A stretch of DNA of 59,094 bases from contig JALFPC010000108.1 of NCBI GenBank assembly GCA_022782305.1, forward strand, positions 1-59,094, written 5' to 3'. A model generated the notes under the pieces. It was not told where the DNA came from, made no database searches, and saw only the letters and a list, made by a program, of their open reading frames with translations. The position numbers and the translations under genes are program-made. The DNA is from Prevotella sp. Its GTDB lineage: Bacteria; Bacteroidota; Bacteroidia; Bacteroidales; Bacteroidaceae. Of the stretch, positions 1 to 59,094 are shown piece after piece; position 1 is the first letter of the stretch, and every line of letters begins with the position of its first letter.

Positions 1-978
1 ACAGGCGGATGCGGAGCCGTTTATCAAACTACCACCAATCCCGTGATAGCCACAGGCGACGGCGAGGCAATGGTATACAGGGCCAAGGGCACCGTGGCCG
101 ACATGGAGTTTGTGCAGTTTCATCCCACAGCCCTTTTCAGCCCAGGCGAGTCGCATCCCGCATTCCTCATTACCGAGGCTATGAGAGGATATGGCGGCAT
201 ACTCAAACTGCCCAACGGACAAACCTTTATGGAGAAATATGACGAGCGCCTCTCGTTGGCACCCAGGGATATAGTGGCAAGAGCCATAGACAAGGAGATG
301 AAAATACACGGTCTCGACCATGTATGCCTCGACGTGACACATAAAGACCCAGAGGAAACCAAACGCCACTTCCCAAATATCTATATGAAATGCAAGTCGA
401 TAGGCATAGATATAACCACCGACTATATACCCGTGAGACCAGCGGCACATTACATGTGCGGAGGCATCAAGGTAGACCTCAACGGACTGTCGAGCATTGA
501 CAGACTATATGCCCTCGGCGAGTGTGCATGCACAGGCCTGCATGGCGGCAACCGACTGGCGAGCAATTCCCTTATCGAGGCAGTGGTATATGCCGATGCA
601 GCAGCAAAACATTCGCTGGCTCATGTGGATGAGTATGACTTCAACGAGAAAGTGCCCGAGTGGAATGATGCTGGCACCATGACAAACGAAGAGAAGGTGC
701 TCATCACACAGAGCGTCAAGGAGGTGGGAGAGATTATGAGCAACTATGTGGGAATAGTGCGCAGCGACCTCAGGCTCAAGCGTGCATGGGACCGACTCGA
801 TATGCTGTACGAAGAGACTGAAAACCTCTTTAAGAGAGTGAAGGCAAGCCGAGATATCTGTGAACTTCGAAACATGATCAATGTGGGATATCTCATCACA
901 CGATGGGCCATAGAACGCAAGGAGTGCAGAGGATTGCATTATACCATCGATTATCCTCTCCATGCTTATGGTGACTGA
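1..978 (+). CDS. nadB: L-aspartate oxidase (5'-truncated by window edge)
   Basis: Open frame runs from base 1 (TGGCGAVYQTTTNPVIATGDG...); motifs EFVQFHPTAL, ITEAMRGYGG, RPAAHYMCGGIKVD, LYALGECACTGLHGGNRLASNSLIE typical of NadB. Confidence 0.93.
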   Translation, partial: TGGCGAVYQTTTNPVIATGDGEAMVYRAKGTVADMEFVQFHPTALFSPGESHPAFLITEAMRGYGGILKLPNGQTFMEKYDERLSLAPRDIVARAIDKEMKIHGLDHVCLDVTHKDPEETKRHFPNIYMKCKSIGIDITTDYIPVRPAAHYMCGGIKVDLNGLSSIDRLYALGECACTGLHGGNRLASNSLIEAVVYADAAAKHSLAHVDEYDFNEKVPEWNDAGTMTNEEKVLITQSVKEVGEIMSNYVGIVRSDLRLKRAWDRLDMLYEETENLFKRVKASRDICELRNMINVGYLITRWAIERKECRGLHYTIDYPLHAYGD

Positions 979-2284
979 CATGAGAATAAGTCATATAGCA
1001 CGATATATCCTGATTATCATTGCAACGGCAGGAGGATGGAGTCATCATGCCGCTGCAGGTAACTTGTGGCTGGATGCTGATACTATCGCTACATCTTATG
1101 CCAATACCATGGCGGTATGTGGCGATGATACCATGACGGTATGTGTTGGCGATACTGCCATTGCCGACTCCATAGAGGCTCCATGGCCGCAAAACATAGT
1201 AAACAGAATAGACACACTGCTCACACATAGCATGTTTGAAACATCTATGGCGGGCATCATGGTCTACGACCTCACTGCTGACAGCGTGCTATATGCCCAC
1301 AACCACAAGCAACGACTGCGCCCTGCATCCACAATGAAATTAGTGACTGCCATCACGGCCCTCGACCGGCTCGGAGGTGCCCATCTCTTCAAGACCTCAC
1401 TCATGTATAAGGGCGAAGTGGCTGACAGTACACTTAGAGGAGACATCTATTGTGTGGGAGGTTTCGACCCTCGTTTCAATGTTGATGACATGCATGCCTT
1501 TGTGGAGAGTATGCAGGCTATGGGCATCGATACAATACGCGGACGCATCATCATAGACAAAACCATGAAAGACTCCGACATGCTCGGATGGGGATGGTGC
1601 TGGGATGATGACAATCCTGTGCTCTCGCCTCTGCTATTGTCGCGCAAGGATAACTTCCTCGACCGATTTCTGCAGGCTCTGAGTGATGAGGGAATCATAC
1701 TCGAGGTGGTGTGCAGTGAGGGGCGCGTGCCCAGCGATGCCGAAACAATCTGCGTGCGTAGCCACTCTATGGATCAGATCCTGATGAAGATGATGAAAAA
1801 CAGCGACAATCTCTATGCCGAGTCTATGTTCTATCAGGTGGCTGCATCATCGGGCGCACGTCCTGCCAAGGCAGAGCATGCACGGCAGATAATATCACGA
1901 TTGGTTGGCAAGACGGGGCTCAATGCCAAACAGTATGTGTTTGCAGATGGCAGCGGACTCTCATTATATAATTATGTGTCGGCAGAGATGGAGGTGGCTA
2001 TGCTCAAATATGCCTATCGCAATACAAATATTTATATCCATCTGTTGCCATCGCTGCCAATAGCGGGAGTGGACGGCACTCTTAGGAAACGTATGCGTGG
2101 CACTGCCGCTGAAGGTAACGTTCACGCCAAGACGGGCACCGTGGAGGGGGTGAGCGCACTGGCTGGCTACTGCACTGCAGCCAATGGACACATGCTATGC
2201 TTTAGCATCATAAATCAGGGCGTGGCCAGTTCAACCACAGGGCGTAATTTCCAAAACCGTGTGTGTAATGCTCTCTGCAAATAA
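962..2284 (+). CDS. D-alanyl-D-alanine carboxypeptidase/endopeptidase, PBP4 (S13) family; start could be 980
   Basis: RPASTMKLVTAITALDRLG (SxxK), SDNLYAESM (SxN), HAKTGTVEGVSALAGY (KTG); N-terminal hydrophobic segment. Confidence 0.9.
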   Translation: MLMVTDMRISHIARYILIIIATAGGWSHHAAAGNLWLDADTIATSYANTMAVCGDDTMTVCVGDTAIADSIEAPWPQNIVNRIDTLLTHSMFETSMAGIMVYDLTADSVLYAHNHKQRLRPASTMKLVTAITALDRLGGAHLFKTSLMYKGEVADSTLRGDIYCVGGFDPRFNVDDMHAFVESMQAMGIDTIRGRIIIDKTMKDSDMLGWGWCWDDDNPVLSPLLLSRKDNFLDRFLQALSDEGIILEVVCSEGRVPSDAETICVRSHSMDQILMKMMKNSDNLYAESMFYQVAASSGARPAKAEHARQIISRLVGKTGLNAKQYVFADGSGLSLYNYVSAEMEVAMLKYAYRNTNIYIHLLPSLPIAGVDGTLRKRMRGTAAEGNVHAKTGTVEGVSALAGYCTAANGHMLCFSIINQGVASSTTGRNFQNRVCNALCK

Positions 2285-2377
2285 AATGTATGGCCGACGG
2301 CACCTTTGCATACCATTCATAGAAAACTATTTTGCACACCATTCATAGACAACGAATTACAAACTATACTACTATAG

Positions 2378-3733
2378 ATGATGATAAAAAAGAATCTGTT
2401 TAGCATTATGCTAATGGCCATGCTGATGTCATGGACAGCAGTTGAGATCGTGATGGCCCAATTGCCGTTTTCAAAGGCCAAGAGACAGTGTATGGAATAT
2501 CTTGTGACTGCTGACAGTCCCAACCGCATCTATCGTGTGGGTGAGGATGCCAAGGTCAGTGTGATGGCATACACAGCTGGCAAGGGTGTGAGCGGTGTTT
2601 ATGTGCATTATCAGTTGGGTAATGAGATGATGGGATACCAGATTGTCGATTCTGTGATGCTCATCAATGGCATGGCCGAAATAAATATGGGCACCATGCA
2701 GCAGCCAGGATTCCGTGTTTGCAACCTCCAGTTTACCATTGGCTCATCTGTAATTAAAGAGAAAGTGAAAGTGGCATACAATCCCGACAAGATAGAGGCT
2801 CTAACAGTGATGCCAAAGGATTTCGACCGATTCTGGCAGCGTGCCATCAAGGAGGCTGCCAAGGTGGACCTATCTCCAGAGATTATTTCGCTGCCCCAGT
2901 ATTCCACTGATCAGGTGGAAGTGTCGCTTGTAAAGCTCAATGTGGGTCCCAATGGTCGCACCATCTTTGGCTATCTGACCAAACCCACCGACGGCAAGAG
3001 CCATCCTGTAATGTTCTGTCCTCCTGGTGCGGGCAGCAAGAAGATCACTCCCACCACTTTCTATAGCGAGCGTGGATATATCTATATGAATATCAACATA
3101 CATAGCGGATGCAATCCAGAACTCAGCGATTCAGACTATGCAGAGGCTGTAAAGGTGGCTAAGGATTATATTCACAATGGAATAGAAAACCCTGAGACAT
3201 TCTATTATCGTAGTGTCTATGCTGGTTGCTCCCGCTGTGTCGATTTCCTCTGTACGCTGCCCGAATGGGATGGTACAAATGTCTTTGTTACGGGTGGCAG
3301 TCAGGGGGGAGCCTTGACACTCGTTACCGCAGCCCTCAATAAAAAGGTTACCGCCTGCGCGCCCTTCTATCCCGCACTCTGCGACCTCACAGGCTTCCTC
3401 AATGGCAGGGCAGGGGGATGGCCACGCTATTTCAGTCTTTTTGACAAGGAAGGGCAGAGTTTACTTGCCAAGGAAGGAAACAACAATACCATCGATATCT
3501 GGGTGCGAACCCTTGGCTATTATGATGTGGTCAATTTTGCCCGCAAGGTGACATGCCCCGTATTCTATTCCTTCGGCTACAACGACGAGACATGCTCGCC
3601 CACATCCACATACGCAGCATATAATGCAATTACAGCACCCAAAACCCTTGATGTTACACCAACCAGCGGTCATTGGCGATTCATGGAGAGCAATAGCCTG
3701 TCGCTCGAGTTCTTCAATCAACATACAAAATAA
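2378..3733 (+). CDS. Acetylxylan esterase / cephalosporin-C deacetylase-like alpha/beta hydrolase
   Basis: GGSQGGALTLVTAAL nucleophile elbow, VYAGCSRCVDFL, C-terminal GYNDETCSP...GHW; signal peptide. Confidence 0.85.
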   Translation: MMIKKNLFSIMLMAMLMSWTAVEIVMAQLPFSKAKRQCMEYLVTADSPNRIYRVGEDAKVSVMAYTAGKGVSGVYVHYQLGNEMMGYQIVDSVMLINGMAEINMGTMQQPGFRVCNLQFTIGSSVIKEKVKVAYNPDKIEALTVMPKDFDRFWQRAIKEAAKVDLSPEIISLPQYSTDQVEVSLVKLNVGPNGRTIFGYLTKPTDGKSHPVMFCPPGAGSKKITPTTFYSERGYIYMNINIHSGCNPELSDSDYAEAVKVAKDYIHNGIENPETFYYRSVYAGCSRCVDFLCTLPEWDGTNVFVTGGSQGGALTLVTAALNKKVTACAPFYPALCDLTGFLNGRAGGWPRYFSLFDKEGQSLLAKEGNNNTIDIWVRTLGYYDVVNFARKVTCPVFYSFGYNDETCSPTSTYAAYNAITAPKTLDVTPTSGHWRFMESNSLSLEFFNQHTK

Positions 3734-3746
3734 CCTCTGCGATGTG

Positions 3747-4127
3747 ATGAGTTCAGTAAAGGAAAACAAGGAAGAGCAGATTCGTTTGGAGGTTCGTCGT
3801 TTTTTCAGCGAGACTCTCATGTCCCTGTATGCAAGTGAGGGAGTGCCAGAGCATGAGCGCACTCCCCGCCGTCAGAAAGAGGTGGTGATGAAGCATTATG
3901 AAGAGATTTCTGCTCGTTTCTTTGATGACATGTTTTATCGTTTGGCCAGAATCAACTGGGAGTTGCCTTTATTGATAGAAGAGGTTAAGAAGATGGGGCC
4001 CAATCCATCACCTCTGGAGTTGATGCGTCTTGTATGTGCAGACGAACCGCGTCATCAGGCTATGATAAGTGAATACCGTAGTTGTATGACCCTCCTGCTT
4101 GAGGGAGCTGACATCCCGTCAGTTTGA
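3747..4127 (+). CDS. Conserved hypothetical protein (about 126 aa), start trimmed from the ORF track
   Basis: ATG at 3747 follows the upstream stop; soluble helical sequence MSSVKENKEEQIRLEVRRFFSETLMSLYASEG. Confidence 0.65.
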   Translation: MSSVKENKEEQIRLEVRRFFSETLMSLYASEGVPEHERTPRRQKEVVMKHYEEISARFFDDMFYRLARINWELPLLIEEVKKMGPNPSPLELMRLVCADEPRHQAMISEYRSCMTLLLEGADIPSV

Positions 4128-4156
4128 TATTATGGTAATCAGAAAGCCACCTGTTA

Positions 4157-5128
4157 TTATTCGTCTGTTTCTCGTATGGCGCTGATGTTGCGCATCAGTC
4201 CCTGGTATTTGGTCCGTTTCACGGCGCTACCCTTGAAGAGGGTGCGATAGTCATCTTCTGTCAGCATGCGCCAGTCTGCTGCTGTCATATCAAATAAATG
4301 GTCGTTGGGAGCAAAGAGGGGTTCGGATGTAGGTTGACATCTGTGGTTCCATGGACAGGCTTTTATACACTCATTGCATCCGAAGATATTGTTGCCCAAA
4401 TGTTGTATAGCATGCTCGCTGAGAGCACCGCGGTTTTCTATTGTTTGGTACGACAGGCATAGGTTGGCATCCATGAAACCATCCTGGCGTAGGGCACCTG
4501 TAGGGCAATGCTTTATGCATTGCTGGCACTCCCCACATCTGTCTGTCTGTGGTGTGTCATATTGCAATTCAATATTTGTGATGATGATGCCAATCACGGT
4601 CATGTTGCCATGTTCGGGAATGATGAGCAGATGATTTCGCCCTATCCATCCCAGTCCTGCGCGCCATGCCCAATAGCGCTCCATGATAGGGGCTGTATCG
4701 CAGAATGCTCTGTAGTTGTCTATATGGCATCTCTCTGCCAGCAAAGTTAGTTTCTGCTTCATTATGTCGTGATAATCCTTGCCGTAGGCATAATAAGCTA
4801 TCTGCGGTTGCTGTGCACTGATAACCCTGGCAGGAGTATAATTTAGAGCCACGCATATCACGCTTTTTGCCCCTTCAACCAGTAGGGTAGGGTCATATCG
4901 CTTGTCACTGTTGGCAGTCATATAGTTCATGGTTGCATGATAGCCCCGTGATATCCACATCTCCATATTATGGCGATGTATGCTGTCTACGGCCTCTGCC
5001 TTGGCAATGCCGCAGGCACAAAAGCCGAGACTCTTGGCCTCGGCTTTTATACATGCACTCATGTGGTTTGGACTTATGCCGTCTGCCCCCATGCTATCTA
5101 TTATACCCATGTTGTCAGATTCACTCAT
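4157..5128 (-). CDS. queG: Epoxyqueuosine reductase
   Basis: DTAPIMERYWAWRAGLGWIGRNHLLI, CGECQQCIKHCPTGAL and CNECIKACPWN 4Fe-4S motifs. Confidence 0.95.
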   Translation of the reverse strand: MSESDNMGIIDSMGADGISPNHMSACIKAEAKSLGFCACGIAKAEAVDSIHRHNMEMWISRGYHATMNYMTANSDKRYDPTLLVEGAKSVICVALNYTPARVISAQQPQIAYYAYGKDYHDIMKQKLTLLAERCHIDNYRAFCDTAPIMERYWAWRAGLGWIGRNHLLIIPEHGNMTVIGIIITNIELQYDTPQTDRCGECQQCIKHCPTGALRQDGFMDANLCLSYQTIENRGALSEHAIQHLGNNIFGCNECIKACPWNHRCQPTSEPLFAPNDHLFDMTAADWRMLTEDDYRTLFKGSAVKRTKYQGLMRNISAIRETDE

Positions 5129-5166
5129 GTTTTCTGTTGTAAGATTTCAGTAGGGCTACCATTATT

Positions 5167-5778
5167 CTATTCAAACACCTTGAATTCATATCCCTGCTCT
5201 TTGAGCCATTTTATGGATTGGGGCAGTGCGGTGATGAGTTTGTCGATGCTTTTGAGTGAGTCGTGGAATGTGATTATCGATCCGTTGCGGGCATATTTCT
5301 TCACGTTGTTCACCACATCATCGGCAGTCATCCATTTAGAATAGTCGCGCGTCACGAGATCCCACATCACAACCTTGTATTTGCGCCTCAGCCATGCATA
5401 CTGGTCCCATCTCATCCATCCGTGTGGTGGTCTAAAGAGGTCGGTATTGAGTAGTTCGTTGGCTATATCGGCATTGTTGTTGTATTCTGATATGGAATGT
5501 TTGAATCCACCAATATGATTAAAGGTGTGGTTGCCTATGCGGTGCCCCGCCTCTACCACTTGTCGGTAGAGGTCGGGGTGTTTTCTCACGTTGTCGCCCA
5601 CCATAAAGAAAGTGGCTTTCACTCCCCATTCCTCCAGAACATTGAGGATGAAGGGTGTGGCTTCAGGTATGGGACCATCGTCGAAGGTTAGATATACCGC
5701 CTTCTCGTTCTTGTCCATGCGCCAGATAGCCTTTGGGTAAAGCCATCGCAACCAAATGGCAGGTTGTTCGATAAACAT
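5167..5778 (-). CDS. Polysaccharide deacetylase family protein (CE4/NodB-like)
   Basis: VYLTFDDGPIPEATPFIL, HRIGNHTFNH, FRPPHGW, SIITFHDS. Confidence 0.92.
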   Translation of the reverse strand: MFIEQPAIWLRWLYPKAIWRMDKNEKAVYLTFDDGPIPEATPFILNVLEEWGVKATFFMVGDNVRKHPDLYRQVVEAGHRIGNHTFNHIGGFKHSISEYNNNADIANELLNTDLFRPPHGWMRWDQYAWLRRKYKVVMWDLVTRDYSKWMTADDVVNNVKKYARNGSIITFHDSLKSIDKLITALPQSIKWLKEQGYEFKVFE

Positions 5779-5846
5779 ATTGTGCTTCTTCTTGTTTACA
5801 TTATTATATGACGTGCATCATTAATTACTATGATATGACACTATCC

Positions 5847-8800
5847 TTAGTTTTGGGGAAATTGTCCGCCCTTGTTGCTGTAGGCATCCATGAACATCTC
5901 CAGTTCCTTCATGCGTTTGTTACTCCAGGCCTTGTCGGCATCTTCTGTAGCCGTCACGAGATACTGCATCACATACATGTGCTTGATACAGTCGCGTTGT
6001 GCGCCTTGGAATCTGGAGCCCGAGAGGCTTAGATACCATTTCATATACTGCGATGACTTGTTCCATAGGGTTTTGATCATGCCCATAGCCTTCTGTTTCT
6101 GTCCGAGGGCTAAATATAGTTTTGCCTCGTCGAGTGAACCGCAATCATAGTCGAGCGGCACGTTATACTCTGGAATATGCTTGTCGAGATATGCCAGCAC
6201 CTCTGCTGTCTCCTTGGTCTTGCCCTCGTTGTAGAGATTTAAGGCCAGTTTGACGAATATCATGCGGTGTGTGTAGCACATTCTCATAACTGTCTCGTCG
6301 AGATAGAGCCCCTTGGTTTCCAGTCCTCCGAACTTGAATTTCTTCATGAGAATATCGTATGTCTTCTCAGTGTCGAAATTTTTGGCACCCAGTGCATTTG
6401 TCGTAAATGGTGAGATACGGTATACGAGACCCTCCTGTATGAAATTGTCGCCGAGGTTCATATAGTTGTCCGGTCCCACGGTGAGGGCTACATATACTGG
6501 TCTTACCCAGTTGCTGTTGGCAATAATCTCGAGCATCATCAGGTCGCCCTTATAGAGTGCTCTCTTGCCGCTGAGCGAGATGACCATATAGTCTGGTATA
6601 GAGTCGCTGGCCATCATCATGCCGCTCTTTTTGACAGCCTCCTTATCTATTTCGAGATAGAGGGTGTCGGTAGGAATGACGTGTGTAGAGCCTTTGCCGA
6701 CAATGTATTCCATCACCTCTTTCTGCTCGGCATTTCCCTCTCCTCTAACCCATAGTTTGAGCACGTTTCTGAGTTCGTATGGGTTGTCGCCAAACAGTTG
6801 TCTTGCCTCTTCTGGCGATGTCTTGTATATCTCGTCAATCTGTGCCTTGAGGTCTGGTTCCACGGTCACATACTCATTGGTGCCCGAGCAGTATTGCAGT
6901 CTGCTCCATCCTATTGGCAGTTTTGGAGAGTCGTAGGCTGGTCTTACCATCTGGTCTATATACCAGTCTGTTTGCAGATAGCTGAGGTTGCAGACCCTTG
7001 CATCAGTGCGGAATCCCTCCACGTCTTGGTTATACCACAAGGGGAAGGTGTCGTTGTCTCCATTTGTGAAGATGATGGGGTTGCCCTCTTCCTGCAGGTT
7101 TATGAGATAGTTCTGTCCGAAGTCGCGGCATGTATATCTTCCGCTGCGGTCGTGGTCGTCCCATGTCTGCGATGCCATTTGTACAGGCACCAGCAGGCAC
7201 ACTGCTCCCACCACGGCAGCTACGATAGCCTCATGACCTTTTAGTTTGCGCATTATTTCTGAGATGATGGCAGCCACGCCCATGCCGCACCATATAGCGA
7301 AGGCATAGAATGATCCAGCGTAAGCATAGTCGCGCTCACGTGGTTGCATAGGTGTCTGGTTGAGATATATGACGATAGCCAGACCGGTCATGAAGAACAG
7401 GAAGAATACCACCCAGAACTGTCTGATACCCTTTTGTCCCTTGCGCAGCGACTGCCAGAAGAGTCCGATTAAACCGAGCAGCAGCGGCATGCAGTAAAAC
7501 ACGTTATGTCCCTTGTTGTTCTTCAGTTCATCGGGCAGTAGATCCTGGTTGCCCAGTCGCCAGTCGTCGAAGGCCTTGAAGCCTGTGATCCAGTTGCCAT
7601 GCTCCAGTTCGCCGTTGCCCTGCAGGTCGTTTTGCCTACCTGCGAAGTTCCACATGAAATATCTCCAGTACATGAAATTGCACTGGTATGAGAGGAAGAA
7701 TCTGAGGTTTTCAATCTGCGATGGCACTTTCACCATAACGGTTTCTCCACAGCGGTCGTATGCCACCTGCTTGCCGTCTACGCCCCCCATCCAGCTCTCG
7801 TATGCTGCGGTATGGTTTGAACTGTACATGCGTGGGAAGAGCATGTTTTGTGCGTATTGATAGTCATCCTTGGTGCGCACCTCGAAGTATGAATCTTTCT
7901 CGTCGGCGGATGCTTTCTCCTTGCGCTGGTATACGGGAGCACCCTTGGTCATCACGGGTTTGCAGTATTCGCCATTGTTTTCCAGTTTCACCTGCGAAGT
8001 GTATGCCTGCCCATAAAAGAGTGGGCGACTGCCATACTGCTCGCGACTGAGATATTCTCCCAGTGTGAAGATATCCTCAGGTGAGTTTTGGTCCATAGGC
8101 GGGTTGGCAGACGAGCGTATCACGATGAGTGCATAGCTTGAGTAGCCAATCATGAGCATGAGCATGCATAGTAGTGATGTGTTTTTTATTCTGCTGCTTA
8201 TCCATGCCACGCCTTTGCGCTTAAAGTTGAGCACTACCCACAGAATGGCCAGCACGATAATGCCGATTATCACCGAACTCAATCCATGACCGTAGAAGGG
8301 AATGCCGAGCATGGCCACCGATAGCAGGAATGCGATATTCTGTCGCTTCTCGTTAGTATCGCTATAAGTCTCCCTGATAGCCCAGATGATGCATGCTATG
8401 AGTAGGAAGATATATATGATCTCTCCGGTATTGAAAGGCATGCCGAGTACGTTTACAAATAAGAGTTCAAACCATCCGCCCACTCTCACGATGCCTGGCA
8501 CCACTCCATAGAGCACGGCAGCCAGTATGACTATAGACACGCCGAGGGCAGCCAATGAGCCCTTGAGGTCTTTGTTTGAGTCTTTTGTGGGAAATCGCTT
8601 GTAGTAATAGACGAGCACTATGGCTGGCAGACACAGCAGGTTGAGCAGGTGAACGCCTATGGATAGTCCGGTCATATACATGATAAGCACGAGCCATCTG
8701 TCGCTGTGTGGCTCGTCGGCATGGTCTTCCCATTTGAGGATGAGCCAGAACACCACGGCTGTGAATGCCGATGAATAGGCATACACCTCTCCCTCTACGG

Positions 8801-9224
8801 CGCTAAACCAGAAGGTGTCGCTGAATGTATAGATGAGTGCTCCCACCATTGCCGATGCCTCTATGGCTATGGTCTTGCCTATGGTCAACTCGTCCCATCG
8901 GTCAATGAGCAGTCGTCTTGTGAGGTGCGAGATGGTCCAGAAGAGAAAGAGGATGGTGGCCGCCGAGAGCAGTGCGCTCATAGTGTTTACCATTCGTGCC
9001 ACCTGTGATGGGTCGCTGGTCAACTGCGAGAAGATGTTGGCAGTGAGCATAAAGAATGGTGCTCCAGGCGGGTGTCCGATTTCCAGTTTGTACCCTGTGG
9101 AGATAAACTCCGGACAGTCCCAGAAGCTGGCTGTCGGTTCGATGGTCGAACAATACACAAAGGCGGCAATGGCAAAAGCCAGCCATCCCATGATATTGTC
9201 TACGAGTCTAAATTGTTTCATCAC
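5847..9224 (-). CDS. DUF2723-family integral membrane protein (GT-C / protein O-mannosyltransferase-like)
   Basis: ASFWDCPEFISTGYKLEIGHPPGAPFFML, many TM helices, ITNGDNDTFPLWYNQDVEG C-terminal domain. Confidence 0.9.
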   Translation of the reverse strand: MMKQFRLVDNIMGWLAFAIAAFVYCSTIEPTASFWDCPEFISTGYKLEIGHPPGAPFFMLTANIFSQLTSDPSQVARMVNTMSALLSAATILFLFWTISHLTRRLLIDRWDELTIGKTIAIEASAMVGALIYTFSDTFWFSAVEGEVYAYSSAFTAVVFWLILKWEDHADEPHSDRWLVLIMYMTGLSIGVHLLNLLCLPAIVLVYYYKRFPTKDSNKDLKGSLAALGVSIVILAAVLYGVVPGIVRVGGWFELLFVNVLGMPFNTGEIIYIFLLIACIIWAIRETYSDTNEKRQNIAFLLSVAMLGIPFYGHGLSSVIIGIIVLAILWVVLNFKRKGVAWISSRIKNTSLLCMLMLMIGYSSYALIVIRSSANPPMDQNSPEDIFTLGEYLSREQYGSRPLFYGQAYTSQVKLENNGEYCKPVMTKGAPVYQRKEKASADEKDSYFEVRTKDDYQYAQNMLFPRMYSSNHTAAYESWMGGVDGKQVAYDRCGETVMVKVPSQIENLRFFLSYQCNFMYWRYFMWNFAGRQNDLQGNGELEHGNWITGFKAFDDWRLGNQDLLPDELKNNKGHNVFYCMPLLLGLIGLFWQSLRKGQKGIRQFWVVFFLFFMTGLAIVIYLNQTPMQPRERDYAYAGSFYAFAIWCGMGVAAIISEIMRKLKGHEAIVAAVVGAVCLLVPVQMASQTWDDHDRSGRYTCRDFGQNYLINLQEEGNPIIFTNGDNDTFPLWYNQDVEGFRTDARVCNLSYLQTDWYIDQMVRPAYDSPKLPIGWSRLQYCSGTNEYVTVEPDLKAQIDEIYKTSPEEARQLFGDNPYELRNVLKLWVRGEGNAEQKEVMEYIVGKGSTHVIPTDTLYLEIDKEAVKKSGMMMASDSIPDYMVISLSGKRALYKGDLMMLEIIANSNWVRPVYVALTVGPDNYMNLGDNFIQEGLVYRISPFTTNALGAKNFDTEKTYDILMKKFKFGGLETKGLYLDETVMRMCYTHRMIFVKLALNLYNEGKTKETAEVLAYLDKHIPEYNVPLDYDCGSLDEAKLYLALGQKQKAMGMIKTLWNKSSQYMKWYLSLSGSRFQGAQRDCIKHMYVMQYLVTATEDADKAWSNKRMKELEMFMDAYSNKGGQFPQN

Positions 9225-9368
9225 TGTAATATAATACTGTTTTAATTATATGTGAATAAATTTGTTTGTTTTTTCAATATATGAATAACACTATTATTAG
9301 TGTTCTATTGTTTTCACATTTTGCAAAGATACAACAAATAGGCGGAGCACGTGTCTATTTCATTTTTT

Positions 9369-10028
9369 TTAACTCGTTATGCGTCCGTTTTCCACCCTAA
9401 TTAGTCTCATATTGTATTGCATGTGGTTAACTATGGGGTTGTGAGTAACCATCACCACGGTGCTTTGCTGTCTCATGTTGTTGAGCAGTTCCATCATCTG
9501 TGTCTCTGCTGTATTGTCCATATATGTGGAAGGTTCGTCAAGCACGATGAGTTGCGGATTTGCCACCAGTGCCCTTGAGAGCAACACCCTTTGTAGTTGT
9601 CCGCCGCTGAGTTGTCCTATATGCTGGTTTGCTAAGTTGTCCACTCCCATCTGCCTCATGGTTTCCATCACCTGTTGCCTATCGTTGTGGTTGCATCCGC
9701 CCCAGAGTCGTCGGCATTGTGTGAGTCCTCCCATCACTGTGTCGAAAGCAGAGATGGGAAACTGCTTGTCTATATTGTTGTATTGCGGCAGATACCCTAT
9801 GTTGAGATTCTTCACAGGCATGTTGTTTTGCCACATCAGCACCCGTCCCTCTATGGGTTTGATCAGTCCCATCATGGTGCGTATCATTGTGGTTTTGCCA
9901 GATCCGTTATGTCCCGTCACGAGCAGGAAGTCGTGCTCATGTATGTCTAAACATATATCCATGATTTTGGCCTTGCCGTTGTATCCTGCCGATACGTGGT
10001 CGAGAGAGAGTATCTTATTGGTTGTCAT
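9369..10028 (-). CDS. Metal (Zn/Mn-type) ABC transporter ATP-binding protein, ZnuC-like
   Basis: GHNGSGKTTMIRTMMG Walker A, LSGGQLQRVLLSRALVANPQLIVLDEPS signature and Walker B; adjacent to a ZnuA-like gene. Confidence 0.88.
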   Translation of the reverse strand: MTTNKILSLDHVSAGYNGKAKIMDICLDIHEHDFLLVTGHNGSGKTTMIRTMMGLIKPIEGRVLMWQNNMPVKNLNIGYLPQYNNIDKQFPISAFDTVMGGLTQCRRLWGGCNHNDRQQVMETMRQMGVDNLANQHIGQLSGGQLQRVLLSRALVANPQLIVLDEPSTYMDNTAETQMMELLNNMRQQSTVVMVTHNPIVNHMQYNMRLIRVENGRITS

Positions 10029-10060
10029 ATTTTTGCGTTTATGCCTGCCTATGCTGTTGG

Positions 10061-11305
10061 TTATCGGTTATACCTATAAATTTCGTCGGCAATGGTTTTC
10101 ATTTCCGTCACCCAGTCATAGTTGAGCGGGTTTATATATACTATGTGTGCCTGCATGGCATTGGCCACGTTTTGGGCATGCCTTTGGTCAAATTCCTTTT
10201 GCACCATCACCAGTTTGATTCCTGCTTTCTTAGCCTCGTTGATGGTTTTCATCTGGCTTTCGGGAGTGGGTTCCTTTCCCTCCTGTTCTATTGCTATTTG
10301 CCTGAGGTTATAGTCGTGTGCGAAATAGGTGAGTGATGGATGGAAGATTACAAATGCCCTATTGGTAAGTGTTTTTGTTTTGCTGCGAATATATTCGTCG
10401 GTGGCTTTGAAAATCTCTATGAGCGAATCTTTTCTATGTTTGAAATAGAGCGAGTCTTTTGAGTCTATTCTCACCACCTCTTGATAGATTTTTTCTGCTA
10501 TGTTCATCATGTTTCGTGGCGATGTCCAAGTGTGTGGATCCTGCCCGTCTGCCACAGTCATGACTTCTGCTATGGTGGTAGATGGAATGTTTTGTTTTAT
10601 CCTTCCTTTCCATGCTTTTTCGAATCCCAGTTGTCCGGCCATCACTATCAGTGGGCATTTTTCAAGTTGTGCCATCTGCCTTGTTGTTGGTTCGTATGTT
10701 TCTGGGTTGTTGCCTTTGGTCACTATGGTCATCACCTCCATGCGCTCTCCGCATATTCCCTCTGCCACATACCTGAGTGGTTCTATGCTCACTGCAATGA
10801 TTTGTCTATCATTGCCGTTAGTGGTAGCCTTGTCATGAGAGCATGATGAGAGGTTTACCACTATGCTGGTGCCGAAGAGCAGGATGAGATATCGTACCAC
10901 CTTACCTATGGTAACGCTGAGCAGCACTATGGTCCATCGTGCCCTCATCAGTCCGAGTGTCACTGTAATGGCACTGCCCATGAGCGGTACTACGGCCAGC
11001 AGTCCCATCCATGCACCCTTACCTTCCATAAAACGCATAGTTTTGTCTATGTCTTCTTGCTTGATATGCAGATACTTATGTATCCATTTCACCTTGCCCA
11101 GGCGTCCCATGCAATAGTTAAACATGCTGCCTGCCACATTGCCTATGCTACCCCATACAAAAAGTCTCACGGGGTCTGCACCCACGGCCAGTAGACCGAG
11201 CATGACAGCCTCGCTTGGGAATGGGAAGAAGCTGCCGGCAAGAAAAGCCGACACAAGCATGCCATACATGCCATAGTTTACAAGTATATCTATGATTGCG
11301 TCCAT
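10061..11305 (-). CDS. Fusion: N-terminal YqaA/DedA-type membrane protein plus C-terminal zinc/manganese-type substrate-binding protein (ZnuA-like)
   Basis: One uninterrupted frame: AGSFFPFPSEAVMLGLLA...NVAGSMFNYCMGRLG, then ISIEPLRYVAEGICGERMEVMTIVTKGNNPETYEPT...DPHTWTSPRN...FVIFHPSLTYFAHDY...EGKEPTPESQMK. Confidence 0.85.
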   Translation of the reverse strand: MDAIIDILVNYGMYGMLVSAFLAGSFFPFPSEAVMLGLLAVGADPVRLFVWGSIGNVAGSMFNYCMGRLGKVKWIHKYLHIKQEDIDKTMRFMEGKGAWMGLLAVVPLMGSAITVTLGLMRARWTIVLLSVTIGKVVRYLILLFGTSIVVNLSSCSHDKATTNGNDRQIIAVSIEPLRYVAEGICGERMEVMTIVTKGNNPETYEPTTRQMAQLEKCPLIVMAGQLGFEKAWKGRIKQNIPSTTIAEVMTVADGQDPHTWTSPRNMMNIAEKIYQEVVRIDSKDSLYFKHRKDSLIEIFKATDEYIRSKTKTLTNRAFVIFHPSLTYFAHDYNLRQIAIEQEGKEPTPESQMKTINEAKKAGIKLVMVQKEFDQRHAQNVANAMQAHIVYINPLNYDWVTEMKTIADEIYRYNR

Positions 11306-11348
11306 ATTTGAAATGCTGAGTGATTGTTATGCCTAATAATGCAAGATG

Positions 11349-12278
11349 TTACAGCAGCCACAAGTTAATTTGTGCCAATACGATCAGTGCCACCGTTATC
11401 ATGATGAAAGCCATGTTGGTTATCTTGGTATTTGTGAGCGCAATGAAATGCCCCATGAGTGGACTGATGCATATTATCATGAAGATGAGAATGTGGTCGA
11501 AGGCTATTGTGTGTATGACCATGACCACCATTGCTGCAATCCACATGGTGATAAATGAATAGAAGAGCATGCGCGTTTTTATTTTGTCGTTAACCGATGA
11601 GCGCACAAAATGTATGCTGCCTATTATGCCCAAGGTCACGGTGGCAGCCAGGGCAGTCCATCGCCTTATATCTATGCCTTCAATGTCTGCCACATGTGTA
11701 AAGTCTACCACAGTGTATAGTTGCTGCCATGTATGATGCACATCTCCTGTTGCTATCAGCACTGGCAGTGCAAACCAGTATGGCATGGTCAGTCCCATGA
11801 GTGATGCCAGGAATGTGCGTATACTCCATGATCTCAGGCATGCAGCCATTACCAGCCAGTATGCTACTGCCATCCACAGCATCTGCGGCGATACCATGGT
11901 GGCCAGCCCCAGTCCGAGGAATGAGTAGAAAGACCATCCTGCAGCTTTTGGGTCCTGATAGGTATGAAACAATGTGGTTAGCGATACCATTATGCACACG
12001 GCAGTGAGGCCCACGGGTTGGTCTACAAAGAGGAAGAGAGTGCAAACCGTGAGCATGAGCATTGAGCACGACACCATTCGGCTGAATATGCGTATGAGTG
12101 CATTAGTATTGTTGAGTTCCACCATAAGGTATACCGCCACCACATAGCACGCCAACGGCAACCAGTGCCACTCTTGCGTTTTGATATCCATGGCCACCCA
12201 CATCAGCATTGCGTAGATGGTAGTGACGGGCAGTGCAAACCGGCTGCCCGCCACTTTATTCTGCAGTCGTTTAGACAT
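11349..12278 (-). CDS. Multi-pass membrane protein of unknown function
   Basis: About 9-10 hydrophobic segments; sits immediately downstream of purD in the same direction. Confidence 0.75.
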   Translation of the reverse strand: MSKRLQNKVAGSRFALPVTTIYAMLMWVAMDIKTQEWHWLPLACYVVAVYLMVELNNTNALIRIFSRMVSCSMLMLTVCTLFLFVDQPVGLTAVCIMVSLTTLFHTYQDPKAAGWSFYSFLGLGLATMVSPQMLWMAVAYWLVMAACLRSWSIRTFLASLMGLTMPYWFALPVLIATGDVHHTWQQLYTVVDFTHVADIEGIDIRRWTALAATVTLGIIGSIHFVRSSVNDKIKTRMLFYSFITMWIAAMVVMVIHTIAFDHILIFMIICISPLMGHFIALTNTKITNMAFIMITVALIVLAQINLWLL

Positions 12279-13550
12279 TTAAAGGTCTTTGCCAATATCC
12301 TTGCGGAAATATTTTCCTGTGAACTCAATCTTGCTGGCTTCAGTGAAAGATTTCTGCAATGCATCATCCTTGTCGGCACCATAGGAACTCACTGCTATCA
12401 CACGTCCTCCTGCGGTCACTGTCTCGCCCTTGTCATTTCTGGTTGTGCCCGCATGGAATACGATGCTGCCTTCTATGCTGTCGGCACCGCTGATCACGTA
12501 TCCTTTCTTGTATTCCTGTGGATATCCACCACTTACGAGCATCACGCATACGGCAGCACGTGGGTCGAATTCTATTGCGCGTTGGTCCAAATTACCTTCT
12601 GCCACCCCCTCCAGCAGGTCTACGAGATCACTTTTGAGTCTGAGCATCACACTCTCGGTCTCTGGGTCGCCCATGCGGCAGTTATACTCTATCACCATTG
12701 GTTCGCCATCTACGTTGATAAGTCCGAAGAAGATAAAACCCTTATAGTCAATGCCTTCTTCTGCCAGCCCATCCACGGTGGGTTTAATGATGCGATTTTC
12801 CACTTTGTCCATCCATTCCTTGGTGGCAAAAGGCACAGGAGTCACGCTACCCATTCCACCTGTGTTGAGGCCAGTGTCGTGTTCGCCTATTCTCTTATAG
12901 TCCTTGGCCTCGGGCAGTATCTTATAGTTTTTGCCGTCGGTGAGCACAAACACTGAGCATTCTATGCCGCTGAGGAATTCCTCTATCACTACCTTTGCCG
13001 ATGCGTTGCCAAACATGCCGTCAAGCATCTCTTTGAGTTCCTTCTTGGCCTCTTCGAGGGTAGGTAGTATGAGCACCCCCTTGCCAGCACACAGTCCGTC
13101 GGCTTTCAGCACGTATGGTGCCTTGAGTGTCTCAAGGAAAGCCAATCCCTCGTTGAGGCTGTTGCCGTCGAAAGTTTCATATCTGGCTGTAGGAATATTG
13201 TGTCGCTGCATGAATCGTTTGGCGAAATCCTTTGATCCTTCCATCTGTGCACCCTCTTTAGAAGGACCAATCACTGGTATGTGAGCTATGGCTGTATCAT
13301 TGCGGAAATAGTCGTAGATGCCTTTTACCAGTGGGTCTTCGGGTCCCACCACCACCATGTTTACATCATTGTCTAAACAGAAAACCTTGATGGCATCAAA
13401 GTCGGTGGCTTTGATGTTTACGTTTTCGCCGCATTGGTCTGTACCAGCATTTCCTGGCGCAATATATAATTTATTTACCTTTTCGCTCTGTGCTATTTTC
13501 CATGCGAGGGCATGCTCACGCCCGCCGCTGCCTAATAATAGAATGTTCAT
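12279..13550 (-). CDS. purD: Phosphoribosylamine--glycine ligase
   Basis: [58 protein letters not shown]. Confidence 0.97.
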
Positions 13551-13618
13551 AGTTGTATTATATATAATGTGAAAAAACTGTCTTGCTTCTTTCTTTTATT
13601 TGAATAATTATCAGTTGC

Positions 13619-15799
13619 TTATTTGAGGTAGTCGTCAAAATAGCGAGTTATGCGTTCATGCAGGTGCACGCTTTTGTGTCCCATCATGTTATGTCCCTCT
13701 CCGGGGTAGACATAGAAGTCGGGTTGTGTACCTTTTTCGCTGCATGCGTTTAGAAACATCAGAGCATGCTGTGGCACCACCACATCATCGTTCATGCCGA
13801 TGATAATCTGCAGGCGTCCTTTCAGGTTGCCGGCTTTCTCTATGAGGCTGGTTTGCTTGTATCCCTCGGGATTGTCCTGTGGGGTGTCCATATATCTTTC
13901 GCCATACATTACCTCATACCATTTCCAGTCAATCACGGGTCCTCCTGCCACTCCCACTTTAAACACGTCGGGATAGTGGGTCATCAGCGATATGGTCATA
14001 AATCCGCCATAACTCCATCCGTGCACGCCCAGTCGGTCGGCATCCACGTATGGCAGCGACTTTAGAAACTCCACCCCCCTCATCTGGTCTTTCATCTCTT
14101 CCTGACCGAGGTGGCGGAAGGTGACCTGCTCAAACTCTCTGCCTCTGTCGCTCGATCCTCTATTGTCGAGAATGAAGAGCAGGTATCCTTTCTGTGCCAT
14201 ATATGTCTCCCAAGAGCGGCTGTTGTAGTGCCATCCAGCCTCCACATTGCGCACACCTGGTCCGCCATATACGTATACTATTGTGGGGTATTTCTTATTA
14301 GGGTCAAAATCCACTGGTTTCACCATTCTGTAATAAAGGGTTGTGGAATCATCGTCGGCCTTTATTGTGCCGCACGAATAATCTGGCACCTTATAGCCCT
14401 GCCATGGGTTGTCGGCCTTGAATATGGTGGTTCCCTTGCCGTTGTCGGTGCTCACAATGGCAATATTGCGTGGCACGTCGGGCTCCTGCCATGAGTCTAT
14501 CACCATGCTACCCGAAGCCGAGAGGGCACTGCTGGGCATTGTGGTGGTGGCGCTGCGTGCATGCAGTCCCTTGCCGTTGTCTAATGGTGTGCGTTTGCCG
14601 TTGTCTATGCTCACGGCATAGAGGTTGTTTTGTATGTCGCTGGCCTCTGTAGACAGGATAATGGCTGACTTTTTCTTGGTATTGAACCCCAGCAGTTGCA
14701 GTGCGTTCCATTTCCCCTGTGTTATCTGCCTCACCATATTTCCTTCGATGTCATAGAGATAGAGATGGTTATATCCGTCTCTATCGTTTAGCATCACAAA
14801 ATATCTGTTGTCCCATGGCAGGAATGTGATGGGAGTCATGGGGTGCACATATTTGTCGTGATGGTCGTGTATGAGGGTACGTATTTTCTTGCCGGTGGTG
14901 GCATCGTATGCCGAGAGCCACGAGTCGGTTTGGTCGCGGTTTACATCTATCATATAAATGGTTTGGTTATCGGGGCTCCATGAGATATTGGTAAAATATC
15001 TGTCGGTAGGGTCGCCGGCGTCCACCCATATTGTTTTCTTTGTGTCTATGTCGTAGATGCCCACGGTCACCTTATGGCTTGTCATTCCAGCCATGGGGTA
15101 TTTGTCGGGCATGTGTTCTGCCTCGCGGGCAAAGGTATTAACTTGTGGATAGTCGGTCACCATTGTTTGGTCCATGCGGTAGAAAGCCAGTCGTTTGCCG
15201 TTGGGGCTCCAGAATGTGCCTTTGTAAATGCCGAACTCATTGCGGTGCACACTTTGTGCGTATACTATCTCGCGGCTGCCGTCGGTGGTAACCTGCTGTC
15301 TGTTACCCTGTGCGTCGGCCACCCACAACTGGTTGTTATCCACGTATGCCACTGCCCTCGACACGCTGTTCCAGTCGCTGTGGCTTTCATCCTTGCATAT
15401 CTGGTTCCACACTACTGTTTTCTTTTTCCAGTCATACAGCAGTCGCTGCCTGCTTGTCTTGGCCAGCACGAGAGTTTTGCCAGGATAGGGGCATTGTATG
15501 TAGAGGCACGAGCGCAGAGTGTCGCCATCCAGTGCCTTTGTAATGTCGTCGTTGGTGGCAATAGATGTTTTCTTGCCTGTTTTGATGTCTATGGTGCCGA
15601 AGTCCTCCACATCCTGATATATAAGTTTCTCTCCCCACCATGTGAGATACATGTTGCGTGGAATCATGTTGCGGTAGTTGTTGCCGCCGAAGTTGAGGTC
15701 TTCTAATGTAAACTGCTTATCTTGTGCCATTGTCATAGTAGACATAGCGGCCAGCACTGCTATGAGTGCCAGCCGTATATATGATCTGTTAGTCGTCAT
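13619..15799 (-). CDS. Dipeptidyl-peptidase IV-like S9 family prolyl oligopeptidase
   Basis: GWSYGGFMTISLMTHYPDVFKVGVAGGPVIDW, PGEGHNMMG, beta-propeller. Start placed at MTTNRSYIRLALIAVL (signal peptide); the longer ORF start is antisense to the upstream gene's repeats. Confidence 0.92.
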   Translation of the reverse strand: MTTNRSYIRLALIAVLAAMSTMTMAQDKQFTLEDLNFGGNNYRNMIPRNMYLTWWGEKLIYQDVEDFGTIDIKTGKKTSIATNDDITKALDGDTLRSCLYIQCPYPGKTLVLAKTSRQRLLYDWKKKTVVWNQICKDESHSDWNSVSRAVAYVDNNQLWVADAQGNRQQVTTDGSREIVYAQSVHRNEFGIYKGTFWSPNGKRLAFYRMDQTMVTDYPQVNTFAREAEHMPDKYPMAGMTSHKVTVGIYDIDTKKTIWVDAGDPTDRYFTNISWSPDNQTIYMIDVNRDQTDSWLSAYDATTGKKIRTLIHDHHDKYVHPMTPITFLPWDNRYFVMLNDRDGYNHLYLYDIEGNMVRQITQGKWNALQLLGFNTKKKSAIILSTEASDIQNNLYAVSIDNGKRTPLDNGKGLHARSATTTMPSSALSASGSMVIDSWQEPDVPRNIAIVSTDNGKGTTIFKADNPWQGYKVPDYSCGTIKADDDSTTLYYRMVKPVDFDPNKKYPTIVYVYGGPGVRNVEAGWHYNSRSWETYMAQKGYLLFILDNRGSSDRGREFEQVTFRHLGQEEMKDQMRGVEFLKSLPYVDADRLGVHGWSYGGFMTISLMTHYPDVFKVGVAGGPVIDWKWYEVMYGERYMDTPQDNPEGYKQTSLIEKAGNLKGRLQIIIGMNDDVVVPQHALMFLNACSEKGTQPDFYVYPGEGHNMMGHKSVHLHERITRYFDDYLK

Positions 15800-17348
15800 A
15801 GTTGTCAAATCTGTTATTGCTGTTGCCGCGTCGTGTTGTGTCTTTGCCAAATCGTTTGCCTGATCGGTCAAAGTGCTCGTGTCCTCCTCTATTGTCGCGG
15901 TTGCGATATCCTTTGCCTTTGTTGTCGCGGTCGCGATATCCTTTGCCTCTGTTGTCGCGGTCGCGATATCCCTTGTCGCCATATTCCTCTCTGTCCTTCT
16001 TTCTTGTGTTACGCTCTCGTTTGTCGTTGTCTTTGTTCATAAACGAGAGTTCGCGAGTATGGAATTTAAATGAGCGTATGTCTCCCAGTTCGTTTTCTTC
16101 TGTCTCCTCCAGTCGTTTTTTAAACTCTCTATTTTTCTTAAATCGGTGTCTGTCTGCCATCTGTTTCTTCTCTTCCTCGGTTTTCACTATGCCACCCTCG
16201 CTGCGGAAATCCTTAAATTTACCATCGAAGATTTGGTATTTTCGCAGTTCGCATTCGAGCGACCCATTATAGAGAGGAGTTTTGATAGAAGGTTTCAGTC
16301 CTATTTGGTCAAAGCATTCCTGCCTGTAGCTCAATATCCATGCATCATTGTTGAGGAACTGGTGTTTGAGTCTCTCTCCAATCATTTTGTATGTCTCCAG
16401 CAGGTTTGGGGTAGATATTCTCTCGCCGTATGGTGGGTTGGTCACCATGATGGCCTTTTCGGCAGGCTGTGTGAAATTCTTGAAGTCGGCCTCTTTCACC
16501 GTTATGTCAGCAGATAAACCTGCTGCTTTTACGTTCATGATGGCGGTGTTGACGGCTTTGATGTCTACATCGTAGCCGTATATATGATGTTTAAACTCCC
16601 TCTCCTGCGAGTCGTCGTTATAGATGGCATCAAAGAGGTCGGCATCATAGTCGTTCCATTTCTCAAATGCAAACTCCTTGCGAAACAGTCCCGGAGCCAT
16701 GTTGCGTGCTATGAGGGCTGCCTCGATGAGCAGTGTGCCCGAGCCGCACATGGGATCAATGAAATCAGTCTCTCCCTGCCATCCTGTCATGAGTATCATT
16801 CCCGCAGCCAGCACCTCATTGAGTGGTGCCTCCACGCTCTCCTGTCTGTAGCCGCGTCTGTGCAGGCTCTCGCCGCTTGAGTCGAGAGAGAGGGTGCAGT
16901 TGTTTTCTGCTATGTGAATATTCAGTCTGATATCAGGATTAGTCACGCTGATGTTTGGTCGTGAGCCCGTTTTCTCTCTAAACTGGTCCACTATGGCATC
17001 CTTGATTTTGTATGCCACAAACTTTGAGTGTCGGAATTCCTCTGAGAATACTACAGAGTCAACGGAAAAAGTGCGGGTGTTGTCGAGATATTCTGTCCAG
17101 TCAATCTTCATAACCTCATCATACACCTCGTCGGCGGTGTTGGCCTTGAAATGTCTGATAGGTTTGAGTATGCGTATGGCCGTGTGCAATTGCATGTTGG
17201 CCCTATACATCATTTCCTTGTTGCCAGTGAAAGACACCATGCGTCTTCCTATCTGCACGTTGTTTGCTCCCAGTTGAGTCAATTCTTTCGCCAGTACAGG
17301 TTCCAGTCCCATAAACGTTTTGGCGATGAGTTCAAATTCGCGTTCCAT
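15789..17348 (-). CDS. THUMP-domain class I SAM-dependent RNA methyltransferase (RlmL/YcbY N-half-like) with a repetitive RG/RD-rich C-terminal tail
   Basis: DFIDPMCGSGTLLIEAALIARNMAPG, IMVTNPPYGERI; tail DKGYRDRDNRGKGYRDRDNKGKGYRNRDNRGG. Confidence 0.9.
   Translation of the reverse strand: MEREFELIAKTFMGLEPVLAKELTQLGANNVQIGRRMVSFTGNKEMMYRANMQLHTAIRILKPIRHFKANTADEVYDEVMKIDWTEYLDNTRTFSVDSVVFSEEFRHSKFVAYKIKDAIVDQFREKTGSRPNISVTNPDIRLNIHIAENNCTLSLDSSGESLHRRGYRQESVEAPLNEVLAAGMILMTGWQGETDFIDPMCGSGTLLIEAALIARNMAPGLFRKEFAFEKWNDYDADLFDAIYNDDSQEREFKHHIYGYDVDIKAVNTAIMNVKAAGLSADITVKEADFKNFTQPAEKAIMVTNPPYGERISTPNLLETYKMIGERLKHQFLNNDAWILSYRQECFDQIGLKPSIKTPLYNGSLECELRKYQIFDGKFKDFRSEGGIVKTEEEKKQMADRHRFKKNREFKKRLEETEENELGDIRSFKFHTRELSFMNKDNDKRERNTRKKDREEYGDKGYRDRDNRGKGYRDRDNKGKGYRNRDNRGGHEHFDRSGKRFGKDTTRRGNSNNRFDNYDD
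15880..15985. repeat. 30-bp in-frame tandem repeat encoding the methyltransferase tail
   Basis: gttgtcgcggtcgcgatatcctttgcctct repeated about 3 times. Confidence 0.9.
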
Positions 17349-17372
17349 TTGGTTTTTATGATAATGAAAATA

Positions 17373-18299
17373 TTATTCCTTACGTTTTTTTGCAGTGTTA
17401 GGTTCCATGTCTTGTGTTACCCATATATTAGCACCCACCGTGCATCCACGTCCTATGGTCACGCGCCCCAGTATGGTAGCATTGGAGTAGATGATCACAT
17501 CGTCTTCGATGATCGGGTGGCGGGCAATGCCCTTTATGGGATTTCCTTCGTCGTCGAGTGGGAAACTCTTTGCGCCCAGGGTTACACCCTGGTACAATTT
17601 CACGTTATTGCCGATAATGCATGTGGCACCTATCACCACACCAGTGCCGTGGTCTATAGTGAAATGATGTCCAATGGTGGCTCCAGGGTGTATGTCTATG
17701 CCTGTTTCTGAGTGGGCCATCTCGGTAATGATCCTTGGTATGAGTGGCACTCCCAGCAGGTGCAGTTCATGTGCCACACGATAGCATGTGAGTGCCTTGA
17801 TGGCGGGATAGCATGAGATGACCTCTGCGGTGCTAACTGCTGCAGGGTCGCCCTTATATGCAGCCTCCACATCTGTGGCCAGTGTGGCCCTGATGTCGGG
17901 CAGTCGCTCCACAAAGCGTGTCGAGAGCATGGCTGCTTTTTGGCGGCATTCATGGTCGTGCTCACCATTGTCGCTGCAACCATTGCACGAAAAGCACAGA
18001 CCGGCCATGATCTGGTCGGAAAGCAATTTATGCAGCCTCTCCACGCATACTCCAATATGATATTTCAATGTATGGATATTAACTGAAGAGGTACCGAAAA
18101 AACCAGGAAAGAGAATGGCTCTGGCAAGCGATATGATTTCTGTCAGTGCCGTGCCCGATGGCAGTGGGTTTCCTTCGCGGTGCTGGTGAAACAAACCCTT
18201 TATGGACTCGGGTTGCGATAACTGCTCTACCGTCCTGGCAAGGGTAGATGTAAACTCTGGTTGCATCATTGTTGTTGTATCCGTATCTTTTGGCTGCAA
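17373..18299 (-). CDS. Serine O-acetyltransferase
   Basis: GIDIHPGATIGHHFTIDHGTGVVIGATCIIGNNVKLYQGVTLGAKSF left-handed beta-helix hexapeptides. Confidence 0.93.
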   Translation of the reverse strand: MQPKDTDTTTMMQPEFTSTLARTVEQLSQPESIKGLFHQHREGNPLPSGTALTEIISLARAILFPGFFGTSSVNIHTLKYHIGVCVERLHKLLSDQIMAGLCFSCNGCSDNGEHDHECRQKAAMLSTRFVERLPDIRATLATDVEAAYKGDPAAVSTAEVISCYPAIKALTCYRVAHELHLLGVPLIPRIITEMAHSETGIDIHPGATIGHHFTIDHGTGVVIGATCIIGNNVKLYQGVTLGAKSFPLDDEGNPIKGIARHPIIEDDVIIYSNATILGRVTIGRGCTVGANIWVTQDMEPNTAKKRKE

Positions 18300-18412
18300 A
18301 GTTATAATAAAAATCCGAGAAATCAGAAAAAAGTGGCCATTTTATTTTGTCTTTTGCGAAATAAGTGATAACTTTGCGCCGAATACATCCTAAGATAGCG
18401 AATATTACTACT

Positions 18413-19660
18413 ATGATAACCATGAACGCAATAGCGGGTCATCTGCAAACCTACGGGTTGATATGGGTAACATTGGTGGGAGTACTTGGTGCCCTCATCC
18501 TGTGGTTGATGTGGCAGTATCGCAGACGCAAAGCCATTAACGAGGAGATTGAATTAGCGTCGGGATTGTGCACCAATAGCATTGAGCATGAAATGGTGCT
18601 TAGGGCCATACGGCTCAGCACCTGGCGCTTGGATGTAGACACGGGCAATATCATCTACGGACCCGACTATCGTGAGTCTCCCTTGCATCATGAGGGAGAG
18701 ATTCTTAAAAACTATCATGATATAAACTCTTTTATCATGCCCGAAGATGCCGATCGTGTGATTGGCGACCTTGAAGCTCTATGCCAGGGTAGGATAGACG
18801 ATATACACCATTCTTATCGCACCAGGGATAATAATGAGCGTGGATATAGTTGGCATAGTTCCATGGCTATAGTGGCGGAGAGACATACTGATGGCACACC
18901 AAGCGTAATAGTGGGCACATCTCAATGCATAGACCAGCAGAAGAATATGGAGGCCGAACTCATAGATGCACGCAATAGCGCACTTGAAAACGACCGACTC
19001 AAATCAGCCTTCCTTGCCAGCATCAGCCACGAGGTGCGCACTCCGCTTAATGCCATAGTAGGATTTTCAGAGGTGCTCACCCAAGTGGATGATCCCATTG
19101 AGCGCCAGCGCTATATGGAGATAATCCGCAAAAATAATCATCAACTTCTTTCGCTCTTCGATGAGATGGTTGTTATGTCGAAGGCAGAGGCCACTGGCGA
19201 CAGGCGACAGGCAGAAAAGAAACCATTTGCGTTAGTTGAACTCATACGCAGTTTGGCTGCCGACAGTCGTTGTGCAAATATCAATGAAAAGATTGAGGTG
19301 AAATGCCGGTGCAATGATGATAGTCTGATGCTCGTCAACGACAAGCGTATGTTGGCGGAGGTATTGCGCCATTTCCTCGCCAATGCTCTGAAGTTCACGC
19401 GTGAGGGAGAGGTGGTCATAGGCTATCGTGTTCTCGACGATGGAAACGTGCGCATATTCGTCAGCGATACAGGCATAGGCATCTCTGAGGAGGAGCAGAA
19501 GCATATCTTCGACCGTTTTTACAAGATAGACACCTTTGTGCCTGGCATGGGGTTGGGGTTGTCTATCTGTCGCACCAATGCCTTCCTCATGGGTGGTAAT
19601 GTAGGAGTAAAGTCATCCCCCGGAGTCGGTTCCACCTTCTGGATTGATATGCCGAAATAA
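18413..19660 (+). CDS. Membrane-anchored sensor histidine kinase (PAS-like region, HisKA, HATPase_c)
   Basis: FLASISHEVRTPLNAIVGFSEVL, FVSDTGIGISEEEQKHIFDRFYK, GMGLGLSICR. Confidence 0.93.
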   Translation: MITMNAIAGHLQTYGLIWVTLVGVLGALILWLMWQYRRRKAINEEIELASGLCTNSIEHEMVLRAIRLSTWRLDVDTGNIIYGPDYRESPLHHEGEILKNYHDINSFIMPEDADRVIGDLEALCQGRIDDIHHSYRTRDNNERGYSWHSSMAIVAERHTDGTPSVIVGTSQCIDQQKNMEAELIDARNSALENDRLKSAFLASISHEVRTPLNAIVGFSEVLTQVDDPIERQRYMEIIRKNNHQLLSLFDEMVVMSKAEATGDRRQAEKKPFALVELIRSLAADSRCANINEKIEVKCRCNDDSLMLVNDKRMLAEVLRHFLANALKFTREGEVVIGYRVLDDGNVRIFVSDTGIGISEEEQKHIFDRFYKIDTFVPGMGLGLSICRTNAFLMGGNVGVKSSPGVGSTFWIDMPK

Positions 19661-19751
19661 CAAAGCTGCATGCCGAAATATCCATAGCACATTTCTGATA
19701 TTAACTATTTCATAAGAGTCATATAATTTGGATAGTCTAACCATCCAAATA

Positions 19752-19790
19752 AATGAGAGTATGTCAGTTGCTTCCAACACACTCTCATTA
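19752..19790 (+). terminator. Hairpin terminator downstream of the histidine kinase
   Basis: aatgagagt...actctcatt 9-bp stem. Confidence 0.55.
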
Positions 19791-19962
19791 TCAAAAACTA
19801 AAATTACTTAACTTGCCAAATTAGTTAACTAAATCCCAAAACAATCTTTTTACTACTTAAACCTAATACCTGAATATTACTACTTAACCTAAAAATTCTT
19901 GCAATTTATTATATTACTAATATTACTAACTAAAACCTTTCTGTTGTTGGCGGCATTGCCAG

Positions 19963-20583
19963 CTATCTTGGTTCAAATGTTCTGACTGGCGTCTTGCTGC
20001 TGATGTCAGAAGTACCATTTATAGTGCTAATGTCTGTAGAATCATTGCTGATACTATCGTTTGAGCTGCGTGTCATCTTCTGACTGTAATACCAACAGTC
20101 ACACCAATCATCGTCCCATCCCCAATAGTAGTTGTCATAGTCGTGCGAGTAGTCTACTGTTTTGCGCAGACGGAAATGGAGTGCATCGTTGCGGTCGTTG
20201 TATATTACTCCCGAGAAATAACTTCCTCCGAGACTATAGTCGTATATATCTACAAATCCACCGTCTTCTATGAAGTGTATGCGTATCACCCCATTGCTTA
20301 CGTTCCAGCGTATGTGGTTGGCATGATAGTCCCAAGGAGCATTGCTGTAGTAGTCTACCCAGTATCCCGAGCCAGATGTATAATGGCATGGGTCGCGGTC
20401 GAAAGCCAGATTGGAATAAGATGCATCATAGCGATGACCATTATAATAACTGGTTACATACATCTGTCCTTCCCATTCGCCCCAAAGGGTGTCGGCAATG
20501 AGCACGTCCTCGTCGCAACTGGTCATCGACAGTGTCATCAGAGCCATTATCATCATTGTGATATAAGTATTCAACTTTTTCAT
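19963..20583 (-). CDS. Hypothetical lipoprotein, aromatic-rich
   Basis: MKKLNTYITMMIMALMTLSMTSCDED lipobox; many Tyr/Trp. Confidence 0.75.
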   Translation of the reverse strand: MKKLNTYITMMIMALMTLSMTSCDEDVLIADTLWGEWEGQMYVTSYYNGHRYDASYSNLAFDRDPCHYTSGSGYWVDYYSNAPWDYHANHIRWNVSNGVIRIHFIEDGGFVDIYDYSLGGSYFSGVIYNDRNDALHFRLRKTVDYSHDYDNYYWGWDDDWCDCWYYSQKMTRSSNDSISNDSTDISTINGTSDISSKTPVRTFEPR

Positions 20584-20796
20584 AGTCGTATGTGTTTAAT
20601 GGTTATACATCTTGTTGTTTCTTTCTGTGGCAAAGATACTACAAATAAAAATATGTTGCATGGTGGTTTTTCATATTGTGCGATAGGAAAAACCCTATAG
20701 ATAATATGGATAATGCCCAATGGGGAGCATGGCGATGTGTTTGATAGGACCCCTAAAAAGAGCAGAAGAAAGACGAAAACAGAGAGAGAAATGTTC

Positions 20797-21522
20797 AAAT
20801 GTTCAAATGTTCACTGGTACCATTTTTCCACATGCAGGCGCGTACATTATTATATAACTCAAGTTTCTCAAGTTGAATCAGAGAATAAGCGCAAGCGTTC
20901 AAGGCACGCCCCGAAGGGGCAACGAGCACATAGCCCAGGGCATCGCCCTGGGTGTGATGAAGCGATGAAGTGCGACCTGAAGGGGCAAAAGCATTATCGT
21001 GCAAGCGTTTATAGAGACGCTTTTGCCCTTTCAGGGCGCGATAGCGGTGGCTAATCTACCCAGGGCGATGCCCTGGGCTATGCGCTTGCTGGGCCTTCAG
21101 CCCGCTCCTTAAACGCTTGTCAGCTACAAGTGAACACTTGAGAAACTTGAATTATATAAGAGATACCCCTCCCAATGGTGCAACTAATACAGGCAATATC
21201 AATATCAACTATGACGAAGGGGTATTTGAGAATATGCTCGATGATGGAGAGTAACCAGTATCTGTTAGGCCTTTGGGGGAGATTTTACCATAGCCGCATA
21301 TCTTACAATCGAAGATAAAACAGAGAGTATATGGATATCAATCGTACCATGGTAAGTGTGCTGCTGGCTGGAACCCCAGTTCAGGTGGTACCAGAGATAT
21401 CACTGCCGAGATGTTTAGTCTTGATAGTAAAAGGTGAGGAGCGTGGAATGTAAAAACCTCCTATATATATAATGTACGCGCCTGTATGTGGAAAAATGGT
21501 GCCAGTGAACATTTGAACATTT
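20797..21522. repeat. Nested inverted-repeat element: 54-bp outer arms 20797-20850 / 21469-21522 (52/54 matches) and 24-bp inner arms 20850-20873 / 21136-21159 (23/24)
   Basis: Arms aligned by eye: aaatgttcaaatgttcactgg[t/c]accatttttccacat[g/a]caggcgcgtacattat; ttatataa[c/t]tcaagtttctcaagt. Confidence 0.85.
20890..21116. repeat. GC-rich palindrome-rich repeat core (REP/BIME-like); related inverted segment at 21577-21633
   Basis: cccagggcatcgccctggg (20934-20952) and its reverse complement (21059-21077); gcccagtgagcgcatagcccaggg at 21577-21633 matches the reverse complement of 21059-21110. Confidence 0.8.
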
Positions 21523-21637
21523 TATAGGGTATACAGTTTGGTGTAAATAATCAGATACCCTGGGTAACCTTGTATAGCGGGCTGAAAGCCCAGTGAGCGC
21601 ATAGCCCAGGGTAGAGCGAAGCGACACCCTGGGATGT

Positions 21638-21821
21638 TAGGGTACAAGAACAATTGTTGTTAGGGTACAAGAATAGTTATTCTTGTGGTATAAAAACAGT
21701 TATTCTTAGGGTACAAGAACAGTTATTTTTAGGGTACAAGAATAACTGTTGTTAGGGCATAAGAACAACTGTTGTTAGGGTATAAGAACAACTGTTGTTA
21801 GGGTACAAGAAAAACTGTTGT
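21638..21821. repeat. Tandem array, 8 x 23 bp, consensus TAGGGTACAAGAACAACTGTTGT
   Basis: Eight consecutive 23-bp units with no spacer, read directly. Confidence 0.93.
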
Positions 21822-21835
21822 TAGATTTTCTTTTC

Positions 21836-21865
21836 ACTCTTGGACACTCTTGTACACTCTTGTAC
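21836..21865. repeat. Tandem 10-bp repeat, 3 copies (ACTCTTGTAC)
   Basis: actcttggac|actcttgtac|actcttgtac. Confidence 0.85.
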
Positions 21866-22041
21866 ACTTGGGTCTTTGGGGAATTTGTATCTTTGCAGCG
21901 TGATAATTAGGGTATGAGTATGTTTTAAGATGCCGCGATATGATTTTCGTCTATATCACCACTTTTCATGCGCCATTAGCTATTAATATACAGATTTTGT
22001 GTTCTATTTTTCTTTAAGGAAAACAAAATATATTAAAAAGT

Positions 22042-22073
22042 TTTTGGGTTTCAATAAAAATGTATAACTTTGC
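22042..22073 (+). promoter_or_regulatory. Bacteroidetes-type promoter upstream of the ATP-grasp/inositol cluster
   Basis: -33 tttttgg, -7 TAACTTTG at 22066-22073, start codon at 22107. Confidence 0.65.
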
Positions 22074-22106
22074 AGCACGTGTATATGAATGTGAACGAAT
22101 GATTAT

Positions 22107-22937
22107 ATGAGGATACTTTTTATCCGGAGAGGGCGTGACTACTCGCCCAATTCGGCAGAAAAGGATGCCGAGATATTACATAAGGTAAGTATGCAACTCG
22201 GTAATCATGGCCACGAGGTGACGCTTGCAGACGAAAATGAGGCAAGCAGAATCATTCGTAGCTATGATTGTGTTGTGTCTATGTCAAGGGATGCACACAC
22301 ACTTCAGTTGCTTCAGGATGTTCACAACAATGGCACGCTCGTGATAAATAATCCCCAGGCGGTGATGCTCGCTGGCAAACGTAAGGAGATAAGCAAACGG
22401 CTGAGCAGGGCAGGGGTGACCACAGCACCCGCTCATGGCAACCACGGCTATTGGGTGAAGAAAGCCACGGGATGGAGCATGACAGCCAAGGATGTGATGT
22501 TTGCCCAAGACCGCAGCGAGGCAGACAGCATTGCCACAGAGATGAAAGCAAACGGAGCAGAGGATGTGGAAGTGACAGCCCATGTGGTTGGCGACCTCGT
22601 GAAATTCTATGGAGTGAGGTCTACAGGCTTTCTACGTACATACTACCCCGGCGACGACCGCCAATGGAAATTTGGTGACGAAGAGCGCAATGGGGTGCCG
22701 CAGCATTATGACTTCGGCAATCAGATAGCCATAATGGCCGAAAAGGCAGCAGAAGCCACGGGGCTTGATGTGTATGGCGGCGACTGCATAGTGAACAGTA
22801 GCGGGAATGTGACCGTTATAGACTTCAATGATTGGCCCAGCTTTTCACGCTGTGCCGACGAGGCTGCCGAGGCCATAGCTCAGCGCATAATGACAATGGC
22901 AGGGCAGAAAAAACAACAGAAAAAAGAATACGTATGA
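22107..22937 (+). CDS. ATP-grasp domain protein (RimK-like)
   Basis: VINNPQAVMLAGKRKEISKRLSRAGV...GLDVYGGDCIVNSSGNVTVIDFNDWPSF. Confidence 0.75.
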   Translation: MRILFIRRGRDYSPNSAEKDAEILHKVSMQLGNHGHEVTLADENEASRIIRSYDCVVSMSRDAHTLQLLQDVHNNGTLVINNPQAVMLAGKRKEISKRLSRAGVTTAPAHGNHGYWVKKATGWSMTAKDVMFAQDRSEADSIATEMKANGAEDVEVTAHVVGDLVKFYGVRSTGFLRTYYPGDDRQWKFGDEERNGVPQHYDFGNQIAIMAEKAAEATGLDVYGGDCIVNSSGNVTVIDFNDWPSFSRCADEAAEAIAQRIMTMAGQKKQQKKEYV

Positions 22938-23647
22938 TAGATAAATCAGACATTAAAGGATTAATCTTTGACTATGGTGGCACCCTCGACACTGGTGGAT
23001 GCCACTGGGGCAAGAGGATATGGCACGGATATGAGCATGCCGGAGTGCCCGTGAGCGAAGAGATGTTTCGCCAGGCATACGTATATGCCGAAAGGGAACT
23101 GGCCAAGAATCCTATCATACAGTCTGACTATACTTTCTATATGACCCTCAAGACTAAGGTGGCCATACAGATGGAATATTTGGCAAGAGAGGGATGCAAT
23201 ATCAGGGCCGAGCAATGGTTGAACCCCGTGGTCGACGCTCTCTATGAGAAAACACGACAGGAAACCAAGCGGAGTGTGGATACCATAAAATGGCTCAGCA
23301 AACGCTATCCCATGGTGCTGGTGAGCAATTTCTATGGAAACATCCATACAGTGCTCAGCGAGATGGGATTCGACGGATACTTCAGCCAAGTGATAGAGTC
23401 GGCAGTGGTGGGAGTGCGCAAACCAAATCCAGAGATCTTCATCCTCGGAGTGAAAGCCTTGGGCATGGATGCCGACAATACCCTGGTGGTGGGCGATAGT
23501 TACGACAAGGATATAGTGCCTGCCCACCAGGCTGGATGCCATACCGTGTGGATACAAGGAGAACCCTGGACAGAGCAACCCATTGAGGGCAACGGGGTGG
23601 CAGACGCGGTGATAACAGAATTAGAGGAACTCACAACAATACTCTGA
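22934..23647 (+). CDS. HAD-superfamily hydrolase, ATGA overlap with the upstream gene
   Basis: LIFDYGGTLDTGG, VLVSNFYGN, VGVRKPNPEIF, VVGDSYDKDI. Confidence 0.88.
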   Translation: MIDKSDIKGLIFDYGGTLDTGGCHWGKRIWHGYEHAGVPVSEEMFRQAYVYAERELAKNPIIQSDYTFYMTLKTKVAIQMEYLAREGCNIRAEQWLNPVVDALYEKTRQETKRSVDTIKWLSKRYPMVLVSNFYGNIHTVLSEMGFDGYFSQVIESAVVGVRKPNPEIFILGVKALGMDADNTLVVGDSYDKDIVPAHQAGCHTVWIQGEPWTEQPIEGNGVADAVITELEELTTIL

Positions 23648-23738
23648 CAGCCGCATCATTATCGCAGACAACCGATACATATATAGGGAAATAGCATTGA
23701 TTTAAATATTATAACGCTATACATTAATAAATAAACTG

Positions 23739-25067
23739 ATGAAACAAACAAATGTTAAACCAGCCGATGGTAAGCTGGGTATCATGGTGGTAGGCTGCGG
23801 AGCAGTTGCCACTACATTCATGACAGGTGTTTTCATGACCCGCAAAGGTTTGGCAAAGCCCGTGGGCTCGATGACACAGTATGACAAAATCAGAATTGGT
23901 AAGGGTGCCGACAAGAAATACCTGCACTATGCAGATATCGTGCCACTGGCAAAACTCGACGACATCGTGTTTGGAACATGGGATGTGTATCCACAAAACG
24001 CCTATCAGGCTGCCATGTATGCCGAAGTGCTCAAGGAAAAAGACATCAACCCAGTGAAGGATGAACTCGAGGCTATCAAACCTATGAGGGCCGCTTTCGA
24101 TAAGAACTATGCCAAGCGACTGGATGGCGACAATGTCAAGGATTGCAAGGACAGATGGGATATGGTGGAGCAACTGCGCCAGGATATCCGTGACTTCAAG
24201 GCTGCCAACAACTGTAGCCGTATCGTAGTGATCTGGGCTGCCAGCACCGAGATATATGTGCCAGTAGACGAGAAGATACATGGTTCTGTAGAGGCTCTCG
24301 AGGCTGCCATGAAAGCCGACGACCGTGAGCATATCGCTCCTTCCATGTGCTATGCCTATGCAGCACTCAAAGAGGGTGCTCCTTTCATCATGGGTGCTCC
24401 TAACACCACTGTAGACATTCCTGCAATGTGGGAACTGGCAGAACAGACCAAGATGCCAATAGCAGGCAAGGACTTCAAAACAGGACAGACACTGGTTAAG
24501 AGTGGTTTCGCTCCTATTCTCGGCACACGCTGCCTCGGACTCAGCGGATGGTTCTCAACCAATATCCTGGGAAATAGAGACGGACTCGTGCTCGATGAGC
24601 CTGCTAACTTCCATACCAAAGAGGTGAGCAAACTCTCAACCCTCGAGACCATTCTCAAACCAGAACTGCAGCCCGACCTCTATGGCCATGGCAACGACGA
24701 AGACACACAGTACTATCATAAAGTGCGCATCAACTATTACCCACCACGCAACGACAACAAGGAGGGATGGGATAATATTGATATCTTCGGATGGATGGGA
24801 TATCCAATGCAGATCAAGATCAACTTCCTCTGCCGCGACTCTATCCTGGCAGCACCTCTGCTGCTCGACCTTACACTGCTCAGCGACCTGGCAGCACGCG
24901 CCGGACGCTATGGCATACAGAGATTCCTGAGCTTCTTCCTCAAAGCTCCTATGCATGACTATACCAAGGGAGAGGAACCTGTTAACAACCTCTATCAGCA
25001 ATACACCATGCTCAAAAACGCTATTCGCGAAATGGGCGGTTACGAGGCTGACGAAGAGATTGACTAA
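23739..25067 (+). CDS. myo-Inositol-1(3)-phosphate synthase (MIPS)
   Basis: VVGCGAVATTFMTGV Rossmann, NTTVDIPAMWELAEQTKMPIAGKDFKTGQTLVKS, GWMGYPMQIKINFLCRDSILAAPLLLDL. Confidence 0.93.
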   Translation: MKQTNVKPADGKLGIMVVGCGAVATTFMTGVFMTRKGLAKPVGSMTQYDKIRIGKGADKKYLHYADIVPLAKLDDIVFGTWDVYPQNAYQAAMYAEVLKEKDINPVKDELEAIKPMRAAFDKNYAKRLDGDNVKDCKDRWDMVEQLRQDIRDFKAANNCSRIVVIWAASTEIYVPVDEKIHGSVEALEAAMKADDREHIAPSMCYAYAALKEGAPFIMGAPNTTVDIPAMWELAEQTKMPIAGKDFKTGQTLVKSGFAPILGTRCLGLSGWFSTNILGNRDGLVLDEPANFHTKEVSKLSTLETILKPELQPDLYGHGNDEDTQYYHKVRINYYPPRNDNKEGWDNIDIFGWMGYPMQIKINFLCRDSILAAPLLLDLTLLSDLAARAGRYGIQRFLSFFLKAPMHDYTKGEEPVNNLYQQYTMLKNAIREMGGYEADEEID

Positions 25068-25071
25068 TTAA

Positions 25072-27618
25072 TTGATGAAAAAACACAGTATTTTTTTATT
25101 GTTGCTGATATCGGCATTGCTCGTAGTGGCAATGCCGATAAAGGCACAAATTTCAGGATATATCATAGATGCCGAAAATGGCGATAGCATACCCTTTGCA
25201 AGCGTTATATACAAAGGGCATGGCGTGGCCGTGGCATCAAACATAGGTGGACGCTACTCTATAGCCAGACACAACGGGTGGCAACTCACATTCAGCGCCG
25301 TGGGATATGTGTCGAAAGTGGTAGACGTGACAGCAAAAACACCATCAAAACTCATTGTCAAACTCAAACCCGACAACAAAATGCTCAAAGAGGTGACAGT
25401 GAGAACAAAGAAAAAGAAATACAGCCGCAAGAATAATCCCGCGGTCGAATTGATGCGCAAGGTGATAGACAGGAAAAAGAAAACAGACCTTGACAACCGT
25501 GATTTCTACCAATATAACAAATACCAGAAAATCACACTCGCAATGAATGATATCACTGCCGACACACTCAACTCACCACGATTCAAAAACAGACCATGGC
25601 TCAAAGACCAAATAGAGAAATGCCAGTATAACAACAAACTCATACTGCCTATCTCCGTGGATGAAACAGTGACGCAAAAGATATATCGCAAAGACCCACA
25701 CAACGAGAAATCAATAGTCAAAGGGCAAAACTCATCGGGTGTCAATGACCTCTTCCAAACGGGAGACATACTCACAACTATTCTCAAAGACGTCTTTACA
25801 GATGTCAATATCTATGACGACCAGGTGAGACTGCTACAGTATCCCTTTACGTCTCCCATAGGAAAGAATGCCATAGGATTCTACAGATTCTATATCGAAG
25901 ACACACTATATCTCGACAAAGACAAGTGCATACATCTCCATTTCCTGCCCAACAACCAGCAGGACTTCGGATTCAGGGGAGATATCTATATACTCGACGA
26001 CTCATCATACCAGGTGAAGAGATGCGAACTCTTCATACCCAAGAAGAGCGATGTCAACTTTGTTGAAAACCTTACCGTATTGCAGGAGTTCACGCAACTG
26101 CCCGACAGTTCATGGGTGCTCACCACCGATGATATGGTGGCAGAACTCAAACTGGCAAGCTGGATACAGAGAGCTATAGTGATACGCACCACACGCATGA
26201 GCGACTATGCCTTTGATCCTCTGCCCAAGCAACTCTTCAAGGGTAAGGCGCGTGAGGTAAAAGAGGCTGACGCCATGATGCGCGATGAGGCTTTCTGGAA
26301 CCAGTACCGACAGGTGCACCTCACCCAAAGCGAGAGCCGTATGGATGCCTTCGTAAACAACCTGCAGCAGATAAAGGGATTCAAATATATAATCTTTGGA
26401 GCGAAGGCTTTCATTGAGAACTTTGTGGAAACGGGTAACCCAAGCAAGGTAGACATCGGACCTATCAACACCATGATTACAAGCAATTTCGTTGATGGTA
26501 CCCGACTCAGAGCCAGTGCGCAGACAACAGCAAAACTGCATCCGCATATATTCCTGAGTGGATATTATGCTTACGGCACCAAGACAAATAATCATTACTA
26601 TAAGGGAGACTTCATCTATTCGTTTAACAAAAAGGAATATCTGCCAAGGGAGTTTCCTAAGCGCACTCTCACCTTCAGTTCCTCTTACGATGTCTGCTCA
26701 CCGTCTGACAAGTTTATGAAGACCGACAAGGATAACGTGTTTACGTCTTTCAAGTGGACGAATGTAGACAAGATGATGTTTTACAACAAACAATCAATCA
26801 CCTATGAGCGCGAGGAAGACTGGGGATTCAAGACCACTGCCTATATTAAAACAGAGGAAAACGAAGCATGCGGAAATCTGCATTTCAGACCGCTATCAAC
26901 GGGTATAGACACCAAGATTAGAACAACGGAACTATATGCAGAACTGCGTTTTGCACCCGGTGAGACCTTCATCAATACCAAGCAGCGCAGACTGAAAATC
27001 AATCTCGATGCACCTGTGTTTACCGTAAGCCACACTCTCGGACTCAAGGATGTGCTCGGTGGAGACTACAGATACAACTATACAGAGGCAAGCATCTACA
27101 AGAGATTCTGGATGAACAGTTGGGGTAAGCTCGACTGCTATCTTCGAGGAGGAGTGCAGTGGAATCAAGTGCCATACCCGCTGCTATGCATGCCTGCCAC
27201 CAACCTCTCGTATATCATCCAGGAGCAGACATTCCAGTTGATAAACAATATGGAATTCCTCAACGACCGATTTGTAAGTGCAGACGTGATGTGGGACTTC
27301 AACGGAAAACTATTCAACCGAATACCACTAATCAAGAAACTCAAATGGCGCGAGGTGCTGGGAGTGAAATGTCTCTGGGGTGACCTTAGCGACAAGAACA
27401 ATCCATTACTCGAGCAAAACAAAAACAGCGACATACTCATGGCATTCCCCGACAGAAGCCATGTCATGGACCCCAAGACACCATACGTGGAACTGGTGGC
27501 TGGCATTCATAATATCTTCAAAATTGTGCATATCGAATATACAAGACGAATGAACTATCATGACTATCCTGGTGTGCACAAAGACGGTGTTAGGTTTATG
27601 GTAAGAATGACATTCTAA
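25072..27618 (+). CDS. DUF5686 family protein with N-terminal carboxypeptidase-regulatory-like domain; probable outer-membrane barrel
   Basis: ISGYIIDAENGDSIPFASVIYKGHGVAVASNIGGRYSI; KKYSRKNNPAVELMRKVIDRKK; C-terminal GVRFMVRMTF. Confidence 0.88.
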   Translation: MMKKHSIFLLLLISALLVVAMPIKAQISGYIIDAENGDSIPFASVIYKGHGVAVASNIGGRYSIARHNGWQLTFSAVGYVSKVVDVTAKTPSKLIVKLKPDNKMLKEVTVRTKKKKYSRKNNPAVELMRKVIDRKKKTDLDNRDFYQYNKYQKITLAMNDITADTLNSPRFKNRPWLKDQIEKCQYNNKLILPISVDETVTQKIYRKDPHNEKSIVKGQNSSGVNDLFQTGDILTTILKDVFTDVNIYDDQVRLLQYPFTSPIGKNAIGFYRFYIEDTLYLDKDKCIHLHFLPNNQQDFGFRGDIYILDDSSYQVKRCELFIPKKSDVNFVENLTVLQEFTQLPDSSWVLTTDDMVAELKLASWIQRAIVIRTTRMSDYAFDPLPKQLFKGKAREVKEADAMMRDEAFWNQYRQVHLTQSESRMDAFVNNLQQIKGFKYIIFGAKAFIENFVETGNPSKVDIGPINTMITSNFVDGTRLRASAQTTAKLHPHIFLSGYYAYGTKTNNHYYKGDFIYSFNKKEYLPREFPKRTLTFSSSYDVCSPSDKFMKTDKDNVFTSFKWTNVDKMMFYNKQSITYEREEDWGFKTTAYIKTEENEACGNLHFRPLSTGIDTKIRTTELYAELRFAPGETFINTKQRRLKINLDAPVFTVSHTLGLKDVLGGDYRYNYTEASIYKRFWMNSWGKLDCYLRGGVQWNQVPYPLLCMPATNLSYIIQEQTFQLINNMEFLNDRFVSADVMWDFNGKLFNRIPLIKKLKWREVLGVKCLWGDLSDKNNPLLEQNKNSDILMAFPDRSHVMDPKTPYVELVAGIHNIFKIVHIEYTRRMNYHDYPGVHKDGVRFMVRMTF

Positions 27619-27629
27619 TATTATCTATT

Positions 27630-28352
27630 ATGAAATACGCGATTATTGCAGCAGGCGAAGGCAGCAGGCTCGCCCAGGAGGGAATAAAAAGTCCGAAACC
27701 ATTGGTAGAGGTGGGTGGAGAGAAACTTATAGACCGACTCATCAGAATTTTTATGGACAACGATGCTGATGAAATCATAGTGATATGCAACGACATATAC
27801 AAAGAGGTGGGCAAGCATCTCAAGGATATACAGCAAAACGGACTCAATGGTAACGAGGTGCCACTGACCATTGTGGTGAAAACCACGCCCAGTTCCATGC
27901 ATAGCTTCCATGAGATTAGTCGCTATCTCAAGCACGGACCATTCTGCATGACCACCGTAGATACCATCTTCGACGAGGGTGAGTTCAAGTCTTACATCTC
28001 TGCTTTTGCTCAGGAGGCAGAAGCTGGCAATGCAGATGCCATGATGGGAGTAACAGACTATATAGACGATGAGAAACCACTCTATGTGGCCACGGCAGAG
28101 GATATGACCATCACGGCATTTCTCGATGAGTCAGACTCTTGCCGCTATATCTCGGGAGGCATCTATGGACTCACACCATCGGCCATCATAACCCTGGACA
28201 AGTGTATGGCGGAGAAACAGAGCCGCATGCGCAATTTCCAAAGGGCACTCATAGCAGACGGGCGCAAGGCTAAGGCATACGCTTTCAGCAAGGTGCTCGA
28301 CATAGATCATGCCGAGGATATAGCCAAGGCTGAGGTTTTCTTAAACAAGTAA
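27630..28352 (+). CDS. Nucleotidyltransferase (NTP_transferase fold); possible sugar/inositol-phosphate nucleotidyltransferase
   Basis: MKYAIIAAGEGSRLAQEGIKSPKPLVEVGGEKLIDR; DIDHAEDIAKAEVFL. Confidence 0.85.
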   Translation: MKYAIIAAGEGSRLAQEGIKSPKPLVEVGGEKLIDRLIRIFMDNDADEIIVICNDIYKEVGKHLKDIQQNGLNGNEVPLTIVVKTTPSSMHSFHEISRYLKHGPFCMTTVDTIFDEGEFKSYISAFAQEAEAGNADAMMGVTDYIDDEKPLYVATAEDMTITAFLDESDSCRYISGGIYGLTPSAIITLDKCMAEKQSRMRNFQRALIADGRKAKAYAFSKVLDIDHAEDIAKAEVFLNK

Positions 28353-28401
28353 TCCCAGTAAACAATTAATCCCAGCAAACAAGCAAACAAATAATCCAAG
28401 C
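28343..28401. repeat. 17-bp tandem repeat spanning the nucleotidyltransferase stop codon
   Basis: aaacaagtaatcccagt / aaacaattaatcccagc / aaacaagcaaacaaataatccaagc. Confidence 0.88.
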
Positions 28402-28431
28402 AAAACAAACAAAACAGGATAACAAACAGGT

Positions 28432-29385
28432 ATGGATATCAAGACTTTCAAGCAGATGCTCAGGGCATCATTCAAATCTGACGATACCGAGGAGACCATC
28501 GACGTGTATTTCACACGTCCCATCGGACTGGCTTTTGCCCTCCTCTGCAGAAAACTTAAGGTGACACCAAACATGGTCACATATCTCTCTATGGTGCTCG
28601 GCATAGCATCGGGAGTGATGTTCTATTATACTGACCTCACACACAACATAATAGGTATACTGCTACTTATGATGGCAAACTTCTGCGACTCTACCGACGG
28701 GCAGTTGGCACGCATGACAGGACAGAAAACCCTTATTGGACGCATGCTCGACGGATTCTCTGGCGACGTATGGTTTGTGGCCATCTATTTTGCCATTGTA
28801 TTCAGAATATGGAACGACCCCATCCCGTTTACTGATGTCAACTGGGAGTGGTGGGGACTGCTCATGTGTGCCGTGGCTGGTATTATATGCCACTCCAAAC
28901 AGTGCTCGCTGTCTGATTATTACAGGCAGATACACCTCTATTTCCTGCTCGGCAAAGAAGGAAGCGAACTCGATGATTCTGTGACACAGAAAGCCATCTA
29001 TGACAACCTGCCCGAGAAAGGAGCTTTCTGGGATCACAAGTTCTATTTCAATTATTACCATTACTGCCGTTCACAGGAGAGCCGCACACCCAATTTCCAG
29101 CGTTTCTACAAGGCCGTGAAAGAGAAATATCCCAATGCCGCCGATATGCCGCAGCAACTCAGGGATGACTTCAGAAAGGGGTCGCTGCCACTGATGAAGT
29201 TTACTAACCTGCAGACGTTCAATTTCCGTGCCATCACACTTTATATCTCATGTCTCATAGGCATGCCGTATATCTATCCCATTGTGGAGATAACAGTCAT
29301 GTCGGGAATGTATCATTATATGCATATTGTGCACGAGAGACTGTCTCAAAGGCTTTATATCAAGTATTTCGAGTCGGCTGCATAA
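28432..29385 (+). CDS. CDP-alcohol phosphotransferase family membrane protein
   Basis: MANFCDSTDGQLARMTGQKTLIGRMLDGFSGD, several TM segments. Confidence 0.88.
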   Translation: MDIKTFKQMLRASFKSDDTEETIDVYFTRPIGLAFALLCRKLKVTPNMVTYLSMVLGIASGVMFYYTDLTHNIIGILLLMMANFCDSTDGQLARMTGQKTLIGRMLDGFSGDVWFVAIYFAIVFRIWNDPIPFTDVNWEWWGLLMCAVAGIICHSKQCSLSDYYRQIHLYFLLGKEGSELDDSVTQKAIYDNLPEKGAFWDHKFYFNYYHYCRSQESRTPNFQRFYKAVKEKYPNAADMPQQLRDDFRKGSLPLMKFTNLQTFNFRAITLYISCLIGMPYIYPIVEITVMSGMYHYMHIVHERLSQRLYIKYFESAA

Positions 29386-29470
29386 CCATAGATCATCTGC
29401 ATAACAATAGATCGGCTGCATAACCATAGATCATCTGCATAGCAAATTAATCATCTGCATAACCACATGA
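29374..29470. repeat. 19-bp tandem repeat spanning the stop codon of the CDP-alcohol phosphotransferase gene
   Basis: cataaccatagatcatctg / cataacaatagatcggctg / cataaccatagatcatctg / catagcaaattaatcatctg. Confidence 0.92.
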
Positions 29471-29479
29471 ACTCATATT

Positions 29480-31858
29480 ATGACTAGACTACGATATATT
29501 TTTCTTTTGGCAGTCATGATAATTGCTATGGGGGCCAAGGCTCAACTCAACTCAGAATTGAGCACCGACACCAACAAATGGTATAACCGTATGCATACCA
29601 TCACAGAGGTAACAGTGAGTTCAAAACGGCAGAAATATAGTAGAAAAAATAATCCCGCCGTTGAACTCATGCGCAAGGTGATAGCAGCCAAGAAGAGTCA
29701 CGACATACATAATCATGACTATTTCCGCTATGACAGATACCAAAAGGTGATGCTGGCGGTGAATGATGTAAACCTCGAACGCATAGATAGCACCCTCATA
29801 GGCAAAATACCTAATGTGAAAAGCATGGTGGAACCTTGCTTCTTCAACAACAAGATGATACTGCCACTAACCTTCACCGAGACCGTTACAGAAACCTCAT
29901 GGCGAAAGCATCCGTCGAAGGAACTGACGGTGACACGAGGGGAGCGCACAGAGGGGCTCACCACCATGTTTCATACTGGAGATATACTGGCGCAAGTGCT
30001 CAGGGATTTCTTTAAAGATGTGGATATCTACGACAACCAGATACACCTGCTGCACAACACCTTTACATCGCCAATAGGGCGAGATGCCATCGCATTCTAT
30101 CGCTTCTTCATCATTGACACGCTCAATGTGGGCACCGACCGATGCGTGCATCTCCATTTCTCGCCAAACAATAGGCAGGACTTTGGTTTCAGTGGCGATA
30201 TCTTCGTGCTCGACGACTCCTCATATCAGGTGAGGCGCTGTGTCATGAATCTGCCACGCCAGAGTGGTGTAAACTTCGTTGAACAGATGGCCATTAATCA
30301 GGAGTTTGTTATATTGCCCGACGGCAGCCGTGCCCTCACCACCGATGATATGGTGGTGGAACTGTCGTTATATGACTTTATAGACAAGGCCGTGGTGATA
30401 CGTAACACCCGCAATACCAACCACTCTTTTGATGCCATTGCCGATGAGGCCTTTGATGACAAACGAAAGGTAGACAGCATCAAGGTGGCCAAGCAAAAGG
30501 ATGACTTGTTTTGGCATGAGGTCAGACCATTGGCGCTCACCGAGAGCGAGAGTCGCATGTCGTCATTCTTTGAAAGCATGAAGAGCCATAGGTGGTATGC
30601 ATGGGTGTCGACAGGACTCAAACTGCTCATCGAAAACTATATAGACACAGGCACAAAAAATCATCCAAGCAAGGTAGACATCGGACCTATCAACACCTTT
30701 GTATCTTCGAATTTCGTGGATGGACTGCGCACCAGGATAGGAGCACAGACTACCGCTCATCTTATGCCGCAATTCTTTCTCAAGGGCTATTATGCCCACG
30801 GATGGGACAGCAAGAAGGATTATTGGAAAGGCGAGGCCACATTTTCGCTCAACCGCAAGGAATATTCGCCAAATGAGTTTCCGATGCGCAATATCATCCT
30901 GTCTACATCCTATGATGTGTGCTCGCCTTCCGACAAGTATATGACCACCGACAAGGATAATGTGTTTACATCCATGAAATGGACGGATGTAGACATGATG
31001 ATCTTTTCGCGCACAAACCAACTCAAGTTGGTGAGGGAGGAATACAGCGGTCTGAGAACCACATTGCAGTTGACCTCCTCTCACGATACACCATGCGGCG
31101 ACCTAAACTATGTAACCCTCAGCAGGGCAGCAAAGGGCGACATGTCTTCTGAGATGCTCAAAACCACTGAGATAAAACTCGAACTGCGCTATGCGCCAGG
31201 AGAGAAGACCGTGGTTACCAAACAGAGGCGCAAGGCTCTCAATCATGAGGTGCCCGTGTTTACCCTCAGCCATGCCGTGGGAATAAACGGACTGCTTGGC
31301 GGACAATATAACTATAATATCACCGAAGCATCCTATTACCAAAGATACTGGCTCAACAGTTGGGGCAAACTTGATTTCTACCTCAAGGCAGGAGCGCAGT
31401 GGAACCAGGTGCCCTTCCCGCTACTTATCATGCCTGCCGCCAACCTCTCGTATATCATTCAGCCTGCTACGTTTAACCTTATTAACAATATGGAGTTTCT
31501 CAATGATAGGTATGCGAGCATAGATGCCGAGTGGGATATAAACGGCAAGATATTCAATCGTGTGCCATTGGTAAAGAAACTCAAATGGAGGGAGTATCTT
31601 GGTGTGAAGATGCTGTGGGGATATCTCACCGACAAGAATAATCCCTATCTCGAAGCAAATCGGGGTAGTGATATGCTCATGCAGTTTCCGCAGGGTTCCA
31701 ATATCATGAATCCCGACAGACCATATATTGAAATAGTGGCAGGAGTGCATAATGTGTTCAGATTCTTCCGCATTGAATATGTGCGCCGCCTCAATTATCT
31801 CGACCTGCCCACAGCAGAGAAACACGGCATAAGGATTATGTTTAAAGCAAAATTCTAA
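29480..31858 (+). CDS. DUF5686 family protein, second paralogue, lacking the carboxypeptidase-regulatory N-domain
   Basis: KYSRKNNPAVELMRKVIAAKK, SKVDIGPINTFVSSNFVDG, parallel to 25072-27618. Confidence 0.88.
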   Translation: MTRLRYIFLLAVMIIAMGAKAQLNSELSTDTNKWYNRMHTITEVTVSSKRQKYSRKNNPAVELMRKVIAAKKSHDIHNHDYFRYDRYQKVMLAVNDVNLERIDSTLIGKIPNVKSMVEPCFFNNKMILPLTFTETVTETSWRKHPSKELTVTRGERTEGLTTMFHTGDILAQVLRDFFKDVDIYDNQIHLLHNTFTSPIGRDAIAFYRFFIIDTLNVGTDRCVHLHFSPNNRQDFGFSGDIFVLDDSSYQVRRCVMNLPRQSGVNFVEQMAINQEFVILPDGSRALTTDDMVVELSLYDFIDKAVVIRNTRNTNHSFDAIADEAFDDKRKVDSIKVAKQKDDLFWHEVRPLALTESESRMSSFFESMKSHRWYAWVSTGLKLLIENYIDTGTKNHPSKVDIGPINTFVSSNFVDGLRTRIGAQTTAHLMPQFFLKGYYAHGWDSKKDYWKGEATFSLNRKEYSPNEFPMRNIILSTSYDVCSPSDKYMTTDKDNVFTSMKWTDVDMMIFSRTNQLKLVREEYSGLRTTLQLTSSHDTPCGDLNYVTLSRAAKGDMSSEMLKTTEIKLELRYAPGEKTVVTKQRRKALNHEVPVFTLSHAVGINGLLGGQYNYNITEASYYQRYWLNSWGKLDFYLKAGAQWNQVPFPLLIMPAANLSYIIQPATFNLINNMEFLNDRYASIDAEWDINGKIFNRVPLVKKLKWREYLGVKMLWGYLTDKNNPYLEANRGSDMLMQFPQGSNIMNPDRPYIEIVAGVHNVFRFFRIEYVRRLNYLDLPTAEKHGIRIMFKAKF

Positions 31859-31940
31859 TCCGTTATCACTAACTCTATACACTATCAAAAGGTGCTACTT
31901 TGCGCTATTGCAGAGTAATTCCAACCCTATAAAAAACTGA

Positions 31941-31968
31941 ATAAGGAATGTCTCACGACACTCCTTAT
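31941..31968 (+). terminator. Hairpin terminator after the inositol cluster
   Basis: ataaggaatgtc-tcac-gacactccttat (one mismatch), T-rich downstream. Confidence 0.7.
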
Positions 31969-32083
31969 CCCATTTGTTTTCTAACTAACTTATTATCAAC
32001 TATTCATTACTCATTCTGAATTTCGATGCAAAGGTAAGCATATTATTGTAAAAATGTATGCTATTTTTGTAAAAAAACCACGT

Positions 32084-32120
32084 AAACGTTTGCGAATATC
32101 AATAATTTGCTGTACATTTG
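32084..32120 (+). promoter_or_regulatory. lacI-family gene promoter with palindrome AAACGTTT overlapping the -33 box
   Basis: gtAAACGTTTGcg at 32084-32091, TTTG 32089-32092, TACATTTG 32113-32120. Confidence 0.65.
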
Positions 32121-32145
32121 CATGGAAAGAAACAATCTACTACGT

Positions 32146-33183
32146 ATGAACAATGTCAGAAAGCGCACTTCTCTCAAGGACCTTGCCAAGGAACTGGGCG
32201 TGAGCATAGCCACAGTGAGCAGGGCATTGAGAAACAGTCCTGAGATAGGAAAAGAAATGCAGGAAAAGGTCAAGACCCTTGCCAAGCAATTAAACTATCG
32301 CCCCAATCCCTTTGCCCGAAGTTTGAGGCGCGAGGCTCCCAAGGTTATAGGGGTGGTGGTGCCTAATCTTGTGACGCATTATTATGCTGCTGTGCTCGAT
32401 GGTATTGAAGAGGAGGCTACCAAGCATGGATACTCGGTGATCAGTGCAAATAGCCATGAGGACAAGGAAGCAGAGGCCCACATCATAGACAATTTCATAG
32501 ATATGCACGTAGAAGGGATAGTGGCATGCCTGTCGCAGGAAACAACCGACTATTCTCATTTCGAAGAAATCATGGACATGGGCATACCATTGGTCTTCTT
32601 CGGTCGCACATGCTTCAGCGACAATATCTCGTCGGTAACTGCCAATGGCGATGAAGCGGCACAGATGGCCACCCAGCACCTCATAGACACGGGTAGCAGA
32701 AGGATTGCCTTTATAGGTGGCCCCAATCATCTCGACATGGTAAAAAGGCGCAAGCACGGATATCTCGAGGCATTGCGCGAAAACAGGTTGCCTATAGACC
32801 GTAACCTCGTGGCATGTGGAAAGATTGACTATGAGTGGGCACTACAGGCCACCAAAGAGTTGCTCTCAATGCCCGAAAGGCCTGATGCCATATTGGCATT
32901 CAATGATATAGTAACATTTGCAGCCTTTACGGCAATAAAAGATATGGGGCTGGAGATACCCAAGGACGTGGCACTCATAGGTTTTACTGATGATGCTCAT
33001 GCTGCCTACGTCACACCACGCATGTCGGCCATCGTAGACCAGTCAAACCTAATGGGAGTCACTGCATGCCAGTTGCTGCTCAAGGCCATCAATGGCGACA
33101 GCAAGATATACAAGAAGATAGTGCCACAGCAGTTGGTGATACGCGACACCTCGGCAAAATGTAGTAATGCCAATAACAAATAA
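32146..33183 (+). CDS. LacI-family transcriptional regulator
   Basis: RTSLKDLAKELGVSIATVSRALRNSPEIG HTH; periplasmic-binding-like effector domain. Confidence 0.95.
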   Translation: MNNVRKRTSLKDLAKELGVSIATVSRALRNSPEIGKEMQEKVKTLAKQLNYRPNPFARSLRREAPKVIGVVVPNLVTHYYAAVLDGIEEEATKHGYSVISANSHEDKEAEAHIIDNFIDMHVEGIVACLSQETTDYSHFEEIMDMGIPLVFFGRTCFSDNISSVTANGDEAAQMATQHLIDTGSRRIAFIGGPNHLDMVKRRKHGYLEALRENRLPIDRNLVACGKIDYEWALQATKELLSMPERPDAILAFNDIVTFAAFTAIKDMGLEIPKDVALIGFTDDAHAAYVTPRMSAIVDQSNLMGVTACQLLLKAINGDSKIYKKIVPQQLVIRDTSAKCSNANNK

Positions 33184-33248
33184 ATAACATCAGAAAAAAC
33201 TAAAGAACCAATATCCTATCTACATATTATATCGCACTCAACACGATT

Positions 33249-36200
33249 ATGAAGAAGAATACTATTATCCTTTTGGCGGCCATGTTGGTAGCACAGATAA
33301 CCATGGCGGCGCTGCCAGAAATTAAATTCAAACGAATAGACACTCGTGATGGGCTCTCCAACTCCATGGTGTCGACAATCTATAAAGACAGCCGTGGCTT
33401 TGTGTGGTTTGGCACCCCCTACGGGCTCAACAGATACGACGGATTTAGAGTGAGGACATACCTGGCCAATGGAGATGAGCCCAACCAGATCAAATACAAC
33501 TCCGTAGAGAGAATTCAGGAAGACTATCAGGGCAGACTATGGCTGGCACAAGACAACCATATCTGCGTATATAACCCCGACGATGGTTCGTTTAAGTATG
33601 ATGTGGACCAGCGCGTCAAGGATTTCGGCATCAACACAGATGGTACGGAGAAAATATTCATAGACTCAAAGAAAAATTTCTGGATAAAGACATATAACGA
33701 TGGACTTTACTGCTATAACCCATATAATAAAAAGGTATTCCATCTTGAGAAAGGCAACAGATTTGGCCAACTGCCCCAAGATGTGCGCATATCGGGATTT
33801 GCTGAATATGGCAAGAGCATGATACTCCTGCTCTCTTCTGGAGAGATGATGTGTATTAACACCGAGAAATGGTGGGTGTCATGGCGAAATGGCTATCTCT
33901 GTAAGCACAAGTTGCAGCCGCATATAGACCTGCAGGGCAAGGTTTCTATAGACAATCAGGGAAACATCTGGGTGATAGTGGGGTCTGATGCCTGCGTATA
34001 TGACTACAAGAGCCATAAATGGTACGACTCGGTGCCTGAGTGGTTTCGCAGCATGGGCTTTGTAAATGTGCCCGACGAGATTATCGTATGGGAGATAATG
34101 GGCGATGGCGATTATATATGGCTATGCACCGACCACCTCGGACTTATTGTAGCAGATATAAAGGAAAAGAAACTGGTAAACTATACCAACGACAAAAAAG
34201 ACGAGACTTCCATATCTGATATTACTCTGCACACCGTGCACAAGGCCAACGACGGAAGCGTGTGGATAGGCACATATAAGAATGGTGTCAACCTCTGCAT
34301 GCTGGGTAAGACAGGCTTCGTAAATATTCCTGTGGGCGACATCAATACCGTGGCAGAAGCACCCAACGGCATACTCTGGCTCGGCACCAACGACCGTGGT
34401 ATCATAAGATATAACCCCAAGACTGGCGAGACAGCCAACTTCAATAAAGACAATGCAAAACTTTCTACCAATATCATCGTATGCAGTCTCATAGACCAGC
34501 GCGATGGCACACAGTGGTTCGGAACCTTTGAGGGAGGTCTGCTTCATCTCGACAACGGCAGGGTGATAGATATCCAGCGCAAGTCAGAGAAAGGTCTCAT
34601 CTCTGATAATATATGGTCGATAGTGCAGGATGAGGATGGCAGCCTATGGCTCGGCACATTGGGTGGTGGCGTGCAGAGATACAATCCCGACACCAAGGAG
34701 TTTAGAACCTATAATGCCCGTACCGCAGGACTGGCCAGCGATTATACTTCATCCATGCAGAAACTACCAAATGGCGATATTCTTGTGGGCACATCCTATT
34801 TCTTCTCCACAATCAAGAGAAGCAACGGAGCGGTTAAGAATCTCGTTATTTCTCCTGATGAACAGTCAAAAATAGCCAATATAAACTCTGTAACTACTCA
34901 GGTGTTGTGCGACAGCCGTGGATTGCTCTGGCATGCCACCCTGGCTGGAGTGGTGATAAAAGAACCCAAGACAGGACGCTTGTGGCGCTTTGATGCATCC
35001 AACGGACTGCAGGGCACCACGGTATGCACTCTCATAGAAGACAAAAACCATGATGTGTGGGCAGTTACCACACATAGCGTGGCACGTATTATGGTGGAGG
35101 CCAAGGACGACACATGGCATTTCGCCCTCTATAATTTCAACAGCCGTGACGGATTGCAGACCGGTCCCTTCAATGAGCGCTCAGCCTGCGTGCTGGCCAA
35201 TGGCAATGTAGTTGTGGGAGGAAAGGATGGACTAAGTATCATAAATCCCAAACAATTGACCATAGACAGACACGACGAGATGCCCCTTCTCACGGGCATG
35301 CTCATAGGCGACAAGTATATGACCGTGGGCGAAGCCTACAATGGTGTGGTTGTGGCAGACAAGTCAATGCCAATAGAAGATAAGGTGGAGATACCTCATG
35401 GAGTGGGGCGCTTCACTATCCTCCTGGCCACCGACCGCACCGCCATGGACAACCGTGCACGATTTGTATACAAAGTGGAAGGCCTTAGCGATTCGTGGCT
35501 CTCTACTTCCGACAACAATCCCGAGATAACCCTCATGGGTCTCTCTTCAGGCTCTTACACTCTTAGGGTCAGGATGCTCAATGGCAACGGTTCTTTCGGC
35601 TCAAAGGAGCGTGTGCTCAAGATTGTGGTCAACCCACCATTCTATCTCAGTTTCCCAGCCTATTGCATATACATTATTATTATATGTGCGCTGCTCATGT
35701 TCGGTTTCTATCGCCAACAGAAGAGGATGAGGCTCATATCCCTAAAGGCAGAAGAAGACAACAAAACGAAGATAGAGCAGGCCAAAGATAAGATGTATGA
35801 AACGATGAGCGATGAGTTGCGCCAACCATTCGAAGAGGTTGTCTCCTCTCTCTCTGTACTCATGAACGATGAAAGCGATGAACACAAATATGGTGCTGAA
35901 TACAAGATACGCGAGCAGGTAAAAGCCCTCATCCTGCAGGTAAACGGCATGATGGCCAAAAACAGCAAGTCGGCATCGCTCATCGAACCCAAGATCAAGA
36001 ATGTAGAGATTATGAGTGTAGACTCCAAACTTGTGGCGGATGCTACCAAGTATGTTGAAGACAACCTGTCTAATGAGGAAATCAGTGTGGAGGCCATGAG
36101 TGAGGCCCTCAACATGTCGCGAGTACATCTCTACAAGCGTCTGCTGTCGCTTACAGGCAGCACCCCATCGGAATTTATCCGCGATATCAGGCTTCAGCAT

Positions 36201-36356
36201 GCCGAGCGTCTGCTGTGCAAGAGCCAACTCACCGTGAGCGAAGTGGGCTACAAGGTGGGCTTCTCCAACCCTAGAGCCTTTGCAAAGTATTTCAAGGATA
36301 AATACGGTGAACTGCCATCGCAGTATAAACTTGACCACGAGAAATTGGACGAATAA
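33249..36356 (+). CDS. HTCS-like transmembrane regulator: two-component-type propeller, Y_Y_Y, TM, AraC-type HTH; no HATPase or receiver domain
   Basis: RDGLSNSMVSTIYKDSRGFVWFGT propeller repeats; GSYTLRVRMLNGNG; TM CIYIIIICALLMFGFY; AraC motif VSEVGYKVGFSNPRAFAKYFKDKYGELPSQY. Confidence 0.9.
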   Translation: MKKNTIILLAAMLVAQITMAALPEIKFKRIDTRDGLSNSMVSTIYKDSRGFVWFGTPYGLNRYDGFRVRTYLANGDEPNQIKYNSVERIQEDYQGRLWLAQDNHICVYNPDDGSFKYDVDQRVKDFGINTDGTEKIFIDSKKNFWIKTYNDGLYCYNPYNKKVFHLEKGNRFGQLPQDVRISGFAEYGKSMILLLSSGEMMCINTEKWWVSWRNGYLCKHKLQPHIDLQGKVSIDNQGNIWVIVGSDACVYDYKSHKWYDSVPEWFRSMGFVNVPDEIIVWEIMGDGDYIWLCTDHLGLIVADIKEKKLVNYTNDKKDETSISDITLHTVHKANDGSVWIGTYKNGVNLCMLGKTGFVNIPVGDINTVAEAPNGILWLGTNDRGIIRYNPKTGETANFNKDNAKLSTNIIVCSLIDQRDGTQWFGTFEGGLLHLDNGRVIDIQRKSEKGLISDNIWSIVQDEDGSLWLGTLGGGVQRYNPDTKEFRTYNARTAGLASDYTSSMQKLPNGDILVGTSYFFSTIKRSNGAVKNLVISPDEQSKIANINSVTTQVLCDSRGLLWHATLAGVVIKEPKTGRLWRFDASNGLQGTTVCTLIEDKNHDVWAVTTHSVARIMVEAKDDTWHFALYNFNSRDGLQTGPFNERSACVLANGNVVVGGKDGLSIINPKQLTIDRHDEMPLLTGMLIGDKYMTVGEAYNGVVVADKSMPIEDKVEIPHGVGRFTILLATDRTAMDNRARFVYKVEGLSDSWLSTSDNNPEITLMGLSSGSYTLRVRMLNGNGSFGSKERVLKIVVNPPFYLSFPAYCIYIIIICALLMFGFYRQQKRMRLISLKAEEDNKTKIEQAKDKMYETMSDELRQPFEEVVSSLSVLMNDESDEHKYGAEYKIREQVKALILQVNGMMAKNSKSASLIEPKIKNVEIMSVDSKLVADATKYVEDNLSNEEISVEAMSEALNMSRVHLYKRLLSLTGSTPSEFIRDIRLQHAERLLCKSQLTVSEVGYKVGFSNPRAFAKYFKDKYGELPSQYKLDHEKLDE

Positions 36357-36436
36357 AACATTTTATGCATATATTGTTAACATTCGTGCAGGTGGAAATA
36401 ACGATTTTGCCCATACGAGTTAACATTAATGAGACA

Positions 36437-36463
36437 TTGTTCGGATAATTTTTACTAACTTTG
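36437..36463 (+). promoter_or_regulatory. Promoter upstream of the GH31 gene
   Basis: TTG -33 and TAACTTTG -7 (36456-36463). Confidence 0.6.
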
Positions 36464-36536
36464 CACAAGAGAAGAAACTCTTATGAGATATTACCAATAA
36501 ACTGTCAACAACAAAGTGAAAACTTATTATCCGAAG

Positions 36537-39497
36537 ATGAAAAAAACAATAGTTATGATGGCTGCGGCAGTGGTTACCTCATGGGTAGCCCCTGCCTTGG
36601 CGTGTGCCGCCAACGACAGCAGCGTGGAGATTAAGGTTAAGAAGACCCGCAAGGATGGAGCCCAACTGGTGCGCCTCACCTTTGTAACCCCATCAATAGT
36701 GCGTGTTGAGGCCACCCCCGACAAGGCCTTCCCTGCCAAGCCCAAGAGTCTGATAATAGTCAAGGAGGCCGAGGATGTGAAGGCCGAGAAGACAGAAACA
36801 AAGACGCAGGTTATCTACACTACCGCCCGTGTCAAGGTATGTGCCGACAAGGCTACCGGTCGCCTCACCTTCTATGACGCACGCAATGGAAAGGTGCTCC
36901 TCGATGAGGATGCCGCCAGCAAGACATTTACACGCTATGTCTCCACCCAGACCATGCTGCCCGAGCATTACAAACCATCATCCCCAGATGAGGTTAACTA
37001 TGGCAAGAATGATCATTTTAATGTGCTCTCCGATGAGACCCGCACAGGTTATTCGTGGCATGCTGTTTTTAACCCGCAACCCGGAGAGGCCATCTATGGT
37101 CTCGGCCAGCATCAGTCGGAAGATTTCAACTATCTCGGCAAGAATGAGGAACTCTTTCAGTATAACACCAAAGTGAGCATTCCTTTCGTGATGAGCACCA
37201 ACCATTACGGACTGCTCTGGGACTCCTATTCCTACGGACGCTGGGGCAATCCCAACGACTATATGCAACTCCATCGCGCTTTCACCCTCTACGACAAAAA
37301 CGGAGTGAAAGGCCATCTTACAGGCACTTATAAAGACAAGAAGGGCACCGAGATAGTGCGCAATGAAGACTCCATTTATTACGAGCATTCGCGCGTTATA
37401 GGCAACCTGCCACAGAACATTGCACTCGATGGAGCCGATGTTACTTACGAGGGATACATAGAGGCACCCACTACTACAAACTATCATTTCATCCTCTATT
37501 ACGCTGGCTATACCAAGGTGTATATAGATGGCAAACTCGTGGTGCCCGAGCGCTGGCGCACAGCCTGGAACCCCAATGCCTACAAGTTTGAATGCACACT
37601 TGAAAAAGGTCGCCGCACTCCTCTGCGCATCGAATGGCAGCCCGATGGAGCGGTGAGCTATTGCGGACTGCGTGCCGCTGTGCCACAGACCGACCAGCAG
37701 CAGCGCAAGATATCAATATGGAGCGAGATGACCCGCGATATGGATTATTATTTCATTGCTGGCGATGATATGGATGAGATCATCAGCGGCTACCGTACCC
37801 TTACGGGCAAGGCACAGGTGATGCCAAAATGGTCGCTGGGATTCTGGCAGAGCCGCGAGCGATATAAGACCGCCGACGATGTGATGAGCACACTGGCAGA
37901 GTTTCGTCGCCGACAGGTGCCCATCGACAATATCGTGCAGGACTGGAGTTATTGGGTGGAAGACTCATGGGGCAGCCATGATTTCGATCCCAAGCGCTAT
38001 CCAGACCCACAACTCATGCTCGACAGCGTGCATGCCATGCACGGCCGGTTTATGATCTCATGCTGGCCCAAGTTCTATTGCACCACCGACAACTACAAAC
38101 AACTTGACAGCCACGGATGGATGTATCAGCAGGCAGTGACCGACTCCATACGCGACTGGATCGGCGCAGGCTATCTCGGCTCTTTCTATGATGCCTATGC
38201 CGCTGGGGCTCGCCGCCTCTTCTGGCAGCAGATGAACGAACATCTCTATAGCAAGTTCAACAAGGGTATAGATGCATGGTGGATGGATGCCTCAGAGCCA
38301 AACGTGCGCGACTGTACCCCTATAGACTATCGCAAGCAACTCTGTGGCCCCACCGCCATGGGCACCAGCGACGAATATTTCAATGCCTACAGCATAGTGA
38401 ATGCAGATGCTATCTATAATGGTCAGCGTAGTGTAGACAACAATCGCCGTGTCTTCTTGCTCACACGAAGCGGATTTGCGGGACTGCAGCGCTACAGCAC
38501 AGCCACATGGAGTGGAGATATAGGCACCCGTTGGGAAGACATGCGCGCACAGATGACTGCGGGCATCAATTTCTCTATGTCGGGAGTGCCCTTCTGGGGC
38601 ATGGACCAGGGAGGTTTCTGTGTGGAGAAGCGCTATGAGGCAGCCCAGAAACTCTTCGACAAGACAGGACAGGAAAACGAAGACCTAAAGGAGTGGCGAG
38701 AACTGCAGTCGCGCTGGAACCAGTTCGGATGCTTCATCCCACTGTATCGTGCCCATGGCCAGTGGCCTCTGCGCGAGGTGTGGAACATAGCCCCCGACAA
38801 TCATCCTGCCTATCAGTCAATAGTATATTATCATAAGTTGCGCTATCGTCTCATGCCATATCTCTATTCTATGGCAGGATGGGTAAACAGTTGCGACTAT
38901 ACTATGATGCGCGGATTGGCCATGGACTTTGCCTCCGATGCTCAAGTGCTCAATATCGGCAATCAATGGATGTTTGGTCCATCGCTCATGGCATGCCCAG
39001 TGGGTTACTATAAGGCTCGCCAGAGGGATGTCTATTTCCCCAAGCAGTGCGGATGGTATGACCTCTACAGCGGCAGTCATATCAAAGGTGGCCAGACCCT
39101 CACCGTGGATGCTCCATACGAGCGCATACCAGTATTTGTGCCCGAGGGAGCCATCATACCTTTCGGTCCAGAGATACAGTGGAGCGACGAGAAACCTGCC
39201 GATGCCATCACCTTATATGTATATGCGGGCGCCAATGGCAAGTTCCAACTCTATGAGGATGAGGGTACCAACTACAACTATGAGAAAGGACTGTCTGCCA
39301 CCATCGACATAACCTACGACGACGCCAAGCGCACCCTCACCTTGGGCAAACGCCAGGGTCATTTCCCCGGCATGCTCCAGCAGCGCACCTTCACCGTAGT
39401 GTTAGTCAGTGCCCATGCTCCCGTGGCCCTCTCCCTCGATGCTCCCGTGGGCAAGACCGTGACATACGATGGAAATGAGGTAACGGTGAAACTCTGA
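36537..39497 (+). CDS. Glycoside hydrolase family 31 (alpha-xylosidase/alpha-glucosidase type) with inserted PA14-like domain
   Basis: NIVQDWSYWVEDSWG, IDAWWMDASEPNVRD catalytic region, GEAIYGLGQHQ, GYIEAPTTTNYHFILYYAGYTKVYIDGKLV PA14-like. Confidence 0.92.
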   Translation: MKKTIVMMAAAVVTSWVAPALACAANDSSVEIKVKKTRKDGAQLVRLTFVTPSIVRVEATPDKAFPAKPKSLIIVKEAEDVKAEKTETKTQVIYTTARVKVCADKATGRLTFYDARNGKVLLDEDAASKTFTRYVSTQTMLPEHYKPSSPDEVNYGKNDHFNVLSDETRTGYSWHAVFNPQPGEAIYGLGQHQSEDFNYLGKNEELFQYNTKVSIPFVMSTNHYGLLWDSYSYGRWGNPNDYMQLHRAFTLYDKNGVKGHLTGTYKDKKGTEIVRNEDSIYYEHSRVIGNLPQNIALDGADVTYEGYIEAPTTTNYHFILYYAGYTKVYIDGKLVVPERWRTAWNPNAYKFECTLEKGRRTPLRIEWQPDGAVSYCGLRAAVPQTDQQQRKISIWSEMTRDMDYYFIAGDDMDEIISGYRTLTGKAQVMPKWSLGFWQSRERYKTADDVMSTLAEFRRRQVPIDNIVQDWSYWVEDSWGSHDFDPKRYPDPQLMLDSVHAMHGRFMISCWPKFYCTTDNYKQLDSHGWMYQQAVTDSIRDWIGAGYLGSFYDAYAAGARRLFWQQMNEHLYSKFNKGIDAWWMDASEPNVRDCTPIDYRKQLCGPTAMGTSDEYFNAYSIVNADAIYNGQRSVDNNRRVFLLTRSGFAGLQRYSTATWSGDIGTRWEDMRAQMTAGINFSMSGVPFWGMDQGGFCVEKRYEAAQKLFDKTGQENEDLKEWRELQSRWNQFGCFIPLYRAHGQWPLREVWNIAPDNHPAYQSIVYYHKLRYRLMPYLYSMAGWVNSCDYTMMRGLAMDFASDAQVLNIGNQWMFGPSLMACPVGYYKARQRDVYFPKQCGWYDLYSGSHIKGGQTLTVDAPYERIPVFVPEGAIIPFGPEIQWSDEKPADAITLYVYAGANGKFQLYEDEGTNYNYEKGLSATIDITYDDAKRTLTLGKRQGHFPGMLQQRTFTVVLVSAHAPVALSLDAPVGKTVTYDGNEVTVKL

Positions 39498-39750
39498 ATA
39501 ATCAATAATCAATAATCAGTTATCAATAATCGAATGGAACGAGTGGAACGAAATGAACGAATGAAACGAGTAAAAAAAAGGCAACTGGAACGGATAATTC
39601 GTGAAAGCAATAATTCGTGCAATTTGTGATATTCGTTGTTGAATAATCAATAATCAGAAATCAATAATCAGAAACTTGCTTTAGCTTGATGAGCTTGCGA
39701 ATAATCAATAATCAGAAATCAATAATCAATAATCAATAATCAGTAATCAA
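39498..39750. repeat. Heptamer (AATAATC/AATCAAT)n microsatellite blocks plus about 9-bp (GAATGGAAC) repeats
   Basis: ataatcaataatcaataatcagttatcaataatc; gaatggaacgagtggaacgaaatgaacgaatgaaacgag; ...aataatcaataatcaataatcag. Confidence 0.85.
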
Positions 39751-39753
39751 AGA

Positions 39754-40638
39754 ATGAAAGAGATAAGAGTAGGTTTTCTGCAACTACATAATACTAACAA
39801 CAGAAAACAGAATATCATTAGGTTGGCAGAGGGTATTGCTGACCTGGCAAAAAGAGGGGCACAACTCATTATTCTGCAGGAACTGCACAACTCGCTGTAT
39901 TTCTGCCAAACAGAAGACGTGGAGAATTTCGACCTCGCAGAACCTATACCCGGACCATCTACTGACCTCTATGGCGAACTGGCGGCCAGATATAAGGTGG
40001 TGATAGTGACATCGCTATTCGAACGACGGGCTGCAGGACTTTATCATAACACTGCTGTGGTCTTAGACAAAGACGGAACAATAGCAGGGAAATACAGAAA
40101 AATGCATATTCCCGACGACCCCGCTTATTACGAGAAATTTTATTTCACTCCCGGAGACCTGGGCTTCCACCCTATCAACACCAGCATAGGAAAACTTGGT
40201 GTATTGGTTTGCTGGGACCAATGGTATCCAGAGGCAGCACGACTCATGGCTCTGCAGGGGGCTGAATTGCTCATATACCCCACTGCCATAGGATATGCCG
40301 CCAACGACAATGACGAAGAGCAGCAAAGACAACGCAGAGCTTGGCAGACAGTGCAACGGGGACATGCCGTGGCAAACGGACTGCCCGTGATAGCAGTAAA
40401 CCGCGTGGGATATGAGCCTGACCCATCGGGCGCCACACAGGGTATCATGTTTTGGGGCTCTTCTTTTGTGGCTGGACCACAGGGCGAAATTCTTTATGAG
40501 GCTTCTGAAAACGAAGAGGAGAGCATAGTGATAGATATCGACCTGGAAAGGAGCGAAAACGTGAGACGTTGGTGGCCTTTCCTCAGAGATAGACGCATTG
40601 ACTATTATGGTGATATTACACGCAGATTCATTGACTAA
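39754..40638 (+). CDS. Carbon-nitrogen hydrolase, N-carbamoylputrescine amidase-like
   Basis: LIILQELHNSLYFCQTEDVENFDLAEPIPGPST, GKYRKMHIPDDPAYYEKFYFTPGD, GVLVCWDQWYPEAARLMAL. Confidence 0.92.
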   Translation: MKEIRVGFLQLHNTNNRKQNIIRLAEGIADLAKRGAQLIILQELHNSLYFCQTEDVENFDLAEPIPGPSTDLYGELAARYKVVIVTSLFERRAAGLYHNTAVVLDKDGTIAGKYRKMHIPDDPAYYEKFYFTPGDLGFHPINTSIGKLGVLVCWDQWYPEAARLMALQGAELLIYPTAIGYAANDNDEEQQRQRRAWQTVQRGHAVANGLPVIAVNRVGYEPDPSGATQGIMFWGSSFVAGPQGEILYEASENEEESIVIDIDLERSENVRRWWPFLRDRRIDYYGDITRRFID

Positions 40639-40654
40639 ATAATGACTTATTATC

Positions 40655-41596
40655 ATGAACAGAATATGTGAACTTTTCGGCATCCAACACCCTATCATCC
40701 AAGGGGGTATGGTGTGGTGCAGCGGATGGAAACTGGCAGCGGCAGTGAGCAATGCTGGCGCACTGGGACTATTAGGGGCTGGTTCTATGCACCCGGAAAC
40801 TCTGATAGAGCATATTGAAAAAATGAAAAAAGCCACAAGCAAACCTTGGGGTATCAACGTGCCGCTGATGTATCCAGAGATAGACAGACTCATGGATATC
40901 ATCATTGAACATGACGTGAAAATTGTGTTTACATCGGCGGGTAGCCCAAAGAAATATACTGCACGACTGCAACAGGCTGGCATCAAAGTGGCTCACGTGG
41001 TGGCGAGCAGCTTGTTTGCAAAGAAATGCGAAGAGGCTGGAGTGGATGCCGTGGTGGCTGAGGGGTTTGAAGCAGGCGGACATAACGGAAGAGAAGAAAC
41101 TACTACCATGACTCTCATTCCTGCAGTAAGAAAGGCCACATCACTGCCTCTCATAGCCGCAGGAGGCATAGGCAGCGGACAGGCCATGATGGCGGCCATG
41201 GCTCTGGGAGCAGAGGGAGTGCAAGTGGGCACCCTCTTTGCACTGGCTCAGGAGAGTTCGGCTTCGGAGGCTTTCAAACAGAAATGTATTGGCATTGGAG
41301 AGGGCGACACTATGCTATGCCTAAAAAAAATCTCTCCCACACGACTGGTAAAGAATGATATGTATGAACGTATTCACGAAGCTGAAAACAAAGGGGCCGA
41401 TGCTGCCGCTCTCAAAGAGATTATCGGCAACGCCGCCGCTAAAAGGGGGATATTCGAAGGGGATACTGACAACGGACTAATTGAAATCGGACAGGTGGCT
41501 GCTATGGTAGACAGAGTGATGACAGCTGAAGAAATTATCTGTAGCATGATAAATGAATACGATAAAACAAGAATAAGATTATGCGAGAAAAAATAG
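40655..41596 (+). CDS. Nitronate monooxygenase / FabK-like enoyl-ACP reductase family flavoprotein
   Basis: [86 protein letters not shown]. Confidence 0.88.
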
Positions 41597-44500
41597 ATTG
41601 CTTTTTGGCCTGCAACGATATAAAGGCGGTGGAGCCTACCATCAGACAACTCAAAGATAGCAAAACGGCTCTGCACGTGTGCATAGTGGCTGCTCAAGAG
41701 ATAATAAACAATAACGAACTGCCTGAAGGATGCACGGCCATAGTGAGCGACAGAGTAAACAGTAGCCAGACCATCAGGGCTATAGCCGAAAACGCAAGTG
41801 CTGAATATGTGCTCATCTGCACTAAGTCGAAACCCGTGACCCTGGGACTCTCAGCTCTGGAACGACTGCTCAGAGTGGCGGCTGACTCAAATGCCGCCAT
41901 GGTATACAGCGACTACTATTCAATAACTAACGGAATACGCACGCCACACCCCGTGATCGACTACCAAATAGGGTCGCTGAGGGATGACTTCGATTTCGGA
42001 TGCATAATGCTTATTCGCACTGACCTGCTACACTTGTATGCCACACAGAATGCTAATACCAATTATAATTTTGCAGGACTCTATGATATGCGACTCTTCC
42101 TGTCAAGGCATGGACATATCACTCATATCAACGAATTTCTCTATACCGAGGAGGAAACAGATAATAGAACAAGCGGAGAAAAGCAGTTTGACTATGTAAA
42201 CCCTGCCAATAGAGAGGTGCAGATAGAAATGGAACACGCTGTGACCGCACACCTCAAAAGCATAGAGGCTCTCATTGATATATCTGCTTATGCCACTCCT
42301 GACTTCACAGAACAGGACTTCGATGTGGAGGCTTCGGTAATCATACCTGTGAAAAACAGAGAGAAAACTATTGCTGATGCCGTGAATAGCGCACTCATGC
42401 AAACTCCTAAATTCAAATTCAACGTGATAGTGGTGGACAACCACTCTACTGACAAAACAACGGATATTCTCAATAGCATCAATGACCATAGACTCATCCA
42501 TATAATACCAAAACGTGATGACCTCGGCATTGGGGGATGCTGGAATATAGCCATCAACGACGACAGATGCGGACGTTTCGCTGTGCAACTGGATAGCGAC
42601 GACCTTTACTCTTCTCCTCATACTCTGCAGACTATCGTTGACGCATTCCACAAGCAAAAGGCAGCCATGGTGATAGGGGCTTACAGAATGTGCGACTTTG
42701 ACCTCAATACCTTGCCACCAGGCCTCATAGATCATAAGGAATGGACCGACAACAACGGTCCTAACAATGCTCTGAGAATAAACGGACTGGGGGCTCCAAG
42801 GGCATTCTTCACTCCTCTGCTCAGACAAATTCAGTTTCCTAATACTAGCTATGGCGAAGATTACGCTCTCGGACTGATCTTCTCAAGACGATACCGAATA
42901 GGCAGAATTTACGACGAACTTTATCTTTGCCGCAGATGGGGAGGAAACAGCGATGCCGCTCTGAGCATTGACAAAATTAATGCTAACAACTTGTATAAAG
43001 ACCGACTACGGTCGCTCGAGGTGACTGCAAGACAACAGATGCTCAAAGGAAAGCACGACATTATGGCTGATAGTTCGCTATGGAGATTCTTTAATAGGCA
43101 GATGGAGACATGGGAGGAGACGAGAAAAAGATATAGACAACTGCAAAATGTGGAGACACGCGAACTGGGCAACGACTCTTTCAACCTGACAGTGCAGCAC
43201 AACCCCGCAAGGATTGTGTCTACAGGGGCTAGCATCGACAAAAAGAGTATTGCTCACAGACCATGCTTTCTGTGCGCAGCAAACAGACCGCCAGAACAGT
43301 CGAAACTGATAGTAGACAAAAATTTTGAACTGCTCGTAAACCCCTTCCCTATCCTGCCCGAGCATTTCACTATTGCTGCCAGACAGCATATTCCTCAACT
43401 CATACACGATTGCTATGGCGAAATACATAAACTGCTCGATATTTATCCCGAACTGACGGTGTTTTACAATGGGCCCAAAAGTGGAGCATCGGCACCCGAC
43501 CATAAACACCTGCAGGCTGGAACCAGCGGGGTGGTGCCGCTGCAGACGTGCTGGCAGAGACTGAGCCGCTCGCTCACTGAGGTGACCACAATCAACGACG
43601 AAGAGGGTATATGGCGAATGGCTGATTATCCATGCCCAGCATACGTAATCAAAAGTACTAACGCCGACAATGACCAACGGCTCTTTAATATGCTTTATCA
43701 TGCCATGCCTACACAAAAAGGCGATAGCGAACCTATGATGAACATAATGGCTTGGAGAAATGGTAAAGAGTGGATCGCGGTGGTGATACCAAGAAGCAAA
43801 CACCGACCGGATTGCTATTACAACAATGACAATAGCAGGTTTATGGTGAGCCCGGGTGCTCTCGACATGGCTGGACTCATCATCATGCCTCATGCCGACG
43901 AATTCAATAGAATAACAGCCGAAATAGCTCTTGACATTATTAAAGAGGTGGGAATAAAAGAACATGACGCAGCAAAAATTGAAGAGAAAATAAAACGAAA
44001 GGTATCAACGGCTGTAAAAACTGCTGCACACAATTTTCAGGAACCTGAAGTGACCGTGGGTATAGTGAGCGGACAGAGCATCTGCTTTGTGCTCAATGCT
44101 CCTTATACCGCAAAAGGTGAAACCATCACGGGAGAGCAGACAGTGGAATTCTCTGAAGGTGGCATCCTATGGCGTGGACGACAATACCAACAACTCACCT
44201 TCACACCTCAATGCGACGATGCTAACTTCTCGCTCTTGGATGTGACCATAGGAATAAACTTCCACTGGGAACGCAGACAAACTCAGGTGTTTAACGGTAG
44301 CTTGATGCTCGTGGTGGAGTCTGACAAAATTCATGCCATAAACCAACTGCCAGTGGAACGCTATCTGGCAAGCGTGATAAGTAGCGAAATGAACGCATCG
44401 TCAAGCATCGAACTGCTAAAAGCTCATGCCGTGATCTCAAGAAGCTGGCTGCTGGCTCAAATGGAGAAAAGACAAATGCTCACTAACGGAGATAATAATA

Positions 44501-45396
44501 ACTTCTTCTCGTTTATAAAGAAAGAAGACGAGATTATTAGATGGTATGACCGAGAAGATCATACTCTCTTCGACGTCTGCGCCGATGACCACTGCCAAAG
44601 ATATCAGGGCATCACCAATGCATGCTTGCCACAGGTGGTGGAAGCGATCAGACAAACCCGCGGACAGATACTGACTTTTAATAACGAAATATGCGACGCC
44701 AGATTCAGTAAATGCTGCGGGGGCATATCGGAAGAATTCCAATACTGCTGGGAAGATACACCAAAACCTTACCTCACAGCCATCAGCGACAACAATTCCA
44801 CAGAACATAATGATGGTAACGCTGAACATAATGACGGCAGAAGCATACAGATGCCTGACCTGACCATAGAGGCAAATGCTCAACAATGGATTAGATCTTC
44901 TCCAAAGGCTTTCTGCAATACCTCCGACAAGAATATTATGGCACAGGTGCTCAACGACTATGACCGCGAAACTCCTGACTTCTACAGATGGAAAATAGAA
45001 TATTCTCAGGAGCAAATGGCTGCTCTCATAGCAGACAAAATGAAAGACGACTTCGGAAATATCATAGACCTCATACCCCTGGAGAGAGGAAAAAGTGGAC
45101 GTATTTGCCGATTGCAAATAGTGGGCACAAAGAAAACTATGACCATAGGAAAGGAACTGGAAATAAGACGTGTGCTCAGCGATTCTCACCTCTATAGCAG
45201 CGCTTTTGTGGTGGACAAAATGGATACCGACTCAGAGGGTATCCCTGCTCGATTCATACTGACTGGGGCTGGATGGGGACATGGAGTGGGCCTATGCCAA
45301 ATTGGAGCCGCTGTGATGGGGCAACAGGGATATAAGTATGACGAAATTCTGCTGCACTACTATAACGGGGCGGAAATAAAGGAGATCTATAAGTAA
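41581..45396 (+). CDS. Multidomain fusion: GT-A-like + GT2 glycosyltransferase + DUF4922 (HIT/GalT-like) + SpoIID/LytB domain
   Basis: [23 protein letters not shown] (about 42330); [15 protein letters not shown]...[12 protein letters not shown] (about 43255-43520); [35 protein letters not shown] and [35 protein letters not shown] (about 44350-45370), one frame. Confidence 0.88.
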
Positions 45397-45406
45397 ACAG
45401 AATGGT

Positions 45407-46708
45407 ATGAAAAAATCAAATCCTTGGGGATGGGTGCCATCCCTCTATTTCGCCGAGGGACTGCCTTATGTGGTGGTGATGACGGTTTCGCTGGTGCTAT
45501 ATAAGCAACTCAAACTGAGCAACGCCGAAATTACATTCTATACCAGTTGGCTCTATCTGCCATGGGTGATAAAACCGCTGTGGAGCCCATTTATTGACCT
45601 GATGAAAACTAAACGATGGTGGGTGACAGCTATGCAACTGCTCATAGGGGCCGCTTTCGGAGGAGTGGCCTTCACATTGCAAACAGAACTCTGGTTGCAG
45701 GGAACTCTCTGCTGCTTCTGGCTCATGGCTTTCGCAAGCGCTACTCACGATATCGCTGCAGACGGATTCTATATGCTCGGACTGAGCAACCACCATCAGG
45801 CTGTGTTTGTGGGCATCAGAAGCACATTCTACAGACTGGCCACGATATTCGGACAGGGACTGCTCGTGATGGCTGCCGGAAACTTGCAGGTGATATTCAG
45901 AAATAGTGGTATTAAATATTCATGGAGCCTGATGTTTTATGGAGTCACAGGATTGTTTATCGCTCTGTGGCTATGGCACCAGTATATACTGCCAAAACCC
46001 TCTGAAGACTCAGAAAAGAAAAATCATGGCGCTAAGGATATAGTAAAGGGGATAAAGGTGATGATGACTACTTTCTTTACTAAGATGCCTTTCAAACAGA
46101 TGATGGCTGCCATCCTCTTTATGCTGCTATATAGAATGCCGGAAGGTCTGCTGGCTAAAGTGTCTACTCTCTTTCTCATTGATAAACAATATGCAGGAGG
46201 ACTGGGACTGTCGCCACAGGAATACGGATTCGTGCAGGGCACCGTGGGAGTGGTGGGACTGACACTCGGAGGTATCATCGGAGGTCTGGCCATTGGGCGA
46301 GACGGACTGAAACGCTGGCTGTGGCCCATGGTGTGCGCCATCACTCTGCCTGATGTGGTGTATGTATACATGAGTTATGCACAAGACGTGAGCTTTGCCA
46401 TGATTAATATTTGCGTGTTTATAGAGCAGTTTGGATATGGATTCGGATTCACTGCATATATGCTATATCTTATCTATTATAGTCAGGGGGATTATAAAAC
46501 AAGCCATTATGCTCTGTGCACAGCTCTCATGGCTCTGTCGATGATGATACCTGGACTCTTTGCAGGGGCTCTGCAGGAATGCGTGGGATACAGGGCTTTC
46601 TTCATCATCGTAATGGTGGCATGCCTCTTGACTTTCTTCGTGGCGGCAAAACTGAATATTGACCCAAACTTCGGCAGAAAAAACCTAACAGAGACTGACA
46701 AAGAATAA
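45407..46708 (+). CDS. MFS transporter, AmpG-like (muropeptide permease family)
   Basis: SLYFAEGLPYVVVMTVSLVLYKQLKLSNAEITFYTSWLYLPWVIKPLWSPFID; ATHDIAADGFYM. Confidence 0.85.
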   Translation: MKKSNPWGWVPSLYFAEGLPYVVVMTVSLVLYKQLKLSNAEITFYTSWLYLPWVIKPLWSPFIDLMKTKRWWVTAMQLLIGAAFGGVAFTLQTELWLQGTLCCFWLMAFASATHDIAADGFYMLGLSNHHQAVFVGIRSTFYRLATIFGQGLLVMAAGNLQVIFRNSGIKYSWSLMFYGVTGLFIALWLWHQYILPKPSEDSEKKNHGAKDIVKGIKVMMTTFFTKMPFKQMMAAILFMLLYRMPEGLLAKVSTLFLIDKQYAGGLGLSPQEYGFVQGTVGVVGLTLGGIIGGLAIGRDGLKRWLWPMVCAITLPDVVYVYMSYAQDVSFAMINICVFIEQFGYGFGFTAYMLYLIYYSQGDYKTSHYALCTALMALSMMIPGLFAGALQECVGYRAFFIIVMVACLLTFFVAAKLNIDPNFGRKNLTETDKE

Positions 46709-46771
46709 TTGCTCATAGACACGAAAAATATTGTTCATAGACTTGAAAATTATTGCTCATAAGCATGAAAA
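46697..46771. repeat. About 22-bp degenerate tandem repeat spanning the ampG-like stop codon
   Basis: gacaaagaataattgctcata / gacacgaaaaatattgttcata / gacttgaaaattattgctcata. Confidence 0.85.
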
Positions 46772-46773
46772 AG

Positions 46774-46809
46774 CAAAGGGATCCTAGTTTCACAACTGGG
46801 ACCCCTTTT
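46774..46809 (+). terminator. Hairpin terminator
   Basis: aaaggg-atcc-tagtt tca caactgggaccccttttat. Confidence 0.7.
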
Positions 46810-47032
46810 ATTATACTTCTTGATGATAGTATTAATAATGGAAAAGAATTAAATTACATTTTTCGGTACAAAGGTATAAAAAAAAAACTATAAACACCAA
46901 ATAATATGCCTAAAATAATTAATTATAAACACATTTTATGGCAATTATGTATAAATATTACTCAAAATGACAATAAAGGGACGATTTTTTGCACTCATGA
47001 GCTCTCATATACCAAAAAGATGACCAAAGAGT

Positions 47033-47063
47033 GGGATTTTCTCCAATTTATTTATTACCTTTG
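47033..47063 (+). promoter_or_regulatory. Promoter of rlmN
   Basis: TACCTTTG at 47056-47063 upstream of ATG 47081. Confidence 0.6.
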
Positions 47064-47080
47064 CAGAAAATATTGCAAGA

Positions 47081-48121
47081 ATGGAAGAAAACGGCAAGAT
47101 ATTATTGCTCGGAATGGACATGGATGAACTCAGACAATTGGCTGTTGATCTGGGCATGCCTAAGTTCACCGGCGGACAGATAGCAAAATGGCTGTATGAT
47201 CGCAGGGTGACAGACATCGCATACATGACCGATATATCACTAAAAAACAGAACCATATTGCAGAAACATTGCAACATAGGGGCAATGAAACCTATAGAAT
47301 GTATGGTTTCAAAAGACGGGACAAAGAAATATCTCTTCCCTACTCACAACGGAAAATTCATAGAAACCGTTTATATTCCTGACAGAGAGAGAGCAACTCT
47401 ATGCGTCTCTTCACAGGTGGGATGCAAAATGAATTGCCTATTCTGCCAAACAGGAAAACAGGGGTTTGAAGGAAACCTGACAGTAGCGGATATCCTAAAC
47501 CAGGTTTACTCTCTCCCCGAGGCCGACACTCTGACAAATATTGTCTTTATGGGACAGGGAGAACCCATGGACAACCTCGACAACGTGATGAAAGCTACGA
47601 AAATTCTAACTGCTGACTATGGATGGGCATGGAGCCCAAAAAGAATAACAGTCAGCAGCGTGGGAATAAAAAATAAACTCAAAAGATTTCTCGACGAAAG
47701 CGAATGCCATATTGCCATCAGCATGCACTCGCCTATACACGAGCAGAGAATGCAACTGATGCCTGCAGAAAAGCAGATGACAATAGCTGAGGTGGTGGAT
47801 CTGTTAAAACAATATGACTTCACACACCAACGTAGGGCTTCATTTGAATATATCGTCTTTGATGGTGTCAACGACTCGATAAATCATGCAAAAGAAATAG
47901 TGAGAATGGTGGAAGGACTCGAATGCAGAGTTAACCTCATACGCTTTCATGCTATTCCAGATGTAAACCTCTATGGGGCATCCGACTACAAAATGGAGAC
48001 ACTGAGAGATTACTTAACCAAACATGGGGTGTTTACAACCATCAGAGCAAGCAGAGGACAGGACATCATGGCGGCATGCGGACTGCTCAGCACTGCAGCA
48101 AAACAGCATGAACTGCAATAG
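47081..48121 (+). CDS. rlmN: 23S rRNA (adenine2503-C2)-methyltransferase, radical SAM
   Basis: SSQVGCKMNCLFCQTGKQGFEGNLT, GQGEPMDNLDNVMKA, ITVSSVGI. Confidence 0.95.
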   Translation: MEENGKILLLGMDMDELRQLAVDLGMPKFTGGQIAKWLYDRRVTDIAYMTDISLKNRTILQKHCNIGAMKPIECMVSKDGTKKYLFPTHNGKFIETVYIPDRERATLCVSSQVGCKMNCLFCQTGKQGFEGNLTVADILNQVYSLPEADTLTNIVFMGQGEPMDNLDNVMKATKILTADYGWAWSPKRITVSSVGIKNKLKRFLDESECHIAISMHSPIHEQRMQLMPAEKQMTIAEVVDLLKQYDFTHQRRASFEYIVFDGVNDSINHAKEIVRMVEGLECRVNLIRFHAIPDVNLYGASDYKMETLRDYLTKHGVFTTIRASRGQDIMAACGLLSTAAKQHELQ

Positions 48122-48271
48122 CTGACACTTACTAATCTGACTCCGCATGAATGGCGCATCCTGACACATTTATTTCACAACCTATATATATAATAAGGTG
48201 TAGACATGAGAATTATATGATGTAGACAACTAACAATATCTATCAAAACATAATATAAAACTGAACACTAT

Positions 48272-49405
48272 ATGAACAACAAAAAAATAAGGGTGGCCAT
48301 AACACATGGCGACACCAATGGCATTGGATATGAGGTGATACTCAAAACATTCGCAGATCCTGCCATGCTCGAGATATGCACTCCCATCATCTACGGATCA
48401 CCAAAAGTGGCTGCCTATCACAGAAAAATGCTCGAACTGACTACTTCTTTCAGCATCATCGATAGGGCTGAAGACGCTCAAGAGGATAGGGTAAACTTGA
48501 TCGCGGTGATTGGAGAAGAAACTAAGGTGGACATCGGACAATCATCAAAAGAGGCGGGAGAGGCTGCTCTGAAAGCGCTCGATAGAGCCATGACAGATTT
48601 CAGATCTGATCTCTATGACGTGCTCGTTACTGCACCTATCAACAAAGATAATATACAGAGCGACCTCTTTCATTTCAAAGGGCATACCGAATATATCGAA
48701 AACAGCGTGGGGGATGGTAACAAATCGCTCATGATACTGCTCAACGAAAGATTGAGAGTGGCTCTGGTCACTACTCATCTGCCAATCAAAGATATTGCAG
48801 AGGCTATCACTGAAGAGGCCATCATTTCTAAAGCTACCATCTTCCATAAAAGCCTCAAAAGAGATTTCCGCATTTCAAACCCTAGGCTCGCCATACTGGC
48901 TCTCAACCCACATGCCGGCGACAATGGTGTGATAGGAAACGAAGAGAAAGATATTATCATTCCGGCAATAAACAAACTCGAGGAGAATGGCATACAGGCC
49001 TTCGGACCATACGCCGCCGACGGATTCTTTGCTTCCGAGGCATACAGAGCCTTCGACGGAGTGCTCGCCATGTATCACGACCAGGGACTGGCGCCATTCA
49101 AAACCATAGCATGCGACGACGGAGTAAACTACACCGCGGGACTGCCAATAGTACGCACTTCTCCTGACCATGGAACAGCATACGACATCGCTGGAAAAGG
49201 TATAGCAAGCGAAAACTCGTTTAGACAGGCCATTTATACTGCTATCGACATATTCAGAAATAGAGCAGAATATGACGAACCGATGGAAAACCCACTGCCA
49301 AAAATCTATCACGAGAAACGAGACGAAAGCGAAAAAGTACGCTTTGCTATTCCTAAACCCAAAGACCAGTTTAAAAGACAGGACAAAAAGAAAATAGAAG
49401 AATAA
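48272..49405 (+). CDS. pdxA: 4-hydroxythreonine-4-phosphate dehydrogenase
   Basis: ITHGDTNGIGYEVILKTF, HTEYIEN, NPHAGDNGVIGNEE, YHDQGLAPFKT, TSPDHGTAYDIAGKG. Confidence 0.96.
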   Translation: MNNKKIRVAITHGDTNGIGYEVILKTFADPAMLEICTPIIYGSPKVAAYHRKMLELTTSFSIIDRAEDAQEDRVNLIAVIGEETKVDIGQSSKEAGEAALKALDRAMTDFRSDLYDVLVTAPINKDNIQSDLFHFKGHTEYIENSVGDGNKSLMILLNERLRVALVTTHLPIKDIAEAITEEAIISKATIFHKSLKRDFRISNPRLAILALNPHAGDNGVIGNEEKDIIIPAINKLEENGIQAFGPYAADGFFASEAYRAFDGVLAMYHDQGLAPFKTIACDDGVNYTAGLPIVRTSPDHGTAYDIAGKGIASENSFRQAIYTAIDIFRNRAEYDEPMENPLPKIYHEKRDESEKVRFAIPKPKDQFKRQDKKKIEE

Positions 49406-49460
49406 CAAATAGACAAAGAAAAGAATAACAAATAGACAAAGAGAAGAGTAACAAGACATG
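49398..49460. repeat. 23-bp tandem repeat spanning the pdxA stop codon
   Basis: aagaataacaaatagacaaagaa / aagaataacaaatagacaaagag / aagagtaacaaga... Confidence 0.9.
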
Positions 49461-49475
49461 AATGACTAACAAAAG

Positions 49476-50480
49476 ATGAAAAAGAAATACCAGAATGCAT
49501 TCTTTATGTTTGGCATTGCGGTGCTCATCATCATGGTCACCCAACTCGACTTTAAGGAGGTTTACGAGGGACTGCAGAGAGCCGGATATTGGTTCTTCGC
49601 AGTCATAGCATTATGGTTCTTCCTCTATATTCTCAACACCGCATCGTGGTATACCATCATACACCACTCGCAGAAAACAGGCGAGAAAAGAAATAAACAG
49701 GTGGAATTCTGGTGGCTGTATAAAATTACAGTGAGCGGATTTGCACTCAACTATGCCACTCCAGGAGGACTCATGGGAGGTGAGCCATACCGCATCATGT
49801 CGCTATCGCCGAAAATTGGCACCGAAAGGGCTTCATCGTCGGTAATTCTTTATGCCATGACACACATATTCTCGCATTTCTGGTTTTGGCTGTTATCGGC
49901 AATGCTATATGTGGCAATAGAGAATGTTACCATTCCTATGCTTTGCTTCATAATAGCACTCACGGCATTCTGCTCGCTGGCTATATGGTTCTTTATCAAG
50001 GGATACAAGAGGGGGATAACAGTCAACTGCATGCAGGTGCTCAGCAGATTTCCGATGATCAAAAAATGGGCAAACCCTTTCTTTGAAAAACACAGCGAGC
50101 AACTCAAAAATATTGATAGGCAAATAGCTATTCTGCACAACCAAAACAGAAAGGCTTTCGTCATTGCTGTATTGCTCGAACTAATGTGCAGAATAATATC
50201 GGCACTGGAAATTTATTTCATCTTGCTCGTACTCTCACCAAAGGCCAACTATTTAGAGAGCATTCTCATACTCGCTTTCACTTCACTCATCGCAAACATG
50301 CTCTTCTTCCTGCCACTGCAATTGGGAGGACGAGAGGGGGGATTCCTCATGTCGGCAAAAGGACTGGCTCTCACTGCTAATGCTGGCATCTTCGTGGCTC
50401 TGATAGTAAGACTGAGAGAACTGATATGGACAGCCATAGGACTGATGCTAATCAAACTTGACCGCAAAAAGGAAAATTAA
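49476..50480 (+). CDS. Lysylphosphatidylglycerol synthase TM region / flippase-like UPF0104 membrane protein
   Basis: ALNYATPGGLMGGEPYRI, LPLQLGGREGGFLMSAKGL; about 7-8 TM segments. Confidence 0.82.
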   Translation: MKKKYQNAFFMFGIAVLIIMVTQLDFKEVYEGLQRAGYWFFAVIALWFFLYILNTASWYTIIHHSQKTGEKRNKQVEFWWLYKITVSGFALNYATPGGLMGGEPYRIMSLSPKIGTERASSSVILYAMTHIFSHFWFWLLSAMLYVAIENVTIPMLCFIIALTAFCSLAIWFFIKGYKRGITVNCMQVLSRFPMIKKWANPFFEKHSEQLKNIDRQIAILHNQNRKAFVIAVLLELMCRIISALEIYFILLVLSPKANYLESILILAFTSLIANMLFFLPLQLGGREGGFLMSAKGLALTANAGIFVALIVRLRELIWTAIGLMLIKLDRKKEN

Positions 50481-50514
50481 CGGCAGAAATGAACATATTA
50501 CCAAAAATTATGCT

Positions 50515-50522
50515 TATATTTG
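50515..50522 (+). promoter_or_regulatory. -7 element of the sigma-54 regulator gene, inside the 5' extension of the ORF
   Basis: TATATTTG immediately upstream of ATG 50530. Confidence 0.55.
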
Positions 50523-50529
50523 CACGGAA

Positions 50530-51768
50530 ATGAAAGGAGATGAACTACAATCCATAAAACAACGATACAATATCGTGGGGAATTGCGATATGCTGAATCG
50601 TGTGCTTGATGTCGCTCTGCAAGTGGCACCAACAGACCTCAGCGTGCTCATCATAGGCGAAAGCGGCGTAGGAAAAGAAATCATACCAAGAGTAATTCAT
50701 GATAACTCTCCTCGAAAAAGAGAGAAATATTTCGCTATCAACTGCGGAAGCATTCCTGAAGGAACTATAGACAGCGAACTCTTCGGACATGTGAAAGGGT
50801 CGTTTACTGGTGCTATCAGCGATAGTCCAGGCTATTTCGGCGTGGCAAACAAAGGTACTCTCTTTCTCGATGAGGTGGGAGAACTGCCCTTGGCTACCCA
50901 GGCGAGACTATTGCGTGTGCTCGAAACTGGTGAGTATATACCCGTGGGAGCCACAGAGGTGAAAAAAACAGACGTGCGCATAGTGGCCGCAACAAATGTA
51001 AACATTCAAAGAGCCATAAGCGAAGGACGATTTAGAGAAGACCTATACTATCGACTCAACTCCATACCCATACAAATGCCTCCACTCAGAGACAGAGGAG
51101 AGGATATCATTCTGCTCTTCAGACTCTTTGCCATGCAGATGGCAGAGAAATACAAAATGGAACGCATAGTGCTCACCGACGACGCTAAACGACTGCTGCT
51201 CAAATATAAATGGCCAGGAAACGTGAGACAACTCAAGAATATCACCGAGCAAATCTCCATATTGTGCAGAGAAAGACAGATAACGGCACAGATCCTATCG
51301 CAGTTTATACCTGAAGACCAGGAGTCTACACAACTGGCTACCATTAAACCGCTCTCAACCACAGACCATAGTTTTGAGAATGAGAGAGAGATATTATACA
51401 AGATATTGTTTGAACTCAGATCAAATGTAAACGAACTGCGTAATGAGGTGGGCATGCTCAAAAAACAATTGCAGACAGGGGTGACTACAACTGCCGAAAA
51501 CAAAAGCCTATATATACCCACCACAAACCAAAACACTGATATCAACGAAGCAGAAGAGGCAGAGGCAGAAGAATATGTGGAACCGCAAAAAGAGCACTAT
51601 ACAGATACAAACATATCCACAGACTCGCTAAACCTCAACGAGATAGGCAAACAGATGCTCATAAAGGCACTGGAGCGCAATGGGGGCAACAGAAGAAAGG
51701 CTGCTGAAGAACTGGGCATCTCAGACCGAACACTTTACCGCAGGCTTAGACAGTTTGGACTGGAATAA
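50530..51768 (+). CDS. Sigma-54-interacting AAA+ regulator with Fis-type HTH, no receiver domain
   Basis: IGESGVGKEIIPRVIHDNS, FGHVKGSFTGAISD, RRKAAEELGISDRTLYRRLRQFGLE. Confidence 0.93.
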   Translation: MKGDELQSIKQRYNIVGNCDMLNRVLDVALQVAPTDLSVLIIGESGVGKEIIPRVIHDNSPRKREKYFAINCGSIPEGTIDSELFGHVKGSFTGAISDSPGYFGVANKGTLFLDEVGELPLATQARLLRVLETGEYIPVGATEVKKTDVRIVAATNVNIQRAISEGRFREDLYYRLNSIPIQMPPLRDRGEDIILLFRLFAMQMAEKYKMERIVLTDDAKRLLLKYKWPGNVRQLKNITEQISILCRERQITAQILSQFIPEDQESTQLATIKPLSTTDHSFENEREILYKILFELRSNVNELRNEVGMLKKQLQTGVTTTAENKSLYIPTTNQNTDINEAEEAEAEEYVEPQKEHYTDTNISTDSLNLNEIGKQMLIKALERNGGNRRKAAEELGISDRTLYRRLRQFGLE

Positions 51769-51801
51769 TTTCATACTCACAAGTATTTATTATACGCAAT
51801 A

Positions 51802-52323
51802 ATGATGAACTCATATATGAAATATATATCTGCCACGATGCTCTTGCTGACCATGATGCTCATGTCATGCTCTGTACAGTATAAATTCAACGGAGCAAGC
51901 ATTGACTACAGCAAAACAAAAACAATACAAATAAACGATTTCCCCATACGCTCCAACTATGTTTGGGGACCTATGGCAAGCATCTTCAATAACCAACTCA
52001 AAGATGTGTTTGCCAACCATACAAAACTCATACAGGTGAAAAGAGACGGAGACCTAAAAATAGAGGGAGAAATAACACGATATGACCAACGTAATAAGTC
52101 GGTATCAAGCGAAGGCTATTCGGCACAAACAGAATTGTCGATGACTGTCAACGTGAGGTTTACTAACAATGCTAATCATACCGAAGACTTCGAAAGGCAG
52201 TTCACTGCCACATCTACATACGAAACTACACAGTCGCTCAATTCAGTGCAGGAAGAACTCGTGACTCAAATGGTAAAAGAGATTACTGACCAAATCTTCA
52301 ATGCAACTGTAGCTAACTGGTAA
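51802..52323 (+). CDS. LptE-family lipoprotein (LPS assembly)
   Basis: Lipobox LLLTMMLMSCSVQYKFNGASIDYSKTKTIQINDFP; position between the sigma-54 regulator and secG. Confidence 0.8.
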   Translation: MMNSYMKYISATMLLLTMMLMSCSVQYKFNGASIDYSKTKTIQINDFPIRSNYVWGPMASIFNNQLKDVFANHTKLIQVKRDGDLKIEGEITRYDQRNKSVSSEGYSAQTELSMTVNVRFTNNANHTEDFERQFTATSTYETTQSLNSVQEELVTQMVKEITDQIFNATVANW

Positions 52324-52332
52324 ACAAACCTT

Positions 52333-53082
52333 ATGGATATAAGCACGCTGATAAGACACCCAGAACACCTCGACAAGGATACTTTGTATGAGCTGAGATC
52401 TATAATTGCCCTCTACCCGTATTTCCAGACGGCAAGACTGCTCATGCTACAAAACCTGTATCTGCTGCACGACCCATCTTTCGACGATGAGTTGAGAAGA
52501 GCGGCTGTCTATATCACAGACAGAGAAGTGCTGTTCAAAATGATTGAGGCTGTGCACTACCAACTGAGAAAACCAGCAGCGCCATCTAAGGCAACGGATA
52601 ATAACAACGGAAGCAGAACATTATCACTGATTGACAATTTCCTCGGAACTATACCACAAGAGGAACAAACTGCTGACAGAAAACAACGAAAACCAACACC
52701 AGCAGATGCCGCAGTAGACTATGTGGCTTACCTGCTCGAGAGTGAGTCGTATGCGGAAGAAAACAATGACCAAGAAACACCACAACTCATTGGGCATAAT
52801 CTTATCGACAACTTCATCGAACAAGACAATGGAAAAATAAAACTTAATGACAATCCTGAACTTATGCCCGAACTCGATCCTGTCATGCCAGAAAGCACAA
52901 AAGACAGCGATGAGGGCGTTTTTACAGAAACTTTAGCAAGAATTTACATAAAACAGGGCAGATATTCAAAGGCTTTGGAAATTATTAGGCGATTAAGTTT
53001 GAATTATCCAAAAAAAAATGCTTACTTTGCAGACCAAATACGTTTCTTAGAGAAATTGATAATAAATAACAACAAAAAATAA
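52333..53082 (+). CDS. Hypothetical tetratricopeptide-like protein
   Basis: LARIYIKQGRYSKALEIIRRLSLNYPKKNAYFADQIRFLEKLI. Confidence 0.75.
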   Translation: MDISTLIRHPEHLDKDTLYELRSIIALYPYFQTARLLMLQNLYLLHDPSFDDELRRAAVYITDREVLFKMIEAVHYQLRKPAAPSKATDNNNGSRTLSLIDNFLGTIPQEEQTADRKQRKPTPADAAVDYVAYLLESESYAEENNDQETPQLIGHNLIDNFIEQDNGKIKLNDNPELMPELDPVMPESTKDSDEGVFTETLARIYIKQGRYSKALEIIRRLSLNYPKKNAYFADQIRFLEKLIINNNKK

Positions 53083-53091
53083 GTAAAAAAG

Positions 53092-53502
53092 ATGTACACA
53101 TTATTAGTAATTCTAATCATTCTTGCAGCACTGCTCATGATTGGCATCGTGCTGATCCAGGAATCAAAAGGAGGAGGACTCTCTTCTAATTTCGCCTCTT
53201 ACAACCAAATTGGTGGAGTGCGCAAAACAACAGACTTTATCGAGAAAACAACATGGGGGCTGGCTCTCGTTATGGTAGTAATCAGCATAGCATGCGCTTA
53301 TGTGGCCCCCACTGCAGCCACTGACAGTTCGGTAATGGAAGGTATCGAGAATCCTACTACCAATCCTAACAACCTACCTGGTTTCGGAGCCGGACAGAAT
53401 AAGCCAGCAGCTGATGCTAAACCTGCAAACGCCGCTCCAGCAAAGGCTGATGCTAAACCTGCAGACGCTGCTCCAGCCACTCCTGCCGCAGACAAGAAAT
53501 AA
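53092..53502 (+). CDS. secG: Preprotein translocase subunit SecG with Ala/Pro/Lys repeat tail
   Basis: MIGIVLIQESKGGGLSSNFASYNQIGGVRKTTDFIEKTTWGLAL; tail ADAKPANAAPAKADAKPADAAPATPAADKK. Confidence 0.93.
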   Translation: MYTLLVILIILAALLMIGIVLIQESKGGGLSSNFASYNQIGGVRKTTDFIEKTTWGLALVMVVISIACAYVAPTAATDSSVMEGIENPTTNPNNLPGFGAGQNKPAADAKPANAAPAKADAKPADAAPATPAADKK

Positions 53503-53619
53503 TATCTGTTGAGGGATTCATATCCCATTGCGCCAGCGTTGTTATGGGGATTATTGAGTGAAAAAAGCATTTCACTAAAAAAATATCCCGAAATATTAGG
53601 TGGAATAAAAAAAACATCG

Positions 53620-53627
53620 TACCTTTG
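53620..53627 (+). promoter_or_regulatory. tRNA promoter -7 element
   Basis: TACCTTTG 28 bp before the tRNA 5' end. Confidence 0.55.
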
Positions 53628-53654
53628 CACTCGCTTAACAAAAGCAACTAACAC

Positions 53655-53729
53655 GGTGGATGTAGTTCAGTTGGTTAGAGCGTCAGATTGTGGTTCTGAA
53701 TGTCGTGGGTTCGAGCCCCACCCTCCACC
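53655..53729 (+). tRNA. tRNA-His (anticodon GTG)
   Basis: GGTGGATGTAGTTCAGTTGGTTAGAGC, anticodon arm TCAGA-TTGTGGT-TCTGA, T-arm GTGGG-TTCGAGC-CCCAC, acceptor CCTCCACC; G-1 present. Confidence 0.95.
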
Positions 53730-53732
53730 CTT

Positions 53733-53772
53733 AAATCAAATCCCCAAGCCTTTCGGCTTGGGGATTTGATTT
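53733..53772. terminator. Strong hairpin terminator
   Basis: aaatcaaatccccaagcc-tttc-ggcttggggatttgattt: 18-bp perfect stem. Confidence 0.9.
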
Positions 53773-53840
53773 TATAGTACTCACTTCACTATATCTTACC
53801 ACTCACGATATCCTGCCAATCACAATATCTTACCACTCAC
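53773..53840. repeat. 17-bp tandem repeat x4 spanning the stop codon of the LMW-PTP gene
   Basis: tatagtactcacttcac / tatatcttaccactcac / gatatcctgccaatcac / aatatcttaccactcac. Confidence 0.92.
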
Positions 53841-54311
53841 TATATTGTGGTATAATCCATTGCAGGCATCTTCGAGCAGTTCGATAACCAGTTCAAATCC
53901 GTTGTCGCCACCGTAATAAGGGTCGGGCACAACGTTATTATCTGGATGATGGGTTAAGAAATCTGTCATCATCACTATTTTGTTCTTGTCATCATCATTG
54001 TTCGCTATATGTAGTAATGATCTACGATTGTCGTCATCCATAGCGACAATAAGGTCGAAGCGGTTGAAATCATGAGGTTCAAACTGTCGTGCTCTACTAT
54101 TGAAATTATACCCATGTTTAGCCCCATGTCGTCTCATGCGGTTATCAGGCAGTTGGCCCACATGCCATCCCCCGATACCGGCAGAATCAATCACAAAGCG
54201 TTGGGAGTCACCATTAGCCTCCACCACATGTTTCATTATACCCTCAGCAGCGGGCGAACGGCATATATTGCCAAGACAAACAAAAAGCAGTCTATAAGTC
54301 TTCATAATCAA
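53820..54311 (-). CDS. Low-molecular-weight protein-tyrosine phosphatase
   Basis: LLFVCLGNICRSPAAEGIMKHV; VPDPYYGGDNGFELVIELLEDAC. Confidence 0.95.
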   Translation of the reverse strand: MIMKTYRLLFVCLGNICRSPAAEGIMKHVVEANGDSQRFVIDSAGIGGWHVGQLPDNRMRRHGAKHGYNFNSRARQFEPHDFNRFDLIVAMDDDNRRSLLHIANNDDDKNKIVMMTDFLTHHPDNNVVPDPYYGGDNGFELVIELLEDACNGLYHNIVSGKIL

Positions 54312-54371
54312 TAATCAATAATCAGTAATCAATAATCAGTAATATTATATTATTATTCACCCTCTGATATA

Positions 54372-55664
54372 TCATTCAATCTCCAGTATATCCTGCCAGC
54401 AAGTGGTGTAATTGGGACTTTTCATTTCCCTTTTCACAGCATCCTTGAAGGTAGTGGTTTTGCCCTTGCTATCATACTGCTGTGCACCCAGCATGATGGC
54501 CCCATTGCCCATGGTTCGCTTTATGCGATCGGTCACCTTGTCGAGGCGTTTCATCTTGTCATACATATCAGAGTCATAGTCGATGAAAGAGGTCTGCACC
54601 TCATTCTCACTGCATATATCCATGATCACCACCCCTGCCCTCTTATATTTAAATCCCTGCAGGAATATCTTCTTGAGGCAGTTGTTGGCTGTTTCCACCA
54701 CCATCTGTGTACTATTGGTAGGTGTGAGCAGGGTGATGGTTTTAAACATGCCATACTGTGGCAGGTCCTCGCGGAAATGGTTAGTATCCACAAACACACC
54801 TATGGTGGCGGCCACGGAGTGCTGTTTCCTCAGTTTCTCTGCGCACAGGGCGGCATAGTTGGCCACATGTGCAGCCATCTCGTCATAGCCGTCAATCATC
54901 TTGGGGAATGATCTTGATGTGCAAATAGACTTCCGTTTCACATTCTCCATATCCTCCATGGCTATGGAGTCAATGGCATTCAGTTCGCGCCATGTGCGCC
55001 ACATGTTCACATTCATGAAGTTTTTTACCCACGACTCGCTCATTGAGGCAAAGTCGGCGGCTTTCATCACCTGCATGGCATTCAGTTTGGCAGTCCATCG
55101 TCGTCCTATGCCCCACACCTCATCTATAGGAAAGAGACTCAGGGCTTTATCTCGCTGGTCGTCATCATATATCACGCAACAATGCTTAAATCCCTTATAT
55201 CTCTTTGCGAACCAACTTGCCATCTTGGCCAGTGTTTTGGTGTGTGCTATGCCTATGCTCACTGGCATGCCTGTGCCCCGCAAAATCTCTCGGTGCAGGT
55301 TCTCCCCCCACTCCTTCAGACTCTCGGTGCCATCATCATCGATGATGCAGAAGCCCTCGTCAATGGAATAGCGGTGAAACTCAACTGCATGCCTTTTCAC
55401 AATGTTCATAACCCTACGGGTCATATCGGCATATAGTTCATAATTTGATGAGAACGCATATATCTTGGTATTGGGAAAGAGTGTCTTGAGTTGGTAATAG
55501 GGAGTGCCAGCCTTGATGCCCAATGCTTTGGCTTCATTGCTGCGTGCCACCACGCACCCATCGTTGTTGCTGAGCACCACCACGGGTTTGCCTACGAGGT
55601 CTGGCCTGAACACCCTCTCGCACGACACATAAGCATTATCCACATCCACCAGAGCATACATCAT
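54372..55664 (-). CDS. umuC: Y-family DNA polymerase, UmuC-like
   Basis: [57 protein letters not shown]. Confidence 0.93.
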
Positions 55665-56137
55665 CCGTTACCCCCATGCCATTTCTTTATTGTGTATACC
55701 ACCACGCCCCAAATCTGGCATTCGTCGCGTTCGGTAATCTTAAATACGGGAAATGCTTTGTTAGCGGGCTTGAGTTCTATATATCCCTCATCATAATGGG
55801 AGTTATCATAGAATTTCACTGTGAACCTACCGTCATAAAAGGCCACCACCACATCGCCGTTGGTTGGTTCCACCGAGCGATCTATCACCAACAGGTCGCC
55901 ATCGCAGATGCCTGCATCAATCATAGAGTCGCCTTTTACGCGGGCATAGAAGGTAGTATCGGGATGAGTGATCATATCCCGGTTGAAGTCTATGCAATCC
56001 ATCTCGTATGCCTCTGCTGGCGATGGGAATCCTGCCTTCACGCCCTCTGCATATTTAAGTGGTGCATGGTGTTCGAAACTGCTTATTATGAATTCTACTT
56101 CGTTGCCATCCATACTAATTATTCTAATATTCTGCAA
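55661..56137 (-). CDS. umuD: S24/LexA-like translesion protein UmuD-like
   Basis: [48 protein letters not shown]; overlaps umuC start. Confidence 0.92.
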
Positions 56138-56282
56138 AGATAGTGATTTAGCATGAAATCAACAAAGATATGGGCAAAAAACTCATACTATCATTGGGAT
56201 GAAGTGCAGAGCGTATTGATCGATTGGATTACACAGGCTGTATAAAAATTGTATGAATGTACCAATTTTAGTACGATTTTCC

Positions 56283-56313
56283 TTTGCGGTTTAATATATT
56301 TATTATACCTTTG
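56283..56313 (+). promoter_or_regulatory. Promoter, -33 TTTG / -7 TACCTTTG
   Basis: TTTG 56283-56286, TACCTTTG 56306-56313, spacer 19 bp. Confidence 0.65.
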
Positions 56314-56634
56314 TAGGCGAAACTACAATATTAAAACTTGAAACGATTTATTAGGAACTTACTAAAATGAACATCTTGATGCTTAACATGTTGGTAATCA
56401 TGCTTTTCCCTGTCCTGAATTTATTCGGGGGGGGCAAAAATTGTTTGCAAAATTCGTTAGGTAAGTCTATCGTTTCTGTCACTTCGGCTGACACATTTTC
56501 CTTATACATTATTAATATAATTACGTGCGTACGCATGCGAGGTCCCTCTTCGTATGCCCATTACGCATGTCCTTTGGTCTAGAAAACAAATACAATTTAT
56601 TTAATACATTATTCAATAACTATAATTTTTAACT

Positions 56635-58464
56635 ATGAAAAAATTTACAATTAAATCATTACTCATCGCAGCTGCGCTGTGTTTGGGGACTAGTGCGTGG
56701 GCGGAAGATGAAACTATTTCTTTAACATCAATTGAATCTGGCGCATCAACTGGTTCTGAAATAACAAAGTCTGATGCAGGTAACAACGTTGCCTATACTC
56801 AATATAGGAATTGGGGGTCATCATACGATGGTACTATTAAGTTTAACGCAGGTGGTAGTATTGCACTTTACAAGTTTGATATATCAAGTTTATTAAATAA
56901 AAAAGGTGTAGTTAAAAATGCAACTTTATCATTGAACGTAACTCCAAATGGTGATTGTTATGATGTATATTTGTTGGGTTACAATGGCAGTTGGGAGTCT
57001 TTATCAAACTCAAGAGGTTCAATAGGAGGTACAGTAAATGATGGAGGTTCTTTCCAACCTCTAGATGACCCATATCAAGGTATTTCTATAGGTTCTAGTG
57101 CAACTACTATTTCAGCAAGTGCAAAGACTTATTTAAATTCTGCTTTGGAAGCAGGTCGAACTGAAGTTTCTTTTGCTGTAGCCATGAATTTAAAAAGAAC
57201 TTTTTCGGCAGCTTCATCTGCGACACTTTCAGTTGTATTTACTGATGAAGTATACCATAATTATACTATAAATGCTGTTTGCGAATCGGAAATTATAAAA
57301 GAATTTTTGACAGGTTCAACAACAGAAAATTCAGATTATTCAATCACTGGCATCCCAGAGTTTATAGAAAAAGGTGGTAAATATTATCAATTATCGGATA
57401 ATAATGTTAAGTCACGTTCAATCTCTTATAAAATGGGAACAACTGATGCAGTACAATCTATTAATTATGTTGTTAATGAGGATGTTTTATTTTTCTCTGA
57501 AGTAGAAGATAATTACAAAACCTCAAGTACAAACTATAAATATCCTACTAATAGTAAATATTCAGGTGGAGTTGCTGTTACTGGTAATAGAACTGGGGCT
57601 AATATAACACTTACTTTTAGTGTACCTAATAATGGTACTTATGAATTAGTTTTAGCCCACATGGATAATGATGATCGTGTAAATAATTACTATTTAGATA
57701 ATACAAAAACTGTATATGAAAAAAGAACAGGTGCTGCTGACAGTGATGGATTTTATCGTATTGAAGAGCCATTAACAGCAGGAGAACATAAACTATATAT
57801 TGCTGCTAATTATAATTTAACAGCCGCATATGACTATTTCTATATTACAAAGGTTAGTGATGTAGCAACAAAGAATGTTTCTGTTGGCTCTAACGGCATC
57901 GCAACATTCACTCCAAGTGTAGCACTTGACTTTACAAATGCAACAAACATTAAGGCTTATACAGCAACTGTATCTGAAACAACTGTAACTCTGACAGAGA
58001 CAAAGACTGTTGCTGCAGGTGAGGGTGTTATCATAAAGTCTGTAAATGGCGGTGAAAAAAATGAGACGATAGCTGTGGCAAATCCTGCAACAGCAACAGA
58101 GGGCAATGCTCTTGTTGGTACACTTGTTGACATTGATCCTTTAGCAACAGATGCAACAATCAATGAAGTTACATACACCAACTACATCCTAAACAACGGT
58201 TCAAATGGCATTGGCTTCTATAAGGCAAACGGCAAGAAAGTGGCAGCTGGCAAGGCGTACTTGCGGGTACCTGCAGAAAAAGTAGCAGGTGCTAAGGCTC
58301 TGACTATCGTTTGGAACGATGGCGAAACAACAGGCATCAAGGATAATTATGAATTCGGAATTATGAATTCAGATGCTGTAACATACGACCTCAGCGGCCG
58401 CAAGGTTGCTAACCCTGCTAAGGGCTTGTATATCAAGAATGGTAAGAAGTTTATTGTAAAATAA
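56635..58464 (+). CDS. Secreted DNRLRE/disaggregatase-like surface protein with carbohydrate-binding-like module and conserved Prevotella-type C-terminal region
   Basis: Signal peptide MKKFTIKSLLIAAALCLGTSAWA; NVAYTQYRNWGSSYDGTIKFNAGGSIALYKFDISSLL; C-terminus VTYDLSGRKVANPAKGLYIKNGKKFIVK. Confidence 0.8.
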   Translation: MKKFTIKSLLIAAALCLGTSAWAEDETISLTSIESGASTGSEITKSDAGNNVAYTQYRNWGSSYDGTIKFNAGGSIALYKFDISSLLNKKGVVKNATLSLNVTPNGDCYDVYLLGYNGSWESLSNSRGSIGGTVNDGGSFQPLDDPYQGISIGSSATTISASAKTYLNSALEAGRTEVSFAVAMNLKRTFSAASSATLSVVFTDEVYHNYTINAVCESEIIKEFLTGSTTENSDYSITGIPEFIEKGGKYYQLSDNNVKSRSISYKMGTTDAVQSINYVVNEDVLFFSEVEDNYKTSSTNYKYPTNSKYSGGVAVTGNRTGANITLTFSVPNNGTYELVLAHMDNDDRVNNYYLDNTKTVYEKRTGAADSDGFYRIEEPLTAGEHKLYIAANYNLTAAYDYFYITKVSDVATKNVSVGSNGIATFTPSVALDFTNATNIKAYTATVSETTVTLTETKTVAAGEGVIIKSVNGGEKNETIAVANPATATEGNALVGTLVDIDPLATDATINEVTYTNYILNNGSNGIGFYKANGKKVAAGKAYLRVPAEKVAGAKALTIVWNDGETTGIKDNYEFGIMNSDAVTYDLSGRKVANPAKGLYIKNGKKFIVK

Positions 58465-58470
58465 GTGAAT

Positions 58471-58606
58471 CACCCCTAACCCCGCCTCACCCCAACCCCT
58501 CTCCATGATGAGAGGGGAGATTGAGGAGGGAACTTTTGGAAGAAGCAAATAAGAATAATAACAATCCCTAAGCCAAATTCCTCCCCTTTGGGGAGGTTAG
58601 GAGGGG
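58471..58606. repeat. GC-rich hairpin pair with outer inverted repeat (cacccctaac...gttaggaggggt)
   Basis: cccctctc-catgat-gagagggg (58497-58517), cctcccctttggggagg (58580-58596). Confidence 0.75.
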
Positions 58607-58626
58607 TATAAAACAATTAAAAGATT

Positions 58627-58800
58627 ATGAAAAATAAATATATCAAACCAGAGATTCAAGTAGTAGAAGTTGAACTACAAATGATGGCAGCGTCTTTAGG
58701 AGAAAATGAACTAGGCCTTAATAACGTAGATGCTACAGGTGACGCATTGTCAAAGGGGCATGACGGTAGTTTCGACGTATGGGGTCTTGACGAAGAATAA
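58627..58800 (+). CDS. 57-aa small peptide MKNKYIKPEIQVVEVELQMMAASLGENELGLNNVDATGDALSKGHDGSFDVWGLDEE
   Basis: ATG...TAA open frame shorter than the ORF-track cutoff; KYIKPEI.VVE start typical of small Bacteroidales peptides. Confidence 0.7.
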   Translation: MKNKYIKPEIQVVEVELQMMAASLGENELGLNNVDATGDALSKGHDGSFDVWGLDEE

Positions 58801-58863
58801 TAAAGTATTTGTTGGATGTAAGCATCCATTAAAATGCACATTGTAGCAGTTGTAGATTTGTTG

Positions 58864-59036
58864 TACCTTTGCATGCGCAATATTGCAACAGAACTACAAC
58901 TGCTATTATTATGACCAAAGAAGAATTTATTAACTTGCAACTACATCATCAGTACCACGCATGAGGAACTAGTAGAACTGTTACCTCACAGATGGAAACT
59001 GCAGCATCAGGATGCAATAATGACAAAACTGCGTGA
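58864..59036 (+). pseudogene. Possible frameshifted short gene (MTKEEFINLQL / ...NYIISTTHEELVELLPHRWKLQHQDAIMTKLRDKV) behind a TACCTTTG element
   Basis: Two overlapping frames give plausible peptide joined by a frameshift near 58945; promoter-like TACCTTTG 58864-58871. Confidence 0.35.
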
Positions 59037-59094
59037 TAAAGTATAGAACCACTACGGTATATAGGTGCAAAAGATTACAGCGGCTATCAACTCC

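Follow-up and report, generated by a model that had tools for sequence, protein, structure and literature searches.

The locus lies in a 59,094-nucleotide stretch of Prevotella sp. DNA (contig JALFPC010000108.1; the whole stretch is called the window throughout) and contains a gene in which a DedA-type membrane domain and a ZnuA-type metal-binding domain share one reading frame (Table 1). The frame had been proposed in an earlier interpretation made without database searches (the sequence-only reading), and is borne out by 414 open codons and by Pfam, which assigns VTT_dom to the first part of the protein (PF09335, 36.7 bits, cut-off 33.9) and ZnuA to the second (PF01297, 160.4 bits, cut-off 29). 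The best NCBIfam match of the neighboring ATPase is of the AztA/MntA class and falls under the equivalog cut-off of that model, and the 309-residue membrane protein has no match in Pfam or NCBIfam. The gene of the ABC-3 permease (ZnuB) lies on a different contig of this genome and adjoins aroA in the relatives inspected. The gene order purD, 309-residue protein, dedA::znuA, usually znuC, and a protein of about 1120 residues is kept in the window (9369-12278) and at three further loci (L123-L125); at two of these (L123 and L124) the ORF filter used found no znuC of at least 150 residues behind the fusion.

Table 1. Features of the DedA::ZnuA locus, with positions in the window.
Feature	Position	Strand	Basis or remark
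ZnuC-like ABC ATPase gene, directly downstream	9369..10028	(-)	Pfam ABC_tran
DedA::ZnuA fusion gene	10061..11305	(-)	414 aa + stop, ATG at 11305
ZnuA-type metal-binding domain, aa 170-409	10079..10798	(-)	Pfam PF01297; PDB 1pq4/2ov1 by sequence and fold
Lipobox L152-S-S-C155, with predicted Lgt modification at Cys155 and LspA cut in front of it	10841..10852	(-)	Cys in 19/19 aligned fusions, 21/22 overall
Last DedA helix, aa 124-153, putatively doubling as lipoprotein signal peptide	10847..10936	(-)	AlphaFold2, alignment, matrix score
VTT/DedA domain, aa 30-144, COG1238/YqaA type	10874..11218	(-)	Pfam PF09335
GTG (V136), internal start proposed earlier	10898..10900	(-)	not conserved among fusions
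ATG (M120), only possible internal start common to all fusions	10946..10948	(-)	also in most standalone DedAs
309-aa membrane protein gene, upstream	11349..12278	(-)	adjoins dedA and purD in relatives

The membrane part carries the hallmarks of COG1238: E32 is invariant in the fusions and residues 98-119 of the window protein contain no Lys or Arg, both features being called by eye in an alignment of 19 fusions against the published description of an acidic first re-entrant tip and few basic residues in the second (PMC10127716). COG1238 (YqaA) proteins, which are common in Bacteroidetes, share with it the VTT domain, the length of about 150 residues and the acidic first tip, but 99% of them are reported to be single-domain proteins, whereas here a predicted ZnuA lipoprotein follows in frame (PMC10127716). 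A YqaA homolog affects indium accumulation (PMC8679861). The best fold match of the ZnuA part was PDB 1pq4 (TM-score of 0.93 relative to the target, 30% identity), and both fold and sequence place it with the ZnuA/AztC/MntC cluster (PDB 1pq4, 2ov1), from which it differs in lacking a separate N-terminal signal peptide and in the first metal ligand. H258 and H322 are invariant, but a Glu (E202, codon at 10700-10702 (-)) occupies the position of the first ligand, giving PETYEP instead of the PHTYEP of 1pq4 and 2ov1. The same Glu was found in all 68 fused and unfused loci in which the motif could be located, and the metal preference of these proteins may differ from zinc; in all other respects the ZnuA part is typical of its family. 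The AlphaFold2 model of the window protein (mean pLDDT 83, pTM 0.63) contains one helix spanning residues 124-153, a low-confidence stretch at 152-164 and then the ZnuA fold.

The joint reads IGKVVRYLILLFGTSIVVNLSSC(155)SHDK (also given as GKVVRYLILLFGTSIVVNLSSC155SHDK), with the Cys155 codon at 10843-10841, and the L-S-S-C lipobox that the sequence-only reading had placed there is present exactly as claimed. In the last DedA helix, K135 and R138 form an n-region and are followed by a hydrophobic stretch; the Cys stands, as in substrates of signal peptidase II, behind a hydrophobic helix with a basic n-region, at residue 155 and behind a full DedA domain rather than in the usual N-terminal signal position. 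The lipobox is present in 21 of 22 fusions, the exception being locus L062. Other fusions are only 44-52% identical to the window protein, and across the 19 aligned fusions no column between L142 and V172 is invariant except Cys155, the residues around it varying within the lipobox rules (LSSC, LFSC, LTSC, LASC, LTAC). The Cys lies at residue 151-155 in the fusions and unfused DedA proteins end at residue 149-154, mostly at 150, so that a cut at the Cys would yield a DedA of roughly native length. In the unfused pairs, ZnuA begins behind the DedA stop with an ATG, a basic n-region, a hydrophobic stretch and a lipobox that belong to it alone, an arrangement that looks ancestral. The fusions have no separate ZnuA start and n-region, and the DedA helix (GKxxRYxxL...) continues straight into the lipobox.

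Junctions were scored with a home-made signal position matrix derived from 88 N-terminal lipoproteins in a related genome (G024). The training set was chosen by a lipobox rule, and the scores therefore measure resemblance to lipoprotein signals, not function. The 19 aligned junctions had a median score of 8.4 (2.2 to 11.3) and the true lipoproteins, left out in turn, one of 8.8. The window junction, at 5.7, scored above every one of 420 non-N-terminal Cys residues of polytopic proteins (maximum 5.6, 95th percentile -5.1). When 1.2 Mb of the same genome (750 ORFs, 87 of them polytopic) were scanned for at least two transmembrane segments followed by a lipobox-type site and a soluble domain of at least 120 residues, the fusion ortholog was the only ORF with such an arrangement. 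By these scores the joint resembles genuine lipoprotein signals and not the Cys residues of ordinary membrane proteins. The proposal that the last DedA helix doubles as a signal peptide is thus well supported by the recurrence of the lipobox in 21 of 22 fusions, by the matrix score and by a modeled helix that ends just before Cys155.

Both domains were found together at 69 loci, 22 fused and 47 unfused. In a set of 60 relatives the open fused frame recurs in five further congeners, and one carries the two genes side by side; among 398 genomes of the genus the fusion is present in 19, and a family-wide draw contributed one more congener (L057) along with two species from a second genus (L060, L062), giving 20 fused congeners, the window included, and two fused species of another genus. 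Three genomes of the genus set (G161, G132, G231) proved to have split genes. A survey of 386 genomes from the phylum (E 1e-95) showed no full-length fusion beyond the family, and a contig scan of named organisms returned distant single-domain relatives only. The gene content of the genomes compared suggests Prevotella-like Bacteroidaceae. On plasmid NZ_OY725942.1 (Bacteroides finegoldii), yqaA (dedA), mnmD and znuA are listed under one match, which suggests that mnmD sits between dedA and znuA there, and several unfused loci (L073, L075, L078) have a gap of 800 bases whose size would fit mnmD. In a tree built from DedA, with the junction excluded, and ZnuA, the fused or unfused state changes eight times (7-9 times in bootstrap trees), at least three changes being forced by well-supported branches; the deep branches are weak, which limits the independence of the fusions, and some of the changes may have been splits. 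A single clade of all fusions was rejected (AU p 9e-54), as was a single clade of the fusions of the genus (AU p 0.004), in a test done after the tree had been looked at. Since the fusions are not monophyletic, the fusion probably arose more than once.

On sequence features, the gene encodes two proteins with a signal-type site between them, as a polyprotein would. We consider it fairly likely that Lgt and LspA process this chain at Cys155 into DedA and a lipidated ZnuA. The product would be inserted as a DedA-type membrane protein with K135 and R138 on the cytoplasmic side of the last helix and the C-terminus in the periplasm, and the ZnuA lipoprotein would use this same helix as its signal peptide. 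Lgt would add diacylglycerol to Cys155 and LspA would cut before it, giving a DedA of 154 residues, close to the usual length, and a ZnuA anchored by its lipid. The freed ZnuA could then work with ZnuC, encoded by the next gene, and with ZnuB, encoded elsewhere, presumably in zinc uptake. The benefit of the arrangement may be a coupled 1:1 production of the two proteins, or the fusion may simply be tolerated.

A second pair of proteins shows a comparable joint. Four genomes (G015, G111, G154, G370), all of which also carry DedA::ZnuA, have ZnuB fused to PorW/SprE. These in-frame fusions lie at L118:679-4413 (-), L119:4080-7799 (+), L173 and L174. Their PorW part matches the NCBIfam model T9SS_PorW_SprE with 791-825 bits, every joint has a hydrophobic helix with a basic n-region together with LSGC or LGGC, and the fused PorW is the only PorW in each of the four genomes. 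Among the best 30 PorW loci of another draw of the wider genus, none had ZnuB in the same frame. The PorW of P. gingivalis is a lipoprotein of the outer membrane and forms a bridge from the translocon to the PorK/N ring; in F. johnsoniae the homologous SprE is likewise located at the outer membrane (PMC8754138). The known PorW/SprE proteins of the type IX secretion system are, like the fused ones by prediction, signal peptidase II lipoproteins of Bacteroidetes; they carry a signal peptide at their own N-terminus and locate to the outer membrane, whereas PorW here stands behind ZnuB with an internal lipobox (PMC8754138). Because PorW acts at the outer membrane it must leave the inner-membrane permease, so that an uncut ZnuB::PorW should not work, and PorW could hardly function in that form.

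Other accounts of the DedA::ZnuA frame were weighed against cleavage at Cys155. An assembly error or frameshift that joined two genes was rejected, its probability being negligible. The sequence-only reading had named separate genes with a stop between them in relatives as the sign of such an error; many relatives do have split genes, which bears out half of that expectation, but 22 species are fused, single-contig genomes (G024 and G016) among them, and the recurrence of the frame with its conserved Cys, together with joints devoid of a separate ZnuA start and n-region, speaks against an artefact. It also appears quite improbable that ZnuA is translated from an internal start (GTG136 or ATG120), with the end of dedA coding its signal peptide and the full-length chain being incidental. 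The GTG pointed out in the sequence-only reading would give MVRYLILLFGTSIVVNLSSC, but it is not conserved in other fusions, and six of these (L006, L008, L037, L042, L046, L047) have no ATG, GTG or TTG 15-30 codons ahead of the Cys. Three fusions (L007, L044, L057) do have a well-placed ATG (MGKFIRYIVL...), and ATG120 occurs in all fusions, 31-36 codons ahead of the Cys (its context in L060 reads LMRSN), which leaves internal initiation some probability. M120 is, however, also present in 30 of 45 unfused DedA proteins, its link with fusion is not significant when relatedness is counted (few independent pairs), and a full-length chain would carry the same lipobox helix anyway.

The chain could also stay uncut, with ZnuA tethered to DedA via the last helix much as the substrate-binding domains of GlnPQ or OpuA are tethered, and perhaps with a lipidated Cys155 as an extra anchor. 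The disordered linker of 12-15 residues that the AlphaFold2 model places behind the helix would suit such a tether, and so would locus L062 (genome G426), where the lipobox is lost while both domains and the open fused frame are intact; no second ZnuA was found in this genome, which is 83% complete. The joint there is GIVSLIPDRPIP, against GIVNFFSSCSVQ in the sister locus L060 (also given as GIVSLIPDRPIPTSTSP against GIVNFFSSCSVQTQSVP), reading SLIPDRPIP where the sister keeps FSSC, and its VTT domain scores 29.2 bits, under the PF09335 cut-off of 33.9. L062 is thus a natural candidate for an uncut, unlipidated form, indicating that such a form has been tolerated at least once and that cutting is not needed in every lineage. 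As a general account a tether nevertheless seems unlikely: it needs no lipobox, but a full one stands at the native DedA end in 21 of 22 fusions, and its retention there across probably independent events favors cleavage. The parallel ZnuB::PorW, if left uncut, would strand the sole PorW at the inner membrane. Of the two outcomes between which the sequence-only reading had left the choice, the cut is therefore the better supported, and a tether is likely only in the L062 lineage.

Cleavage at an internal lipobox would extend known kinds of processing. In GlnPQ and OpuA a binding domain is likewise joined covalently to a membrane domain, but there it is the transporter's own permease and the two stay joined (PMC8025302, PMC11065425); here the partner is DedA, ZnuB is encoded by a separate gene, and the joint has a lipobox. 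The pattern of one gene giving two proteins, with a transmembrane helix acting as a signal peptide inside a longer chain, is shared with polyproteins cut by signal peptidases. Signal peptidase cuts at internal signal helices in the cytochrome b/c1 protein of Bradyrhizobium (fbcH) and in viral polyproteins; the enzymes there are signal peptidase I or the signal peptidase complex, whereas type II cleavage with lipidation is proposed here. The substrates for which Lgt and LspA are known carry the signal peptide at the N-terminus. In a search of mostly open literature we found no paper on a DedA-ZnuA fusion and no report of internal lipoboxes or of type II signal peptidase acting at such a joint. 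A polyprotein cut by signal peptidase is of a known kind, and for the type II version at an internal lipobox we found no published description. Taking both fusions together, the balance tips slightly toward a broader proposal, namely that in some Bacteroidota type II signal peptidase acts as a protease on polyproteins (DedA::ZnuA, fused several times, and ZnuB::PorW, in four species), which would be lipidated and cut at the internal lipobox, the last helix of the first protein or else an extra signal helix doing duty for both parts.

The relatives offer a natural series of separate genes, genes fused with a lipobox and genes fused without one, which makes the question directly testable, and ZnuB::PorW adds another example whose uncut form should not function. 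If processing at Cys155 takes place, the second half of a membrane-protein gene could code for a lipoprotein, prediction tools of the standard type, which view N-termini only, would overlook it, and inhibitors of LspA would keep both halves from maturing.
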